Source of the DNA: Pelagibacteraceae bacterium
Lineage (GTDB): Bacteria > Pseudomonadota > Alphaproteobacteria > Pelagibacterales > Pelagibacteraceae
NCBI GenBank assembly: GCA_009693705.1
Contig: SHWS01000006.1
Coordinates: 1-64,000 of the forward strand
Direction: 5' to 3'
DNA: 64,000 bases
In this document: piece after piece, positions 1 through 64,000 of the stretch
Numbering within the stretch: position 1 is the first letter of the stretch
How the letters are laid out: every line of letters starts with the position of its first letter
Program-made: the position numbers and the translations under genes
The notes under the pieces: model-generated
Databases searched by the model: none
Seen by the model: only the letters and a program-made list of their open reading frames with translations
Told to the model about the DNA's origin: nothing

Positions 1-335
1 TTTGAGTTACTCAAAAGAACTGGTATTGCAATTCTTGAACTTGGGTCTGTTAGTATTAAAAGATCACTATTAAAGTTATTTATAATTTTTAATAGTTTAA
101 ATGCTGATTTTATATAATTTAATATTGATCCTCTTGTAACATCAAAATTAATAATTTTCTTATAAAATGTTTCGTTCTTAAAAATTTCATTAGCATGATT
201 AACTTGATTGCTAATAATTATTAATTTTCTTTTATATTTTAAGAATAATGCTCGCAGTAAAGGAATATGAAATATTGCATCTCCAATACCTCTGTAAGAA
301 ATTATTACAATTATTTTTTTTATTTGATTATCCAA
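1..335 (-). CDS. Glycosyltransferase family 9 (heptosyltransferase-like), N-terminal part
   Basis: Minus-strand reading frame open to the window edge, so the C-terminus lies outside. The visible 111 residues begin with a beta strand (KKIIVIISY), then RGIGDAIFHIPLLRAL, which matches the GxGDxxxxxPxLRAL signature at the start of ADP-heptose:LPS heptosyltransferases and other GT9 enzymes. A second strand (KLIIISN) and a segment reading SDLLILTDPSS follow, as in a GT-B fold. A stop codon lies directly upstream in frame, so TTG at 335 is the only good start. It overlaps the end of the preceding small gene by 16 nt. Role in lipopolysaccharide or surface glycan assembly is inferred from family. Confidence 0.6.
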   Translation of the reverse strand, partial: MDNQIKKIIVIISYRGIGDAIFHIPLLRALFLKYKRKLIIISNQVNHANEIFKNETFYKKIINFDVTRGSILNYIKSAFKLLKIINNFNSDLLILTDPSSRIAIPVLLSNS

Positions 336-502
336 TTAGAGAATTTTTTTAAATTTTTATTAATATAATTTGGAAAACTATTATTGATATGAACTATTTT
401 TAGCGTTTCGTCATTTAAGAAGTTTATTCTATTTTTAATATAATATTTTTTGTGATAATTTTTTTGAAATTTTTTTTCTTTTTCCTTATCTTTGTATGGC
501 AT
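320..502 (-). CDS. Small basic hypothetical protein, 60 aa
   Basis: A 60-residue, lysine- and asparagine-rich protein beginning MPYKDKEKEKKFQKNYHKKYY. I do not recognise a function. The start resembles the N-terminus of many short phage or island proteins that begin MPYKDKEKQ, some of which continue into HNH-type domains, but no HNH residues follow here, so it may be a truncated relic. Its ATG overlaps the stop of the upstream broken gene as TAATG, and its 3' end overlaps the glycosyltransferase start by 16 nt. This spacing is what a translated operon gene would show. It could still be a chance frame in AT-rich DNA. Confidence 0.4.
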   Translation of the reverse strand: MPYKDKEKEKKFQKNYHKKYYIKNRINFLNDETLKIVHINNSFPNYINKNLKKFSNWIIK

Positions 503-638
503 TATCTAACTTTATCTATAAGCTCCTGGGGTATCTTCTTTTGTGTTCCCTCAAATACAAAGTTTTCTGTCATATAGGAAATTATAGGATGCTTTAGGAA
601 TTTTTCTATAATATTTTAGCGGCTTCAAATGCACGTTA
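502..638 (-). pseudogene. 3' remnant of an unidentified island gene
   Basis: On the minus strand, 615-502 encodes 37 residues ending MTENFVFEGTQKKIPQELID-KVR and a stop, with protein-like composition. Immediately upstream the frame is closed by TAA at 618-616, while a neighbouring frame (635-609) reads RAFEAAKIL before its own stop. The two pieces join naturally if a frameshift near 610-620 is assumed. No start codon or N-terminal domain is present. I read this as the decayed C-terminus of an island gene; the family is not recognised. Its stop overlaps the next ATG (TAATG at 504-500). Confidence 0.4.
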
Positions 639-665
639 GTCAGCAGTAAAGGTCAAAGTAGATAG

Positions 666-800
666 TTACATATTTCTTTTTTTACCCCATCCAGGTACCT
701 CAAGATCTTCTATTATTTGGAAATGGTTTGGGAAAACTACGGTCGCACAACTAGACAAGAGTCTGCTTTTGTGATTCAATATTTATTAGGAAAGTTATAG
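666..800 (+). pseudogene. Plus-strand coding remnant of unknown family
   Basis: The frame 666-800 gives 44 residues ending in TAG, including TPSRYLKIFYYLEMVW followed by ENYGRTTRQESAFVIQYLLGKL. The composition (Trp, Arg, Gly, Gln) is unlike random translation of this AT-rich DNA, and local GC content is raised. The frame is blocked upstream by TAG at 663-665 and has no convincing start, so it looks like the C-terminal end of a lost gene. It converges with the minus-strand remnant at 502-638 and stops directly before the tRNA-Ser-like sequence. No family identified. Confidence 0.35.
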
Positions 801-890
801 TGAAATCATGTTTAGGAGTTGAAGGCGCCCGCTTGGAAAGCGTGTATACTGTTAAAGGTATCAAGGGTTCGAATCCCTTTCTCTCAGCCA
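801..890 (+). tRNA. tRNA-Ser(GGA)-like sequence, degenerate 5' half
   Basis: From about 818 the sequence matches a class II tRNA-Ser: TTGAAGGC, loop TTGGAAA with anticodon GGA, a long variable arm (TGTATACTGTTAAAGGTATC), a clean T-arm (AAGGG-TTCGAAT-CCCTT), TCTCTCAG and an encoded CCA at 888-890. The 5' part does not fit: 801-807 pairs with the 3' acceptor strand at only 4 of 7 positions, U8 is A, the D-stem needs two G-U pairs, and the anticodon stem has a C-T mismatch. I infer a decayed or recombined tRNA, such as an integration-site remnant at an island edge. A functional but unusual tRNA is less likely. Confidence 0.55.
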
Positions 891-892
891 CT

Positions 893-922
893 AAAAAAAC
901 CATATTTTAAAGGGTTTTTTTT
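893..922 (+). terminator. Hairpin terminator after the tRNA-Ser-like sequence
   Basis: AAAAAAACC (893-901) pairs with GGTTTTTTT (913-921) around an 11-nt loop, ending in a T run. This is a plausible factor-independent terminator separating the island edge from gyrB. The stem is mostly A-T, so its strength is uncertain. Confidence 0.5.
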
Positions 923-994
923 GCATTATTTAAGTTGTTATATAATTATAAATAAACAATTTTAAAAAAAAATGTTATAATTTATTTTTCCTAA

Positions 995-3061
<2,067 letters not shown>

Positions 3062-3063
3062 AA

Positions 3064-4344
3064 ATGAAGTTTTTTGAAACTTCAAAATATTTTTCATTAA
3101 AAAAATCAACTTACATTATATTAAGATGGATTGGCATAATTGGGCAATTGCTTACTGTAAATATTGTATATATTTTACTAGATTTTAATTTTAATTTCAT
3201 AATTTCAAATGTAGCAATTTTTTTTGGAATTCTCAGTAATTTATATTTAATTTATATTTATGATAAAACTCAACTTTCAGAAAGATCTTCATTTATATTT
3301 CTTATTCTTGATGTTTTACAATTAAGCTTCTTAATTTATCTAACTGGAGGCATTACTAACCCTTTTGTTATTTTTTTAATTCTACCGAGCATTTTTTCAT
3401 CAACTAATCTAGGGATTAAAGTAAGCTTATTTTTAGTTATAATTACATCTTTATTAATAGTTTTTTTATCATTTAATTTTCAACCTCTACCACACCCAAT
3501 TAATATAAATAACACCCTAAATCCCTATGTATTTTATGCTATTCCTATTTCACTAATTTTAGCATTATTCTTTTTAAACTATTTTGCTTTTTTATTTGGA
3601 AAAGAAACTATAGTTAGAAAAGAAGCCATGTCTCGAATGGAAAATATTATGGCAAAAGAACATGAACTATTATCTTTAGGCGGGCAAGCAGCAGCAGCAG
3701 CACATTCACTTGGAACACCGTTATCGACAATTAAAATAATTGTAAAAGAGCTAAAAGATCAATTTAAAAATCAAAATGAAATTACAAAAGATATTGATTT
3801 ACTTTCAGGTCAAGTTGAAAGATGTAATGAAATTTTAAAAAAATTAAGTTTAAATCCCATAGAAGAAGATACTTTTATTGATAAAGATTCAACCATGAGA
3901 GATTATTTGAGTGAAATTATTTTATCCTATAAACAAACTAGCACTAAAAACTTTATTTTTAATTATGATCAAGATTCAAGCACCAAAAAAATTACTAAGT
4001 CAACGGAAGTAGTTTATGGTTTAAGAAATTTTATAGGTAATGCAAATAAGTTTTCTAAAAAAAATGTATTTATTAATCTTAGAAGTGATAGCGAAATAAC
4101 AGAAATCGTTATCGAAGATGATGGCATAGGTTATTCGAATGATATTTTTTCAAAAATTGGAGAGCCTTATTTAAAAACTTCCAATCAGTCACAAATCTCT
4201 AAAGCTGGTTTAGGTCTTGGTATTTTTATTGGAAAAATTCTTCTAGAAAAAAACTTTGCATCTGTAAATTGTAACAATTCAAAGACTAGATCTGGAGCAG
4301 AAGTAGTCATTTGCTGGAAAAATAAAGATTTGTTTAGTATTTAA
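3064..4344 (+). CDS. regB: RegB/PrrB-family redox sensor histidine kinase
   Basis: Membrane sensor kinase controlling energy-metabolism genes through a RegA-type regulator. The first 180 residues hold about six membrane segments. The loop motif GGITNPF (95-101) matches the GGxxNPF ubiquinone-binding signature of RegB. The phosphorylation box is [15 protein letters not shown] with His214, the RegB form of the H-box, and Cys254 in RCNEIL corresponds to the redox-active cysteine. The C-terminal ATPase has DDGIGYS and [10 protein letters not shown]. Length 426 aa is normal for the family. It starts 2 nt after gyrB, and its TAA shares a TTAA with the stop of convergent cobT. No response regulator gene is in the window. 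Confidence 0.88.
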
Positions 4345-6143
4345 TGAAATTTTGATTTTGTTTCAAATAATGAACTTAATTGAGAAATCATTACATCTCC
4401 AAGCTCATTTACATCAGTAATTTTTATTGCCCGGTCGTAATATCTTGATACATCATGCCCAATCCCAATTGCTAAAATTTCAATATCAGTTTTATCTTCA
4501 ATAAATTTTACCATTTTTTTTAGGTGTTTTTCTAAAAAATCTCCAGAATTAACTGATAATGTTGAATCATCAACAGGAGCGCCATCAGAAATAACCATAA
4601 GAATTTTTCTTTCTTCTTTTCTTTTTTTTAATCTATTAAAAGCCCAAGAAATTGCCTCACCGTCAATATTTTCTTTAAGAAGACCTTCTTTTAACATCAA
4701 GCCAAGATTATTTTTAACTTGTCGCCATGGTGTATCTGCGCTTTTATAAATAATATGTCTTAGATCATTTAATCTTCCAGGATTTTTAGGCTTAGTATTT
4801 TTATTCCAAAGCTCTCTACTTTGGCCACCTTTCCAATTTTTTGTAGTGAAGCCTAATATTTCGACTTTAACAGCACATCTTTCTAATGTTCTAGATAGGA
4901 TATCTGCACATATAGCAGCTATGGTAATTGGCCTACCTCTCATTGAACCAGAGTTATCAATTAATAAAGTCACGATCGTATCCTTAAAATCTATATTTTT
5001 TTCTTTTTTAAAAGAAAGTGAATTATATGGATCCATAATTATTCTTGGTAATTTAGAGCTGTCGAGCAGACCTTCTTCTAAATCAAATTCCCATGCTCGA
5101 TTTTGTTTAGCAAGCAATTGTCGTTGAAGTTTATTTGCAAGCTTTGTGATTATATCCTGAAAACCAATTAATTGCTGATCTAAAGTTTTTCTAAGTTTAA
5201 TTGTCTCTTGTGAATTTTCTAAATTTTCTGATTTAACTATTTCATCATACTCTGTAGTAAATATTTTATAGTCAAGATTAGCGTTATTAATATTTTTTTT
5301 TTGCATTACCTGTTCAGAACTTTGATTATCAGAGTCTGTATCTACCAATTGTTCATCTATTTTATATTCATCAATATTATAATCAGCATCTAAGCTGACA
5401 TCAGATTCTTCCTCTTTATTTTTTTCGTTTTTATCATCAGAGTCATTTTGTTCATTTTCATTAGATGGGTTATTTTCATCTTGTTCAGGATTTTCTTCTC
5501 TAGTTTCCTGATTTTCTTCACTTTCAAAAATATCCATTTGTTCAAGTATTTCTGAGAATCTTGAACTATAATTATTTTGATTTTCTAAATTGTCTTCTAA
5601 AAATTTCATATGTTTAGAAATTGATTGATTAAATTCGTTTTCCCAAAAACTCAACATTTTAGAGGTTAAAGGATTTAATTTAACTTTGTGAAAATTTTTG
5701 AGCATATATAGCTCAAATGCCTCTACGATTGGTACATCCTCTTTTGTTTTAAGTTGATCTTTTCTCTTAAGATTAATTATTTGATTATAATTTTCAAGAA
5801 AGTTTTTTTTTATTCCTTTTAAAATTTTGCCACCTAATGTTTCATATCTTATTTTTTCAGCTATATTATAAAGAGTTCGACATGAGGAGTTGTTAGGAAG
5901 ATTTTTTTTATAAACTGATTCATTAGAAAATTTTTTTTTTAATGCCACTGAATCTACTTCGGCTCTAAACTTAGTAAAATCAGACTTATTTGATAAATTA
6001 TCTATTTGAAAAAAATCAAATTTTTTTGAACTTTTATTATTATTTTTATTTTCTTTAACCTTAAAGTCTTCAGAAATAACTCTAGCCGTGGACTCAAGAG
6101 CTTGTTTAAATTTTTCTTTAAGAGCTTCCTCTTTGGTGCTCAT
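4341..6143 (-). CDS. cobT: Cobaltochelatase CobT subunit (VWA domain)
   Basis: CobT is the von Willebrand A subunit that with AAA+ CobS drives CobN-type cobalt insertion into hydrogenobyrinic acid diamide. This 600-aa protein has the family layout: an N-terminal helical region, a very acidic linker at about residues 205-270, and a C-terminal VWA domain with the MIDAS motif DNSGSMRG near residue 397. It begins one base after the cobS stop. No cobN or other cobalamin gene is in the window, so either the partner is elsewhere or the pair serves another metal or protein-remodelling role. This orphan state is inferred only from the window. Confidence 0.87.
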
Positions 6144-7118
6144 TTAAATCTGAGTATTGATCAAAGACTCTGGCAACTCTTCTCCAAAACATCTTTGATA
6201 ATATTCCGAGATAGTGCTCTTTTCAATTTCGTCACATTTATTTAGAAAAGTTAACCTAAAAGCATATCCAATATCTTTAAAAATTTCTGTGTTCTCGGCC
6301 CAATGGATAACTGTTCTTGGGCTCATGACGGTTGAAATATCACCCGCAATAAAACCTTTTCTCGTCAAAGATGCAACTTTGATCATATTAACGACTTTTT
6401 CTTTTCCTTTTGGATTATTTAGATTTTTGTTTTTAGACAATACTATATCCATTTCTCTCTCAGGGCTTAGATAATTTAGCGTGGCTACAATATTCCATCT
6501 ATCCATTTGCCCCTGATTTATTTGTTGAGTTCCGTGATAAAGACCAGTTGTATCTCCTAAACCTACTGTATTAGATGTTGCGAATAATCTAAAAAATTTA
6601 TTTTGTTTAATAACTTTATTTTTATCAAGTAACGTAAAACTACCCTCAGCTTCAAGTACTCTTTGAATTACAAACATAACATCTGGTCTGCCAGCATCGT
6701 ATTCATCAAAAACTAGGGCAACTGGGTTTTGAATAGACCAGGGCAAAATACCCTCATTAAATTGAGTGACTTGTTTACCATCTTTTAAGACAATGGCATC
6801 CTTCCCAATTAGATCAATTCTGCTCACGTGACTATCAAGATTGACTCTTATACATGGCCAATTTAATCTAGCTGCAATTTGTTCAATGTGTGTTGATTTT
6901 CCAGTGCCATGATAGCCTTGAACTAAGACTCTTTTATTATAACAAAATCCAGAAATAATAGCCAAAGTAGTATCTTTATCAAATTTATAGTTTTTATCTA
7001 TTTCAGGGACATATTCACTTTTTTTTGAAAAGGCATCTACCTGCATTTCAGAATCGAAACCAAATGTTTGCTTTAAAGAAATTTTTATGTCTGGTTGAAT
7101 ATTTAAATTAGGTGTCAA
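6144..7118 (-). CDS. cobS: Cobaltochelatase CobS subunit (AAA+ ATPase)
   Basis: AAA+ ATPase of the MoxR/CobS type, working as a ring with CobT. Walker [10 protein letters not shown] lies near residues 68-76, Walker [10 protein letters not shown] near 130-138, followed by a sensor segment with FATSNTVG. The 324-aa length is normal. The start overlaps the end of the upstream DnaJ-domain gene by 11 nt and the stop abuts cobT, so DnaJ-cobS-cobT is probably one transcript. The gene trio is a standard alphaproteobacterial arrangement. Substrate cannot be decided from the sequence because no CobN large subunit is nearby. Confidence 0.88.
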
Positions 7119-7635
7119 TTTTTTCTCTATAAGTATTTTTTAGCTGCGTGTAAGCTAAAGTTATTAATTTTAATTTTTCCTCGTATTGTTTATTACCAGA
7201 ATTCATATCAGGGTGAAATTTTTTCACAAGTATTTTGAATTTGTCTTGTATTTTCTGCCATTTCAAACCAACTGAAACGCCTAAAATTTCGAAAGCTTTT
7301 ATATCTTTGTGATTGAATTTAAATTGACGCATATAATCAAAATCACTTTTAATCTTATCTTTGTCTAGCTCATCTCTTAAAGTGTTATTCCACAAAATTT
7401 TAAAAAAGTTATCAGAAGAACTAAAGCTTTGAGTAGGTTTGTGCCATACCATATCTGATTTTAAAAAATTCATAACTTCCTCATCATTCATGCCTAAAAA
7501 ATAATTCCAATTTTTATTAAATTCTTTGACGTGTTCTAAACACAGTAATCTGTATTTTTTGCTATTATCTTTCTCAACTGGTGCTTTATATTCACCAATT
7601 TCGTTACAATTTTTCCAGTCACAAATATTTTTCAT
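7108..7635 (-). CDS. DnaJ-domain protein next to cobS
   Basis: A 175-aa protein with a C-terminal J domain (about 115-175) containing the HPD motif near residue 140 in KKFHPDMNS, the site that stimulates DnaK ATPase. The N-terminal part carries Cys and His residues (CDWKNC, LLCLEHV) that may bind a metal. It has no Gly/Phe linker or DnaJ zinc domain, so it is a specialised J protein rather than DnaJ itself. It is first in the cobS-cobT operon, which suggests a co-chaperone role for that complex, an inference from position only. Its start lies just 21 bp from the divergent bolA start. Confidence 0.8.
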
Positions 7636-7656
7636 GATATATAATATTTTATATTT

Positions 7657-7917
7657 ATGGATATAAATGACTTAATTGCAATTGTAAAAAAAAAATTACA
7701 AAATCAAATTAAATTTGAAAAAATTATTATTGAGGACAAATCTTTCCTGCATCAGAACCATTCTAGTAATCAAAAAGGGAAGTTCCATTTAAAATTAAAC
7801 TTAATGTCAAAAGAACTGAAGGATTTGAAAAAAATTGATAGTAATAAAAAAATTTATAAAATACTAGAAAATGAATTAAAAGAACTTATACACTCAATTC
7901 AAATTTCAATAAATTAA
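7657..7917 (+). CDS. bolA: BolA-family protein
   Basis: An 86-aa BolA-like protein: the HxS signature region reads LHQNHSSNQKGKFHLKL, followed by the family ending KIYKILENELKELIHSIQI. BolA proteins pair with monothiol glutaredoxins at shared Fe-S clusters and affect envelope genes. The usual HGH loop is only partly kept (QNHS), so cluster ligation may differ from E. coli BolA. The neighbourhood (DnaJ-cobS-cobT on the other strand) is the usual alphaproteobacterial one. It overlaps the 3' end of convergent aroB by 12 nt. Confidence 0.83.
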   Translation: MDINDLIAIVKKKLQNQIKFEKIIIEDKSFLHQNHSSNQKGKFHLKLNLMSKELKDLKKIDSNKKIYKILENELKELIHSIQISIN

Positions 7918-9012
7918 TTCCTCTTTTAAAAAAAGACCTAGATATCTTTTGTCATACTCTTTATTTAAAATTGGCAAACCAATTTTTTTTAATAAAATTA
8001 AATTAATTTTTTCAGAGTTATTTTTTTTATCTTTAGACATAAATGACAAAATCTTATTTAAATCTTTAATCGTAAAAAATTTACTTAAATTACTTGGCAA
8101 ATTGGCTTTTTTAATATGGTTATCAATTAAATTATATTCTTTCTGATTGAGGAAATTATTTTTTATACTGAATCTAAGTGCTGATTGCATACCTAGAATT
8201 ACGGCTTCTCCATGATTTAGTTTGTTTGAATAATTTAAAGATGCTTCGTAAGCATGGGCAAATGTATGACCAAAATTTAAAGTTTTTCTTAAATTTTTCT
8301 CTTTTTCATCTTTCTCAACTAGATTTTTTTTAATCTTACAGCTTTCAAAAATAGCTTTGTCAATAAATGGAGATTTTAAATTTAAAATATTAATAATATT
8401 TTTGTTTAAAAAGTTGAATAATGTTTTGTCTGCAATTAAAGAGTGTTTTAGAATTTCTCCATATCCACAAATTATCTCTCTTTTCGGAAGAGTTTGCAAT
8501 AAGCTGATATCACTTACAACTAAACTTGGTTGATAAAAACTTCCAATAAGATTTTTTCCGAACTTTGTGTTAACCCCAGTTTTGCCACCAATCGATGAGT
8601 CTACTTGTGATAAAAGTGTAGTTGGTAAGTTTATAAATTTAAGACCTCTTTTAAACAGGCTGGCAGCAAGTCCAGAAATATCTCCTGTAATTCCACCACC
8701 AATTGATATTAAACAGTCATTTCTAGAAAAATTATTTTTAAGCAAAATTTCTAAAATTTTATTAACACTACTTAGATTTTTGTTTACCTCACTAGCTTTA
8801 ATATAGTGAGTGCTTAAATTTTTTATATTTAATGATTTTATTATTCTAAAAACTATTTTTTTTGGAATATTACTGTCAATTACAAGCAAACATTTTTTAA
8901 ATTCTAATGAACTCATCTTAATTAATTTTGATAAATTTGAAATTAAATTAGAACCAATAAAAATTGGATATTCTGAGCTTTTGGTTTTAACTTTTAATTT
9001 GATGAGTTTCAT
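7906..9012 (-). CDS. aroB: 3-dehydroquinate synthase
   Basis: Second step of the shikimate pathway, converting DAHP to 3-dehydroquinate with NAD and a divalent metal. NAD-site glycines are visible in SIGGGITGDISGLAAS (about residue 103-116) and the substrate region in QVDSSIGGKTGVN. Metal-site histidines appear in LKHSLI and FGHTFAHA. Length 368 aa fits the family. It overlaps the 3' end of aroK by 26 nt, so the two shikimate genes are translationally coupled, as in many proteobacteria. Confidence 0.94.
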   Translation of the reverse strand: MKLIKLKVKTKSSEYPIFIGSNLISNLSKLIKMSSLEFKKCLLVIDSNIPKKIVFRIIKSLNIKNLSTHYIKASEVNKNLSSVNKILEILLKNNFSRNDCLISIGGGITGDISGLAASLFKRGLKFINLPTTLLSQVDSSIGGKTGVNTKFGKNLIGSFYQPSLVVSDISLLQTLPKREIICGYGEILKHSLIADKTLFNFLNKNIINILNLKSPFIDKAIFESCKIKKNLVEKDEKEKNLRKTLNFGHTFAHAYEASLNYSNKLNHGEAVILGMQSALRFSIKNNFLNQKEYNLIDNHIKKANLPSNLSKFFTIKDLNKILSFMSKDKKNNSEKINLILLKKIGLPILNKEYDKRYLGLFLKEELIY

Positions 9013-9511
9013 AGATTTTTAGTACTTTATTGACTATTTGATCTTTATTTTGCTTATCACAGTTAATTTCATATTGAGCTTTAGAATAAATGTTAGATCG
9101 TTTTTTAATTAAATCAATCAATTCATTATCTGATGCTTTAAAAGCTAAGGGTCTTTTTCGGCTATTTTTAATTCTTTCTAACAATATTTTGTAATCCAAC
9201 TTCAGCCAAAAAGATAAATGATTTTCTAAAACTTCTTTTTGAATATTTTTATTTATAAAGGCTCCTCCTCCTAAAGAGACTACAATATTATTTTTTTTTA
9301 ATATTTTTAATGTAATTTTTTCTTCTAAATCTCTGAAAAACTCTTCACCTTTTGATTCAAAAATTTTAGATATTGTTATCTTTAACTCTTTTTCAATTTC
9401 TTGATCAATATCAAAAAATTTTTTTTTTAATTTTTGGGAAACTCTAAAACCTATTGAGGTTTTACCTGATCCCATCATTCCTACAAATACAATATTTTCT
9501 TTAAATTTCAT
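8987..9511 (-). CDS. aroK: Shikimate kinase
   Basis: Phosphorylates shikimate at the 3-hydroxyl. The P-loop GMMGSGKTS lies at residues 11-19 when translation starts at ATG 9511; the shikimate site has FFDIDQEIE and FRDLEEK, the second glycine loop is SLGGGAF, and the lid has RKRPLAF. I chose ATG 9511 (174 aa) because the family normally has the P-loop about ten residues from the start; a GTG at 9532 would add seven residues. It leads an aroK-aroB pair. Confidence 0.93.
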   Translation of the reverse strand: MKFKENIVFVGMMGSGKTSIGFRVSQKLKKKFFDIDQEIEKELKITISKIFESKGEEFFRDLEEKITLKILKKNNIVVSLGGGAFINKNIQKEVLENHLSFWLKLDYKILLERIKNSRKRPLAFKASDNELIDLIKKRSNIYSKAQYEINCDKQNKDQIVNKVLKIYETHQIKS

Positions 9512-9566
9512 AAGTTTCTTTTTAAAAAACACAAATATGTCTTAATTTGAAATTATTTAAAGCTAT

Positions 9567-9749
9567 ATGGGATTAAATGAAAAAACAAGTTCAGGACCAA
9601 ATAAAACTATAAGATTTATTATTAAGCTAGTTGTAGCCATTGTGGTTATTTTAGCGCTTGCTTTTGTTATTGCTAAATTAGATTTGCCAGCTCCTAAAAA
9701 AGAAATTGAAAAAGTTATTCCTAATGAAAATTTCGAAATTGTTAAGTAA
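9567..9749 (+). CDS. Small single-pass membrane protein, 60 aa
   Basis: Sixty residues with a polar N-terminus (NEKTSSGPNKT), one hydrophobic helix at about 16-38 (IIKLVVAIVVILALAFVIAK) and a short charged tail. No function recognised. It opens the plus-strand group that continues into a secreted protein, whose ATG at 9724 lies inside this gene's last 26 nt, so the two are probably co-translated. It lies opposite aroK, an arrangement seen with other small uncharacterised alphaproteobacterial genes. Confidence 0.6.
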   Translation: MGLNEKTSSGPNKTIRFIIKLVVAIVVILALAFVIAKLDLPAPKKEIEKVIPNENFEIVK

Positions 9750-11499
9750 AAAAAATTTATCAATTATAGTTTTATTGTTTTGTTCATACTCTTTCTCTTT
9801 TGCTGAAGAGGATCCTGTTGATATTTGGAATATAAATAAGAATAAGAAAGAAAAAACAACTTCTGAAAATATAACAACAGATGAAGAAATTAAACCCGAG
9901 GAAACTACCTTTGACTCAGATATTTATAAAATGCAGCCGAAAAACAATCCAAATTTAATTGAACTAGACAAAAAACTCGAGTCTAAAGAAATGAATATTT
10001 TTGGGTTATATGATCCAGAAGATTATGGTCTTGATATCAACTTGTGGTCAAAATCAAATGGAGCAGAATTAAAAGAAACTTTTAAAAGCATGGAAAATAT
10101 TAAACTTTCTAAGGATGCGTCAGAAATTTTAAATATTTTACTTTTAACTAACGCTTATTCTCCCAATCAAAATATTATGGAAGAAGAGTTTTTTAAAATT
10201 AAATCAGATTGGTTGATAAAAGAATCAAATTTGCAATTAATTGAAGAATATTTAATTAAAAATCAAATTGTAAATTTTTACCCAGATCTAGCAAGGCATT
10301 TGGTTGATCAATATTTATCAGAGTCTAGCCTTGAAAAATCATGTCAATTTTTTTCAAAAGTAAAAGAATCAATTAATGATGATTATTTATCAAAATTTAA
10401 TCTTTACTGTTTAATAATTGATAAAAAAATTAATGAAGCTCAATTAATTTTAGATTTAAAAAAAGAGTCAGGATTCAAAGACGAGTATTATGAAAAAAAA
10501 TTCAATTATTTAATTGGTTATGATCAAACAATTAATAAAGATATATCTGAAAATTCTATTTTAGATTTTCATTTAGCACACAAAACTATTTCAGAATTTT
10601 ATTTTGAACCAAATAAAGAAACCTCAAAATTAATATGGAAATATCTCGCAACCTCAAACTTACTTTATAATATAAAAGATGTTAAAATATCTGAGTTAGA
10701 TAAAATTGCTAAAATTGAACAAATGGTACATGAGAAAAATTTTTCAGAAAAGGATTTGTTTGAACTTTATAAACGTTTTCAATTTGATATAAATCTTTTA
10801 GTAAATCCACAACAATTCTACAAGACTCTTCCAAATATAGAAGCCAGATCTCTAATTTACCAAAAAATACTTTTAACTGTTGAGCCAGATTTAAAAATGG
10901 AACTAATAAAAATTTTAAAAGAGTCTTTTATCAATGATAATATTGGGAATGCTTTTGATGAAGAGCTCAAAAGTTTGTTGAGTCAGATGGATAGAGAAGC
11001 TATACCGTCAAATTCTTTAGCTTTTTATAATTCTTATATTAAAGAAGAAGAGGTCATTGATAGAAAAATAATATTTAATGATAAAATTTTACATCAATCG
11101 ACATTATTAAACTATTTTCGTGGTGATTATGCAAAGTCAGAAATTGAAAAAGATCTTGATGAATTTTTGAAAGAAATTAAAAAAAATAAAAAGTATTTTT
11201 TTTCGAAAAAAGATATAATTTTTCTTGAAGCATTAAGATCTGATGGAATTAAAATTTCCAACAAATATGATAATCTTTATGAAATAAAAGCTTTTGAAAT
11301 ACCCCCCAATATGGAATCTATGATTAATAATAAAGAAATTGCGAGTGTACTGCTTCAAATAGTTAAAATGATAGGTGAAGATAAGGTTGAAAATATTGAT
11401 GACGATTCGATGTATTTTATAATCAATATTATGAATCAATTAAATATTGATTTAATAAGAAATAAACTGTTATTTAAAATTCTTCCTTTAAAAGTTTAA
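9724..11499 (+). CDS. Secreted/periplasmic protein of unknown function, 591 aa
   Basis: The start at ATG 9724 gives a clear signal peptide: basic n-region MKISKLLSKK, hydrophobic core SIIVLLFCSYSF and a likely cut after Ala27 (SFA-EED). An acidic, Thr/Glu-rich linker follows (about 30-75). The remainder is mainly alpha-helical, with many Leu/Ile/Phe and Lys/Glu alternations resembling helical-repeat (TPR-like) folds, but no family signature is recognised. An upstream TTG at 9706 would extend it by six residues and is less likely. Position before def-fmt-truA and after a small membrane protein suggests an envelope role. Confidence 0.75.
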   Translation: MKISKLLSKKNLSIIVLLFCSYSFSFAEEDPVDIWNINKNKKEKTTSENITTDEEIKPEETTFDSDIYKMQPKNNPNLIELDKKLESKEMNIFGLYDPEDYGLDINLWSKSNGAELKETFKSMENIKLSKDASEILNILLLTNAYSPNQNIMEEEFFKIKSDWLIKESNLQLIEEYLIKNQIVNFYPDLARHLVDQYLSESSLEKSCQFFSKVKESINDDYLSKFNLYCLIIDKKINEAQLILDLKKESGFKDEYYEKKFNYLIGYDQTINKDISENSILDFHLAHKTISEFYFEPNKETSKLIWKYLATSNLLYNIKDVKISELDKIAKIEQMVHEKNFSEKDLFELYKRFQFDINLLVNPQQFYKTLPNIEARSLIYQKILLTVEPDLKMELIKILKESFINDNIGNAFDEELKSLLSQMDREAIPSNSLAFYNSYIKEEEVIDRKIIFNDKILHQSTLLNYFRGDYAKSEIEKDLDEFLKEIKKNKKYFFSKKDIIFLEALRSDGIKISNKYDNLYEIKAFEIPPNMESMINNKEIASVLLQIVKMIGEDKVENIDDDSMYFIINIMNQLNIDLIRNKLLFKILPLKV

Positions 11500-11523
11500 A
11501 AATTATAATAAAATAAAGTATTT

Positions 11524-12042
11524 ATGGCGATTAAAACTATATTAACGGAGCCTAATAAAATATTACGGCAAGTGTCTAAGACAGTTGCTCATGTAGGAAA
11601 AAAAGAACAACAGCTCATGGATGATATGCTGGACACGATGTATGCGGCAAGTGGAATTGGACTTGCGGCCATACAAATAGGCATACCCAAAAGAATTATT
11701 GTGATAGATCTAGCTAGAGATGAAAATAAAAAGAGTCCTAGATATTTTGTAAATCCTATAATTAAAAATAAAGATCCAATCAAGGCTACTTACGAGGAAG
11801 GTTGCTTGTCTGTGCCAAATTTATTTGCTGAAATTGATCGACCTAGTAAATGCGATATTGAATATTTAGATTATTATGGGAATAAAAAATTATTAAGCGC
11901 AGAAGGATTATTTGCAACTTGCATTCAACATGAAATAGACCATTTAGAGGGCATATTATTTATTGATCACTTATCAAAGTTAAAAAAATCAATGATTGTT
12001 AAAAAACTATCTAAAGTAAAATCTAATCAGATAGTTATTTAA
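11524..12042 (+). CDS. def: Peptide deformylase
   Basis: Removes the formyl group from the N-terminal methionine of new proteins. All three family motifs are present: GIGLAAIQ (44-51), EEGCLSVP with the metal-ligand Cys (about 91-98), and QHEIDHLEG with the two His ligands and catalytic Glu (about 135-143). Length 172 aa is normal. Three bases separate it from fmt, the matching formyltransferase, so addition and removal of the formyl group are encoded together. Confidence 0.96.
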   Translation: MAIKTILTEPNKILRQVSKTVAHVGKKEQQLMDDMLDTMYAASGIGLAAIQIGIPKRIIVIDLARDENKKSPRYFVNPIIKNKDPIKATYEEGCLSVPNLFAEIDRPSKCDIEYLDYYGNKKLLSAEGLFATCIQHEIDHLEGILFIDHLSKLKKSMIVKKLSKVKSNQIVI

Positions 12043-12045
12043 TTA

Positions 12046-12978
12046 ATGTCAAAAAAGATTGTTTTTATGGGTACATCTTTATTTGCTGTGCCAATTTTAA
12101 AATCTTTATATCAAAATGGTTATACAATTTCAGCAGTTTATACTAAGCGCTCAAAAAAATCTTATAGAGGTCAAAAAATTAATAAATCACCAATTCAAAT
12201 TATTTCTGAAAATTTAAATATTGAATACAGAACACCAGAGGTCCTTAAAGACAACGATGAAGAATATGAATATTTAAAAAAATTAAATGCAGATATTGCT
12301 ATTGTAGTTGCTTATGGCCTAATAATTCCAAAAAAATTTTTAAATCTAACTAAAAAAGGTTTTATTAATATACACGCTTCAATATTACCCAAGTGGAGAG
12401 GTGCAGCTCCAATACAAAGATCTATTATAAATTTAGATAAAGAAACTGGAATTAGCATTATGAAAATAGTAGAAAAACTTGATGCCGGTCCAGTTTGTAG
12501 TACTTATAAAATTAATTTAAATCAAAATCAAAATGCTCAGGATATTTCAGAAAAACTATCTTATTTAGCTGCAGAAAAAATATCAAAAAATGTCAATGAC
12601 TTATTAATAGATAAGATAAAATTTATTGAACAAGATCATTCAAAATCAACATATGCGAACAAAATTGAAAAATCAGAAGGCAAAATCAATTGGAGTGAAA
12701 TGGCAATTAACATTCTTGGGAAAATAAATGGTTTATTTCCTATACCAGGAGCTTTTTTTATGTTTCGTGGAGAAAGGTACAAGGTATTGAAAGCAGAAAT
12801 TAGCAATATTAAAGGTAAAGTAGGAGAGATAGTTTCAGATGAATTAGATGTAGCTTGTGGTGATGGGCAATCTATCAAAATAATGGAGATACAAAGACAA
12901 GGAAAAAAGCCTCAAAAAATAAGTGAATTTATGCTTGGATCAAAAATAAAAAAAGGATCTTTTATTTTAAATGTTTAG
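12046..12978 (+). CDS. fmt: Methionyl-tRNA formyltransferase
   Basis: Formylates initiator Met-tRNA using 10-formyltetrahydrofolate. The N-terminal Rossmann domain opens VFMGTSLFAVPIL, and the catalytic region reads INIHASILPKWRGAAPIQRS, containing the Asn-His pair and the SLLPxxRGAAP family motif. A C-terminal OB-like domain follows (INWS onward). Length 310 aa is typical. It follows def by 3 nt and overlaps the truA start by 8 nt, giving a tight def-fmt-truA operon. Confidence 0.96.
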   Translation: MSKKIVFMGTSLFAVPILKSLYQNGYTISAVYTKRSKKSYRGQKINKSPIQIISENLNIEYRTPEVLKDNDEEYEYLKKLNADIAIVVAYGLIIPKKFLNLTKKGFINIHASILPKWRGAAPIQRSIINLDKETGISIMKIVEKLDAGPVCSTYKINLNQNQNAQDISEKLSYLAAEKISKNVNDLLIDKIKFIEQDHSKSTYANKIEKSEGKINWSEMAINILGKINGLFPIPGAFFMFRGERYKVLKAEISNIKGKVGEIVSDELDVACGDGQSIKIMEIQRQGKKPQKISEFMLGSKIKKGSFILNV

Positions 12979-13711
12979 GTATCAAATATTAATAGAATAT
13001 ATTGGCACGAAATTTAGAGGGTGGCAAATACAAAAAAAACATACAACCATTCAAGGAATAATTCAAAAAAATTTATCAAAATTATTAAAAGAGAAAATTA
13101 TATTAGTTGGTGCAGGTAGAACTGACTCTGGTGTTCATGCGAAGGAGCAGTCGGCACATTTTGATTGTAATAAAAAAATAGAAAATTTAGATAAATTTTT
13201 GAATTCTATTAATTATTTTTTAAATAATAAAAACATAGCAATATTAAAAATTCAAAAAAGAAATATGGATTTTCATGCGCGTTATTCAGCTAAACAAAGA
13301 ATATATAAATATATAATTTTTAATAGAAAAAGTATGCCTATAATCGAAAAAGGTAGAGGTTGGCATGTAGTTAAAAAATTAGATGTCAGTCAAATTAGAG
13401 AAGGAGCTAAAAAATTAGTTGGAACTAAAGATTTTTCAACTTTTAGAGCGTCAACTTGTAATGCCAAAAGTCCTATTCGAACAATTGAGTCTGTTAAAGT
13501 TATATCTTTAAAAGATAAAATTGAAATTGAATTTAAATCTAAATCATTTCTACAACAGCAAGTAAGATCAATGATGGGATGTTTAAAATATCTAGGAGAG
13601 AAAAAATGGAATATTAAAAAATTTGATAAAGCATTAAAATCAAAAAAAAGATCTGAATGTGCTCCCCCAGCTCCTCCAGAAGGACTATTTTTAACAAGAG
13701 TTATTTATTAA
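12971..13711 (+). CDS. truA: tRNA pseudouridine(38-40) synthase TruA
   Basis: Converts uridines 38-40 of the tRNA anticodon arm to pseudouridine. The catalytic Asp52 sits in GRTDSGVHA, with further family segments FHARYSAKQRIYKYIIF and FLQQQVRSMMG. Length 246 aa is normal. It is the last gene of the def-fmt-truA group; its 3' end overlaps the convergent SET-domain gene by 21 nt, leaving no separate terminator space. Confidence 0.95.
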   Translation: MFRYQILIEYIGTKFRGWQIQKKHTTIQGIIQKNLSKLLKEKIILVGAGRTDSGVHAKEQSAHFDCNKKIENLDKFLNSINYFLNNKNIAILKIQKRNMDFHARYSAKQRIYKYIIFNRKSMPIIEKGRGWHVVKKLDVSQIREGAKKLVGTKDFSTFRASTCNAKSPIRTIESVKVISLKDKIEIEFKSKSFLQQQVRSMMGCLKYLGEKKWNIKKFDKALKSKKRSECAPPAPPEGLFLTRVIY

Positions 13712-14182
13712 GTTTTCTTTATTGCTCATTGAAAATTTTTTATTTATCCGCCATCTTGATTCTGATCTAACAATAAACCCACAACAATTTTTTTTTTTGC
13801 AATTACATTGAAACTGTTTATAATTGTCATCATACCCAAATCCATAGTCACAAGTTAGTTCCTCACCTTTTTTAATAACTTTTATAGATGTTACCCAAAG
13901 TTTGAGGCCTTTTCCGTCATAATCGCAATTATTATCACAAGAATGATTAATTAATCTTGCTGTATTCCAATTAAAATCACCATCAAGGTCATATTTTTTA
14001 TTTAAAGTAAATAAGTAGATAGGTTTATTGTTATCGTATTTATCAGACTCTTCTGTTTGCTTTTTTGTTATTATTTTTCCAATGTAATTTATAATTTTTT
14101 CACCTTTTTTAATATCTCTTGCCGCATAAAGACCCTGACCTTTTTTATCAATTTCAGATTTATTAATTTTATATAGTTTCAT
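13691..14182 (-). CDS. SET-domain protein methyltransferase
   Basis: A 163-aa protein that is nearly all SET domain. GQGLYAARDIKKGEKIINYIG opens the fold; ARLINHSCDNNC contains the NHSC cofactor motif, and ELTCDYGF supplies the ELxYDY-type catalytic Tyr. A cysteine cluster (CNCKKKNCCG, about 130-140) resembles the post-SET zinc site. SET enzymes transfer methyl groups from SAM to lysines; bacterial versions are known to act on varied proteins. Target here is unknown. It lies 28 bp downstream of an HDAC-family deacetylase on the same strand and is last in the dapD-dapE run. Confidence 0.85.
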   Translation of the reverse strand: MKLYKINKSEIDKKGQGLYAARDIKKGEKIINYIGKIITKKQTEESDKYDNNKPIYLFTLNKKYDLDGDFNWNTARLINHSCDNNCDYDGKGLKLWVTSIKVIKKGEELTCDYGFGYDDNYKQFQCNCKKKNCCGFIVRSESRWRINKKFSMSNKENLINNSC

Positions 14183-14210
14183 TAATCTTTTTAATTTTAT
14201 TTGATAATTA

Positions 14211-15140
14211 TCAATTAAATTCTAATAGAGCATCAACATGTCTTTTTGAGCTTTCTTGAAGAGCTTTGATATCATATCCACCCTCAAGAATAGAAACTAC
14301 TTTTCCATCACAAAAAAACTTTGATAATTCTAAAGTTCTCTTTGTAAGTTTGTAGAAATCTTCAGATTCTAAATTAAGCTCAGCTAAAGGATCGTTCTTA
14401 TGGGCATCAAAACCCGCAGAAAATAATATAAATTCAGGTTTAAATATTTTAAGCTTATTTAAGACTTGTTCGTAGGCATTTAAGTATTCTTCGGAGGCTG
14501 TTCCTGCTTTTAAAGGAATATTTAAAATATTATTAAATTTACCTTTTTCTTTTTCAGATCCAGAGCCTGGATAATAAGGATATTGATGTGTTGATATGTA
14601 TAAGACTTTGTCATTATTATAAAAAATATCTTGGGTTCCATTGCCATGATGAACATCAAAATCGATAATTGCAATTTTTTTAAATTTATATTTATCGATT
14701 AAGTAGTTTGCTCCAATCGCTACATTATTGTAGATGCAAAAACCCATTGCTTTATTCTTTTCAGCATGATGACCAGGAGGTCTTACTGCACAAAAAGCAT
14801 TTTTAAATTCTTTATTTTGAACACCATCAATAGCTGCTATAATGGAACCAACTGCATCTATAGTTGCATCCTTACTTCCTGGTGAAATTACTGTGTCACC
14901 ATCAAGAAAAGATAGCCCATCTTTTGGAAAAGAATTTTCAACAAAATTTATATAATCTTTTGAGTGAGTCTTAATTAATAAAGACTTATCAAATTTTGAA
15001 GGTTTTTTCCAAACGAGATTATTATTATCATTTTTTTTAAAGTTTTCTATTATGGCTGTTACACGGTCAATTTTTTCAGGATGTCCATTGCCAGTATTAT
15101 GATATTGATATGTATCTGAGGTTATTAAGCCAGTTTTCAC
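14211..15140 (-). CDS. Histone deacetylase-family (HDAC/AcuC-like) deacetylase
   Basis: A 309-aa zinc amidohydrolase of the arginase/HDAC fold. RPPGHHAEKNKAMGFCIYNN holds the charge-relay His pair, DFDVHHGNGTQDIF supplies the Asp and His zinc ligands, and SAGFDAHKNDPLAEL the third Asp; LEGGYD closes the pocket. Family members remove acetyl groups from lysines or polyamines, or act on acetoin metabolism (AcuC). Which applies cannot be told here. Its start overlaps dapE by 4 nt (ATGA-type junction) and it is followed by a SET methyltransferase. Confidence 0.88.
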   Translation of the reverse strand: MKTGLITSDTYQYHNTGNGHPEKIDRVTAIIENFKKNDNNNLVWKKPSKFDKSLLIKTHSKDYINFVENSFPKDGLSFLDGDTVISPGSKDATIDAVGSIIAAIDGVQNKEFKNAFCAVRPPGHHAEKNKAMGFCIYNNVAIGANYLIDKYKFKKIAIIDFDVHHGNGTQDIFYNNDKVLYISTHQYPYYPGSGSEKEKGKFNNILNIPLKAGTASEEYLNAYEQVLNKLKIFKPEFILFSAGFDAHKNDPLAELNLESEDFYKLTKRTLELSKFFCDGKVVSILEGGYDIKALQESSKRHVDALLEFN

Positions 15141-16294
15141 TTAAAATAATTTTCTAATATATTTAAATAAATTTTAGTTAAATTTTTTAAATCTTTTAAT
15201 GATACCGATTCATCTACTTTATGCATTGTTTTGCCAACCAAACCAAATTCTAAGCAGGGAGATATTTTTCTTATAAATCTTGCATCAGAAGTACCACCAG
15301 TTGTTGAAAACTGAGGTTTTATTTTAGTGATTTTTTTTATAACATTTTGAATCATATAGGTCGTTTTATTTGGTTTTGTAAGAAATGATTCCCCAGAAAC
15401 AATATATTCAATTGTATATTTTGTTTTATTTTTTTTACTTATTTTGTTAAAAATTTTATTAAGTTTCTTCTTAATTGAATTTGCAGAATGTTTATTGTTA
15501 AATCTAATATTAAAATTTGCATTGGCTATTCCTGGAATAACATTGTCAGCACTATTATCTATATTAATTTTAGTTACCTCTAAATTTGTAGGTTGAAAAT
15601 CTTTGGTTCCTTTATCAAATATAATTTCTTTTAATTCTTTTAAAATCTGAACAAGAATTGTTGAAGGATTTTTTGCTCTGTGAGGGTATGCTACATGCCC
15701 TTGTACACCTATCACAGTTAGTTTTCCCGTAATGCTACCCCGACGACCAATTTTAATCATTTCACCTAACTTATTTGGATTGGTTGGCTCTCCGACCAGG
15801 CAAAAATCTATTTTTTCTTTTTCTTTTTTTAAATATTCAACTACTTTTTTGGTACCGTTAATGGCAATGCCTTCCTCGTCGCCGGTAATTAGTAAACTAA
15901 TTGATCCTTTAAAATTAACATTTTTATTAATAAAACTGCTTACAGCCGATATAAATGCTGCGACCGAACTTTTCATATCATTTGCACCACGTCCAATTAA
16001 ATGACCCTTTTTAACAGTAGGTTTAAATGGATTAACTGTCCAATCACTTAGGATTCCTGGAGGCACAACATCCAAGTGACCCGCATAACAAAAATTTGGA
16101 CTTTTGTTGCCAAGTCGAGCGTATAGATTCTTTACAGAGGAATTATTTTTATCCTTAAATTCTAAAATTTTAGTTTTAAAACCAAGTGAAATTAATTTTT
16201 TTTCAATAAATTTCATTATGCCAGCATCTATTGGTGTGACTGTTGGAAATCTAATTAGCTCTTTAGCTAATTGAAGTTCATTAAAAGTTTGCAT
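15137..16294 (-). CDS. dapE: Succinyl-diaminopimelate desuccinylase
   Basis: Zinc-dependent M20 hydrolase producing LL-diaminopimelate for lysine and peptidoglycan. YAGHLDVVPPG gives the first metal His and catalytic Asp, GRGANDMKSS the bridging Asp, TGDEEG the catalytic Glu, and GEPT a further ligand region; GTSDARF near the C-terminus is typical of DapE. Length 385 aa is normal. It follows dapD after 4 nt, so the succinylase-branch enzymes are co-encoded. Confidence 0.94.
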   Translation of the reverse strand: MQTFNELQLAKELIRFPTVTPIDAGIMKFIEKKLISLGFKTKILEFKDKNNSSVKNLYARLGNKSPNFCYAGHLDVVPPGILSDWTVNPFKPTVKKGHLIGRGANDMKSSVAAFISAVSSFINKNVNFKGSISLLITGDEEGIAINGTKKVVEYLKKEKEKIDFCLVGEPTNPNKLGEMIKIGRRGSITGKLTVIGVQGHVAYPHRAKNPSTILVQILKELKEIIFDKGTKDFQPTNLEVTKINIDNSADNVIPGIANANFNIRFNNKHSANSIKKKLNKIFNKISKKNKTKYTIEYIVSGESFLTKPNKTTYMIQNVIKKITKIKPQFSTTGGTSDARFIRKISPCLEFGLVGKTMHKVDESVSLKDLKNLTKIYLNILENYFK

Positions 16295-16298
16295 TAAT

Positions 16299-17117
16299 TT
16301 ATTCTCTTAAAATATCGTTAATAGAGGTTTTTGATCTTGTCTTCTCATCAACCTTTTTAATGATTACAGCGCAATAGAGGGATGGTCCTTTGCCATCCTT
16401 GCTAGGTAAATTACCTGGCACCACAACTGAATAAGGTGGGATTTTTCCAAAAATAATTTCTCCTGTATCTCGATTAACAATTTTTGTGGATTGTCCAATG
16501 AACACACCCATGGATAGCACAGATCCTTCTCCGACTATAACTCCTTCGACAACTTCAGATCTTGCTCCAATAAAACAATTATCTTCAATGATAGTTGGAT
16601 TAGCTTGTATTGGTTCAAGTACCCCACCAATTCCCACACCTCCTGAAATGTGACAATTTTTTCCAATCTGTGCACAAGATCCAATTGTAACCCAGGTATC
16701 AACCATCGTTCCTTCATCCACATATGCTCCAATATTTACAAATGAAGGCATTAAGACAACATTTTTGCCAATAAAAGATCCATGACGAACCACACCATTT
16801 GGTACCATTCTAAAACCAGCTTTAATATGTTCTTCTCGTCCCCAGCCAGCAGTTTTTCCTCTTATTTTATCCCACCAAGTTGCATAAGGCCCAGTTAATG
16901 TTTGCATTTCATTAACTTTAAAACTCAATAATATTGCTTTTTTAATCCACTGATGAACTACCCATTGATTGCTTTTTTTTTCGGCAATCCTAATTTTACC
17001 TGCATCTACAAGATTAATTGTTTCTTTAATAGCATTGATAATAGAGTCGTCAGATTTATTATTTATTTGTTCTTTATTTTCCCAAGCTGAATTAATTATA
17101 TTTTCAAATTCATTCAT
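16299..17117 (-). CDS. dapD: Tetrahydrodipicolinate N-succinyltransferase
   Basis: Succinyl-CoA-dependent step of the diaminopimelate pathway. The protein has an N-terminal helical domain followed by a left-handed beta-helix of hexapeptide repeats (about 105-240), with segments such as [30 protein letters not shown] and [13 protein letters not shown] that are characteristic of DapD. Length 272 aa is normal. It is located between a HAD phosphatase gene and dapE on the same strand. Confidence 0.95.
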
Positions 17118-17125
17118 AATATTAT

Positions 17126-17797
17126 TTAATTATTTTTTATTATATTAATTGTCTGCAAAAAATTATACAAACTCTTAATTTTATAATCAATATAAGGTTT
17201 GTCAGCATCTTTTTTTGCAAAACTTTCATCATTTTCTAACCAGCAAGTTTTCATACCTAAATTTTTAGCTTGTTCTAAATTATGAGCAATATCTTCAATT
17301 AAAATTGATTGATAGGGATCAATATTAAATTTTTTGACTAGTTTTTTATAAGGTTCCAAATGAGGTTTTGGAATAAAGCCCGCATCTGTAATATCAAATG
17401 CACCATCAAATAATCCATCAATTCCTAATTGTTTAGTTATATTTTCAACATGAGCATGTGATCCATTGGTAAAAATTATCTTTTTCTCCTTAATTTTAAG
17501 CAACTCTTCTCTTAATAATTCATCTTTAGGTAGCCAGCTAATATCTATGTTGTGAACAAATTCTAAAAATTCGTTGGGATCGATATTATCATGGTTCATT
17601 AGCCCAGAGAGAGTTGTGCCATACTCATAAAAATATTTTTTTTGAATTTCTTTAGCTTTTTTAAGATCAATATTAAATTTTTTAGAAATAAATGAGGACA
17701 TTTTTTTATCAACTTCAGCAAAAACTTTTGTTTGGCCACTATAAAGAGTATTATCAAGATCAAATATCCAAAATTTTATATTTACTAAATCTTTCAT
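17126..17797 (-). CDS. HAD-superfamily pyrimidine 5'-nucleotidase-like phosphatase
   Basis: A 223-aa HAD hydrolase. Motif I is [10 protein letters not shown] (nucleophile Asp and general acid Asp), motif II is IIFTNGS, and motif IV is [13 protein letters not shown]. The helical cap between motifs I and II fits the SDT1/pyrimidine 5'-nucleotidase subfamily that dephosphorylates nucleoside monophosphates. The argB-HAD-dapD order is standard in alphaproteobacteria; the physiological substrate is not shown by the sequence. The start overlaps the end of argB by 4 nt. Confidence 0.82.
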
Positions 17798-18660
17798 TTT
17801 CTAATCAATGTTCCAGATCCTTTATCCGATAGTAGCTCAAAAAGTATGGAGTGATCTTTTCTCCCGTCAATAATTACTACTCCCTTCACACCGTTAGAAG
17901 CCACATCTAGACAGTTATTTACTTTTGGTATCATTCCTCCAGTGATGGTTTCGTTATCTATTAATTTTTTAATAGATAATGAATTTATTTCAGGAATTAG
18001 TTTTTTATTTTTATCTAATACACCTTCAACATCACTAATAATTATTAATCTTCTAGATTGTAATTTTATTGCAATAGAAGCGGCTGCAGTATCTGCATTT
18101 ATATTATAGGTTTGGCCATCATTATCTAAACCCAAAGGAGCAATTACAGGTATTTTTTTTTTATTTATAATTTTATTGATTATATCTTTATTAATACTAG
18201 TTGGCTTACCTACAAAACCTAGTTCTTCATTTTCTTTTACAACAGTTATAATATTATTTTCTTTAGTAGTTATCCTTGCACTCTTACAAGATAGTTTTTT
18301 TAATGCTTCAACTATTTCACTATTAAATTCAATTAAAACTTCTTCTACTAATTTAATTGTATCTTTGTCAGTAACTCTAAGTCCTTTTATAAAATTACTT
18401 TTTATGCCATTCTCATTAAGCTTATTGTTAATTCTTTTTCCACCCCCATGAACGATAATTGGTGTAAATCCCAGTTTGTTTAAAATCGCTATATCATGAA
18501 TGAAAATATTAAATAAATTATCATCCTCCATAACACTACCCCCACACTTAATAACTATGAATTCATCATTATATTTTTTTAGGTATTTTTTGACCTCTTC
18601 AATAGAAGGTCCCTTTAAGGGTAGAATATTTTTTAAAAATTCTTCTTTGATTTCCAACAT
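17794..18660 (-). CDS. argB: Acetylglutamate kinase
   Basis: Second enzyme of arginine synthesis, phosphorylating N-acetylglutamate. The amino-acid kinase fold is marked by VIKCGGSVMED near the N-terminus, IIVHGGGKRIN, the nucleotide region INADTAAASIA, and GGMIPKVNNCLDV. Length 288 aa is normal. It directly follows yidC with one base between; engB, often found at this point in alphaproteobacteria, is absent. Other arginine genes in the window are argD, argF and argJ. Confidence 0.95.
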   Translation of the reverse strand: MLEIKEEFLKNILPLKGPSIEEVKKYLKKYNDEFIVIKCGGSVMEDDNLFNIFIHDIAILNKLGFTPIIVHGGGKRINNKLNENGIKSNFIKGLRVTDKDTIKLVEEVLIEFNSEIVEALKKLSCKSARITTKENNIITVVKENEELGFVGKPTSINKDIINKIINKKKIPVIAPLGLDNDGQTYNINADTAAASIAIKLQSRRLIIISDVEGVLDKNKKLIPEINSLSIKKLIDNETITGGMIPKVNNCLDVASNGVKGVVIIDGRKDHSILFELLSDKGSGTLIRK

Positions 18661-20337
18661 TTAAGTTGTTTTAACTGTAGTTCTTTTCATAATAAAGATT
18701 TGTTGAGCCATAGTTAATACGTTACTAACAGTCCAATAAATTACTAGCCCTGCTGGAAAAGGAGCCAAGATTACGGTTAGGAAAAGTGGAAAAAACAAAA
18801 ATATTTTTGCCTGGATTGGATCTGTTGGTGCAGGATTTAATTTTTGCTGGATAAACATTGTTATACCCATAGCAATTGGCCATGCGCCAATTATTAAAAA
18901 GGACGGAACATCATATGGCAATAAACCAAATAAATTAAATAATGAAGTTGGATCTTTTTCTGATAAATCTTTTATCCAACCATAAAAAGGCATCTGTCTC
19001 ATTTCGATAGTTACAAACAAAACTTTATATAGTGCAAAAAATACTGGAATTTGAACTATAATCGGTAAACAACCGGACATTGGATTTACTTTTTCTTTTT
19101 TATAGAGACTCATCATCTCTTGTTGAAATTTCATTTTGTCATCTTTATGTAACTCTTTTAGTCTTGCTATTTCAGGCTGCAGAGCCTTCATTTTTGCCAT
19201 ACTTCTAAATGAAAAATTGGCTAAAGGAAAAAATGCTAAACGAATGCAAATAGTGATTGCAATAATGGCCAAGCCATAATTTCCTAAAAGATTAAAGAAA
19301 TAATCTATACCAAAAAATAAAGGTTTCGTTATGAAATATAAATATCCCCAATCAATAACTAGATCGAATTTATTTATATCTAAACTTTTTGCATATCCAT
19401 CAATAATATTTACTCTTTTAGCGGCAACAATTATTTGTATTTCTTCTTCAATGCTTAAATTTTTTTTAAGCTCAAGTGGTTTAGTTAGGATAAAATTTAC
19501 TCTAAATTTATTTTGATAATCAAATGTAGTTTTAAATTCTTTTCCTTTAGAAGGAATTAATGAAGTAATCCAATACTTATCTCCAATGCCAACCCACCCA
19601 GCTTGGGCAGTTTTGCTAAACTTTTTTTCTTTAATGTCTTTATAATCTTCCTCAATTAATTCTCCATCAAGATCAGCAATTAAACCCTCATGAAGGATAT
19701 AAAAGTTAGATATTTGTGGAATTTTGTTTCTTATGATTTGTCCATATGGATAAAGATCATACGTTTGATCAGTTGAATTAATAACCCTTTGCTTGATAGT
19801 GAATAAGAATTTATCATCTAAAAATATTTCTTTTTCAAAGGTAATTCCTTGGTTATTTGACCATGATAATGTAATTGGTGATTGATCTGTTAGTTTTTTA
19901 TTTCCCGATATAGACCAAATTGTATCAGCATTTGGCATATCAATATTTTTATCAGTAGTTACAAATCCACTCTCAACTAAGTAACCGTCTTCTATATTTC
20001 TTGGACTTAAAAGATTTACTTTTTCTTTACCATTAAGACTGACGTTATATTCTTTAAATGTTAAGTCATCTATTGTGGCACCCTTTAAAGAAATAGATCC
20101 AATAACACTTTTATTTTCAAATTGGATTCTGGCATTTTGATTTAGTGCTTCTTCTCTTGAGATTTGAACTATATCTTCTTTTTGTTCTAAACTAGGAGAG
20201 TCAGCATTTCGTTCAACTTTGCTTTGCTCAGCTAAATTTTTTTTAATTGTCACTGGATCTTGCTGAAAAAATAAAGAATATAAAATTACAACTGCTGCTG
20301 ACAAAGATATTGCTGCAATGAGGTTTTTTGTTTCCAT
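18661..20337 (-). CDS. yidC: Membrane protein insertase YidC
   Basis: Inner-membrane insertase that assists SecYEG and inserts small membrane proteins alone. An N-terminal membrane anchor (about 5-24) is followed by a large periplasmic domain and five C-terminal membrane segments beginning GNYGLAIIAITICIRLAFFPL, with the cytoplasmic loop rich in KMKALQPEIARL and the signature NPMSGCLPIIVQIPVFFALY. At 558 aa it is a full Gram-negative YidC. It lies in the conserved rpmH-rnpA-yidD-yidC cluster, its start overlapping the yidD stop by one base. Confidence 0.96.
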   Translation of the reverse strand: METKNLIAAISLSAAVVILYSLFFQQDPVTIKKNLAEQSKVERNADSPSLEQKEDIVQISREEALNQNARIQFENKSVIGSISLKGATIDDLTFKEYNVSLNGKEKVNLLSPRNIEDGYLVESGFVTTDKNIDMPNADTIWSISGNKKLTDQSPITLSWSNNQGITFEKEIFLDDKFLFTIKQRVINSTDQTYDLYPYGQIIRNKIPQISNFYILHEGLIADLDGELIEEDYKDIKEKKFSKTAQAGWVGIGDKYWITSLIPSKGKEFKTTFDYQNKFRVNFILTKPLELKKNLSIEEEIQIIVAAKRVNIIDGYAKSLDINKFDLVIDWGYLYFITKPLFFGIDYFFNLLGNYGLAIIAITICIRLAFFPLANFSFRSMAKMKALQPEIARLKELHKDDKMKFQQEMMSLYKKEKVNPMSGCLPIIVQIPVFFALYKVLFVTIEMRQMPFYGWIKDLSEKDPTSLFNLFGLLPYDVPSFLIIGAWPIAMGITMFIQQKLNPAPTDPIQAKIFLFFPLFLTVILAPFPAGLVIYWTVSNVLTMAQQIFIMKRTTVKTT

Positions 20338-20588
20338 TATTTTCTATTTTTGATTTCTTTAATAACAGGATCAAAGCCCTCGCCACCACCTAAAAATTTA
20401 ATTGGATGACAGGATGCAATCCTTTTAAAACTCATAAATAAACCTTTTCTTAAACCATAAATTTTTAGAGCTTCGATGGAGTATTCTGAACACGTTGGCA
20501 AGTATCTGCAGGAATGTCCTAATAGAGGACTAATTAAATATTTATAGCTTTTTATTATTTTAATTAAAATATGAGTGATCATGTTCAT
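20337..20588 (-). CDS. yidD: Membrane protein insertion efficiency factor YidD
   Basis: An 83-aa protein with the compact cysteine-containing core of Yid[36 protein letters not shown], and [18 protein letters not shown]. YidD binds the inner face of the membrane and helps YidC-dependent insertion. Its position between rnpA and yidC with single-base overlaps on both sides is the normal arrangement. Confidence 0.95.
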
Positions 20589-20929
20589 TATTTAATTTTT
20601 TTAAAATCCTGAAATAGAGTTTCTTTTATTTTTGTAAACTCATTATCTAACATAGTTGGCTTAGCAATAACAAGGTATGAATAGTTAAATTTTAAAGATA
20701 TTTTTTTAACTGCTTCGTTTATTATATTTTTTAATCTTCTTTTAATTTTGTTTCTTTTAACTGCATTACCAATTTTCTTTTTAGTAACAAAACTAATATT
20801 TAACCTATCATTATTTTTAAGGCTTAAGTTACCAAAAAAAATTGTTACATATTTGTTGGATATCTTGTTTTGTTTTAAAAGATTTTTGAATTCTTCGTTT
20901 TTAGAAAGAGCAAGTATTTTGCTTTTCAT
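20588..20929 (-). CDS. rnpA: Ribonuclease P protein component
   Basis: Protein subunit of RNase P, which trims tRNA 5' leaders. Of 113 aa; the conserved basic signature appears as [20 protein letters not shown], preceded by FVTKK and followed by the YLVIAKP strand typical of the fold. It lies 10 nt downstream of rpmH, as in most bacteria. Strongly Lys/Asn-rich in line with the genome's composition. Confidence 0.94.
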
Positions 20930-20939
20930 TTACTAAAGC

Positions 20940-21104
20940 TTATTTTCTTTTTTTTCTGGTAGCGCTTGAGGATACTGTTAGATGTTTTCTACCTTTATTT
21001 CTTCTTCTTTTAATTAGTTTTTTTCCACCATGAGTTTTCATTTTAGAACGAAACCCATGCTTTTTAAGTCTTTTAACTTTTTTTGGTTGCCAGGTTCTTT
21101 TCAT
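20940..21104 (-). CDS. rpmH: 50S ribosomal protein L34
   Basis: A 54-aa frame on the minus strand beginning [19 protein letters not shown], continuing through [19 protein letters not shown]. This is unmistakable L34; the family usually has KRTxQPSxxxRxRxHGFRxRMxTxxGRxxLxxRRxKGRxxL. The usual 44 residues are followed by about ten extra basic and Ser-rich residues ([11 protein letters not shown]), a modest C-terminal extension. It is the first gene of the rnpA-yidD-yidC transcript. Confidence 0.96.
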
Positions 21105-21197
21105 TAAATATTTTAAATTTTTTTATTAAATTTTGCCAGTTATAGTAATTAAATATATAAATAGCAAACAGAAGATTTATTATTATCACAATAATTA

Positions 21198-21917
21198 ATG
21201 GAAAAAGCTAAAAAAATTAAAATATCTATAGGGTTATTTTATTTTATGGCTGTTTGCTTATTTCTTTATTTTTTATTTTCTAAATTTAGCCTTGAAGAAA
21301 TTACTAGCTATGAGTTTATCAAAAACAATAGAGAATATTTTTTTCATTTAAGACAATCAAATATATTCTTGTTATCAATTTTTTTTATTCTTTTTGTCAT
21401 TGTTTGGGTTTTAGCTGGAGGATTTGGAACACCCCTTGCTTTGTTTGCAGGATTTATTTTTGGAAAATGGTTGGCTTTATTGGTCTTAACTATCGGCATG
21501 TCAATAGGCGCAACAGGTTTATATATTTTTGCAAATTATTTTTTAAAAGACTTTATAAAAGAAAAATTTTTAAATAAATTTAAAAATTTAGAATTGAAGT
21601 TTAAAAAATCAGAATTTTTTTATTTGTTAATTTATAGGTTTGTTGGAGGTATTCCTTTTGTGGTATCAAATGTTTTTCCGTGTATATTTAATGTAAAAAT
21701 TTATAATTTTTTTTGGTCAACATTAATAGGAATTATGCCATCACTGTTTGTGGTTATTTCGATTGGTAGTGGTCTTGAAAAAATCATAGAGCAAAATTTA
21801 GAAGTGCCTACTTTTATAAGTCTTATTACTGCGCCGGATATTTATATTCCTTTGCTTGCTTTTGGAGGTTTGATTTTAATAACATTTTTTTTAAGAAAGT
21901 TTTTTTACAGGAATTAA
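21198..21917 (+). CDS. TVP38/TMEM64 (VTT-domain) membrane protein
   Basis: A 239-aa polytopic membrane protein. One N-terminal helix (about 10-30) is followed by helices around 55-75, 80-100, 105-120, and two near the C-terminus. The VTT signature region reads LAGGFGTPLALFAGFIFGKW, and FVGGIPFVVSN is a second conserved reentrant motif. Bacterial DedA/TMEM64 relatives are implicated in membrane lipid and proton-gradient homeostasis, and some are proposed lipid scramblases. It is divergent from rpmH across 93 bp and is followed immediately by a structured RNA element. Confidence 0.85.
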   Translation: MEKAKKIKISIGLFYFMAVCLFLYFLFSKFSLEEITSYEFIKNNREYFFHLRQSNIFLLSIFFILFVIVWVLAGGFGTPLALFAGFIFGKWLALLVLTIGMSIGATGLYIFANYFLKDFIKEKFLNKFKNLELKFKKSEFFYLLIYRFVGGIPFVVSNVFPCIFNVKIYNFFWSTLIGIMPSLFVVISIGSGLEKIIEQNLEVPTFISLITAPDIYIPLLAFGGLILITFFLRKFFYRN

Positions 21918-21996
21918 GTATGGTGCTCCCACCCTGTACTGACCAGGGAATTAGTCATTACCAATGACTTGATATACCATTTATCTATAGGAGCAA
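21918..21996 (+). ncRNA. Unassigned structured RNA with possible pseudoknot
   Basis: Within 80 nt after the TVP38 stop there are four sets of complementary segments: ATGGT (21920-21924) with ACCAT (21976-21980); TGCTCC (21924-21929) with GGAGCA (21990-21995); hairpin CCCTG (21932-21936)/CAGGG (21944-21948); and hairpin AGTCATT (21953-21959)/AATGACT (21963-21969). The first two pairings cross, which would make a pseudoknot enclosing two hairpins, and the last strand holds a Shine-Dalgarno-like GGAG. GC content is above the surroundings. It matches no riboswitch, tRNA, 6S or SRP consensus that I know. Strand is assumed; it could be a cis-regulator, a 3' UTR element or a small RNA. Confidence 0.5.
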
Positions 21997-22094
21997 TTTA
22001 AACAAATTGTCTTTTATTCACAATAAAGCATTTTTTTCAAAATATTGCCTTAATTTTTTAATAAATATGATTTATATTTATTTAATAAAATTTT

Positions 22095-22298
22095 ATGGGC
22101 ATTCATTACGATTATAAATCTACTAAAGGCAACAAGCTTATGGAAAAGCAAGCTAAAAGAGAAAAAAAGCTTGCTGAAAAAAAAGCTAAACGGCTAGCTA
22201 AACAAGATCCAAAAAAACCTGAACCATTAAAAGAAAAGCCTTTAGATGCATCGCAGCCTATTACTTTAGACTTTCTAACTAATCCTAATAAAGAATGA
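22095..22298 (+). CDS. Small lysine-rich hypothetical protein, 67 aa
   Basis: A 67-aa protein (or 52 aa from the internal ATG at 22140) with a strongly basic helical middle (MEKQAKREKKLAEKKAKRLA) and a proline-containing tail ending [13 protein letters not shown]. Family not recognised. The stop overlaps the start of the next tiny gene as ATGA (22295-22298), and that gene in turn abuts dcd, so the three look co-translated. The choice of start is open: ATG 22095 gives an extra Tyr/Asp-rich lead that may or may not be real. Confidence 0.6.
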   Translation: MGIHYDYKSTKGNKLMEKQAKREKKLAEKKAKRLAKQDPKKPEPLKEKPLDASQPITLDFLTNPNKE

Positions 22299-22396
22299 GT
22301 ATTAAAGATAAAAATGAGCAATTAAGTATTGCCTTAAGAAAAAACTTAAAAAAAAGAAAACTTTTCCAAAAGAAAATTAAAAAGAAAACTAAATAA
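22295..22396 (+). CDS. Tiny basic protein, 33 aa
   Basis: ATG at 22295 opens a 33-codon frame: [20 protein letters not shown] followed by [13 protein letters not shown] and TAA. Eighteen Lys/Arg residues in 33 indicate nucleic-acid or ribosome contact if translated. Alphaproteobacteria often carry a similar short protein with an ALRxNLxRRK core, which makes this frame likely to be real. It is linked to the upstream gene by an ATGA overlap and to dcd by TAATG at 22394-22398, so it is a translationally coupled spacer gene. No function known. Confidence 0.55.
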
Positions 22397-22950
22397 TGTC
22401 AGTTCTTTCCGATAAGTGGATAAGAAAAATGTCCAAAGAAGAAGGAATGATTTCCCCATTTGAAGAAAAACAAGTTAGAGGAGATAGTATTTCATATGGT
22501 TTATCTTCATTTGGATATGACGCAAGAGTTGCGGATGAATTTAAAATATTTACTAATGTAAATTCAGAGGTTGTTGATCCTAAAAATTTTAAAGCAACAA
22601 ATTTTGTAACTAAAAATGTTGCCGAGTGCATTATCCCACCAAATTCATTTGTATTAGCAAGAACGGTTGAAAGGTTTAAAATACCAAACGATGTGTTGGT
22701 AATTTGTTTAGGAAAATCTACTTATGCAAGATGTGGAATAATAGTAAACGTTACTCCACTAGAACCAGGATGGGAAGGTTATGTAACCCTCGAGTTTTCT
22801 AATACAACACCTTTACCAGCAAAAATATACGCTAATGAGGGAGTTGCTCAGTTCATTTTTTTACAAGGAAATGAAAAGCCAGAGGTGACTTATGCTGACC
22901 GGAATGGAAAGTATATGGGTCAAACTGGAGTAACATTGCCCAAAGTGTAA
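22396..22950 (+). CDS. dcd: dCTP deaminase
   Basis: Deaminates dCTP to dUTP, supplying the thymidylate pathway. The 184-aa protein carries [20 protein letters not shown] and [25 protein letters not shown], the conserved core with the catalytic Glu in the trimeric dUTPase-like fold, and ends with [11 protein letters not shown]. It is separated from murA by 2 nt. The start is fixed by the TAATG overlap with the upstream tiny gene. Confidence 0.95.
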
Positions 22951-22952
22951 AC

Positions 22953-24206
22953 ATGCAAAAATTAGAGGTCTTTGGAGCAAACAAGCTTAAGGGAAAAATC
23001 AAGATATCAGGTTCTAAAAATGCATCGCTAGCAATTTTAGCTGCAACACTCTTGTCTAATAAAAAAATATATTTAAAAAATTTGCCAAAAGTAAGAGATA
23101 TTGAAACGATGATTAATTTACTAGAGTCATTAGGTTCAAAAATTAACTTTACCCAAAAAAATTTAATTATAGATAATTCTAATCAAAATAAGAAAATCGC
23201 TTCTTATAATTTAGTTAAAACAATGCGTGCGGGAATATTGGTTCTTGGACCTTTATTAGCAAAACTTGGTTCAGCAAAAGTTTCTTTACCTGGCGGATGT
23301 GCAATTGGAACAAGACCAATTGATATTCATTTAAATGCTTTATCTAAACTTGGTGTAAAATATAAAATTTTTCAAGGTTATGTTCATGCAACAGCACCAA
23401 AAGGATTAAAAGGATCTAAAATTCGTTTTCCGACCATATCAGTGGGTGCTACTGAAAATTTAATTATTGCCGCAAGTTTTGCAAAGGGAATTACAGTTCT
23501 TTCAAATTGCGCTATTGAACCTGAAATAAATGATTTAATTAATTTTTTAAACCAAATGGGATGTAATATTCAATGGATTTCTAAAAGAACTATTCAAATT
23601 AAAGGTGTTGCAACGGTTAAAGAAACTAATTATTCAGTAATGTTTGATAGGATTGAAGCTGGTACGTACTTAATTGCAGCTGCAATTACACAAGGAAATT
23701 TAAAAATACAAAATGTTATTCCAAGTATTCTCAAAACTGAAATTAATATTTTAAAAAAAATAGGCGCAATAATTAATATTAAAAAACAAGAAATTCATAT
23801 TATTGGGGGTAGAAAAATTAAAAATATGAACATTAAGACAGCGCCATATCCAGGATTTCCTACTGATTTACAGGCTCAAATTATGGTATTACTTTGTAAA
23901 GCGAATAAAAAATCTTTAATTATAGAAAATATATTTGAAAATAGATTTATGCATGTTGCAGAATTAAATCGAATGGGAGCTAAAATTTCAACAAATGGAA
24001 ACAAAGCTATTATTGAAGGTAATACTAAATTTATGGCTGCAGAACTAATGGCAACTGATTTAAGAGCCTCTGTATCACTTATTTTAGCAGCTCTTACTGC
24101 GAAAGGTAAATCAGTAATTAATAGGATTTATCATCTTGATCGAGGTTATGAGAATATAGAAAAGAAATTAAAAAATGTAGGTGCGAAAATTAGACGGGTT
24201 AATTAA
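22953..24206 (+). CDS. murA: UDP-N-acetylglucosamine 1-carboxyvinyltransferase
   Basis: First committed step of peptidoglycan synthesis, adding enolpyruvate to UDP-GlcNAc. The active-site Cys is present in LPGGCAIGTRPIDIH (fosfomycin target), Lys22-Asn23 in SGSKNASLAILAA, and the second half has APYPGFPTDLQAQIM and RGYENIE. The 417-aa two-domain protein is normal length. Its last base overlaps the start of the DUF2948 gene. The murA-DUF2948-hisD order is a recognisable alphaproteobacterial block. Confidence 0.96.
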   Translation: MQKLEVFGANKLKGKIKISGSKNASLAILAATLLSNKKIYLKNLPKVRDIETMINLLESLGSKINFTQKNLIIDNSNQNKKIASYNLVKTMRAGILVLGPLLAKLGSAKVSLPGGCAIGTRPIDIHLNALSKLGVKYKIFQGYVHATAPKGLKGSKIRFPTISVGATENLIIAASFAKGITVLSNCAIEPEINDLINFLNQMGCNIQWISKRTIQIKGVATVKETNYSVMFDRIEAGTYLIAAAITQGNLKIQNVIPSILKTEINILKKIGAIINIKKQEIHIIGGRKIKNMNIKTAPYPGFPTDLQAQIMVLLCKANKKSLIIENIFENRFMHVAELNRMGAKISTNGNKAIIEGNTKFMAAELMATDLRASVSLILAALTAKGKSVINRIYHLDRGYENIEKKLKNVGAKIRRVN

Positions 24207-24601
24207 TGGAAAAGAAATATTTAGCAAAAATAATAGCAACTGATAGCGAAGGTCTGCAAATGATTTCAGCCTGCTGTGCAGGAGGTAAAGTCAAAATTGC
24301 TGACATTAAATATCTTAAATCTAATAAGATCTTTTTATTATCAGTTGAGCGAAATAGAGTTGAAACACAACAACAAGATAAAAAAATCATTAGTATTTGT
24401 AAATTTGATTATATAGATAAAGTTAAATCTAAAAATCTTGATCAAAAAAATCCAGAGTTAGTTTTAGAATTATTAGCGATAGATTATTTAAAGAATAATG
24501 ATGAGTTTGAAATTAACTTGTTTTTTCAAAATAATGCTCATATCTCTTTAAGCACTGAAGCAATTGAAGCAAGATTAGAAGATCAAAACGAAATTAGCTG
24601 A
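24206..24601 (+). CDS. DUF2948 family protein
   Basis: A 131-aa protein of a family found almost only in alphaproteobacteria, located between murA and hisD as expected. Visible family features are the N-terminal LAKIIATDSEGLQMISACCAG, the pattern FLLSVERNRVE, and the C-terminal EINLFFQNNAHISLSTEAIEARLED. Function is unknown; nothing catalytic stands out. One-base overlap with murA and 3 bp before hisD place it in the same transcript. Confidence 0.82.
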   Translation: MEKKYLAKIIATDSEGLQMISACCAGGKVKIADIKYLKSNKIFLLSVERNRVETQQQDKKIISICKFDYIDKVKSKNLDQKNPELVLELLAIDYLKNNDEFEINLFFQNNAHISLSTEAIEARLEDQNEIS

Positions 24602-24604
24602 TTA

Positions 24605-25885
24605 ATGAAAATAATAAAAAATATTAGTAAAAATTTTGATAAAGTTTTAGATAATTTATTATCTCAAAGAACAAATAAACTTAAATTAAGCTCTGGATCT
24701 GTCACCAACATTATAAAAGATGTTAAAAAAAATGGCGATAAAGCTTTATTAAAGTATGAAAAAAAATTTAATAAAAACAATACAATAATTCCAACTGAAA
24801 ATGAAATTGCAAAATCAATAGCTTCGTTAGATAAAAAAGTAAAACAAGCAATTGATCTTGCTTATAGTCGAATTTATAAATTTCATTCCTTACAAAAATT
24901 TAAAAATATTTCTTATACTGATAAGTTTAAAAATAAACTTGAATATAAATATTTACCAATAGAGTCTGTTGCAATTTATGTACCAGGATCCTCAGCCTCA
25001 TATCCATCAAGTGTATTAATGAATGCAATTCCAGCAATTGTGGCTGGCGTTAAAAGAATTATAATGATTAATCCGGGATACAAGGGAAAACAAAATCCAG
25101 CAGTTTTATATGCTGCGCGAAAATGCAAGATTAAGGAAATTTATTCTATCGGCGGACCTTCAGCAATTGCAGCGGCCGCTTATGGAACTGATAAAATAAA
25201 AAAAGTTAATAAAATAGTTGGTCCTGGAAACGCTTATGTTGCAGCTGCAAAAAAAGAAGTTTTTGGAGATGTGGGGATTGAAGGAATGACCGCGGGTCCA
25301 AGTGAAATATTAATCGTTTGTGATCAATTTTCTAATCCAGAATGGGTTGCAAGTGATCTAATAGCTCAAGCAGAGCATGATTCTTTAGTTCAATGTATTT
25401 TAATTTCAAAAAATAAAGAATTTATTGAAAAAGTTAAATCAGAAATTACAAAACAATTTAAAGAAATTCCAAGAGCTTCGATTATTAGAAAAAGTTTAAT
25501 CAAAAATGGCATTTTAATTTATTTAAATTCTGATAAAAAAATTATTGAAACTGTTAATAAGATTGCACCAGAACATCTAGAGTTAAATGTACAAAATTAT
25601 AAATCGATTGTTTCAAAAATAAAAAATGCAGGCTCGATTTGTTTAGGAAAATATGCGGTAATGGCAATGACAGATTATAACGTTGGATCTAATCACGTAT
25701 TACCAACAAATGGTTCTGCTAAATATTCTAGCGGAATAAGTGTTAATGAATTTTACAAAAGAATTTCTTATATAAACTTATCAAAAAAGGGCATTGAAAG
25801 TCTTGGCCCATCAGTTATAACTCTTGCAAATTACGAAGGGTTAGTAGCGCATGCTCAATCTGTAAAAAAAAGAATTAGGAGATAA
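24605..25885 (+). CDS. hisD: Histidinol dehydrogenase
   Basis: Last two oxidation steps of histidine synthesis, from histidinol to histidine with NAD and zinc. Family motifs include [36 protein letters not shown], the substrate/NAD region GPSEILIV and the zinc/catalytic segment QAEHD, plus TAP-type EHLEL. Length 426 aa is normal. Other histidine genes (hisS-hisZ-hisG) follow about 0.9 kb downstream after infA, tRNA-Phe and cspA. Confidence 0.95.
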
Positions 25886-25890
25886 AATAT

Positions 25891-26106
25891 TTGTCAAAAC
25901 AAGACTTACTAGAATTTAAGGGAAAAGTTACAGACTTACTTCCGAATGCGATGTTTAGAGTTCAATTAGAAAATGGACATATGGTTACAGCTCACACAGC
26001 GGGTAAGTTAAGAAAAAACAGAATTAGAGTGTTACAAGGAGATAGCGTAACAGTAGAAATGACTCCCTATGATCTTACTAAAGGTAGAATAATCTTTAGA
26101 GGTTAG
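25891..26106 (+). CDS. infA: Translation initiation factor IF-1
   Basis: A 71-aa OB-fold protein that blocks the ribosomal A site during initiation. The sequence runs from [19 protein letters not shown] through [20 protein letters not shown] to [13 protein letters not shown], a textbook IF-1. The start codon is TTG (25891), with the upstream purine-rich AGGAGATAA at the hisD end serving as ribosome site. It follows hisD by 5 bp and precedes tRNA-Phe by 5 bp. Confidence 0.96.
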
Positions 26107-26111
26107 TTTAT

Positions 26112-26186
26112 GGCTGAGTAGCTCAGGAGTAGAGCAGAGCCCTGAAAAGGCTTGTGTCGGGAGTGCGAATCTCTCCTCAGCCACCA
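26112..26186 (+). tRNA. tRNA-Phe (GAA)
   Basis: Cloverleaf: acceptor GGCTGAG/CTCAGCC, D-arm GCTC-AGGAGTA-GAGC, anticodon arm GAGCC-CTGAAAA-GGCTT with anticodon GAA, variable GTGTC, T-arm GGGAG-TGCGAAT-CTCTC, A73 and encoded CCA (26184-26186). All stems pair apart from G-U pairs. The T-loop reads TGC instead of the near-universal TTC, so position 55 is G. It begins 5 bp after infA and may be processed from the same transcript. Confidence 0.9.
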
Positions 26187-26267
26187 CCATCATTTTTCAT
26201 CTTGAAATTAATTAAAAAGAAATTAATTTTATCAGATAAATAATAAATTAAAGGATAAATAAATAAG

Positions 26268-26480
26268 ATGAGTACATTAAAAGGAACTGTAAAATGGTTT
26301 AATGGTAAAAAAGGCTTCGGCTTTATCGAACGAGAGGACAAGGAAAAAGATGCATTTGTTCATGCATCGGCCGTTAAAGCAGCAGGAATGCGTTTTCTTA
26401 ACGAAGGAGATAAGTTAGAATTCACATTAGAAGATGGTCCAAAAGGTCCTTCGGCAGTTAATCTAAAAAAAATAAGCTAA
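26268..26480 (+). CDS. cspA: Cold-shock-domain protein
   Basis: A 70-aa OB-fold RNA/ssDNA-binding protein. RNP1 is KGFGFIERE and RNP2 DAFVHASAV, preceded by GTVKWFNGKKG. Such proteins melt RNA structure and can act constitutively as well as in the cold. AAAGGATAAATAAATAAG upstream gives a fair ribosome site, and a strong terminator follows. The gene symbol reflects the family; which paralogue this is cannot be decided. Confidence 0.94.
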   Translation: MSTLKGTVKWFNGKKGFGFIEREDKEKDAFVHASAVKAAGMRFLNEGDKLEFTLEDGPKGPSAVNLKKIS

Positions 26481-26497
26481 TTAATATTAAATATTAT

Positions 26498-26540
26498 AAG
26501 GGTGTTTTATCTCCAAAAGTAGATAAGCACCCTTTTTTTT
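26498..26540 (+). terminator. Strong factor-independent terminator after cspA
   Basis: AAGGGTG pairs with CACCCTT and, further in, TTATCT with AGATAA, with a loop of about 8 nt, followed by eight T residues. This is the clearest terminator in the window. A second short hairpin (AGTCT-AAA-AGACT, 26563-26575, then T5) follows and may act as a backup. Confidence 0.85.
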
Positions 26541-26637
26541 ATTCTTGAATAATCTAAATTTCAGTCTAAAAGACTTTTTATGATTATAAATGTTAGATAC
26601 AAAAGCACATCAAGAAGTACTCATAGAATCTATTTCC

Positions 26638-26653
26638 ATAGCCTATAGGCTAT
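26638..26653. promoter_or_regulatory. Perfect 16-bp palindrome upstream of tRNA-His/hisS
   Basis: ATAGCCTATAGGCTAT is a perfect inverted repeat, located 10 bp before a TATAAT (26664-26669) that would be a good -10 for the tRNA-His-hisS-hisZ-hisG transcript. Its placement at the -35 region suggests an operator for a dimeric regulator. A palindrome of this length could also arise by chance about once in a window this size. Confidence 0.35.
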
Positions 26654-26707
26654 TTATTTATAATATAATTTTTAAATCCACATAAAATAATATAAAAAAC
26701 TAGTAAG

Positions 26708-26782
26708 GCCCCTGTGGTGAAATAGTAATCACGCAAGTTTGTGGAACTTGAGTCTTTGGTGCGATTCCAAGCGGGGGTACCA
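26708..26782 (+). tRNA. tRNA-His (GTG)
   Basis: Cloverleaf with acceptor GCCCCTG paired to CGGGGGT (terminal G1-U72), anticodon arm CAAGT-TTGTGGA-ACTTG with anticodon GTG, T-arm TTTGG-TGCGATT-CCAAG, A73 and encoded CCA (26780-26782). A73 and G1-U72 mean the canonical G-1:C73 identity pair of bacterial tRNA-His is missing, as known for most alphaproteobacteria outside Rickettsiales. As in the tRNA-Phe here, T-loop position 55 is G. hisS starts 5 nt after the CCA. Confidence 0.9.
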
Positions 26783-26787
26783 AAAAA

Positions 26788-28185
26788 ATGAACAAAGAAA
26801 ATAAATTAATCCCTGGGTTACCCTCAGGATTTGAAGATCGATGGAATAAAAAATTACTTCTTAAAAAAAAGCTTTTAAAAGCCATAGAGAAGAATTTTGT
26901 TAAATTTGGTTTTGATCCATTAGAAACTCCATCGTTTGAAATTAGTGAAAATATAGGATCCTTTCTTGCAGAAGATGACAGTAATCCTATGTCTGATGTA
27001 TTCTCTTTTGAAGATGGAAATAAAAATATTACTCTGCGATATGATCTTTCAAGTCCTTTAGCAAGATTTGTGGCTCAAAATAATCAAGAATTACCCTCTA
27101 TTTATAAACGTTATGCAATTCAAAACGTTTTTAGAAATGAAAAAGCAGGTAATGCACGATACCGAGAATTTACGCAGGCAGATTGTGATATTGTTGGCAA
27201 TGTTAATCCAGCCCAAGCGAATGCTGAATTGTGCAATCTAATAGCAAGTACCTTAATTGCCTGTGGTCTTAATAAAGATCAGTTTACTATTAATGTAAGT
27301 AATCGAAAAATTGTTCAAGGTTTAATTGAAGAACTTAAGATTTCTGAGGAAAAGAAAATAAAAGTTATGCGAGCTATTGATAAGCTAGATAAACCTGGCT
27401 TTGGGTTGAAAGGAGTTGAAGATCTTTTAAAAAAACAAAGAAAAGATGCAAGTGGAGCAATAACAAAAGGCGCAGATTTAAATGATGATCAAGCTTCTCA
27501 AATCATAAACTTTTTAAAAGCAAAAGATTTAACAGAATTAAAAAAGAGACTTAAAAACCCCGTGTCCCAAGAGGGCATAAAAGAGATTGAAGATCTTTTA
27601 GAAATTTTAACCTATGGCGGATACGCAGATCAAGTTAAAACAAACTTTACGATAGTAAGAGGACTAGCGTACTACGATGGTTTCTGTGTTGAAACTAATT
27701 TAAATTTCAAAGCGACAAATATAGAAGGTAAAGAAGTGGACATTGGGAGCATTTGTTCTGGAGGTCAATACAATAAACTTATCTCAAGATTTAAAGGTCT
27801 TGATATTCCTGGCACAGGCGTAAGTATTGGTGTAGATCGACTATTGTTTGCTATGATGCAACTCGATCAAATTAAAGTAGATGAACAAAAACCAGCAATT
27901 GTCTGTGTCATGGAGGAAAAATATTTAAAAAATTATTACGATATTTTAAATATTTTAAGAAATAATAACATTAATTCAGAAATATTCTTAGATAGTAAGA
28001 AAAATCTTGGAAAACAATTAACTTATGCAAATAAAAGAGGATGCCCCGTTGCAGTTATTTGTGGAGAAAATGAATTTAAAGATAATACCGTAACCCTTAA
28101 AAATCTTTTAGGAACCAAGGGTGAAAATAATCAGATTACAGTATCAAAAGAGAATTTAATTAATGAAATTAAAAAATTTATCTGA
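26788..28185 (+). CDS. hisS: Histidyl-tRNA synthetase
   Basis: Class II synthetase charging tRNA-His. Motif 1 region is GLPSGFEDRW, motif 2 is NVFRNEKAGNARYREFTQAD, the histidine-binding loop reads VRGLAYYDGFCVET, and motif 3 is GTGVSIGVDRL; a C-terminal anticodon-binding domain follows. The 465-aa protein is longer and divergent from the E. coli type, in line with the alphaproteobacterial HisRS that accompanies tRNA-His lacking G-1. ATG is only 5 nt downstream of the tRNA-His CCA, so there is no room for a Shine-Dalgarno outside the tRNA. Followed by hisZ with a 23-nt overlap. Confidence 0.93.
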   Translation: MNKENKLIPGLPSGFEDRWNKKLLLKKKLLKAIEKNFVKFGFDPLETPSFEISENIGSFLAEDDSNPMSDVFSFEDGNKNITLRYDLSSPLARFVAQNNQELPSIYKRYAIQNVFRNEKAGNARYREFTQADCDIVGNVNPAQANAELCNLIASTLIACGLNKDQFTINVSNRKIVQGLIEELKISEEKKIKVMRAIDKLDKPGFGLKGVEDLLKKQRKDASGAITKGADLNDDQASQIINFLKAKDLTELKKRLKNPVSQEGIKEIEDLLEILTYGGYADQVKTNFTIVRGLAYYDGFCVETNLNFKATNIEGKEVDIGSICSGGQYNKLISRFKGLDIPGTGVSIGVDRLLFAMMQLDQIKVDEQKPAIVCVMEEKYLKNYYDILNILRNNNINSEIFLDSKKNLGKQLTYANKRGCPVAVICGENEFKDNTVTLKNLLGTKGENNQITVSKENLINEIKKFI

Positions 28186-29209
28186 AAAAATCCTTAAATC
28201 AGTAAAATCTAAAGGATTTAAGTATATAGAGCTACCTTCGGTGATTGAAGCTGATCATATCGTTCAAAGATCAGGTGAAAATTTTAGAAAATTTATATTT
28301 TCTTTCACCGATCAAAATGGCAGTGAATTATGCTTAAGGCCAGATTTAACTATTGTATCGTGTCTAAGATATTTAGAAAATAATTTAAAAGGTAAAGAAA
28401 AAATATTTTATAGCGGTCAAGCTTATAGAAAATCACAAGATAAAAAAGACTCTATCATTAGAAATCAAATAGGTTTTGAAATTATTGGATCACAGGATGA
28501 AAAAAATGATGATAAAGAAATTATTTATACTTCTTTGAAAACGCTTCAAGGCATAAAATATTCATCTGGAGTTTTAACCATAGGCAATGTTGAAATATTT
28601 AACCTTCTTTTATCAAAATTAGATATTCCAAAAAGATGGAGATTAAGACTCTCAAGACATTTTTGGAGAGAAAATTATTTTAACGACTTATTAAAGAGAC
28701 TAGAGACTAACTCCGATGTTGATCCTACAATCGTTGAAGTAGATAAAAAACGTTATTTTCAAATGTTAAAAGATGACTATTCTATTATTGTTGCAGGACG
28801 ATCAATTAGAGAAATTTTAAAAAGATTTGATGATAAAATTAAAGATCCAAGAAGAACCAGCAAAGGTCAAAAAGTTTCAAAAATTATTAAAGATTTTTTA
28901 AAGATTAAATGTCCAATTAATCAAGCAGCTAAAAAAATAAATAGTTTTTTTGAAAAAAAAAAAATTAACTTAGTGGTCGATCAAAGATATTTCCCAATTT
29001 CAAATAATAAAGTTTTAAATTTAAACGTTATTTTTTCAGCTTCCTTTGGAAGACAACTTGAATATTATACCGGAATGGTTTTTAAAGTAGATATTAAAAT
29101 TAATTCAAAAATTAAAAATATTATTAATGGTGGCAGATACGATAACTTAATTTTAGACCTTGGTGCTAAGAAAAAAATTCCAGCAGTCGGAGCTGCTTTA
29201 AATCTATAA
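28163..29209 (+). CDS. hisZ: ATP phosphoribosyltransferase regulatory subunit
   Basis: HisRS-like paralogue without synthetase function, which combines with short HisG to make the histidine-feedback-sensitive enzyme. The catalytic-domain relic is seen in FIFSFTDQNGSELCLRPDLT, SGQAYRKSQDKKDSIIRNQIGFEIIG and the ending NGGRYDNLIL. Length 348 aa fits HisZ. It starts inside hisS and precedes hisG by 5 bp; the pairing with a short-form HisG supports the assignment. Confidence 0.87.
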   Translation: MKLKNLSEKILKSVKSKGFKYIELPSVIEADHIVQRSGENFRKFIFSFTDQNGSELCLRPDLTIVSCLRYLENNLKGKEKIFYSGQAYRKSQDKKDSIIRNQIGFEIIGSQDEKNDDKEIIYTSLKTLQGIKYSSGVLTIGNVEIFNLLLSKLDIPKRWRLRLSRHFWRENYFNDLLKRLETNSDVDPTIVEVDKKRYFQMLKDDYSIIVAGRSIREILKRFDDKIKDPRRTSKGQKVSKIIKDFLKIKCPINQAAKKINSFFEKKKINLVVDQRYFPISNNKVLNLNVIFSASFGRQLEYYTGMVFKVDIKINSKIKNIINGGRYDNLILDLGAKKKIPAVGAALNL

Positions 29210-29214
29210 TTGTC

Positions 29215-29904
29215 ATGAATGATATTATTAATATAGGAATTCCAAGCAAAGGTAGACTTCGAAAAGATATTTTAAATCTTTTTAAAAAAAAGAAGTTAAA
29301 TTTAATTTCCGAGCGCGGTGAAAGAGATTTGTTTGCCTCTATTAAAAACTACAAGAATATTAAAGTAGTTTATTTACACGCTCGAGAAATCATCCAAAGA
29401 CTTGGAGATGGTTCTTTAGATCTAGGTTTTTCAGGATATGATTTACTTAAAGAAAGTGAAATTAATACTCAAAATAAGATCAATGTAGTAAATAAATATG
29501 GTTTTGGTAAAGCAACCTTGGTGATTGCAATTCCTGATATATGGATTGATGTACAAACTATTGCCGATTTAGAAGAAATTGCTTTTCAGTTTAAGGATCA
29601 AAAGAAAAAAAGACTGAGAGTAGCTACAAAATATCCAAATCTTACAAGAGAATTTTTATTTGCAAGAGGAGTTACTCAGTTTGAATTAGTTGAAAGTTTA
29701 GGTGCTACCGAAACATATCCATTCACCGGTTCTTCAGAAATTATTACAGATATCACATCTACAGGAGACACTTTAAGAGCTAATAATTTAAGAATTTTAA
29801 AAGATGGACAAATATTAAAATCAGAAGCTTGCATGATGATTTCAAAGTCAGCATCAAAAAATGTTGCTATTAAAAAAATAGTTAGATTTCTTTCTAAGGA
29901 TTGA
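29215..29904 (+). CDS. hisG: ATP phosphoribosyltransferase, short form
   Basis: First committed step of histidine synthesis. The 229-aa protein is the HisZ-dependent short form, without the C-terminal ACT-like regulatory domain. Motifs include GIPSKGRLRKDIL, SLDLGFSGYDLL, ATKYPNLTREF and the phosphate loop SLGATETYPFTGSSEIITDI. Downstream of hisS and hisZ in one run, so regulation of flux and tRNA charging share a transcript. Confidence 0.93.
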   Translation: MNDIINIGIPSKGRLRKDILNLFKKKKLNLISERGERDLFASIKNYKNIKVVYLHAREIIQRLGDGSLDLGFSGYDLLKESEINTQNKINVVNKYGFGKATLVIAIPDIWIDVQTIADLEEIAFQFKDQKKKRLRVATKYPNLTREFLFARGVTQFELVESLGATETYPFTGSSEIITDITSTGDTLRANNLRILKDGQILKSEACMMISKSASKNVAIKKIVRFLSKD

Positions 29905-29985
29905 ATCTATAAAACAATCTTAATAATATTAGAATTTTTTAATAATTAAATATCTTAATTAATTTATTTACTGTAAAATAAAATT

Positions 29986-31077
29986 ATGAATAGTATTTTA
30001 TTAATTTTATTAGTTATACTTCTTCTAACTACATTGGGTATTTTGTACCTAAATTTAAGGTATAAACAAAAAGATGATAATAGAGAAGTTGAAGAAATAG
30101 CAAATTTAAATACTGAAATTGTTAAATTAAAAGAATCCCTAAATGCTACAATTAATAATTCATTAGGCTCAATGTCGACATCATTTAATGCTCTATCCAC
30201 TGGAGTGACAAAAGATATGACTGAAGCTTTAACCAAGGTTGATGAAAAAGTTGGAAATTTTAATCAACAAGTAGAATTGTTAAATAAAAGTCAAGTAGGA
30301 ATAACTAAAATTTTAGCAGGTGTTAAGAAATATGGAACACTTGCTGAGTTTTCTTTAAATGCTTTAATCAAAGATTTATTACCCGCTTCACAATTCATGA
30401 CTAATGTTAAAATGAAAGAAGACACAAATGAAAATGTCGAATTTGCAATTAAACTTCAAGGGGATGTTTTGGTTCCGGTCGATTCACATTTTCCATTAGA
30501 AAAATTTAAGGACATAACAGATGCTTACGAATTAGATGATAAAAAATTAGTTGCAGAAGCTAGATCGAAATTAGCTTCTGCATTTAAAGCAAAAGCAAAA
30601 AGTGTTAATGAAAAATATATTGTACCACCAAAAACTACTGATTTTGCAATAGTTTATGCACCAACCGAAAGTTTATATAAAGAACTTTCTGAATATCAAG
30701 ATCCAATAACTAAAGAATTATTAATTCAAGAATTGATGAAAAAATATAAAATTGTAATTTGTGGTCCGAATACTCTTTCGGCTTACTTACAATCTTTGCA
30801 AATGGGCTTTCAATCCTTAAAAGTTCAAAAGGGTGCGACTGAAATATATAATCATTTAAAAACAATCAGTACAAGATTTTCAAATCATTTTGAAAATATT
30901 CTTATCCTTAGAAAGAAATTAGAGGAAGCCATGAGTGTTGTTGATTCTTTTGGAAAAGACGCAAGATCGATAACAAGAACCTTAGAAAGCATTAAGGACC
31001 CTGAACAAATTGAAAAAGCTATTCAATCAGACAATGTAGAAAAATTTGTTGAAAGAACTAAACAAATCAAAAATTAA
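29986..31077 (+). CDS. rmuC: RmuC-family protein
   Basis: A 363-aa member of the RmuC family, linked to limiting DNA inversions and rearrangements. An N-terminal membrane helix (about 4-25), a coiled-coil region (about 35-115) and the restriction-endonuclease-like core follow. Core motifs include VPVDSHFPLEKF, DFAIVYAPTESLY and IVICGPNTLSAYLQSLQ, all typical of RmuC. It opens a cluster of three DNA-processing genes with the MGME1-like nuclease and exonuclease I. Confidence 0.88.
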   Translation: MNSILLILLVILLLTTLGILYLNLRYKQKDDNREVEEIANLNTEIVKLKESLNATINNSLGSMSTSFNALSTGVTKDMTEALTKVDEKVGNFNQQVELLNKSQVGITKILAGVKKYGTLAEFSLNALIKDLLPASQFMTNVKMKEDTNENVEFAIKLQGDVLVPVDSHFPLEKFKDITDAYELDDKKLVAEARSKLASAFKAKAKSVNEKYIVPPKTTDFAIVYAPTESLYKELSEYQDPITKELLIQELMKKYKIVICGPNTLSAYLQSLQMGFQSLKVQKGATEIYNHLKTISTRFSNHFENILILRKKLEEAMSVVDSFGKDARSITRTLESIKDPEQIEKAIQSDNVEKFVERTKQIKN

Positions 31078-31114
31078 TTTATTTTTTTCCTCAATACTGA
31101 TTATAAGAAAATAT

Positions 31115-31801
31115 ATGCACTGGAATAATAAATTTTTTTACCCAAAATCCTCAAAATCAATTATTAATGGTTCTAGGCACTACTCTGTCAATCAAGAAAA
31201 TTTACCATCTGTAACAACAATTTTAAAAGCGACTCAGTCTCAGGAAAAAATAGCCAAACTGGCTCAGTGGAAAGATCGAGTTGGTCATCAGCAGGCAGAA
31301 ATTATTAAGCAGGAAGCTAGCAGCAGAGGTAGCTCAATGCATGAATACTTAGAAAAATTTTTGCGCGGGAAATTAAATTTAGATTTACTTGGAGATAATA
31401 CCATAGAAAAAATGATGGCAGACCAAATCATAGAGAACGGCTTAAGAAATAAATTAAGTGAAGTTTGGGGTTGTGAGGCTATATTATATTATCCAGGAAA
31501 ATATGCTGGCGCAGCTGATTGTATCGGAGTTTATGAAAATCGAGAGACAATTATTGATTTTAAGCAAAGCAATAAGCCTAAAAAACATGAATGGATAGAG
31601 GATTATTATTTGCAATGTGCTGCTTATGCCTTAGCACATAATACGGTACATGGATCAAATATTACCCAAGTAGTAATTCTGTTGTGTACTAAGGACCAGA
31701 TGTTTCAAAGGTTTATAGCAGAGGGAGAAAAACTAAAAGATTTTCAAAATCAGTTTTTAGAAAAAGTTGAACAATTTTATATACAACGGAGAACAAATTG
31801 A
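31115..31801 (+). CDS. MGME1-like PD-(D/E)XK exonuclease
   Basis: A 228-aa protein (start ATG 31115; upstream codons are in frame but without a good site). LPSVTTILKAT, RGSSMHEYLEKFL, YAGAADCIG and the catalytic IIDFKQSNKPK align with human mitochondrial genome maintenance exonuclease 1 (MGME1), which has PSVT, a RG-x-x-H-E-x-L-E segment, GLLDC and VIDWKTSEKPK. Predicted catalytic residues are Asp135, Asp148 and Lys150 of the PD-(D/E)XK fold. MGME1 trims single-stranded DNA flaps. The stop overlaps the sbcB TTG start as TTGA, so both exonucleases are coupled. Confidence 0.75.
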   Translation: MHWNNKFFYPKSSKSIINGSRHYSVNQENLPSVTTILKATQSQEKIAKLAQWKDRVGHQQAEIIKQEASSRGSSMHEYLEKFLRGKLNLDLLGDNTIEKMMADQIIENGLRNKLSEVWGCEAILYYPGKYAGAADCIGVYENRETIIDFKQSNKPKKHEWIEDYYLQCAAYALAHNTVHGSNITQVVILLCTKDQMFQRFIAEGEKLKDFQNQFLEKVEQFYIQRRTN

Positions 31802-33249
31802 ATTATGTAATATGGGATATAGAAACAGACTCGGCTCAAGTAGATTGGGCAACTATAATTGAAATCGGTGCAATCTTTTTAGATGAAAACTTTAATGAAA
31901 AAGAACGTTTTACTGCCAGATGTCGTATGCCTCAAGACAGGGTCCCATCTGCAACCGCATTGTGCATTAATAAATCAAATGTAGATTTAATTACAAAAGG
32001 AAATTTGAGCCATTATCAAATGATTGCAGAAGTAGAAAACAAATTTCGTGAATGGTCTCCGGCAATATTTATAGGTTTTTCAAGCATTGATTTTGATGAT
32101 GAGATTTTAAGACGTGAGTTTTTTAAATCATTGAGAAAACCTTATTTGACTAATACCGAAGGTAACTCACGACACGATGCATTAAATATGATTAAAGCAG
32201 CATTTGCAATTGACGCAAATATTTTAAAAACAGAACTTAATTTAAAAGGTAATAAATCAATGAAATTAGAGTCACTTGCAAGGTTAAATGGATTTGACTC
32301 AACAAATGCTCATTCCGCATTATTTGATACCGAATTAACAGTAAAAATTTTAGGCTTATTAAAAAAAAAGCAGCCTGATTTGTGGCAAGAATATTTGAAG
32401 ACAACCAGCAAAGTTGTTGTTGAAAATTTGATTAAGCAAGAAAAAATGTTTACGATTAATGAAAATTTTTTTGGTAAAAATTATTTGTTTTTGGTTGCTC
32501 CACTTCATCCAAGTTCATGTATGCATCCAATCTACAATGGTTGGGGACAAGCTGTAAATTTATCTTCAAATATAGAGGAGCTCCAAAAACTAAATTATCA
32601 AGATCTTAAAAAAGAAATGAAAAAATCTCCTCGTTTTTATAAAACAATTAAATCAAATAAAGCTCCTATAATTTTAAATAAAAATTATGGCATGAAGGTA
32701 GATCCTTATAAAAAAATTGATCCTGCTTTAATTAATAAAAGAGCTGAACTAATGAAAACTAACGAAAAATTTTCTCAAGATATTTGTAATATTTTAAAAG
32801 AAAATGCTGAAGAAAAAATGGAAACATCGTCTCAAGTAGATTTAGAACCAGAAGAGACTATTTATTCTGGAGGTTTTGATATTTTTAATAAAGATGTGCC
32901 ATTATTTAAAAAATTTCACATTTCAGATTGGAAAGAAAAATTTGTATTGTTAGATAAATTTAAAGATGATCGATTAGTATCATTTGGTCATAGTCTAATT
33001 TTTAATGAGGCACCAGAAATCTTGCCTAAAGATATTTATAAAAAAATAAAAAAAAAAATAGCCTCTAGAATATTGAGCACCAACAAAGAAAAATGGTGGA
33101 CTGTCTCAGCTTTTTACTCAGAATGTGATGAAATTAGAGAAAATGATGATAAAATGTTTTCATTTAAAACGATAGATGAAAAACTTAAATTTTTAGATGG
33201 AATTAATGATTACGTTATGAATTTAGAACAAAAATATTCAGATGCCTAA
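31798..33249 (+). CDS. sbcB: Exodeoxyribonuclease I
   Basis: 3'-5' single-strand DNA exonuclease of the DEDDh family. WDIETDSAQ holds the first Asp and Glu, GFSSIDFDDEILRREFF the second motif, and AHSALFDTELT the His-Asp motif. The C-terminal SH3-like and helical domains carry family segments (FLVAPLHPS, SGGFDIFNKDVPLFKKFH). Length 483 aa is typical. TTG start at 31798 is set by the overlap with the upstream nuclease stop. It acts in mismatch repair and recombination clean-up. Confidence 0.92.
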   Translation: MNYVIWDIETDSAQVDWATIIEIGAIFLDENFNEKERFTARCRMPQDRVPSATALCINKSNVDLITKGNLSHYQMIAEVENKFREWSPAIFIGFSSIDFDDEILRREFFKSLRKPYLTNTEGNSRHDALNMIKAAFAIDANILKTELNLKGNKSMKLESLARLNGFDSTNAHSALFDTELTVKILGLLKKKQPDLWQEYLKTTSKVVVENLIKQEKMFTINENFFGKNYLFLVAPLHPSSCMHPIYNGWGQAVNLSSNIEELQKLNYQDLKKEMKKSPRFYKTIKSNKAPIILNKNYGMKVDPYKKIDPALINKRAELMKTNEKFSQDICNILKENAEEKMETSSQVDLEPEETIYSGGFDIFNKDVPLFKKFHISDWKEKFVLLDKFKDDRLVSFGHSLIFNEAPEILPKDIYKKIKKKIASRILSTNKEKWWTVSAFYSECDEIRENDDKMFSFKTIDEKLKFLDGINDYVMNLEQKYSDA

Positions 33250-33306
33250 TTAATATATTAATTTATTTACTATTGAATAATTATTTGAAACAATTATATA
33301 AATTAC

Positions 33307-33624
33307 ATGCTTATAGATTTTAAAGACGAAGATTTTGACAGTAAAATTAAAAAAGAAGATATTTCAGTAATTCAGTTTAGTGCTGAGTGGTGTGGTCCTT
33401 GTAAAACTTTAAAGCCGATCATGAAAAAATTAGCAGTCGAGTACAACGGTAAAGCTGGATTCTATTATGCAGATATTGAAGATGCTGCAATTAATACTGG
33501 ATCTGCGGCAGGAATTAGAGGCGTACCGACGGTAATTATCTATAAAAAAGGCATTGAAGTAGACAGAAAAGTTGGTGGAGTTCCAGAAAGTTATATGAAG
33601 GAATTCTTAGATAAAAATATCTAA
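33307..33624 (+). CDS. trxA: Thioredoxin
   Basis: A 105-aa thioredoxin with the active site WCGPC (28-32), Asp in FSAEW upstream, and cis-Pro in RGVPTVIIYK. It reduces cytosolic disulfides. The alphaproteobacterial neighbours are usual (near folC). Its TAA overlaps the folC stop by 4 bp (CTAA). Confidence 0.94.
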   Translation: MLIDFKDEDFDSKIKKEDISVIQFSAEWCGPCKTLKPIMKKLAVEYNGKAGFYYADIEDAAINTGSAAGIRGVPTVIIYKKGIEVDRKVGGVPESYMKEFLDKNI

Positions 33625-34889
33625 TTTATATTTAAAACTTCTCCAGCTAAATACAAAGACCCCGTAATAATTAAAATATCATTATCTTTTAAATCGATAG
33701 ATTTAATAGCCACCTTAATATTTTTTTTATACTTAATATTTGGAAACTTATTTAATTTTTCTTTTAATTTTTGCCCACTAATAGAATTTGGTTGATTGGG
33801 AATATCAATCGTAGTGATTGTTGAAATTCCTTTAAAATAATTCATATATTTGATATGATCTTTGTTTGCCATCATTCCAATAATTACATGTTTGTTACAA
33901 TTCAAACTCTGTAAATATTGATTAAGTACTCTTGAACCATCCTCATTGTGACTGCCATCAACTAATAATTTATTATTTTTGACAAGAGCTTTGAGTTTAC
34001 CAGATTTAATTTCTTGAAGTCTTGCAATATTATTTATTTTAGTAATTCCATGTTTTATGTGGCTATCTTTGATTTTTAACTCTTCCAATGCTCTTAAGGT
34101 TGCAATAGCTGTTGAAACATTTTCTAATTGAAATTGACCCAATATGTTAGGCATTAGTAATTTTAATCTGCCAAATTTATCTTCAAAATGAAAAAATTTC
34201 TTTTCTGTTGATGAGTAGCTATAGTCCTCATTAAAGAATAGTTTTTTAGACAAGTTATTTGAGATATTTTTTTTAATGCATCTGGTTGCTTTTATTGAAT
34301 TTTGTCTAGATATTATTATTTTTGAATTTAAAAGCGTAGACGTTTTTTCAAAAATAATTTTTTCAACTGTTTGCTCATTTTTTGGTAGCCAATCTAAATG
34401 ATCAAGAGATATGGAAGTTATGATACTTGCTAAGTTTTGTTTTAAAATATTTGTTGCATCAAATCGATGAAAAAGACCTGCTTCTATAAGGTTAATATTA
34501 TCAGGATATTTACTAGCTTTATAAAAATATGCAGCAGTTAATATTTCAAAAAAAGTAATGGGTAGTTTATGATTAATTTCTTCAACTTCTTCAAATAGTT
34601 TAGCTAGTTCTTCATCATTTAATTCTTTATTATTAAAAACAAAACGTTCATTAATTTTTTTGATATGTGGACTGGTGTAGACATTACATTTAAAATTAGC
34701 CTCCTTTAAAATAGAAAATAAAGCTTGTGTAGTACTATATTTACCGTTTGTTCCAATTATCGAAATTGCTTTGATTTTATCTTGGGGATTACCTAATTTG
34801 TTGCAGAGATTTTTAATACGATCAAGACTAAGATCTATTTCCTTAGGATGCAGCTTTTGTAAGCGACTGACTATTTTCTGAAGTTTCAT
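33621..34889 (-). CDS. folC: Bifunctional folylpolyglutamate/dihydrofolate synthase
   Basis: Mur-ligase-fold enzyme adding glutamate to folates. The 422-aa protein shows LHPKEIDLSLDRI, the P-loop IIGTNGKYSTTQAL, SITSISLDHLDWL, and LGQFQLENVSTAIATLRAL. The P-loop is GTNGKYS where nearly all FolC have GTNGKGS, replacing a glycine next to the phosphate-binding Lys by Tyr. The gene overlaps the accD 3' end by 47 nt, if the first ATG is used; the early start is supported by the conserved N-terminal helix motif. Confidence 0.92.
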   Translation of the reverse strand: MKLQKIVSRLQKLHPKEIDLSLDRIKNLCNKLGNPQDKIKAISIIGTNGKYSTTQALFSILKEANFKCNVYTSPHIKKINERFVFNNKELNDEELAKLFEEVEEINHKLPITFFEILTAAYFYKASKYPDNINLIEAGLFHRFDATNILKQNLASIITSISLDHLDWLPKNEQTVEKIIFEKTSTLLNSKIIISRQNSIKATRCIKKNISNNLSKKLFFNEDYSYSSTEKKFFHFEDKFGRLKLLMPNILGQFQLENVSTAIATLRALEELKIKDSHIKHGITKINNIARLQEIKSGKLKALVKNNKLLVDGSHNEDGSRVLNQYLQSLNCNKHVIIGMMANKDHIKYMNYFKGISTITTIDIPNQPNSISGQKLKEKLNKFPNIKYKKNIKVAIKSIDLKDNDILIITGSLYLAGEVLNIN

Positions 34890-35772
34890 TTTCTTCAGTG
34901 CTTATAACAGAATTTTTCTTTAACAATATTGATAATAAAGTTCCTATTTTTTCTTTAAGATCTTTTCGTTCTGTAATTAAGTCAATAAATCCAGTTTTTT
35001 CAACATACTCACTTTTTTGGAAACCCTCTGGTAAATCTTCTTTGACAGTTCCTTGAATCACCCTAGCTCCGGCGAAAGCAATTAATGCACCCGGTTCTGC
35101 AAGATTAATATCTCCTAGCATGGCATAAGAAGCAGTAATCCCTCCTGCGGTTGGATCCGTAATACATACTAGATAGGGTAAATTATTTTTTTTTAATTCA
35201 TTGATTGCAAGAGTAGTTCTGGTCATTTGAGACAATGAAATTAAACTCTCCATCATTCTCATCCCACCTCCTGCACTGATACATAAAAATGGTGTTTGGT
35301 TATCTATGGCATGTTGTATAGCGAATAAAAATGCCTCTCCTTCAGCTGCAGCCATAGAGGCTCCCAAAAAATCAAAATCAGAGGCAACTGCTGTAATTTT
35401 AATATTGTTAATTGATCCACAAGCAACCATCATCCCACATTCCATGCCAGTTTTTTTTCTAGCTGCTTTTAATCTTTCTTTGTAAGGTTTTGAATCTGTC
35501 CAATTTAGCGGGTCATCAATTGGTATAGGTGTTTTAAATATTTCATAATTATTTTTACCAAACAAAATGTCAAATCTTTGAAAGGGTCTAATTCTATGAT
35601 GCTTGTTACAGTCGGGGCAAACCCAAAGATTTTGCTCTAAATCTTTTTTTAAAATAGGTCCACGGCAACATGAAGTCCAATCGCTTTGTTCGATATCTTC
35701 CTTAGAGGCTCTTTTGTTAATAGCAGTTTTGATTTTTTCACCTACTTTGATTATTTTGGTAATCCAATTCAT
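34843..35772 (-). CDS. accD: Acetyl-CoA carboxylase carboxyltransferase beta subunit
   Basis: Beta half of the carboxyltransferase making malonyl-CoA, partner of AccA (54991). The body has AVASDFDFLGASMAAAEGE, FLCISAGGGMRMMES and DPTAGGITASYAMLGDI. The N-terminal zinc finger is uneven: VCPDC is intact, but the first pair is an adjacent CC (WTSCCRG) instead of CxxC, so one ligand position is displaced. Length 309 aa. It sits between trpA and folC as in other alphaproteobacteria. Confidence 0.94.
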   Translation of the reverse strand: MNWITKIIKVGEKIKTAINKRASKEDIEQSDWTSCCRGPILKKDLEQNLWVCPDCNKHHRIRPFQRFDILFGKNNYEIFKTPIPIDDPLNWTDSKPYKERLKAARKKTGMECGMMVACGSINNIKITAVASDFDFLGASMAAAEGEAFLFAIQHAIDNQTPFLCISAGGGMRMMESLISLSQMTRTTLAINELKKNNLPYLVCITDPTAGGITASYAMLGDINLAEPGALIAFAGARVIQGTVKEDLPEGFQKSEYVEKTGFIDLITERKDLKEKIGTLLSILLKKNSVISTEENETSENSQSLTKAAS

Positions 35773-36572
35773 TTAATTTTATTTTTTAATCTCTTTACAA
35801 CATTAGTAACATTTGTGACGATATTTTGTCTCTTTTTAATTGAGTTGGTAATTTCTTTACAAATTGCACTTCCAACTACCAATCCATCAGCTTTTTTAAG
35901 AGATTTTATTGTTTTTTCAGTGATACCAAATCCAATTACAACATTTTTTGATTTAGTAAGATTTTTAATTTTACCATATCTTTCTAATATTTTCTTTGAA
36001 GATATTTTTAATTTTCCACCGGTAGTTGAGAGCATACTTATATAGTAAATCATATCATGTGAATACTTAATGATTTGTTTTACTCTCAAATGAGAAGTTG
36101 TTGGCGAAATAAGTTGAATAAAATTTATATTTTTTTTTTTGCACTTATTTGCAAATTTTATATTTTCCGGAAAGGGTAAATCCACAATAATTAATCCATC
36201 AACTTTGGATTTATAACAATCATTTAAAAAATTATTTTCTCCATATTGATAAATTATATTATAGTAACCCATTAAAATAATTGGTTTCGATTTTTTTATT
36301 TCTTTAAATTTTTTTGTAATTGAAAAAACATCATTAATTTTAAAACCATTTTTAATTGCTCTGTGAGAGCTTGTTTGGATTTGACCGCCATCAGCTATAG
36401 GTGTGTTATGCGGAAAGCCTAATTCGCAAATGTCAGCGTATTGACTAATTGACTTAAGTATTTCTAGTGACTTATTTTTACTATTATCGCCAGCAACTGT
36501 AAAAGTAATTAGAGCAGGGCGATTTTCTTTTTTTGTTTTTAAAAAAGTTTGTTTAATTAAAGATGGACTCAT
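35769..36572 (-). CDS. trpA: Tryptophan synthase alpha subunit
   Basis: Cleaves indole-3-glycerol phosphate and channels indole to TrpB. ELGFPHNTPIADGGQIQTSS contains the catalytic Glu and the flexible active-site loop start, followed by ILMGYYNIIY, VDGLIIVDLPFPE with the catalytic Asp, and GFGITEK with DGLVVGSAI. Length 267 aa is normal. It overlaps trpB by one base and accD by 4 nt in the trpFBA-accD-folC order. Confidence 0.95.
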   Translation of the reverse strand: MSPSLIKQTFLKTKKENRPALITFTVAGDNSKNKSLEILKSISQYADICELGFPHNTPIADGGQIQTSSHRAIKNGFKINDVFSITKKFKEIKKSKPIILMGYYNIIYQYGENNFLNDCYKSKVDGLIIVDLPFPENIKFANKCKKKNINFIQLISPTTSHLRVKQIIKYSHDMIYYISMLSTTGGKLKISSKKILERYGKIKNLTKSKNVVIGFGITEKTIKSLKKADGLVVGSAICKEITNSIKKRQNIVTNVTNVVKRLKNKIK

Positions 36573-37801
36573 TAATATTTGCCCAATCTTTTTTTTAATA
36601 TATCTCTATCTTTTTTGGCATCACCACAAGAGTTTACGATAATTATTGTATCTTTACTTAATTTAGGGGCAATTTTAATTGCTTCAGCAAATGCATGGCA
36701 AGGCTCTAAGCTTGGATTTAATTTTTCATATTTTGTAACCATTTCATAAGCATGTAGGGCATCTTCATCAGTAGCAAAGGTGTATCTTGCTCTTTTAGTA
36801 TCTTTTAAAAAACAATGTAAGGGACTAACGCCAGGATAATCTAATCCAGCGCTTATAGACTCAGTTTCAGAAATTTGGCCTTCTTTATTTTGGCACACAT
36901 AAGAAGCAGCTCCATGTAAAATTCCAATTTTTGCGTTTTTACTTAAAGGCGCTGCATGAAGTTTAGAATTCTTTGGACCTCCAGCTTCGACTCCAATTAA
37001 CTCAATTTGTTTTTTATCATAGTCAATAAATTCACTCCAAAAGCCATAGGCAGAACTTCCTCCACCCACGCAGTTGATGAGTTTTATTTTTTTAGGAATT
37101 GTATGAAATTGATCTGTTAATTGTATTTTAAGCTCTTTTGAAATTTGAGCGGTGCTCCAACCGCAAATTTTGACAAAAATGTTTGGACCTACTGTACTTC
37201 CAACCGCCATATGCACGTTATCGCAATTTGATACCCAATATCGCATACATTCACTCACTGCATCAACTAATGTTTGACTGCCAGAATAAACTGGAACAAT
37301 TTCTGCTCCATTTTTCCTTATTGCATCGCAATTTGGCTTTTGTCTCTTAATATCTTTGGCCCCCATAAAAATTTTGCATTTAAGGCCAAATTTTTTTGCA
37401 GCCATGCTTAGCATTTTACCCGCATATCCGGCCCCAGTGTCACCAATAATGTATTTTTTACCCATCGCTTTACAAATTAATGCATGAACAGTTGCGTTGT
37501 ATATTTTGTGTGCCCCTCCATTTGCTTCAGAGACAACTTTTGCCCAAACCTGTGCTCCACCTAAATTATTCGATAAATTTTCTAGTTTTATAAAAGAGGT
37601 TGGTGAGCCTATGTAATTTTTAAAATAAAAATCTTTTTTTTTAATAAATTTTTTATCTTTTCTTAACTTTTGAAACTTAATAGTTAGATCCTCTATAGGT
37701 TTTTTAAGAGTTTCTGGAACGAAACTACCACCAAACTTTCCTCCCCAAAAACCATATTTATCATGTTGATCAATTAGAGGAGTACCTTTTTTAAGTTTCA
37801 T
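36572..37801 (-). CDS. trpB: Tryptophan synthase beta subunit
   Basis: PLP enzyme joining indole and serine. GGKFGGSFVPETL opens the protein; the PLP Lys is in NGGAHKIYNATVHAL, followed by GDTGAGYAGKMLS and the phosphate-binding loop NCVGGGSSAYGFW. The canonical EDLNHTGAHKIN reads SEANGGAHKIYN here, so the conserved Asp/Glu-Leu-Asn-His stretch is altered. Catalytic Glu109-equivalent is thus replaced in its surroundings (canonical TGAGQHG reads TGAGYAG). Length 409 aa. The sequence is divergent from TrpB1, but trp operon context supports the role. Confidence 0.88.
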   Translation of the reverse strand: MKLKKGTPLIDQHDKYGFWGGKFGGSFVPETLKKPIEDLTIKFQKLRKDKKFIKKKDFYFKNYIGSPTSFIKLENLSNNLGGAQVWAKVVSEANGGAHKIYNATVHALICKAMGKKYIIGDTGAGYAGKMLSMAAKKFGLKCKIFMGAKDIKRQKPNCDAIRKNGAEIVPVYSGSQTLVDAVSECMRYWVSNCDNVHMAVGSTVGPNIFVKICGWSTAQISKELKIQLTDQFHTIPKKIKLINCVGGGSSAYGFWSEFIDYDKKQIELIGVEAGGPKNSKLHAAPLSKNAKIGILHGAASYVCQNKEGQISETESISAGLDYPGVSPLHCFLKDTKRARYTFATDEDALHAYEMVTKYEKLNPSLEPCHAFAEAIKIAPKLSKDTIIIVNSCGDAKKDRDILKKRLGKY

Positions 37802-38414
37802 TGTTTATCTGTTTAATTTTATTCAAAAAAATTTTAATTTTAGAGACATCTTTTAACCCAGATGTTTCTAAGGCTCCAGAAATATCAATAATATCGGCCA
37901 TTTTTTTATAATTCTCAAAATTATCATCCAATTTAATATTGCCAGCAATCATTAGTGGTTTTTTTAAATTAATATTTTCAATTAATGAGTGATCAAATGA
38001 AATACTTTTTTCATAACCCTTACCATCAAAAAGATAAATATCGCTAATATCTTGATAGTTTTTATAACTGTTTACGTCATTTTTATTCTTAATTGAAAAA
38101 GCAGTTATAATTTTTTTTTGGTATTTTGCCTTAATTGATTTAATTTCTTCAGGTCTACAATCATAAATTTGATAATAATCGAACGGTAGATCTTTTATTT
38201 TTTCTAATATTTGATTGTTAGGTTTAACTAAAACTGCAACATAATATGAATTTTTTTTGTCAATTTTTAGTAGTTTTTTAAGTTTATCAAAATTTACATA
38301 TCTTTTAGATTTTACATAGTTAACAATAAATCCAATATAATTAGGGGGAGATGAATAGTTAGTTAGAAAACTCAAAGTTTTTGCATCAGAAATTCCACAG
38401 ATTTTTGACTCCAT
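37791..38414 (-). CDS. trpF: Phosphoribosylanthranilate isomerase
   Basis: TIM-barrel isomerase of tryptophan synthesis. The N-terminal KICGISDAK carries the catalytic Cys (motif KICG), and later segments are YDCRPEEIKSIK, IYLFDGKG and MIAGNIKLDDN with IIDISGALETSGLKD, matching the GGL/DVSSGVE ending of the family. At 207 aa it is normal. It overlaps the trpB start by 11 nt and is preceded immediately by pyrF. Confidence 0.9.
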   Translation of the reverse strand: MESKICGISDAKTLSFLTNYSSPPNYIGFIVNYVKSKRYVNFDKLKKLLKIDKKNSYYVAVLVKPNNQILEKIKDLPFDYYQIYDCRPEEIKSIKAKYQKKIITAFSIKNKNDVNSYKNYQDISDIYLFDGKGYEKSISFDHSLIENINLKKPLMIAGNIKLDDNFENYKKMADIIDISGALETSGLKDVSKIKIFLNKIKQINNET

Positions 38415-39092
38415 CTACTTTAGTGATGATAGAATTTTTTTAATATTTTTTTTTGGATTTCCTTTAGTAATAGGTCTTCCAATAATTAAATAATCACTTC
38501 CAGCATCTAATGCCTCTTTAGCGGTCAAAGTTCTTTTTTGGTCATTTTTAGTACCGCCCTGCCTAATTCCTGGTGTGAAGCATTTAAGATTAGGAGCTAA
38601 ACTCTTAATCATTTTAACTTCAAGTGGACTACAAATTACTCCATGCAGGTTTGCTTGTTTAGCAATTTTAATTAATCTTAAAACCTGGTCTTGAACTTTA
38701 CCTTTAAAGCCTAAAGAAATTAAATCTTTATCAGCAAAACTAGTTAATATTGAAACACCCAATAACTTAATATTTATTTTTTTAGCTTCTTTATTTGCTG
38801 CTTTTAGAGCATCTAAACCATTTAATAAGTGTACGGTTGCGTAGCTAATATTTAGTTTTTTTAAAGATTTAATTGATTCGACTAAAGTATTTTTAATATC
38901 AAAGAATTTACCATCATAAAAAATAGGTTTCTTAAATTTGGATAGTTCTCTAATTTCTTTTGGCGATCTTTGAGTGATATATTGTAAACCTATTTTAATT
39001 CCTGAAATGTCATTTTGAATTAATGATAAAAGTTTTTTTATTTTTTTTTGACTGGATACGTCACAAGCAACAAAAATCTTTTTGTTAGTCAT
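38415..39092 (-). CDS. pyrF: Orotidine 5'-phosphate decarboxylase
   Basis: Last step of UMP synthesis. The TIM barrel has IFVACDVSS, the KxxxD-type catalytic segment FYDGKFFDIKNT (Asp-Gly-Lys followed by Asp), TVHLLNG, and the phosphate loop TPGIRQGG with IIGRPIT. Length 225 aa is normal. It overlaps ihfB by 8 nt and abuts trpF, forming part of the aroA-to-folC run. Confidence 0.94.
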   Translation of the reverse strand: MTNKKIFVACDVSSQKKIKKLLSLIQNDISGIKIGLQYITQRSPKEIRELSKFKKPIFYDGKFFDIKNTLVESIKSLKKLNISYATVHLLNGLDALKAANKEAKKINIKLLGVSILTSFADKDLISLGFKGKVQDQVLRLIKIAKQANLHGVICSPLEVKMIKSLAPNLKCFTPGIRQGGTKNDQKRTLTAKEALDAGSDYLIIGRPITKGNPKKNIKKILSSLK

Positions 39093-39372
39093 TATTTAAT
39101 TTTTTAAACAAATTCTTAGACATTTTAAAGTGAATAGCGATTTTTTCTGGAGTGTTGACTTTCTCTCCAGTTTTTGGATTTCTGCTTATTCTTGTTTTTT
39201 GTATTTTTGTTGAAAAAACCCCAAATCCTCTTAATTCAACTCTCTCTTTTCTTTTAAGAGTTTCTTTAATTTCTTTAAAGATAATGTCGGTTAACTTTTC
39301 AAGGTCTTTTTTAAGGAAATTTGGGTAATTCTCTGCAAGTTGTTTTAAAAGCTTTGATTTTACAATTGCCAA
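39085..39372 (-). CDS. ihfB: Integration host factor beta subunit
   Basis: A 95-aa HU/IHF-family DNA-bending protein. Typical features are KSKLLKQLAENYPN, the ERVELRGFGVFSTK strand and the DNA-intercalating beta arm RISRNPKTGEKVNTPEK with its Pro. Position directly downstream of rpsA is where ihfB (himD) lies in proteobacteria, which distinguishes it from HU. Confidence 0.93.
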   Translation of the reverse strand: MAIVKSKLLKQLAENYPNFLKKDLEKLTDIIFKEIKETLKRKERVELRGFGVFSTKIQKTRISRNPKTGEKVNTPEKIAIHFKMSKNLFKKLNND

Positions 39373-39391
39373 TTTAAATCTTTAATATTTA

Positions 39392-41122
39392 CTAATTTTC
39401 TTCTTCTTTTTTTTTCAAATCATCTGATAATGAGGCGAATGGTAAATTTTTTCCAGATCCTTCAGCATCCGCACCATATTTTTTTAAAGCTTCTTTTTTT
39501 TCAATTTCTTCTAAAAGCTTAATACTTAAACTTACTTTTCTTTTATTAAAATCAAGCTCTGCTATTGCAACATCCAATTTTTCTCCACCTGTCCATCTTG
39601 ATGGTCGAGCATCAGCTGGATTCATTGAAATTTGTGATTTTTTAATTTGAAAATTCATTTCACATTCTTCTGGTCTTACAGATAAACCTTTATTATCAAC
39701 AGATATGACTTTAACTGTTATTATTTGGTTTATATTTTTATCCTTAAACCAATCAAAAGCATCTTTTTGCGTTTGTTTAAAACCAACTCTAATTTTTTGT
39801 TCTGAAGCTTTAATTTCTAAAACTTTAACTTTTAGTTTATCGCCATTTTTATACTTATTAAGCTCTTCTTCACTGTCGTTTGAATAACTTAAATCATTAC
39901 AATGTAAAAAGGCATCTATGTCTAAACCTTCTATGTTAAGAAATAATGAATATTCATTTTTATTAACCACCTCTCCTTCAACAATTGTTCCAATAGGATA
40001 TTTTTTTTCAAAAGTCTCAAAAGGATTCTCCAGGGTTAGTTTGTGGCTTATTGCAACTCTTCTTTTTTCTTTATCAATTTCAGTTATCACACAATTAATT
40101 TCATCGCCCACTTTAAACATTTTTTTAGCTGAAAGATTTTTTTTGGACCAACTTAATTCTGATGAGTGGAGTAATGTTGTAAGTCCAGGTTCTAGTTCAC
40201 AAAATGCTCCAAAATCCATCAATTTAACAACTTTTACTTTATAGATTTTCTTTAGTTCATAGTTTTCAATATGATCAAAAGGATCTGGCGATAATTGTTT
40301 TACAGAACAACCTACTTGTAATTTTTCTGTATCAACCGAAATTACTTTAAGATCGTGTTTCTCACCAATATTAAAAAATTCATCTGGATGATTAACTCTC
40401 GAATAAGAAATTTCCTGTAGGTGAACTAAAACATCTAGTTCATTATTAACATTAAAAAAACAACCGAAGTTACTGTAGCCTTTAACCTCAGCTCCTTTAA
40501 TAATATCTCCTACTTTATATTTTTCGATAATTTTTGCTTTATCTTCTTTGTTAAAAGAGGATATAATTTCCCGACGTGATACGCAGGCATTGCCCCTTAT
40601 TTTATCTAGCTTGATTAGTGCAAATTTTTGAGGTTCATTCATTAGGTGACTAATATCCTTTAAAGGTTTGTCTGAAATTTGTGATCCTGGAAGAAACATT
40701 AGGGAGCCAGTTTCAATATGCTCAACTATACATCCACCTTTACATTTAGCAGTAATTTTTCCCATAATAGGAGTATTGCTTTCATAAGCCTCAACAAGCT
40801 TATCCCAACCTTTAATTTTTTGAGCCTTTTGAGCACTAATTAATACTTCACCATTTTTATCCTCAATTTTTTCCAGCAAAACTGGAATTACTTCACCAAT
40901 TTTAATTTTTTCTGAAAGACCCATAGATTTTAATTCATTGATATCTAAAATAGGTTCACTTTTTAGTCCTTCAACAAAAAGGAAAACAAAGTTTTCAGTG
41001 ATCTTGTTAATTGTTCCGTTTATGATTTTTCCTTCTTCAATTTTAATTTTTGAATTTTGGCTATTCAGTAATTTTTCAAATTCTTGAGATGCTGGACTTG
41101 ATAGATCGCTATATATTTCCAT
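39392..41122 (-). CDS. rpsA: 30S ribosomal protein S1
   Basis: Ribosomal protein that binds mRNA leaders and aids initiation. The 576-aa chain contains six S1/OB repeats, seen for instance at GTINKITENFVFLFVEGL, GKITAKCKGGCIVEH, GAEVKGYSNFGCFFNV, VKVVKLMDFGAFCELEPG, GEVVNKNEYSLFLNIEG and VKVISVDNKGLSV. Length is typical of alphaproteobacteria. It is located between cmk (one-base overlap) and ihfB, a conserved triplet. Confidence 0.96.
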   Translation of the reverse strand: MEIYSDLSSPASQEFEKLLNSQNSKIKIEEGKIINGTINKITENFVFLFVEGLKSEPILDINELKSMGLSEKIKIGEVIPVLLEKIEDKNGEVLISAQKAQKIKGWDKLVEAYESNTPIMGKITAKCKGGCIVEHIETGSLMFLPGSQISDKPLKDISHLMNEPQKFALIKLDKIRGNACVSRREIISSFNKEDKAKIIEKYKVGDIIKGAEVKGYSNFGCFFNVNNELDVLVHLQEISYSRVNHPDEFFNIGEKHDLKVISVDTEKLQVGCSVKQLSPDPFDHIENYELKKIYKVKVVKLMDFGAFCELEPGLTTLLHSSELSWSKKNLSAKKMFKVGDEINCVITEIDKEKRRVAISHKLTLENPFETFEKKYPIGTIVEGEVVNKNEYSLFLNIEGLDIDAFLHCNDLSYSNDSEEELNKYKNGDKLKVKVLEIKASEQKIRVGFKQTQKDAFDWFKDKNINQIITVKVISVDNKGLSVRPEECEMNFQIKKSQISMNPADARPSRWTGGEKLDVAIAELDFNKRKVSLSIKLLEEIEKKEALKKYGADAEGSGKNLPFASLSDDLKKKEEEN

Positions 41123-41781
41123 TAATTATTAATTTTCTTATCTATAATTTTTTTTATTTTTAAAAAACACGCTCTTTTAGATAAGTTTGTCGTGTTAATC
41201 AATACCGAATCTTTTGTTTTCTTTAGAGGTGAAATGCTACGATTATAATCATTTTTATCTCGTTTTTTGATACTTTTAAGAACTTCTTTGAATAAAATTT
41301 TTTTATTAAGAGCCTTTAGCTCTTTATATCTTCTCATAGCCCTAGTTTTCACACTTGCGGTCATAAAAATCTTAACATTTGCATCAGGCATTATATTGTA
41401 AGTAATGTCCCGACCATCAAGGCAGGAGCCATTGTATTTTTTAGGTGGATTATAAGCACAATTAATTTGAAAACTATGAACAATATTTCTAATTTTTTTA
41501 TTTTGAGCAATTATTGAAGCTTCAGTTCCTACCTCATCTGCTAAAAGTTCTTTATTTTTTAAATCTTTAATTTTTAGATATTTTATTTTTTTTTTTAAAA
41601 ATTTAAGATTATATTTTTTTGCTTTTTTAAGTTTAATGTTTGCAATAAACCGATAAATTTTTCCTGTATCAAGGTAATAAAGATTGTAATGTTTAGAAAT
41701 AAGTTTTGCTTGTGTACCAGCTCCAGCAGCAGCGGGCGAGTCAATTGCTACTTTTAAAATATTTTTTCTTTTTAATTTCAT
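41122..41781 (-). CDS. cmk: Cytidylate kinase, altered P-loop
   Basis: CMP/dCMP kinase by position (aroA-cmk-rpsA) and by conserved segments YYLDTGKIYRFIA, DGRDITYNIMPDANVKIFMTAS and RDKNDYNRSISPLKK. Length 219 aa is normal. The Walker A region reads SPAAAGAGT where the family has GPAGSGKGT: the invariant Lys that holds the ATP phosphates is Ala, and nearby glycines are changed. The nucleotide sequence at about 41735 is unambiguous on this. Either another residue compensates or activity is changed. It overlaps aroA by 4 nt. Confidence 0.88.
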   Translation of the reverse strand: MKLKRKNILKVAIDSPAAAGAGTQAKLISKHYNLYYLDTGKIYRFIANIKLKKAKKYNLKFLKKKIKYLKIKDLKNKELLADEVGTEASIIAQNKKIRNIVHSFQINCAYNPPKKYNGSCLDGRDITYNIMPDANVKIFMTASVKTRAMRRYKELKALNKKILFKEVLKSIKKRDKNDYNRSISPLKKTKDSVLINTTNLSKRACFLKIKKIIDKKINN

Positions 41782-43097
41782 TTTTTAAACTTATCTAAAA
41801 TTTTTAAAAATGAAGGAAAAGAAGTATTAATAGAATCTTTATCATGTATATGCCATTCTCCTCCAAAGGCTAATGCTGCAATAACACTGGTCATAAATAC
41901 CCTATGGTCTTTTTGATAATTTTTTATAACAATTTTTTTATTAATTTTTAAATTTTGATTACCAAAAATTTTAATTGAGTCATTAGTGGTTATAGTTTTT
42001 ATACCCATCATTTTAAGAATTCTTGCACCCCATTGGAGTCTAGGACTTTCTTTTTGATTTAACTCAGCCAAATCTTTAAAATAAGAAATACCATTTGCTT
42101 TAGCAGCAACTAAAAAAATAATTAAAAATTCATCGATTGATCCGCTATTTAAATTTTTAGGGCAATTTATAGAATTCAATTTTTTTGGACTTATAATTAA
42201 AATATCTGAAATTTTTTCACCTTTGTAAATTCTAATATTTTTTAGCTTTATTTTAACTCCCATTTTCTTAAGAATTATAAGAATGCCTACACGTGAGGGA
42301 TTTATATTTACATTTTTAATAATTAATTTTGAATTTTTTGAAAGTGCAGTTAGTACAATAAAAAAAGAAGCAGAGCTTATGTCTGAAGGAATTTTATAAT
42401 TTAATGATCTTATTTTACTGACTTTTTTAACTTTAATTAAATCATAATTTTTTTTATTTTTTACTTTTACGGGTAGTTTTAGATATTTGCACAAAAGCTC
42501 TGTATGATTTCGAGATTTTTTCGCTTTTATAATTGTAGTCCCTTCAGTTCTCATTGCTCCAAAAATAACAGCACTCTTACATTGAGCTGAACCTTTATTT
42601 TCTAGATATTTGAATGGACGTAGATTATTTGATCCTCGTATTATTAATGGTAATTTTTTTTTTTTACTTAGTTTGAATGACGCTCCAAATTTACTTAAAG
42701 GTTCAGTAACTCTTTTGAAATCTCTTTTTGATAAACTGTCATCTCCTATAAGTTTAATTGGATTAGGAGTGTTAATTATCAAACCAAGTATAATTCTTCC
42801 TAATGTGCCTGAATTTTTTGCATTTAAAGTTAAGTTTTTTTTATACTTATAACCATTAATACCTTCTCCATATATCTTACAAATATTTTTATTGAAAATT
42901 ACTTTAATTCCAAGTTTTTTAATTATATCAATTGCGGCCAGAACATCTTCGGACATTAACAAATTTTGAGCTTTTGAAATCCCGTTTGCTATAGATGAAA
43001 ATAAAACCCATCGAATACTTAAGCTTTTATCACCACTTACTATTATGGTTTTATTAAATTGTTTTAATTGTTCTTTAATAATTAGTGAATAGGACAT
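41778..43097 (-). CDS. aroA: 5-enolpyruvylshikimate-3-phosphate synthase
   Basis: Sixth shikimate step. GDKSLSIRWVLFSSIANG holds the Lys and Arg substrate contacts, NSGTLGRIILGLI the NAGT-like PEP site, and LNQKESPRLQWG the KESDR-like loop, in which the Asp is Pro. The fold end has DHRVFMTSVIAALAFGG. Length 439 aa is normal. The order aroA-cmk-rpsA-ihfB follows many proteobacteria. With aroB and aroK in this window most of the shikimate trunk is represented. Confidence 0.93.
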   Translation of the reverse strand: MSYSLIIKEQLKQFNKTIIVSGDKSLSIRWVLFSSIANGISKAQNLLMSEDVLAAIDIIKKLGIKVIFNKNICKIYGEGINGYKYKKNLTLNAKNSGTLGRIILGLIINTPNPIKLIGDDSLSKRDFKRVTEPLSKFGASFKLSKKKKLPLIIRGSNNLRPFKYLENKGSAQCKSAVIFGAMRTEGTTIIKAKKSRNHTELLCKYLKLPVKVKNKKNYDLIKVKKVSKIRSLNYKIPSDISSASFFIVLTALSKNSKLIIKNVNINPSRVGILIILKKMGVKIKLKNIRIYKGEKISDILIISPKKLNSINCPKNLNSGSIDEFLIIFLVAAKANGISYFKDLAELNQKESPRLQWGARILKMMGIKTITTNDSIKIFGNQNLKINKKIVIKNYQKDHRVFMTSVIAALAFGGEWHIHDKDSINTSFPSFLKILDKFKK

Positions 43098-43102
43098 TTA
43101 AA

Positions 43103-43879
43103 TTAATTAAATTTAAAACTTTCACCAAAGTAAGCGCTCTTTGCGTTAATATTTTTAACTAGATTTGAAGGTGTATCTTCAGCAACAATTTTACAATTAC
43201 TTAAAATTATCGCTACATCAACGCAAGCAAGTAAATCTCTAGCCTGATGATCACAGATACAAATTGCTATTTGATTTTCTTGCTGTAATTTAACAATAAT
43301 TTCTTGCAACATCTTAATAGTCAGAATATCTAATGCTGCAAAGCACTCATCTAATAAAAGTATTTTAGGTTCGCTCAATAGAGCAAGACCAATAACTAAT
43401 TTTTTTTTTTGTCCGCCAGATAAAAATTTTGCTTTTATATCTTTAAAATTTTCAAGTTCAAATTTTGATATTAAATAATTAATTTTATCTTCTCTTAAAT
43501 TTTTACTATCAATTACAATTTCACTAATTGCTCTAAAATTGTCGTGAAGAGTAAGATCGTTAAAATATCCACCATGCTGCGGAACATATCCAATTTTAAA
43601 TTTTCTTGTTCTTAAATAAATTGGATATTGAATAACATTTTCACCTGAAATTTTAATTTTGCCACTAATAGGTTTTATTAGTCCTGTTATAAGATTAAAT
43701 ATTGTTGATTTTCCAACTCCATTAGGCCCCAACATGCCAAAAATTTGACCATTATTAATTTTAAAACTTACATTATCTAAAATTATTCTATTTCCATACG
43801 ATAGTGATACATTTTCAAATTCAATTATAGAATTAATTTTTTTAAAAGATTTAATTCTAAATTTTTTAATAATTGCCAT
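43103..43879 (-). CDS. lptB: LPS export ABC transporter ATP-binding protein
   Basis: ATPase of the LptB2FGC complex that extracts LPS from the inner membrane. Walker A is GPNGVGKST, the signature is FLSGGQKKK, and Walker B is ILLLDECFAALD, where the usual DEP is DEC. The H-loop is ICDHQARDLLACVD. I use ATG 43879 (258 aa) since translation from 43951 would run into lptC; the gap to the lptC stop is then one base. Neighbours lptC and kdsD support the LPS assignment. Confidence 0.9.
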   Translation of the reverse strand: MAIIKKFRIKSFKKINSIIEFENVSLSYGNRIILDNVSFKINNGQIFGMLGPNGVGKSTIFNLITGLIKPISGKIKISGENVIQYPIYLRTRKFKIGYVPQHGGYFNDLTLHDNFRAISEIVIDSKNLREDKINYLISKFELENFKDIKAKFLSGGQKKKLVIGLALLSEPKILLLDECFAALDILTIKMLQEIIVKLQQENQIAICICDHQARDLLACVDVAIILSNCKIVAEDTPSNLVKNINAKSAYFGESFKFN

Positions 43880-43880
43880 A

Positions 43881-44474
43881 TTAACTTTTACTTTTAATGA
43901 GTATTTTTTTATCTTCTTCGTACATAAAAATTTTAGTGTCTTTTGTTTCAATATTCATTTCAATAACATCTGCATTCAGAATATTTTTATTGGTTGTATA
44001 AATAACATCTTCCGACATGGTCATTAAATTTTTACTTAATAAAAAATCAAGGTATTTTCCAGTTAAATTATTGTCTAAATAACTGACTATTACATTTTTA
44101 GAAAAAGTTGTATCATAAGTATCTGAATTATATTTAGCAAAGTCTGATGTTATTGTAATTTGATTAGAGTTTTTTAGTGTAATTTTAGCCGTAACATTTG
44201 ATAAGTAAACAACATTACTCTCAGAAAAATTTATTTCTCCCTTCAAAGCATTAATATTATATTGATTACCATTTTTATCTTTAGAAGTGTAATTAATATT
44301 TTCTAATATGTTTGAACTATAAGAATTTTCATTTTTTGCAGCCGGACCTTCGAAATTTAAATTTTGATTAATTATTGTAGAAGGTTTTTTTAATATTTTT
44401 TTAAAAAAAAAAATTAATAATATTATAATAAATAAATTTATTAAAAAGATTTTTACAATCTTATTTTTTTTCAT
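43881..44474 (-). CDS. lptC: LPS export protein LptC
   Basis: A 197-aa bitopic protein: one N-terminal membrane helix (about 8-25, IFLINLFIIILLIFFF) and a periplasmic beta-jellyroll-like domain with NINALKGEINFSESNVVYLSN, SDFAKYNSDTYDTTFSKNV and a TMSEDVIYTTNKN ending. This fits LptC (YrbK/DUF1239), which passes LPS from LptBFG to LptA. An LptA gene, normally between lptC and lptB, is not present; lptB starts right after. The N-terminus lies one base after the kdsD stop. Confidence 0.82.
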   Translation of the reverse strand: MKKNKIVKIFLINLFIIILLIFFFKKILKKPSTIINQNLNFEGPAAKNENSYSSNILENINYTSKDKNGNQYNINALKGEINFSESNVVYLSNVTAKITLKNSNQITITSDFAKYNSDTYDTTFSKNVIVSYLDNNLTGKYLDFLLSKNLMTMSEDVIYTTNKNILNADVIEMNIETKDTKIFMYEEDKKILIKSKS

Positions 44475-45443
44475 TTAAGAAATATTAGATTCTAAAATTT
44501 GATGAATATGAATTACTCCAATTGTAATAAATTTATTTTTTTTATCATAGACACAAAGAGAGGTGATTTTTTTAGAATTCATTAATGAAAGTCCTTTTGC
44601 AGCCAGTGCGTCTTTATCAATACTTATTGGATTTTTAGTCATTATTTTTTTAACAGGAATTGAATGTAAATCCAAATTTTTTTGACTAAATCTTCTTATT
44701 TGACCGTCTGTCACAATTCCATTGGTTATTTTATTTTTATTTCTGACAATTAAAATCCCTAATTTTTTTTGATTTAGTATTTTTAAAGCTTCTTTCATTT
44801 TCATATTCTCATTAACAAATGGTATTTTGTCTTTTGTAACCATAATATCTTCTACAGTTTTTAATTGAACAGCAAGATTTCCTGCTGGATGAATTTTTTT
44901 GAAATCTCTTTTATCAAATTTTTTATATTTCATTGCAGCAATAGCCAAAGCATCTCCCAGGGCCATTTGCGCCGTTGTACTTGATGTTGGAACTATTCCA
45001 CCAGATTCTAAAACTTGAGGAATAATTAGCTTTATGTCCGAAGCTTTATAAAGAATAGAATCTTTTCTGGACATTATTCCAATTAATAATATTTTATTTC
45101 TGTTTGCGTATTGAATAATATTTCTTAGCTCATTAGTTTGTCCAGAATAACTAATTAAAATCAAAATATCTTTTTTTGAAATACTTCCTAGGTCACCGTG
45201 AGATGAGTCACTAGCGGAAAGATAAAAAGAGGGTGTTCCAACGGAAGATAAGGTAGCAGCAATTTTTGATGCTATAATTCCACTTTTTCCAACTCCACAT
45301 AAAATTACCTTAGATTGACACTTGGTAATTTGGTTTACAGCATCGTTAAAAGAATTATTTAAATTTTTTTTTAATTTTTCTAGGGCTATTATTTCAAGGT
45401 TAATTACATCTTTGGCGATTTTAACATAATTTTTTTTACTCAT
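44475..45443 (-). CDS. kdsD: Arabinose-5-phosphate isomerase
   Basis: Converts ribulose-5-phosphate to arabinose-5-phosphate, first step to Kdo. An N-terminal SIS domain (VILCGVGKSGIIASKIAATL, SASDSSHGDLGSI, SYSGQTNEL) is followed by two CBS domains (VEDIMVTKDKIPFVNENM and VKKIMTKNPISIDKD). The HPAGNL segment is near the SIS/CBS junction. Length 322 aa is normal. Other Kdo enzymes: kdsB is at 50480. Starts one base after rnd. Confidence 0.93.
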   Translation of the reverse strand: MSKKNYVKIAKDVINLEIIALEKLKKNLNNSFNDAVNQITKCQSKVILCGVGKSGIIASKIAATLSSVGTPSFYLSASDSSHGDLGSISKKDILILISYSGQTNELRNIIQYANRNKILLIGIMSRKDSILYKASDIKLIIPQVLESGGIVPTSSTTAQMALGDALAIAAMKYKKFDKRDFKKIHPAGNLAVQLKTVEDIMVTKDKIPFVNENMKMKEALKILNQKKLGILIVRNKNKITNGIVTDGQIRRFSQKNLDLHSIPVKKIMTKNPISIDKDALAAKGLSLMNSKKITSLCVYDKKNKFITIGVIHIHQILESNIS

Positions 45444-46055
45444 TTAATACGACCAAATATCCTCTTTAAATTGGGCAAGATCCAGATCAACTCTAGTTTT
45501 TAAGAATCTTAAACAATCGTGATACAAATTAATTCTTTTCTCTCTTTCTAATATTTTATTTAACTCCTCATGAATTTTATGTAAATAAATTACATCATTG
45601 GCGCAATATTTTAATTGTGCGGGGCTTAATTCTCCTCCAAAATCAGAACTTTGGAACTGCTTACTAATATCTATATTTATAAACTCTTTTATTAGAGTTT
45701 TTAATGAATGTTGATCCGAATATGATCTTGCTAATTTTGAAGCAATTTTTGTATCGAGAATATTATTTGTATCTGTTTTTAAGTAATATTTTATATAAGC
45801 TAAATCAGCTCTACCATAGTGAAAAATTTTTGTAATTTTATTATCATTTAAAATTTTTATTAAATTAGGCGCTTTATAACTTAATCTGTCAAACTGAACG
45901 ATATGTGCGTCGTAATTTCCTGAAGATATTTGAATTAAGCAAAGAGGATCTCGACTAACATTTAGACCCATAAATTCCCCATCTATAGCTAATACGTTGC
46001 CTAAATTTAAATCATCTGGTAAGTCATTTTTGTGAAGTTTGATATCAATATTCAT
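45444..46055 (-). CDS. rnd: Ribonuclease D-like 3'-5' exonuclease
   Basis: A 203-aa protein consisting only of the DEDD exonuclease domain; it lacks the HRDC domains of E. coli RNase D, as is common for the alphaproteobacterial short form. Motif I is AIDGEFMGL, motif II KIFHYGRADLAYI, motif III CANDVIYLHKIH with the Tyr/Asp pair. It probably trims RNA 3' ends such as those of tRNAs. It heads the rnd-kdsD-lptC-lptB run; its ATG is 16 bp from the divergent start at 46072. Confidence 0.85.
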   Translation of the reverse strand: MNIDIKLHKNDLPDDLNLGNVLAIDGEFMGLNVSRDPLCLIQISSGNYDAHIVQFDRLSYKAPNLIKILNDNKITKIFHYGRADLAYIKYYLKTDTNNILDTKIASKLARSYSDQHSLKTLIKEFINIDISKQFQSSDFGGELSPAQLKYCANDVIYLHKIHEELNKILEREKRINLYHDCLRFLKTRVDLDLAQFKEDIWSY

Positions 46056-46071
46056 CTCTAAACATATATAT

Positions 46072-47049
46072 ATGAAAGCAAAAAATTGTCTAATTTTTGG
46101 TGGCAGTGGTCAAATTGGTCGTAACCTAATAAGGAAGCTTACAAAAAATGATTACAGATTAACTATTGTTACAAGAAACATCCATCAGAAAAGCTACATA
46201 ATAAAAACTCAAGCTAATGCAGGATATATTGATATCGTTGAAGCAAATATATTTGATGAGAATAAAATTAGAAATCTATTTAAAAAAGCGGACATTTGTA
46301 TAAATTTGATTGGTATTCTAAATGAGCAAAAAAGAGGTAACACTTTTAAAAATATCCATAATATCTTTCCTTCATTGCTAGCTAAACTTTGCAAAGAATA
46401 TCATATTGAGCATTTTATACATCTATCAGCCCTAGGTATTAATGATGCTGTGGATTCGGATTATGCAAAAAGTAAATTACAAGGAGAAAACAATATTCAA
46501 AAAAATTTCTCACTTGCAACAATTTTAAGACCATCAGTCGTTTACTCAGTAGATGATAATTTTACAACAAGTTTTATGACATTGTTAAGTAGGCTTCCTA
46601 TTTTTCCATTATATTACGGGGGCAAGACAAAATTTATGCCAATTCATTGTTCTGATTTAACTGATATTATTTATAATGTAATATCAAAAAATATTTATTC
46701 AAAAATTATTGAGTGTGTAGGAAATGAAGTAATTACTTTTAAGGAAATACTTCAAAGATTGTTGAGTTTGATGAACAAAAAAAGAATTTTAATTCCATTT
46801 CCTTTTTTATTAGCAAATTTTTCGGCAAAAATTTTTGAACTACTGCCCAATCCTTTATTAACAACAGATCAATTAAGACTCTTAAAATATGACAATGTTT
46901 TATCCGGCAAATATAAAACAAATTCTGACCTTGGAATGCCAAGTATACGATTTTTTAATCAGGAAGTTGAAAAGTATTGTTATATGTGGAGACATGGAGG
47001 TCAATTCTCAACTAAAAAATATAACTTAAAAAAAGCTTCAGAAGATTAA
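46072..47049 (+). CDS. NDUFA9-like NAD(P)-binding protein (complex I-associated)
   Basis: A 325-aa atypical short-chain dehydrogenase/epimerase. The Rossmann signature IFGGSGQIGRNL is right at the N-terminus, with DICINLIGIL, HFIHLSALGI, YAKSKLQGE and ILRPSVVYS following. This set is typical of the complex I 39-kDa/NDUFA9 group and its alphaproteobacterial relatives. Catalytic Tyr-x-x-x-Lys is kept as YAKSK. I chose ATG 46072; codons from 46039 overlap the rnd start region. Function as an accessory of NADH dehydrogenase is by homology only. Confidence 0.82.
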   Translation: MKAKNCLIFGGSGQIGRNLIRKLTKNDYRLTIVTRNIHQKSYIIKTQANAGYIDIVEANIFDENKIRNLFKKADICINLIGILNEQKRGNTFKNIHNIFPSLLAKLCKEYHIEHFIHLSALGINDAVDSDYAKSKLQGENNIQKNFSLATILRPSVVYSVDDNFTTSFMTLLSRLPIFPLYYGGKTKFMPIHCSDLTDIIYNVISKNIYSKIIECVGNEVITFKEILQRLLSLMNKKRILIPFPFLLANFSAKIFELLPNPLLTTDQLRLLKYDNVLSGKYKTNSDLGMPSIRFFNQEVEKYCYMWRHGGQFSTKKYNLKKASED

Positions 47050-47062
47050 TAAGATATTCTTT

Positions 47063-47557
47063 TTAAGCGGATTGAGTTTTTTTCCCAATAAAATCTGGAA
47101 CTTCATTTTTATCTGAAGTATCTTCTTTTTTACCTTTGGGTTGGTAAGCATACAGCAGGTGTAGCTTGCAATAAGAAAAATCTTTTAAAGAAGATCTTCC
47201 ACAAAAATAAAAATTTTTTTCATCTGGGTGACCAATTGGCCATTTGCAACTATTTTCATCCAACTCTTCTATTTGCTTAGGATTTTCTGGTTCAAAATCT
47301 TTTTCAATAATAAGAGATTTAAACCTGCTTTTTCTACTTATTTTAATTTTGTTATTATCTTCTTCTAATGAATTGTTAAAATTTCGATTTGAAATAGAAC
47401 TTCTTGTTTTTATTTTTTCTGATAATTTTAATCGATTAGCTTTACCTATGACTGCATTTCTGCTTACGTCACCTATAATTTGTGCAATTTGACTTGCTGT
47501 ACTTCCTTTGCCCCAAAGTTCTTTAAGTTTTTTAACTTTTTCTTCATTCCAGGTCAT
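47063..47557 (-). CDS. gcrA: Cell-cycle regulator GcrA
   Basis: GcrA is an alphaproteobacterial regulator that binds sigma-70 RNA polymerase and methylated GANTC promoters. The N-terminal helix-turn-helix MTWNEEKVKKLKELWGKG, TASQIAQIIGD, VSRNAVIGKANRL is diagnostic. The C-terminal cysteine region is CKWPIGHPDEKNFYFCG, then YCKLHLLYAYQP. The linker is charged. Length 164 aa is normal. A 188-bp AT-rich spacer divides it from divergent argD. CcrM is not in the window. Confidence 0.93.
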   Translation of the reverse strand: MTWNEEKVKKLKELWGKGSTASQIAQIIGDVSRNAVIGKANRLKLSEKIKTRSSISNRNFNNSLEEDNNKIKISRKSRFKSLIIEKDFEPENPKQIEELDENSCKWPIGHPDEKNFYFCGRSSLKDFSYCKLHLLYAYQPKGKKEDTSDKNEVPDFIGKKTQSA

Positions 47558-47745
47558 TTTGTATAATTAACTACTTTTAGTGTTTAATATTATTAAAACC
47601 ACAATATATAGATATACCGTTTCTTTAAACAAGTAAATTTTTATATTTATTAACATATTTTAAAAAATTAATTTTACCAATTTTTCAATCATCACTTGTG
47701 TCTCATTACTTTTAATTTATAGAAATAGAAGTATCAATTAAGATT

Positions 47746-48912
47746 ATGAGCTATCTAGCAAAAAATTATAATAGAAAAAAAATTTCATTTAAATATGGAA
47801 AAGGTAGCCATTTGTATAGTTTGAATGGAATTAAATATTTAGATTTTGTGCAGGGAATAGCAGTAAATTCCTTGGGTCATGCTCATCCAAAATTAGTAAG
47901 TGCTATTAATAAGCAAGCTAAAAAACTTTGGCACGTCTCTAATGCATTTACAATTCCAGAGGGAGAAAAATTAGCAAAAAAACTAGCTCAAAAAACATTC
48001 GCTGATTATGTTATGTTTCAAAATAGTGGAACAGAAGCAACAGAAGCAGCAATAAAAGTAGCAAGAAGATATTTTTTTTCAATCGGTAAACCAAAAAAAA
48101 ATAGAATTTTATGTATAAAAAATTCTTTTCATGGAAGAACTTTAGCAGCAATTTTCGCAAGTGGATCAAAAAAAATGACAGAAGGTTTTGGACCAAAGGT
48201 TGATGGTTTTGATCATTTTGAATTTGGTAATCACCAAGATTTAAAAAAATCTATAACTAAAAATACAGCTGCTATTATGGTTGAAACTATTATGGGAGAG
48301 GGAGGTATTAAGGTTATACCTGATTGGTGTTTAAGAGAACTTAGAAAAATTTGTACTAAAAAAAATATTTTATTAATACTCGATGAAGTACAATGTGGCA
48401 TTGGACGAACAGGTGATTTTTTTGCTTTTGAAAAATCTAAAGTTAAACCAGATATTGTGCCTATAGCAAAAGGCATTGGTGGAGGATTTCCAATGGGAGC
48501 AGTTTTAATGAATAAAAAAGTTGGCTCATGCATGACATCAGGCACACATGGCTCAACCTTTGGAGGCAATCCTTTAGCTATGGCTGTAGGTAATGCTGTA
48601 TTTGATATAATTTCTAAAAAAAGCTTTTTAAAAAATATAAAAAATCTTTCTGAGTATTTTTTTCTTAATTTAAATAAGATCAGAGAAAAATATCCAAAAA
48701 TTATTAAAGAAATAAGAGGAAAAGGTTTTTTAATTGGAATTCAACTACATAAAGACCAAATAAATTTTATTAATAAGCTTATGGATCAAAAATTATTAAC
48801 AATTAAGGCTGCTGAAAATGTTGTTAGAATTTTGCCGCCTTTAAATGTTAAAAAAAATGAAATTGATCAGGCTTTAAAAATAATTGATAAAGTATGTCTT
48901 AGTTATGAATAA
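47746..48912 (+). CDS. argD: Acetylornithine aminotransferase
   Basis: PLP class III aminotransferase of arginine synthesis, possibly also used as N-succinyl-DAP aminotransferase. Features: YLDFVQGIAVNSLGHAHP, FQNSGTEATEAAIKVARR, ILDEVQCGIGRTG, and the PLP lysine in PIAKGIGGGFPMGAVL. Length 388 aa is normal. The 3' end overlaps argF by 8 nt. The first gene of an argD-argF pair. Confidence 0.93.
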   Translation: MSYLAKNYNRKKISFKYGKGSHLYSLNGIKYLDFVQGIAVNSLGHAHPKLVSAINKQAKKLWHVSNAFTIPEGEKLAKKLAQKTFADYVMFQNSGTEATEAAIKVARRYFFSIGKPKKNRILCIKNSFHGRTLAAIFASGSKKMTEGFGPKVDGFDHFEFGNHQDLKKSITKNTAAIMVETIMGEGGIKVIPDWCLRELRKICTKKNILLILDEVQCGIGRTGDFFAFEKSKVKPDIVPIAKGIGGGFPMGAVLMNKKVGSCMTSGTHGSTFGGNPLAMAVGNAVFDIISKKSFLKNIKNLSEYFFLNLNKIREKYPKIIKEIRGKGFLIGIQLHKDQINFINKLMDQKLLTIKAAENVVRILPPLNVKKNEIDQALKIIDKVCLSYE

Positions 48913-49843
48913 AATAAAAGATTTCACAAATTTAAGTGATGTACCCTCAAAAGATCTTAGAAAAATTCTCAAAGATGCAAAAAAAAGAAAAAATTTAAGA
49001 AAAAAATTAAATACATTAGAAATTGATAAGGATGCTCCATTAAAGGGAAAATTATTGATACAAATGTTTGAAAAATCAAGTTTAAGAACAAGACTAAGCT
49101 TTTATTTAGCAATTAAACAATTGGGAGGTGGAACTTTAACTTTAAGGTCTAATGAACTTCATTTGGGTCAAGGTGGAGAAAGCTTAGCAGATACTGCAAA
49201 AATACTTTCAACTTATGGAGATGCATTTATGCTTAGATCTGATAGTGATCAAAAAATTGAAAATTTTAAAAATTATCTTTCTATTCCGATAATTAATGGT
49301 TTGAGTCCATCATCACACCCAACCCAAGTTTTGTCAGATGTTTTTACCGTTGAAGAAATTAAAAAAAAATCAATTTCAAAATTAACAATTGCTTGGATAG
49401 GAGATTCTAACAATGTTCTTAATAGCCTTATTGCTGCATCAATAAAATTTTCTTTCAAGCTAAATATTGGTTGCCCAAAAAATTTTGAACCTAATAAATC
49501 ATTAAAAAAGTGGGTAAAAAATAATAATAGTAAAATATTTATTTATAATGATCCAAAAATAGCAGTTAAAAATGTTGATGTAATATTTTCTGATAAGGTC
49601 ATTTCATTAAATGATAAAGTAAATAAAATTAAAAAAATTAATCAATTTAAAAAATTTAAAATTGACAAAAAATTAATGAGTTTTGCAAAAAAAGATTGTA
49701 TTTTTCTTCATTGTTTGCCTAAAGGCCCTGAAGTAAGTGATGAGGTTTTTTTGGGAAAACAATCAAGAGTTTGGGAACAGGCACTTAATAGAGTTCATGT
49801 GCAAAAAAGTATTTTATTATATTGTTTTGGAAAATTAAGGTAA
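48905..49843 (+). CDS. argF: Ornithine carbamoyltransferase
   Basis: Forms citrulline from ornithine and carbamoyl phosphate. The carbamoyl-phosphate site reads KSSLRTRLSF, where most OTCs have STRTR (Thr replaced by Leu); HPTQVLSD is intact, as is IAWIGDSNNVLNS, and the ornithine site HCLP is followed by a shortened loop (KGPEVSDEVF). I start at ATG 48905 (312 aa), which overlaps argD by 8 nt. The 3' end overlaps the convergent cytochrome gene by 9 nt. Confidence 0.92.
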   Translation: MNKIKDFTNLSDVPSKDLRKILKDAKKRKNLRKKLNTLEIDKDAPLKGKLLIQMFEKSSLRTRLSFYLAIKQLGGGTLTLRSNELHLGQGGESLADTAKILSTYGDAFMLRSDSDQKIENFKNYLSIPIINGLSPSSHPTQVLSDVFTVEEIKKKSISKLTIAWIGDSNNVLNSLIAASIKFSFKLNIGCPKNFEPNKSLKKWVKNNNSKIFIYNDPKIAVKNVDVIFSDKVISLNDKVNKIKKINQFKKFKIDKKLMSFAKKDCIFLHCLPKGPEVSDEVFLGKQSRVWEQALNRVHVQKSILLYCFGKLR

Positions 49844-50374
49844 AGGAATCGGGGCATCTGAATTTTGATTCAAGTATTTTATTACTGAAGCTCTATCTTC
49901 TTCATTTTTAAGACCAGCATATGACATTTTTGTACCCTTAATATAGCCTGCAGGTTTTGTCAGAAAGCCATTTAATTCCTCGAAAGTCCATTCTTTATTA
50001 TATTCAATTAATGCTTTAGAATATTTGTAATCTTCAATTCCACCAACTTTTCTTCCAACCACATTATATAATGCTGGTCCAATTTTGTTCTCACCCCCTT
50101 TGATTATAGAATGACATGCTGCACATTTTTTAAAAATTTTTTCTCCAGTTGCAATATCTCCCATACTCATCAAAGCTACAATATCAATTTTTTCCTCAAT
50201 AGCTGCTTCTTCATTGCTAGAGTCAATAGAGGCATTTTCAACTTGAATTCCATAACCTGGAATTTCGGGTTTTTTTACATAAAATATAGTTTCTGATAAT
50301 TTTCCTAAACCGACCACTAAAAGAGCAACCATTAGTATTGCAGCAATAATTTTATTTATTTCAAACGAATCCAT
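49835..50374 (-). CDS. Membrane-anchored cytochrome c (CycM type)
   Basis: A 179-aa class I cytochrome c with an uncleaved N-terminal membrane helix (about 8-28), a linker of roughly 45 residues, and a heme domain with KKCAACHSI, GPALYNVVGRKVG and the axial Met in GTKMSYAG. This matches the membrane-bound c552/CycM group that passes electrons from the bc1 complex to the aa3 oxidase in alphaproteobacteria. Acts on the periplasmic side of the inner membrane. Order argF | cytochrome c | kdsB-pheA is frequent in alphas. Confidence 0.92.
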   Translation of the reverse strand: MDSFEINKIIAAILMVALLVVGLGKLSETIFYVKKPEIPGYGIQVENASIDSSNEEAAIEEKIDIVALMSMGDIATGEKIFKKCAACHSIIKGGENKIGPALYNVVGRKVGGIEDYKYSKALIEYNKEWTFEELNGFLTKPAGYIKGTKMSYAGLKNEEDRASVIKYLNQNSDAPIPLP

Positions 50375-50479
50375 TTTATTAAATTTAATTTTGAACGTAT
50401 AACATGATAAATAAAAATATTATTTAAAATTTAATGAACAATTTTGCCTCTGTGCAACATGAAAATTTAAAATAAATTA

Positions 50480-51211
50480 ATGAAAACTCTTATTTTAATA
50501 CCCTCTAGATTATCAGCTACCCGATTACCTGGAAAACCTTTATTAAAAATTAATAATGTATCAATTATTTCTCATGTATTTAAGAAGGCAAAAGAGGCTA
50601 ACATTGGTGATGTAGTAGTTGCCACTGAGGATCAAGAAATATTAGATGATGTAGAAGATAATGGCGGACAAGCAATTTTGACAAGCAAAAACCACCATAC
50701 AGGGACTGATAGAATTTATGAAGCTTTTAAAAAATTAAATAAAAATGATGTAGATTTGATTATGAACTTACAAGGAGATGAACCAGCTATCAATATTGAA
50801 GATATAATTAATCTTAATAAAAAAATGATTGATTTTAAATCTGAAATTGGGACCTTAGCATCAAAAATTGAAGATCAAAAAATTTTTGAAAATAAAAATG
50901 TTGTTAAAGTAGCAACTAAAGATTTTTTGGATAAAAATAAATTTCCTGAGGCTAATAGCTTTTTTAGGACAACTAATATTAATGTTAATATATATCAACA
51001 TATAGGAATATATTGTTACTCAGTGCAAGCTCTCGAGAAATTTGTAAAGTTTAAGCAAACAAAAAATGAATTACAAAATAAATTGGAACAATTGAGAGCT
51101 CTCGATAATGATATCAAAATTAATGTTGCTCTTGCAAATTCATCTTCTATTGGAGTAGACACTAAGGAGGATTACCTGGCTTTAAAAAAAATTATGGAAT
51201 ATAAAGATTAA
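50480..51211 (+). CDS. kdsB: CMP-Kdo synthetase
   Basis: 3-deoxy-manno-octulosonate cytidylyltransferase, activating Kdo for lipid A. IPSRLSATRLPGKPLLKIN is the nucleotide-binding start, followed by VATEDQEI, GTDRIYEA and LQGDEPAI. Length 243 aa is normal. It is separated from the cytochrome gene by a 105-bp divergent spacer and overlaps pheA by one base. Confidence 0.94.
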   Translation: MKTLILIPSRLSATRLPGKPLLKINNVSIISHVFKKAKEANIGDVVVATEDQEILDDVEDNGGQAILTSKNHHTGTDRIYEAFKKLNKNDVDLIMNLQGDEPAINIEDIINLNKKMIDFKSEIGTLASKIEDQKIFENKNVVKVATKDFLDKNKFPEANSFFRTTNINVNIYQHIGIYCYSVQALEKFVKFKQTKNELQNKLEQLRALDNDIKINVALANSSSIGVDTKEDYLALKKIMEYKD

Positions 51212-52047
51212 TGAGTAAAATCTATTTTCAAGGAACATTTGGCGCGTACTCTCATTTAGCTGCCATGTCAATAGATCCAATTGCCGAGTTAGTTCCGTGT
51301 AAAACTTTCGACGAATGTTTTATTAAAGCTTCATTAGATAGTGATACTAAAATTGTAATTCCTGAGTCTAATAGAATTACGGGTAATATTGGCATAGAAT
51401 ATTTAATTTTTAAATATAGATTAAATATATATGGTGAATATTTTAAAAAAATTGAACATAGTTTATTAGGTCTGTCAGGTTCAAAAATTTCAGATATAAA
51501 ACATGTATATTCACATATTCAAGCACTATCTCAATGCTCTGACTTTATTAAAAACAATAATCTCATTGAGCATGTTAGAGCTGATACAGCTGGATCCGCT
51601 CAAATGATTTCAGAAAATAAAATAAAGAATCAAGCTGCAATAGCTTCAGCTCTTTGTGCAAAAATTTACGGTTTAGAAATAATAAAAAAAAATATTGAAA
51701 ATGAAAACAATAACTTAACTAGATTTTTAATTATGGGAAAAAATATTTTTCAACCAGAATTTAATAATAAAAAATATATAACTTCTTTTTTATTTAAATT
51801 AAAAAGTAAGCCTGCTGCTCTTTATCAATCTCTTGGAGGATTTGCTATTAATGGGGTAAACTTAACAAAATTACAAAGTTACCCTGAAAAAAGCTCTTTT
51901 GATTCTTATTTTTTTTTATGCGATTTAGATGGGCACATTGATGACTCAAATGTACAAAAATCTCTTGAAGAACTTGCTCTTCACTGTGAAGATTTTCACG
52001 TCTTAGGTGTTTTTGAGGCCGATAAAATAAGAGAAAAAAAATCTTAA
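51211..52047 (+). CDS. pheA: Prephenate dehydratase
   Basis: Monofunctional prephenate dehydratase, giving phenylpyruvate for phenylalanine. FQGTFGAYSHLAA opens the type 2 periplasmic-binding-like fold, DTAGSAQMISENK is the catalytic TAxSA-type segment (TAGSA), and NLTRFLIMG is the TRF motif. The C-terminal ACT domain (FKLKSKPAALYQSLGGFA, ESYP-like LQSYPEKSSFD) is the phenylalanine sensor. Length 278 aa. It precedes the SRP RNA gene. Confidence 0.93.
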   Translation: MSKIYFQGTFGAYSHLAAMSIDPIAELVPCKTFDECFIKASLDSDTKIVIPESNRITGNIGIEYLIFKYRLNIYGEYFKKIEHSLLGLSGSKISDIKHVYSHIQALSQCSDFIKNNNLIEHVRADTAGSAQMISENKIKNQAAIASALCAKIYGLEIIKKNIENENNNLTRFLIMGKNIFQPEFNNKKYITSFLFKLKSKPAALYQSLGGFAINGVNLTKLQSYPEKSSFDSYFFLCDLDGHIDDSNVQKSLEELALHCEDFHVLGVFEADKIREKKS

Positions 52048-52090
52048 TCTTTTATTGTAGAATAGAAAATATAACTGTTATAATAGGTTT

Positions 52091-52174
52091 GGAGGCTAGA
52101 GGTGGATGCTGCTTGAACCCGACCAGATCTTAACAGAAGCAGTCGTAGAGACAGTTATTCAGGTTCTAGTCTCC
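52091..52174 (+). ncRNA. ffs: Signal recognition particle RNA (4.5S)
   Basis: A long hairpin: GGAGGCTAGA (52091-52100) pairs with TCTAGTCTCC (52165-52174). The conserved domain IV, GACCAGATCTTAACAGAAGC then AGTC, aligns with the bacterial GGTCAGGTCCGGAAGGAAGCAGCC core; the tetraloop is UAAC (URRC type) in place of GGAA. Location just upstream of dnaX is the usual site of ffs in bacteria. It binds Ffh to target membrane proteins. Confidence 0.85.
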
Positions 52175-52187
52175 TAAAATTTTAACA

Positions 52188-53834
52188 ATGAACAGAAATT
52201 CTAAAGTATTAGCATTAAAATATCGACCCCAAACTTTTAATGATCTTATTGGACAAGAAGTAGTTGCTGAAACTATTACTAATTCTATTAAAGCAAATAA
52301 AGTACCTAATGCCTATCTTTTTGCCGGAATTAGAGGAATAGGAAAAACAACGACAGCAAGGATTGTTGCAAAGGCTTTAAACTGTTTAAAAGGTATAGAA
52401 AATTTGTGTAAAGATGATTTATGTGAAAATTGTGAAGCAATTACAAACTCAAATCACATTGATGTTCTTGAAATGGATGCGGCTAGCAAAACAGGAATCG
52501 ATGATGTCAGAGATCTAATTGAGTTTTCTAGATATGGACCAACATTAGCAAAATTCAAGATTTTCATAATCGACGAAGTCCACATGCTTAGTAAGCAAGC
52601 TTTTAACGGTTTATTAAAAACTCTTGAAGAACCACCAGAATATTTAAAATTTATTTTTGCAACAACGGAAATTAAGAAAATTCCAATTACAGTAGTATCA
52701 AGATGTCAAAGATTTGATTTATCTAGGATAAAATCTTTGGAGCTGTTTGAATTTATTAAAAAAATTAAAGATAAAGAAAATGGAAATGTATCTGATGATG
52801 CTTTAAAATTAATAGTTAGGATTTCTGAAGGATCAGTTCGGGATGCACTTTCGTTATTAGATAGGGGTTTGTTAAGTTTAGATAAAAACAAAGAATTAGA
52901 TCTTAAAGCAGCACAGAAAATTTTTGGATATTTTGATAAATCTCAATTAATTGATCTTTTTCAATTAATACTAAAGGGAGAAGAAACAAATGTAATTAAT
53001 ATTTACAGAAAGATTTACGATCAGGGTATTGAACCAAAATTTTTTATTAATGATTTTTTAGAAATTCTTTATTATTTTAAAAATATTAATTCTTTATCCG
53101 TAGACAGTACTTATTTTTCATTAAACGATGAAGAGTTTTTAAAAATTAAAGAAATATCAAATCAAGTAGATTCAGAAATATTAATTTTATTTTGGCAATT
53201 TACAATAAAGTCCCTTGAAGAATTGGATATAGTATCTAATCCGCATTTATCAATTGAAATGTTTTTAATTCGACTGATACATCTTAGTTCAAAGAAAAAT
53301 AAAAGTAATTTAATAATTGAAAATAAAGACATCAATGAAAAATTAGAAATAAATCATACTGAAATTAAATCAAAAACTCAAATTATTAACCAAATTAAAA
53401 ATGCAATACAAGAGGATCAAAATAAACCAGAAATTAAAACTGAAATTAAAGTAGAACAAAAAAATACTATAAATTCTTTTGATCAATTATTAAAAATTTG
53501 TGTTCAAAAAAAAGAAATTAAATTAAAATATGAATTAGAAAACAATGTTAATCTGGTAAGCTTTGCAAATAATCGGATCGAAATATCCTTTAATGAAAAT
53601 TTAAATAAAGATTTTGTAAAAGATTTATCTTCTAAGTTATTCGAATGGACAAATGAAAGATGGATAATATCTTTTAGTAAATCCAAAGGGGAAATATCAA
53701 TTAAAGAAAATAAAAAAAATAAAAAAGAAGAATTATTAGAGCAAGTAAAAGATTCTGAGATATATAAATCTGTTTTGGATAAATTCCCTGACGCAGAATT
53801 ATTAGATATTAAATTTAACAAAGAAGACGAATAA
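52188..53834 (+). CDS. dnaX: DNA polymerase III subunits gamma/tau
   Basis: AAA+ clamp-loader ATPase. Walker A is GIRGIGKTTTA, the zinc module is CLKGIENLCKDDLCENC, Walker B FIIDEVHML, and SRC with sensor 2 SEGSVRDALSLLD. Domain III and a charged linker (about 375-430) precede a C-terminal tau domain. Length 548 aa. An A8G run at 53506-53514 (codons 440-443) could allow a -1 slip, stopping two codons later to yield a gamma-like protein of about 444 aa. Directly followed by ybaB. Confidence 0.95.
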   Translation: MNRNSKVLALKYRPQTFNDLIGQEVVAETITNSIKANKVPNAYLFAGIRGIGKTTTARIVAKALNCLKGIENLCKDDLCENCEAITNSNHIDVLEMDAASKTGIDDVRDLIEFSRYGPTLAKFKIFIIDEVHMLSKQAFNGLLKTLEEPPEYLKFIFATTEIKKIPITVVSRCQRFDLSRIKSLELFEFIKKIKDKENGNVSDDALKLIVRISEGSVRDALSLLDRGLLSLDKNKELDLKAAQKIFGYFDKSQLIDLFQLILKGEETNVINIYRKIYDQGIEPKFFINDFLEILYYFKNINSLSVDSTYFSLNDEEFLKIKEISNQVDSEILILFWQFTIKSLEELDIVSNPHLSIEMFLIRLIHLSSKKNKSNLIIENKDINEKLEINHTEIKSKTQIINQIKNAIQEDQNKPEIKTEIKVEQKNTINSFDQLLKICVQKKEIKLKYELENNVNLVSFANNRIEISFNENLNKDFVKDLSSKLFEWTNERWIISFSKSKGEISIKENKKNKKEELLEQVKDSEIYKSVLDKFPDAELLDIKFNKEDE

Positions 53835-54152
53835 ATGACAGATTTTTCAAAGATTTTAGAAAAAGCTAAAGAGCTTGAGGCAAAGATAAAAGAAAGCCAA
53901 GAAAAAATTAAAAATATGAGAGTTGAGGGTATTTCGGGTTCAAACTCTGTCAAAGTTACTTTAGATGGTGATGGTGAAATGCAAAAAATTGAATTATCTG
54001 ATGAAATTATTAAAGAAAAAAAAGATATCATTGAAGATTTAATAGTTGCTGCACACAATAGTGCAAAATCAAAACTCAAATCAAAAACTACAGAAGAAAT
54101 CTCAAAAGCTACAGGAGATTTTGGTATACCTGGGTTTAAGTGGCCGTTATAA
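53835..54152 (+). CDS. ybaB: YbaB/EbfC nucleoid-associated protein
   Basis: A 105-aa small DNA-binding protein of the YbaB/EbfC family, forming a tweezer-like dimer. Characteristic segments are a helical start AKELEAKIKESQEKIKNM, GISGSNSVKVTLDGDGEM, and a tail ending GIPGFKWPL. It begins on the base after the dnaX stop and ends 3 bp before recR, keeping the dnaX-ybaB-recR triplet found throughout bacteria. Confidence 0.94.
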   Translation: MTDFSKILEKAKELEAKIKESQEKIKNMRVEGISGSNSVKVTLDGDGEMQKIELSDEIIKEKKDIIEDLIVAAHNSAKSKLKSKTTEEISKATGDFGIPGFKWPL

Positions 54153-54155
54153 TTA

Positions 54156-54767
54156 ATGCAAAATATTCAAGAAATAGAGGAATTAATAAAATTAATTTCA
54201 AAATTACCTGGCCTTGGGCCAAAATCTGCAAAAAGAATAGTTTTAAAATTAATTAATAATCGCGATGAGCTTGTTAAACCTTTGGTAGATAATTTAGCTC
54301 AGTTTTATAAAAATGTCACAAGATGTAACTCTTGTGGTTCTTTAAAATCTAACTCTACAGGATGTACTAATTGCGAAAAAACAAAAGAAAAATTTAACAA
54401 AATATGTGTGGTAGAGGATATCGCCGACCAGTGGTCAATTAAAAATTCTAATATTTTTCAAGGATATTTTCATATTTTAGGTGGAACAATTTCTTCTGTA
54501 GGACAGAGAAAGGAGGATTTGTTAATAAATTCTTTAGTAGAAAGAGTTAATAAAGATAATATAGAAGAAGTAATATTGGCAACGAGTGCAACAGTTGAGG
54601 GGCAAACAACAGCTTACTATATTCAAGACAGTCTAAAGAATACCAAAGTTAAAGTGACAAAATTAGCCCAAGGTTTACCTATTGGTGGTGAAATAGAAAA
54701 TTTAGATGATGGAACTCTATTTTCAGCTTTTAAAAATAGAACTAACTTTAGTTCGAATTCAGATTAG
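54156..54767 (+). CDS. recR: Recombination protein RecR
   Basis: Works with RecF/RecO to load RecA on gaps. The 203-aa protein has a helix-hairpin-helix (LPGLGPKSAKRIVLKL), a four-Cys zinc finger (CNSCGS and GCTNC), and a TOPRIM domain opening with CVVEDIADQWSI, then YFHILGG and ATSATVEGQTTAYYI. Last gene of dnaX-ybaB-recR. A 223-bp AT-rich spacer with no recognised feature follows before accA. Confidence 0.95.
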   Translation: MQNIQEIEELIKLISKLPGLGPKSAKRIVLKLINNRDELVKPLVDNLAQFYKNVTRCNSCGSLKSNSTGCTNCEKTKEKFNKICVVEDIADQWSIKNSNIFQGYFHILGGTISSVGQRKEDLLINSLVERVNKDNIEEVILATSATVEGQTTAYYIQDSLKNTKVKVTKLAQGLPIGGEIENLDDGTLFSAFKNRTNFSSNSD

Positions 54768-54990
54768 TTTTTTTATTATTTCAATTAGGTAAAATAAAAT
54801 TTTGTTAAACAACTATAGTTTTTGGTAATCTTTAAAAAAAGTTATATGTAGCATTAAAAACCTAAGATTTATGAAATTTATAACTTATTTTTCATTTTTA
54901 GATCTATATTTTTTTGATTTTCAATAATTTTGACAATACTTATTCATTTTATTTCTTTTCTGTGAATTAACTTTCAGTTATATAAGATGT

Positions 54991-56082
54991 GTGAAAACTT
55001 ATTTAAATTTTGAAACAGATATTAAAAATCTTGAAAATGAAATAGAAAAATTGAAAGATCCTTATAATCAAACTGGACTTTCGGAAGTAGATATAAAAAA
55101 AATTTCTATTACCCAAAAAGAATTAGATGATAAATTAAGAGAAATTTACTCTAATTTAGATCCTTGGCAAACCACTATGGTTGCAAGGCATGAAGAAAGA
55201 CCTAAATCAAAATTTTTTATCGATAAATTGTTTAAAAACTTTATCTCTTTATCTGGCGACAGATATTATGGGGAGGATAAATCAGTAATAGCTGGTTTTG
55301 CTAGTTTTAATGGTCAGTCAGTTTTGGTGATTGGTCAGGAAAAAGGAGAAGATTTAGATTCAAGAATTGAAAGAAATTTTGGCATGATGAGGCCTGAGGG
55401 TTACAGAAAAACAACTCGTTTAATGAATTTGGCCAATAAATTTAATATTCCAATAATTTCATTTATTGATACTCCTGGTGCATACCCAGGACTTGGAGCA
55501 GAAGAGCGAGGACAGGCTGAAGCAATAGCTAAATCAATCGAATGTTCTATGACATTAAAAGTTCCAACTATCGCAATTATAATTGGTGAGGGAGGATCTG
55601 GTGGTGCAATAGCTTTAGCATCTTCAAATAAAGTTATAATGTTTGAAAACGCGATTTATTCAGTAATATCACCTGAGGGTTGCGCTACTATTTTATGGAG
55701 AGATCCAAAGAGAATGCTTGATGCTGCTAAAGCTATGAAATTATCATCTAAAGATCTTTTAGCCCTAAATATTATAGATGAAATTATTCCAGAGCCTCTT
55801 GGAGGTGCACATCGTGATAGAGATTTGATGTTGGATAATCTTAGAAGCTCAATTGCTAAAAATTTAGAATTTTACAAAAATATGACTTCCGAAGAAATTA
55901 TGAATCAGAGAAAAAATAAGTTTTTAAAAATTGGAAGAAATAAAGGTTTTATTTCTAGTTCTGAAGATTTAACCACACTAACAATTAAACAAAATAACGT
56001 GAAAAAAATTTTTAAATCTAAAAAAGTTTTGATTTTCACTGGTATTATTGGAATAATAGTGTTGCTGTATATTTTAAGCTAA
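54991..56082 (+). CDS. accA: Acetyl-CoA carboxylase carboxyltransferase alpha subunit, with C-terminal membrane helix
   Basis: Alpha half of the carboxyltransferase, partner of AccD (34843). Core motifs: NLDPWQTTMVARHEERP, SGDRYYGEDKSVIAGFA, FIDTPGAYPGLGAEERGQ, GEGGSGGAIAL, ISPEGCATILW and the end EPLGGAHRD. The 363-aa protein is about 45 residues longer than the normal 317; the added tail ends in a hydrophobic helix preceded by lysines (KSKKVLIFTGIIGIIVLLYI). Start is GTG 54991, no ATG fits. The tail would make a C-terminal membrane anchor if used. Confidence 0.93.
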   Translation: MKTYLNFETDIKNLENEIEKLKDPYNQTGLSEVDIKKISITQKELDDKLREIYSNLDPWQTTMVARHEERPKSKFFIDKLFKNFISLSGDRYYGEDKSVIAGFASFNGQSVLVIGQEKGEDLDSRIERNFGMMRPEGYRKTTRLMNLANKFNIPIISFIDTPGAYPGLGAEERGQAEAIAKSIECSMTLKVPTIAIIIGEGGSGGAIALASSNKVIMFENAIYSVISPEGCATILWRDPKRMLDAAKAMKLSSKDLLALNIIDEIIPEPLGGAHRDRDLMLDNLRSSIAKNLEFYKNMTSEEIMNQRKNKFLKIGRNKGFISSSEDLTTLTIKQNNVKKIFKSKKVLIFTGIIGIIVLLYILS

Positions 56083-56091
56083 ATTTAAAAT

Positions 56092-58647
56092 TTATAATTC
56101 TCCACAACAGTTTTTAAATTTTTTGCCTGTCGCTTCACATCTTTCATTTCTTGAGATTTTCTCGTTTTTTTTAGTAACTAGAAGACATTTAGAATTATCA
56201 GAATTTTTATTTATTTTAGATATTGGATTTGATTGTTCAACAATCTTTAAATTTATGAGAATAGTTACAAAATCTAACTTCAACTTTTCTAAAAGCTTTA
56301 TGAATAAATCGAATGCTTCTTTTTTATATTCAATTAGAGGATCTCTTTGACCATAGGATCTTAGTCCAATAACCTGTCTTAATTGTTCTAAATATTGTAT
56401 ATGTGATTTCCAATTGAAATCTATCGATTGTAAAAAAATTCTTTTTTCAATTTCTTTTGCACGATCTTCTCCTATAAGATTAATTTTTTCATTTCTTGAT
56501 TCGGAAAATTTAGCATTAATTTTTTCTTTTAAATTGTTATCTTTCAATAAATTTAAATTTTTAATTTCAACTTCATTAAAACTTTTTCCAACTAATAATT
56601 TTAAAAAGTTTTCAAATTCATTATTTTTTGGATCTGATAATTTTTTTATTTTTAATTTTATAATATTTTCTAAAATCTCTTTTAAAAATTCATCTGAATA
56701 TTCAAAAATATTTTTGCTATTCATTACATCTTTTCTTTGCGAAAAAATCACATGTCTTTGATCATTTATTACGTTATCAAATTTAATTAGAGTTTTTCTA
56801 ATATCGAAGTTTCTTGCTTCCACTTTTTGTTGCGCTCTTTCTAATGCTTTGTCAATCCAAGGGTGATCTATACTTTCTCCGTTTTTAAGTCCTAATTTTT
56901 GTAATATATTATTCATTGATTCTGAGCCAAAAATTCTCATAAGATCATCTTCAAGACTTACATAAAAAATTGAACTACCTTCATCTCCCTGACGTCCAGC
57001 TCGACCTCTTGCTTGATTATCTACTCTTCTAGACTCCATTCTTTCAGTTCCAATAACAAACAATCCTCCAAGTGATTTAATTTTATCTTTGTTTAGTTTT
57101 AATTGTTTGTCAGGCATAGATCCTTTTTTTCCACCCAGTTGAATATCAACACCTCTTCCAGAAATACTCGTAGTTATAATTATAGATCCTTCTTTTCCCG
57201 CTCTTGCAATAACTTCTGCTTCATTTTCATGATTTTTTGCATTTAAGACTTCATGATTAATATTCTTACTATTTAAAATTTTTGAATAAATTTCAGATTT
57301 ATTAATACTCGAAGTAAAAGCTAAAATTGGTTGTCCTAATTTATGACGTTCAATTATTTTGTTAATAATTGCTTCATTTTTTTCAATTTCGGTTCTAAAA
57401 ATTTGATCGTTGTAATCCTTTCTTATCATTTCATTATTAGTTGGAATTACTATCACTGGTAAATTATAGATTTCAAAAAATTCCTCTGCTTCGGTTGCGG
57501 CAGTACCCGTACAACCAGATATTTTTTCATAAAGCTTAAAGTAATTTTGGTAGGTAATAGAAGCTAAAGTTTGATTTTCAGCCTGAATATTAATTTTTTC
57601 TTTAGCTTCAAGTGCCTGATGAAGACCATCACCAAATCTTCTACCCTCAAGAATTCTACCTGTCAGCTCATCAATAATTTTTAAACTTCCATCTTTGACA
57701 ATATAATCTTTACCTTTTTCAAACAAGTGATTAGCTCTAAGGGCTTGATTAACGTGATGGACCAAATGTAAATTTTCTGGATCGTAAAAATTATTATTTT
57801 TTAAAATTCCTGCATTAGAAAACATTTTTTCAATGTTATTAATTCCATCGTTTGTTAATAAAACATTTTTGTCTTTTTCGTCAATTTCATAATCTTTTTT
57901 ATTCAAAAGTTTGATTAGCTTATCTATTGACAGATACTGAAAAGTTTTATCTTCTGTTGAACCAGAAATAATTAATGGCGTTCTTGCTTCATCTATTAAG
58001 CAAGAGTCAATTTCGTCTACTATAGAAAAAAAATGTTCTTTCTGTACCATCTCTGATTTTGAAAACTTCATATTGTCTCTTAAGTAATCGAAACCAAGCT
58101 CGCTATTGGTTGCATAAGTTATATCACAATGATAATTTTTTTTTCTTTCTTGATCGTTTTGATCATTGTTTATATGGCCTGATGTTAAACCTAAAAAATT
58201 ATATATTTGACCCATTTCTATCGAATCTCTTTTCGCTAAATAATCATTCACTGTAACAATATGAACACCTTTTTGATTTAGTGCATTTAAATACGCAGCT
58301 AAAACTATGGTTAAAGTTTTACCTTCACCAGTTCTCATTTCAGCAATTTTTCCTTCATGTAATACAACTCCACCAATTATTTGAACATCAAAGTGACGTT
58401 CATTTCTAATTCTTTTAGAAGCTTCTCTTACCAATGCGAATGCTTCAGGTAATATTTTATCAAGTTTTTCTCCTGATTTTACTTGTTCTTTGAAATCATG
58501 AGTTATTTTTGGGAAATCAGAATCTTTTAACTTGCTAACTTTTTCTTCAAGTAAGCTAACCTGCATTACAATTCTTTTAATTCTGTCGAGCTCTTTTTGA
58601 TTGTTTGATTTAATAAATTTTGAAATGAGGCTAAACGGATTGAACAT
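56092..58647 (-). CDS. secA: Protein translocase motor SecA
   Basis: ATPase driving preproteins through SecYEG. Walker A is MRTGEGKTLTIVLAAYL, DEAD-like box VDEIDSCLIDEARTPLIIS, then GTERMESRRVDNQARGRAGRQGD in helicase motif VI, and the helical wing/scaffold. At 851 aa it is slightly shorter than typical. The C-terminal zinc motif (CxCx8CH/C) is incomplete: RNERCEATGKKFKNCCG has Ala in place of the second Cys. The gene is convergent with accA (9 bp between) and divergent from argJ. Confidence 0.95.
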   Translation of the reverse strand: MFNPFSLISKFIKSNNQKELDRIKRIVMQVSLLEEKVSKLKDSDFPKITHDFKEQVKSGEKLDKILPEAFALVREASKRIRNERHFDVQIIGGVVLHEGKIAEMRTGEGKTLTIVLAAYLNALNQKGVHIVTVNDYLAKRDSIEMGQIYNFLGLTSGHINNDQNDQERKKNYHCDITYATNSELGFDYLRDNMKFSKSEMVQKEHFFSIVDEIDSCLIDEARTPLIISGSTEDKTFQYLSIDKLIKLLNKKDYEIDEKDKNVLLTNDGINNIEKMFSNAGILKNNNFYDPENLHLVHHVNQALRANHLFEKGKDYIVKDGSLKIIDELTGRILEGRRFGDGLHQALEAKEKINIQAENQTLASITYQNYFKLYEKISGCTGTAATEAEEFFEIYNLPVIVIPTNNEMIRKDYNDQIFRTEIEKNEAIINKIIERHKLGQPILAFTSSINKSEIYSKILNSKNINHEVLNAKNHENEAEVIARAGKEGSIIITTSISGRGVDIQLGGKKGSMPDKQLKLNKDKIKSLGGLFVIGTERMESRRVDNQARGRAGRQGDEGSSIFYVSLEDDLMRIFGSESMNNILQKLGLKNGESIDHPWIDKALERAQQKVEARNFDIRKTLIKFDNVINDQRHVIFSQRKDVMNSKNIFEYSDEFLKEILENIIKLKIKKLSDPKNNEFENFLKLLVGKSFNEVEIKNLNLLKDNNLKEKINAKFSESRNEKINLIGEDRAKEIEKRIFLQSIDFNWKSHIQYLEQLRQVIGLRSYGQRDPLIEYKKEAFDLFIKLLEKLKLDFVTILINLKIVEQSNPISKINKNSDNSKCLLVTKKNEKISRNERCEATGKKFKNCCGEL

Positions 58648-58712
58648 TAGTTTTTGATTTATTATTTACTTATATTGTTTAGTATATGTATTAAACAAAT
58701 ATTTAAAATACC

Positions 58713-60014
58713 ATGGGAATTAACTTAGCTAACTTCTTATCCTCAAAATCGAAATCGACTAAAATGATTGAATTTCAAGACTTAGAACATATGGATGGTT
58801 TGTCTATATCAACCGTTAGTGCTAATTTATATAAGGATAATAGAGATGATTTAGTATTATTCTATTTTAGAGACGGCGCAAATCATGCTTCAGTTTATAC
58901 AAAATCTAAGATTGTTTCAGAAAACATTAAATGGAATTTAAATCAAAAAAATAAAAAAGTTTTTTCATTATTGGTAAATACAAGGAATGCCAATGCCTTT
59001 ACTGGAAAACAAGGATATCAAAGCTTAGAAAAAATAGCAAATATGATTTCTCAACAATTAACTGAAAAGCAAAAAAAAGATGAAGATGATCCTAAAAAAA
59101 TTAATTCTAATCAAGTAATTTTTGGATGCACGGGAACTATAGGTGAAGTTTTTCCAGAAGATAAAATTATTAATCAAATACCTAATTTAATTAATAAAAT
59201 TAAATATACACAAAATAAATTTATTTGGATGAAAGCAGCGCTGGGAATAATGACGACCGACACTAAACCCAAGTTGGTAATGGAAGATTGTAAAATTGGT
59301 AATAAAAAAGTTAAAATCTATGGAATTGCCAAAGGCTCAGGAATGATCCATCCAAACATGGCTACTACGTTAGCTTATATTTTTACTGATGCGAGTCTTT
59401 CAAACAATCTTTTAAAAAAATTATTAATTAAAAATATTTCTACAACTTTTAATGCAATAAGCTGCGATGGGGATACAAGCACTAACGATATGGTATCTAT
59501 TTTTTCTACGGAAAAAGTCCAAAATCCATTCATACAAAATATTCATGATATTAAACTTAAAAGCTTTGATATTTCACTAAATAAAGTTTTATTAAATTTA
59601 GCAAAACGAATTGTATCAGATGGAGAAGGTGCTTCTAAATTTATTACAATTAATGTTGCTAATTGTAAAACAGAAATTGACGGAAAAAAAATTGCTTTTT
59701 CAATAGCTAATTCACCCCTTGTTAAAACAGCTATAGCTGGCGAGGATCCAAATTGGGGAAGAATTTTAATGGCAATTGGTAAAGCGGGACCCGCTATCAA
59801 TTTAAAAAAATTATCAATTAAGTTTGGAAATATTATAATTGTAAAAGATGGAAAAATTCATCAAAGTTATGACGAAAACAAGGTAGCAAATTACATGAAA
59901 AATGAAAAAATTGATTTAAATATAAGTATTTCAACTGGTTTAAAACACTTCACAGCTTATACGATGGATTTGACAAAAAAATATATAGAAATAAATGCTG
60001 ACTATAGAAGTTAG
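58713..60014 (+). CDS. argJ: Glutamate N-acetyltransferase / amino-acid N-acetyltransferase
   Basis: Bifunctional ornithine acetyltransferase recycling acetyl groups in arginine synthesis. The self-cleavage site is in GSGMIHPNMATTLAYIFTDA, between Ala and the nucleophile Thr. GCTGTIGE and SCDGDTSTNDM are further signatures, with AGEDPNWGRILMAIGK at the active site end. Length 433 aa. secA-argJ proximity is conserved in alphaproteobacteria, usually with a PpiC-like gene between, which is absent here. Confidence 0.93.
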   Translation: MGINLANFLSSKSKSTKMIEFQDLEHMDGLSISTVSANLYKDNRDDLVLFYFRDGANHASVYTKSKIVSENIKWNLNQKNKKVFSLLVNTRNANAFTGKQGYQSLEKIANMISQQLTEKQKKDEDDPKKINSNQVIFGCTGTIGEVFPEDKIINQIPNLINKIKYTQNKFIWMKAALGIMTTDTKPKLVMEDCKIGNKKVKIYGIAKGSGMIHPNMATTLAYIFTDASLSNNLLKKLLIKNISTTFNAISCDGDTSTNDMVSIFSTEKVQNPFIQNIHDIKLKSFDISLNKVLLNLAKRIVSDGEGASKFITINVANCKTEIDGKKIAFSIANSPLVKTAIAGEDPNWGRILMAIGKAGPAINLKKLSIKFGNIIIVKDGKIHQSYDENKVANYMKNEKIDLNISISTGLKHFTAYTMDLTKKYIEINADYRS

Positions 60015-60054
60015 ACAATATTGAAATTAACCTTTTAGTAATTACATTAACAAC

Positions 60055-60483
60055 ATGATTAAGTACAAGTTAATTTGCAAAAGTTGTGATACCACGTTTG
60101 ATAGCTGGTTCGCTTCATCAAAAGAGTATGAAAAATTAAAAAAAAATAAATATTTAAATTGTCATGAGTGTGGATCTATAAAAGTCGAAAAAACTTTAAT
60201 GGCACCCAAATTGTTTGTAAAAAGGAATAGTCCTAATAACAAACTTGATTTAAATAAACACAACGAGGTCAAAAATAAGATTCTTGAGTATCAAAAATTT
60301 ATTAAAAATAATTTCGATTATGTTGGAGAAAACTTTGCTTATGAAGCAAGATCCATACATTACAACCATAAAAAAAGGGCAAAAGGAATTTATGGAACAG
60401 CCTCGCAAATTGATCTTAAAGAATTAAAAGAAGAGGGTATTGAAGCCCAAATGATACCTTGGATAAAGGATAGAAATAATTAA
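60055..60483 (+). CDS. DUF1178 family protein
   Basis: A 142-aa protein. The N-terminal zinc-ribbon-like part has CKSCDTTFDSWFASSKEYE and NCHECGSIKVEKTLMAPKL, then a helical C-terminal half with IHYNHKKRAKGIYGTASQID and a final EGIEAQMIPWI. These match DUF1178, widespread in alphaproteobacteria and of unknown function. Its stop shares TTAA with convergent ubiG (4-bp overlap). Confidence 0.85.
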   Translation: MIKYKLICKSCDTTFDSWFASSKEYEKLKKNKYLNCHECGSIKVEKTLMAPKLFVKRNSPNNKLDLNKHNEVKNKILEYQKFIKNNFDYVGENFAYEARSIHYNHKKRAKGIYGTASQIDLKELKEEGIEAQMIPWIKDRNN

Positions 60484-61223
60484 TTTTTTATAAATTTTGC
60501 AATATAGTTTACAGACATATCTTTACTAATTTTCCATTCATCCTGAATTAAATTAAAACTCATTCCATCTAATTTTTTTATTGATAAATTATATTGATTT
60601 GAACTTTTTATAAGTTCTTCAGGCTTTATAAATTTTGCCCATTCATGAGTTCCAACAGGGAGCCATCTTAAAAGATATTCAGCACCAATTATTGCAAAAA
60701 GATATGATTTTAGAGTTTTGTTAATTGTTGCAACGAACATTAAACCATTTTTTTTTAGCAATTTAGAGCAGGATTTTAAAAAAAAATCAACATTCTCCAC
60801 GTGCTCAATAATTTCCATATTCAAAATTACATCAAATTGCTTATCAATTTTAAAATTTTCAGGCGATGCGCAATAATATTTAATATTTAAATTATTTTTT
60901 CTTGAGTGCAATTTTGCAATTTTAATATTCTTAATTGAAGCATCAATACCAGTAACATTTCCGCCTAATCTTTGCATCGGTTCAGAAAGTAGTCCACCAC
61001 CACAACCAATATCTAAAATATTAATTTTTTCTAATGGTTTCTTTTTGTTCGCTAATTTAAAATGATCAACTATATGGTCTTTAATATACTTTATTCTGAT
61101 AGGATTAAATTTATGCAATGGTTTAAATTTTCCAACAGGATTCCACCATTCTTCAGCAATTTTTGAAAACTTTTCTATTTCTTTTTTGTTTACACTGTTC
61201 ATAATTAGATAATTAGTTGACAT
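60480..61223 (-). CDS. ubiG: Ubiquinone biosynthesis O-methyltransferase
   Basis: SAM-dependent methylation of two hydroxyls in ubiquinone synthesis. The 247-aa protein shows KIAEEWWNPVGKFKPLHKFNP, typical only of UbiG, then the SAM motif ILDIGCGGGLLSEP and TGIDAS, NMEIIEHV and LFVATINKT. The start at 61223 may be one of two; an ATG seven codons later also fits. Diverges from lysC by 58 bp. Confidence 0.93.
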   Translation of the reverse strand: MSTNYLIMNSVNKKEIEKFSKIAEEWWNPVGKFKPLHKFNPIRIKYIKDHIVDHFKLANKKKPLEKINILDIGCGGGLLSEPMQRLGGNVTGIDASIKNIKIAKLHSRKNNLNIKYYCASPENFKIDKQFDVILNMEIIEHVENVDFFLKSCSKLLKKNGLMFVATINKTLKSYLFAIIGAEYLLRWLPVGTHEWAKFIKPEELIKSSNQYNLSIKKLDGMSFNLIQDEWKISKDMSVNYIAKFIKN

Positions 61224-61281
61224 AACAATTTAGATGTATTTTATCAATTATTAATTAAATTATGTTAATTAAAACCTTATA

Positions 61282-62493
61282 ATGAAAACTATCGTACTAA
61301 AATTTGGTGGAACTTCTGTTGGTAGTATTGAAAGAATTAAAAAAGTTGCTGATATAATTTCCTCTTATAAAAAGAAAAAAAATAAAGTTGTTGTAATTTC
61401 ATCTGCAATGAGTGGCGTTACTAATGATTTAATTAGAAAATCAGAGTTGTTAAGTAATTATTTTGACAAAGCCGAATATGATACTTTATTGTCGACAGGA
61501 GAACAGGTAGCTTGTGCTTTACTTGCAGGAAGATTAGTTCATATAGGATATAATGCTAGGTCTTGGTTATCCTGGCAATTACCGATTATTACTGAAGGTC
61601 CTCACTCAGGTGCAAGAATTAACAGAGTTGTAGTTAAAGATTTATCGAAATATTTAAAAAGTGGTGGCATTCCAGTTATTACCGGATTTCAGGGAATTAA
61701 TGAAAAAATGAGAATAACCACCATTGGTCGTAGTGGATCAGACGCAACTGCTATTATGTTAGCAAAATTTATAAAAGCTGATGAATGCATCATATATACG
61801 GATGTTGACGGAGTTTATACAACTGATCCAAGACAATATAATCAAGCAAAAAAGATTAAAAAAATTTTTTATGACGAAATGTTAGAGATGGCTTCTTTAG
61901 GTTCAAAAGTGATGCAACCAACTTCGGTACAAGATGCAAAGTTAAATAAGATAGATATTAAAGTAAAATCCTCTTTTGTTAATAAATCTGGCACATTGAT
62001 TACAGGATTAAAAAAAGATTTTAGTGATCAAATAATAACAGGAATATCATCAACTAAAAATGATGCCAAAATAACCATCGTTGGTGTTAAAGATAAACCC
62101 GGTGTTGCAGCTTCAGTTTTTAAGCCATTATCAGATAATTTAATAAATGTTGATATGATCGTTCAAAATATTTCATTAAATGGAAAAGAAACAGATCTAA
62201 CTTTTACTATTAAGTCGAGCGATATAATTAAAACAGAAAAATTAATTAGGCAAAATAAAAAAATTTCTTTTAAAAAAATTTCCTTTGATAAAAATGTTTC
62301 AAAAGTTTCAATTATTGGCGTTGGTATGATTACAACACCTGGTATTTCTTATAGAATGTTTCAGGCTTTAGCATCAAAAAAAATTAACATATTAGTAATT
62401 TCAACATCTGAAATAAAGATTTCAGTCCTAATTTCTAGTAAACACACTAAAAAAGCTATAAGTGTTTTGCACAAAGAATTTAAACTTGATTAA
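61282..62493 (+). CDS. lysC: Aspartate kinase
   Basis: First enzyme of the aspartate family, feeding lysine/DAP, threonine and methionine. [11 protein letters not shown] is the kinase opening, LSTGEQVA and [16 protein letters not shown] the active site, [13 protein letters not shown] a further signature. The C-terminal half has two ACT domains ([17 protein letters not shown] and [19 protein letters not shown]) which should confer feedback control. Length 403 aa is monofunctional. Six bases separate it from ispG. Confidence 0.95.
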
Positions 62494-62498
62494 ATAAT

Positions 62499-63593
62499 AT
62501 GAGTCTAAGACCTTTTAGAAATATAAATCGTAAAAAGACAAAAGTAATTAATGTTGGTGGTGTAAAGATAGGAGGAGATAATCCTATATCAGTTCAATCA
62601 ATGACCAATACCTTGACGACAGATATTAAAGCTACAATTAATCAAATTATTGAAATCCAAAATGAAGGAGCGGATTTAGTAAGAGTTTCTTGTCCTGACC
62701 AAGAATCTTCAAAAGCCCTCAAAGAAATAACTAAAAATGTTCAAATACCTGTTATTGCTGATATCCATTTTCATTATAAGCGAGCAATAGAAGCCGCAGA
62801 AAATGGAGCAAAATGTTTAAGAATAAATCCAGGAAACATAGGTGATAAAAAAAAAATTCATGATGTGCTAAGTGCTGCTAAAAATAATGGTTGTTCTATA
62901 AGAATTGGTGTAAATGCAGGGTCTCTTGAAAAAGATATTTTAGAAAAATATAAAGAACCATGTCCAGAGGCTTTGGTAGAAAGTGCTTTAAGAAATATAG
63001 CAATTTTAGAAGCTCAAAATTTTTTCAATTTTAAAATAAGCGTTAAATCCTCAGATGTTTTTTTGTCGATCGCCGCATACCGTCAACTTTCTGAAGTTAC
63101 AAATTATCCTTTACATCTTGGAATTACAGAAGCGGGAAGTTTTGTTTCAGGAAGTGTTAAATCATCCATCGGCTTAGGAACACTTCTTTTAGATGGAATT
63201 GGTGATACCATAAGAATTTCACTTTCTGATGATCCGGTAAAAGAAGTAAAAATAGGCAATGAAATACTTAAATCATTAAGCTTAAGAAATAGAGGTGTAA
63301 CAATTATTTCTTGTCCATCATGTGCAAGACAAGCATTTCAAGTAATTGATACTGTTAAAGTTTTAGAAGAGAAATTATCACATATCAAAACTCCTATTAC
63401 ACTATCTATCATTGGCTGTGTTGTTAATGGACCCGGAGAGGCAGCTATGACGGATATTGGTATAACGGGAGGAGGCAAAGGCAGTAATATGCTTTATTTG
63501 TCTGGTTTTCAAAGCGAAAAAGTTTTAACTAAAGATATTATTTCTAGAGTTGTGGCCGAAGTCGAAAAAAAAATCTCAGAATTAGAAAAATAA
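62499..63593 (+). CDS. ispG: 4-hydroxy-3-methylbut-2-enyl diphosphate synthase (flavodoxin)
   Basis: [4Fe-4S] enzyme of the MEP isoprenoid pathway. The N-terminal TIM barrel shows [23 protein letters not shown] and [12 protein letters not shown]; the cluster ligands are Cys in [10 protein letters not shown] and the Cys and Glu of [10 protein letters not shown]. The 364-aa length is the short bacterial form without the extra central domain. It is followed after 3 bp by prfA. Confidence 0.95.
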
Positions 63594-63596
63594 AAA

Positions 63597-64000
63597 ATGA
63601 TTCCCCTTAAGACAATTGAAGATCTAATATCTAAACACTCAATTTTAGAGAAAGATTTATCATCGGTCGAAATAGATAAAAAATTATTTGCAGAAAAATC
63701 TAAAGAATATTCTGACCTAAGTCAAATTATAGAAAATGCAAAACAATATGCTTCATTTGAAAATGATAAAAAAGAACTTGAGAAAATTTTAAATGACAAA
63801 AATAATGATGAAGAATTAATGAATATGGCTAAATTAGAACTTTTAGAGCTCAAATCTGAATTTGAAAAAAATGAGAAAAAATTAAAATTATTTTTATTGC
63901 CAAAAGACGAAGCTGATAAAAAAAACGCAATCATAGAAATTAGAGCTGGAACAGGAGGACTAGAAGCAAGTTTATTTGCTGCGGATTTATTTAAAATGTA
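63597..64000 (+). CDS. prfA: Peptide chain release factor 1 (N-terminal part)
   Basis: Frame open to the right edge of the window. About 134 residues are visible: a helical N-terminal domain ([20 protein letters not shown] onward) and the start of the core with [22 protein letters not shown], the RAGTGGxEAxLF hallmark of RF1/RF2. RF1-type rather than RF2-type is suggested by the N-terminal domain and lack of the RF2 frameshift. PxT and GGQ motifs are beyond the edge. It follows ispG by 3 bp. Confidence 0.9.

Follow-up and report, generated by a model that had tools for sequence, protein, structure and literature searches.

A conserved tRNA-His–hisS junction in Pelagibacteraceae (SAR11) and its possible part in forming a near-leaderless hisS mRNA

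Background

In the tRNA punctuation of animal mitochondria, tRNA genes lie at the boundaries of mRNAs with almost no spacer, so that their excision would leave near-leaderless mRNAs. The locus described here, where a tRNA-His gene is followed by hisS, the gene for histidyl-tRNA synthetase (HisRS), shares with that arrangement a tRNA at the 5' boundary of an mRNA and a near-zero spacer (5 nt). It differs in that SAR11 bacteria are free-living, the CCA end is encoded, only a fifth to a third of the tRNAs are so placed, and processing at these junctions would be hypothetical. Bacteria also have tRNA-mRNA operons (tRNA-tufB, tRNA-Trp-secE), which the present locus resembles in that a tRNA and a protein gene would share a transcription unit; here, however, the gap is 4–5 nt and the downstream gene encodes the cognate synthetase. 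Here too, tRNA-Trp precedes an ORF which we take to be secE-like, at a gap of 16–18 nt. The Escherichia coli synthetase gene thrS is autoregulated through a tRNA-like operator in its leader. Like thrS, hisS is preceded by an RNA that its own enzyme can recognise, but this is a real tRNA gene rather than a tRNA-like leader, and feedback on hisS would be hypothetical.

The RRCH-type tRNA-His/HisRS pairs of Alphaproteobacteria carry A73 and no conserved G at position −1, and 7 of 8 SAR11 strains are so typed in the available part of PMC3937112, which treats identity elements and not gene adjacency. Our tRNA-His agrees with this type in its A73 (the A at 26779). Position −1 is A, T, C or G among relatives and thus not conserved, but in the window itself it is G (26707). 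The titles and abstract openings of the open-licence papers retrieved yielded nothing on junctions between tRNAs and coding sequences in SAR11 or on the loss of TruB there.

Results

The junction and the transcription unit

The DNA analysed (the window) is a stretch of 64,000 nucleotides from an assembly of 1.29 Mb in 49 contigs (genome G000); the features discussed are listed in Table 1. The initial annotation had placed the end of tRNA-His 5 nt before the hisS start codon, which proved exact: read directly, the junction is ...GGGGGTACCA AAAAA ATG, with CCA at 26780–26782, five A and ATG at 26788. The annotation had also raised the prospect of a different true start. No ATG, GTG or TTG precedes 26788 in frame in the window, ATG 26788 being the earliest such codon downstream of the in-frame stop, and an alternative start was rejected; matches begin at residue 1 in most loci of g1, the genus of the window. 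Many relatives do have an in-frame GTG or TTG within the tRNA, which we judged to be spurious since tRNA sequence would be translated.

The terminator hairpin of the upstream csp gene (−15.7 kcal/mol, z −4.7; 0 of 200 shuffles equally good) delimits tRNA-His-hisS-hisZ-hisG as a unit. A sigma-70 consensus scan found no match in the A+T-rich promoter-like stretch 5' of tRNA-His and none inside the tRNA gene; this last result and the terminator favour a single transcript. The histidine-centred unit proposed initially was supported, hisZ lying 3' of hisS at 25 of 25 genus loci and at all 78 loci with enough sequence among the best 80 of 459 GTDB relatives, with hisG next in the window. The two coding sequences hisS and hisZ overlap by 23 nt in the window, an overlap kept at 24 of the 25 genus loci and at 77 of the 78 GTDB loci.

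Table 1. Features of the tRNA-His-hisS locus in the window
Feature	Position	Strand	Evidence
Terminator hairpin 3' of upstream csp gene, T tract to about 26541	26498–26534	+	fold
A+T-rich promoter-like stretch 5' of tRNA-His, kept in relatives	26670–26697	+	by eye only
tRNA-His(GTG), A73, T-loop TGCGATT, CCA encoded	26708–26782	+	ARAGORN; Rfam RF00005, 54.4 bits
Spacer AAAAA, CCA to hisS start codon	26783–26787	+	direct reading
hisS, histidyl-tRNA synthetase, 465 aa	26788–28185	+	TIGR00442, 344 bits (cut-off 287); PF13393, PF03129
hisZ, ATP phosphoribosyltransferase regulatory subunit	28163–29209	+	NF008953, 391.9 bits (cut-off 384)
hisG, ATP phosphoribosyltransferase	29215–29904	+	TIGR00070, above cut-off

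Conservation of the spacing

The adjacency of tRNA-His and hisS is a real and old family trait of SAR11 (Pelagibacteraceae), and an unusual one. At the 25 readable loci of genus g1 the gap is 4 nt in 20 cases, 5 nt in two, 6 nt in two and 27 nt in one (L017), the 4-nt gap of L019 being uncertain as its CCA lies two bases past the usual position. Among the best 80 of 459 GTDB relatives, of which the closest named records are Pelagibacteraceae (SAR11) including BACL5 and many single-cell genomes, the tRNA precedes hisS in 80 of 80 and the start is ATG in 80 of 80, with gaps of 4 nt (65), 5 nt (8), 6 nt (4) or 7 nt (3); these loci overlap with the 25 genus loci, being partly from the same genomes, and sums over the two sets are invalid. 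The letters of the spacer vary (AAAA, TAAC, AATTA, AAACA, AAATA), AAAA being the commonest (61 of these best 80 of 459), and its length is nearly constant. A strict junction pattern with a 4-nt spacer was present in 26 of 61 genus genomes, compared to one match for the reversed control pattern. The conserved 5-nt spacing envisaged in the initial annotation therefore holds as a short gap, of 4–7 nt at 80 of 80 loci and 4–6 nt at 24 of 25, and breaks down at L017. The 27-nt spacer of this locus (genome G022) contains AAGGC...GCCTT, which could fold into a small hairpin between the tRNA and hisS; the locus was kept in the gap count and excluded from the count of tRNA bodies given below.

Elsewhere in the family, where HisRS is 45–49% identical to that of the window, the gap is 5 nt at 10 of 11 loci of genera g5, g102, g103 and g105, the eleventh (L309) ending at a contig edge; it is also 5 nt in G156, a genome from another genus than that of the window, which gives 11 of 11 readable loci in four other genera. 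In the other family of the order, tRNA-His lies more than 1 kb upstream at three of five loci (L026, L028, L029). Upstream context was taken for 20 of 95 genomes of the class, picked among the strongest HisRS matches; one of these was G156, and 19 of the 19 other alphaproteobacterial genomes have no tRNA in the approximately 1.1 kb upstream of hisS. Chance is rejected as the origin of the junction, both because the short gap persists throughout the family and by the divergent-strand control described in the next section.

Short junctions at other tRNAs

We searched five genomes for ORFs of at least 60 aa starting no more than 12 nt 3' of a tRNA, excluding tRNAs with too little flank (29 of 30 were used in G000). 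Besides G000 and G156 these were G012, a complete g1 genome; G105, from another small-genome family; and G175, a 3.4 Mb genome whose GC content is 57% over the parts read. Such starts follow 6 of 29 tRNAs in G000, 7 of 32 in G012, 11 of 32 in G156 and 9 of 35 in G105, and in these four small genomes all 33 are ATG; in G175 there is one among 38 tRNAs, a TTG ORF that looks spurious. On the divergent strand the same count gave 0/25, 0/30, 1/14, 0/14 and 2/14 for G000, G012, G156, G105 and G175 respectively. In each of the three Pelagibacteraceae genomes counted, 6–11 tRNAs have short gaps, so that hisS is not singled out, and the short gap is a habit of the genome; the initial annotation had read too much into it as special to hisS, other tRNAs of G000 being equally close to a downstream ATG.

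The ORFs that follow tRNAs in G000 include NAD kinase (Leu(TAA)), NDUS4-like (Pro), GIY-YIG (Glu) and CCA-adding-enzyme-like (Gln) genes, and the median gap between co-directional coding sequences in the window is 3 nt (n = 43). In G000, G012 and G156 the gap is 5, 4 and 5 nt after tRNA-His, 3, 3 and 6 nt after tRNA-Gln, 6, 6 and 1 nt after tRNA-Leu-CAA and 6, 5 and 12 nt after tRNA-Pro. The spacing at hisS is thus steadier than at the other junctions, but these are few and the three genomes are related, and a constraint specific to hisS is not established.

A second gene of tRNA biogenesis lies 3' of a tRNA at the tRNA-Gln junction (L080, L052), where 3 nt separate the tRNA from the CCA-adding-enzyme-like gene in G000 and from a similar ORF in G012. 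Coding genes can also be followed directly by a tRNA: infA ends 5 nt before tRNA-Phe (window 25891–26186), and 4 of 28 tRNAs in G000 and 4 of 32 in G012 lie no more than 12 nt after an ORF stop.

Shine-Dalgarno sequences

Shine-Dalgarno (SD)-like 4-mers 5' of ORFs of at least 150 aa were compared with shuffled sequence, taking the first ATG as the start, by which rule some starts will be wrong. They are not enriched in g1 (window 1.8% vs 3.7% shuffled, n = 57; G012 4.3% vs 4.6%, n = 47), and are enriched in G156 (18% vs 6%, n = 33), G105 (21% vs 6.5%, n = 42) and G175 (30% vs 19%, n = 57). Since the genes of the genus show no SD enrichment, the missing SD before hisS, over-read in the initial annotation, is no anomaly; the enrichment in G156 means that this argument is valid for g1 and not for the whole family. 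The hisS start accordingly has what a short-leader mRNA calls for, namely an AUG, as throughout the best 80 of 459 relatives, in a genus without SD enrichment.

The tRNA-His body and TruB

The tRNA-His of the window lacks GG in the stretch taken as D-loop, in addition to its unusual T-loop (Table 1). Across 104 genus loci, which are the overlapping sets of 25 and 80 (the best 80 of 459 GTDB relatives) minus L017, there are 22 distinct tRNA-His bodies, some with non-standard D- and T-loops; T-loop bases 54–56 are TTC at 48 loci and other letters at 56, L019 among the latter being probably out of register. ARAGORN missed tRNA-His at L005, L006, L015 and L016, where it was recovered with Rfam. 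With 76% identity between G000 and G012, compared to a median of 97% for tRNAs, tRNA-His ranks near the top in divergence, behind Thr-GGT, Leu-TAG and Arg-ACG.

The tRNAs without a TTC T-loop number 4 of 30 in G000, 3 of 32 in G012, 1 of 32 in G156, and none of the 35 in G105 or the 38 in G175. No match to the pseudouridine-55 synthase TruB was obtained in G000 or in G012, which is complete; G156, G105 and G175 have the enzyme. TruB_N matches occur in 14 of 148 family genomes, in four of the nine sampled genera (g5, g102, g103, g105) and in none of g1. As T-loops were counted in few genomes, the link between TruB absence and non-standard T-loops is a correlation only.

Candidate processing enzymes

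Profile matches above cut-off were found for RNase E/G in 4 of 4 genomes and for RNase Z in 0 of 4, three of which have weak RNase Z matches of 34–44 bits. At both loci inspected the weak match adjoins an ORF that is presumably tatD-like, and the weak matches were judged to be another metallo-hydrolase; RNase Z was rejected as the cutting enzyme. In Propionibacterium acnes, which has no obvious RNase Z, dRNA-seq placed endonucleolytic cuts a few nt 3' of CCA-encoded tRNAs (PMC3848588, available part). By analogy, a cut of this kind at hisS would hit the spacer or the start codon.

Discussion

We propose that the junction was made by streamlining and that maturation of the tRNA frees a near-leaderless hisS mRNA which is translated without an SD, a reading taken as a whole to which we give even chances. 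Under this proposal tRNA-His would be the first cistron of the tRNA-His-hisS-hisZ-hisG transcription unit, genome streamlining would have reduced the junction to 4–5 nt as one among several tRNA-to-AUG junctions, and hisS would be carried on the same primary transcript as the tRNA. During tRNA maturation an endonuclease, for which RNase E is the likeliest candidate, would cut the A-rich spacer or beside the AUG, releasing an hisS mRNA with a leader of 0–5 nt; its translation would then proceed without an SD, as that of most genes here appears to do. A cut within the hisS coding region would on the contrary destroy the mRNA, and this may be its usual fate. That HisRS synthesis is coupled to tRNA-His maturation is, judging from the sequence, a fair hypothesis.

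Streamlining may equally have produced the junction without any role in expression, hisS being translated from the dicistronic RNA, either unprocessed or partly unfolded, with tRNA maturation destroying that copy of the mRNA. The generally short gaps of this genome, both at tRNA-ORF junctions and between coding sequences, suit such an explanation, but the footprint of a 30S subunit on AUG 26788 would by its geometry extend into the folded acceptor stem, and the gap at hisS varies less than those at other junctions of the same genomes; we consider this explanation unlikely. The unprocessed transcript might instead act as a feedback operator by analogy with thrS, HisRS binding its tRNA-His part and blocking the AUG 4–5 nt away, such that excess enzyme would stop its own translation. 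This would be in keeping with a cognate tRNA directly 5' of its own synthetase in at least five genera and with a spacing kept though the tRNA body varies (22 distinct bodies). However, the genes behind most of the other abutting tRNAs have no relation to the amino acid of the tRNA (NAD kinase, NDUS4-like, GIY-YIG, phhB-like), and feedback of this kind strikes us as quite improbable.

The near-absence of a leader could also stem from transcription itself, if hisS had a promoter inside the tRNA gene and its leader were short or absent from the transcription start, and some bacteria commonly have leaderless starts (PMC3848588, available part). The consensus scan, however, found no match inside the tRNA, and the tRNA sequence 5' of hisS varies widely among relatives, leaving such a promoter seriously in doubt. 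Lastly, the acceptor stem could serve as an SD, with GGGGGU at 26773–26778 pairing with 16S rRNA once the tRNA is unfolded. The predicted pairing is indeed −10.0 kcal/mol in the window and at L004, but it is −1.9 at seven g1 loci with a normal tRNA body (L018, L020–L025) and about −4 at most others, and the genes of the genus do without SD use. Pairing so weak in relatives with a normal body is not a kept feature, and we rejected this candidate, whose probability we put close to nil.

The preferred reading, in which tRNA maturation would free the hisS mRNA, has a wider form that we advance tentatively and hold to be unlikely. SAR11 would have a mitochondria-like punctuation, with 6–11 tRNAs per genome serving as cutting signals for near-leaderless mRNAs; at hisS the cut would tie the supply of HisRS to tRNA-His maturation, the 4–5 nt spacing being held while the tRNA body was remodelled. 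Even on a plain reading the junctions are of use in annotation, where tRNA-adjacent starts should be kept and not shifted downstream in the hunt for ribosome-binding sites.

SAR11 bacteria are among the most abundant cell lineages of the ocean. Adjacency offers tRNA-His and HisRS a physical route by which to move or evolve together, and co-transfer of the pair into SAR11 has been discussed by Wang et al., as cited in the available part of PMC3937112. If the proposed coupling is true, a synthetase would be tied to its tRNA without any regulator, and if tRNA processing sets the 5' ends of mRNAs in SAR11, mitochondrial gene expression would have a counterpart in a free-living organism.
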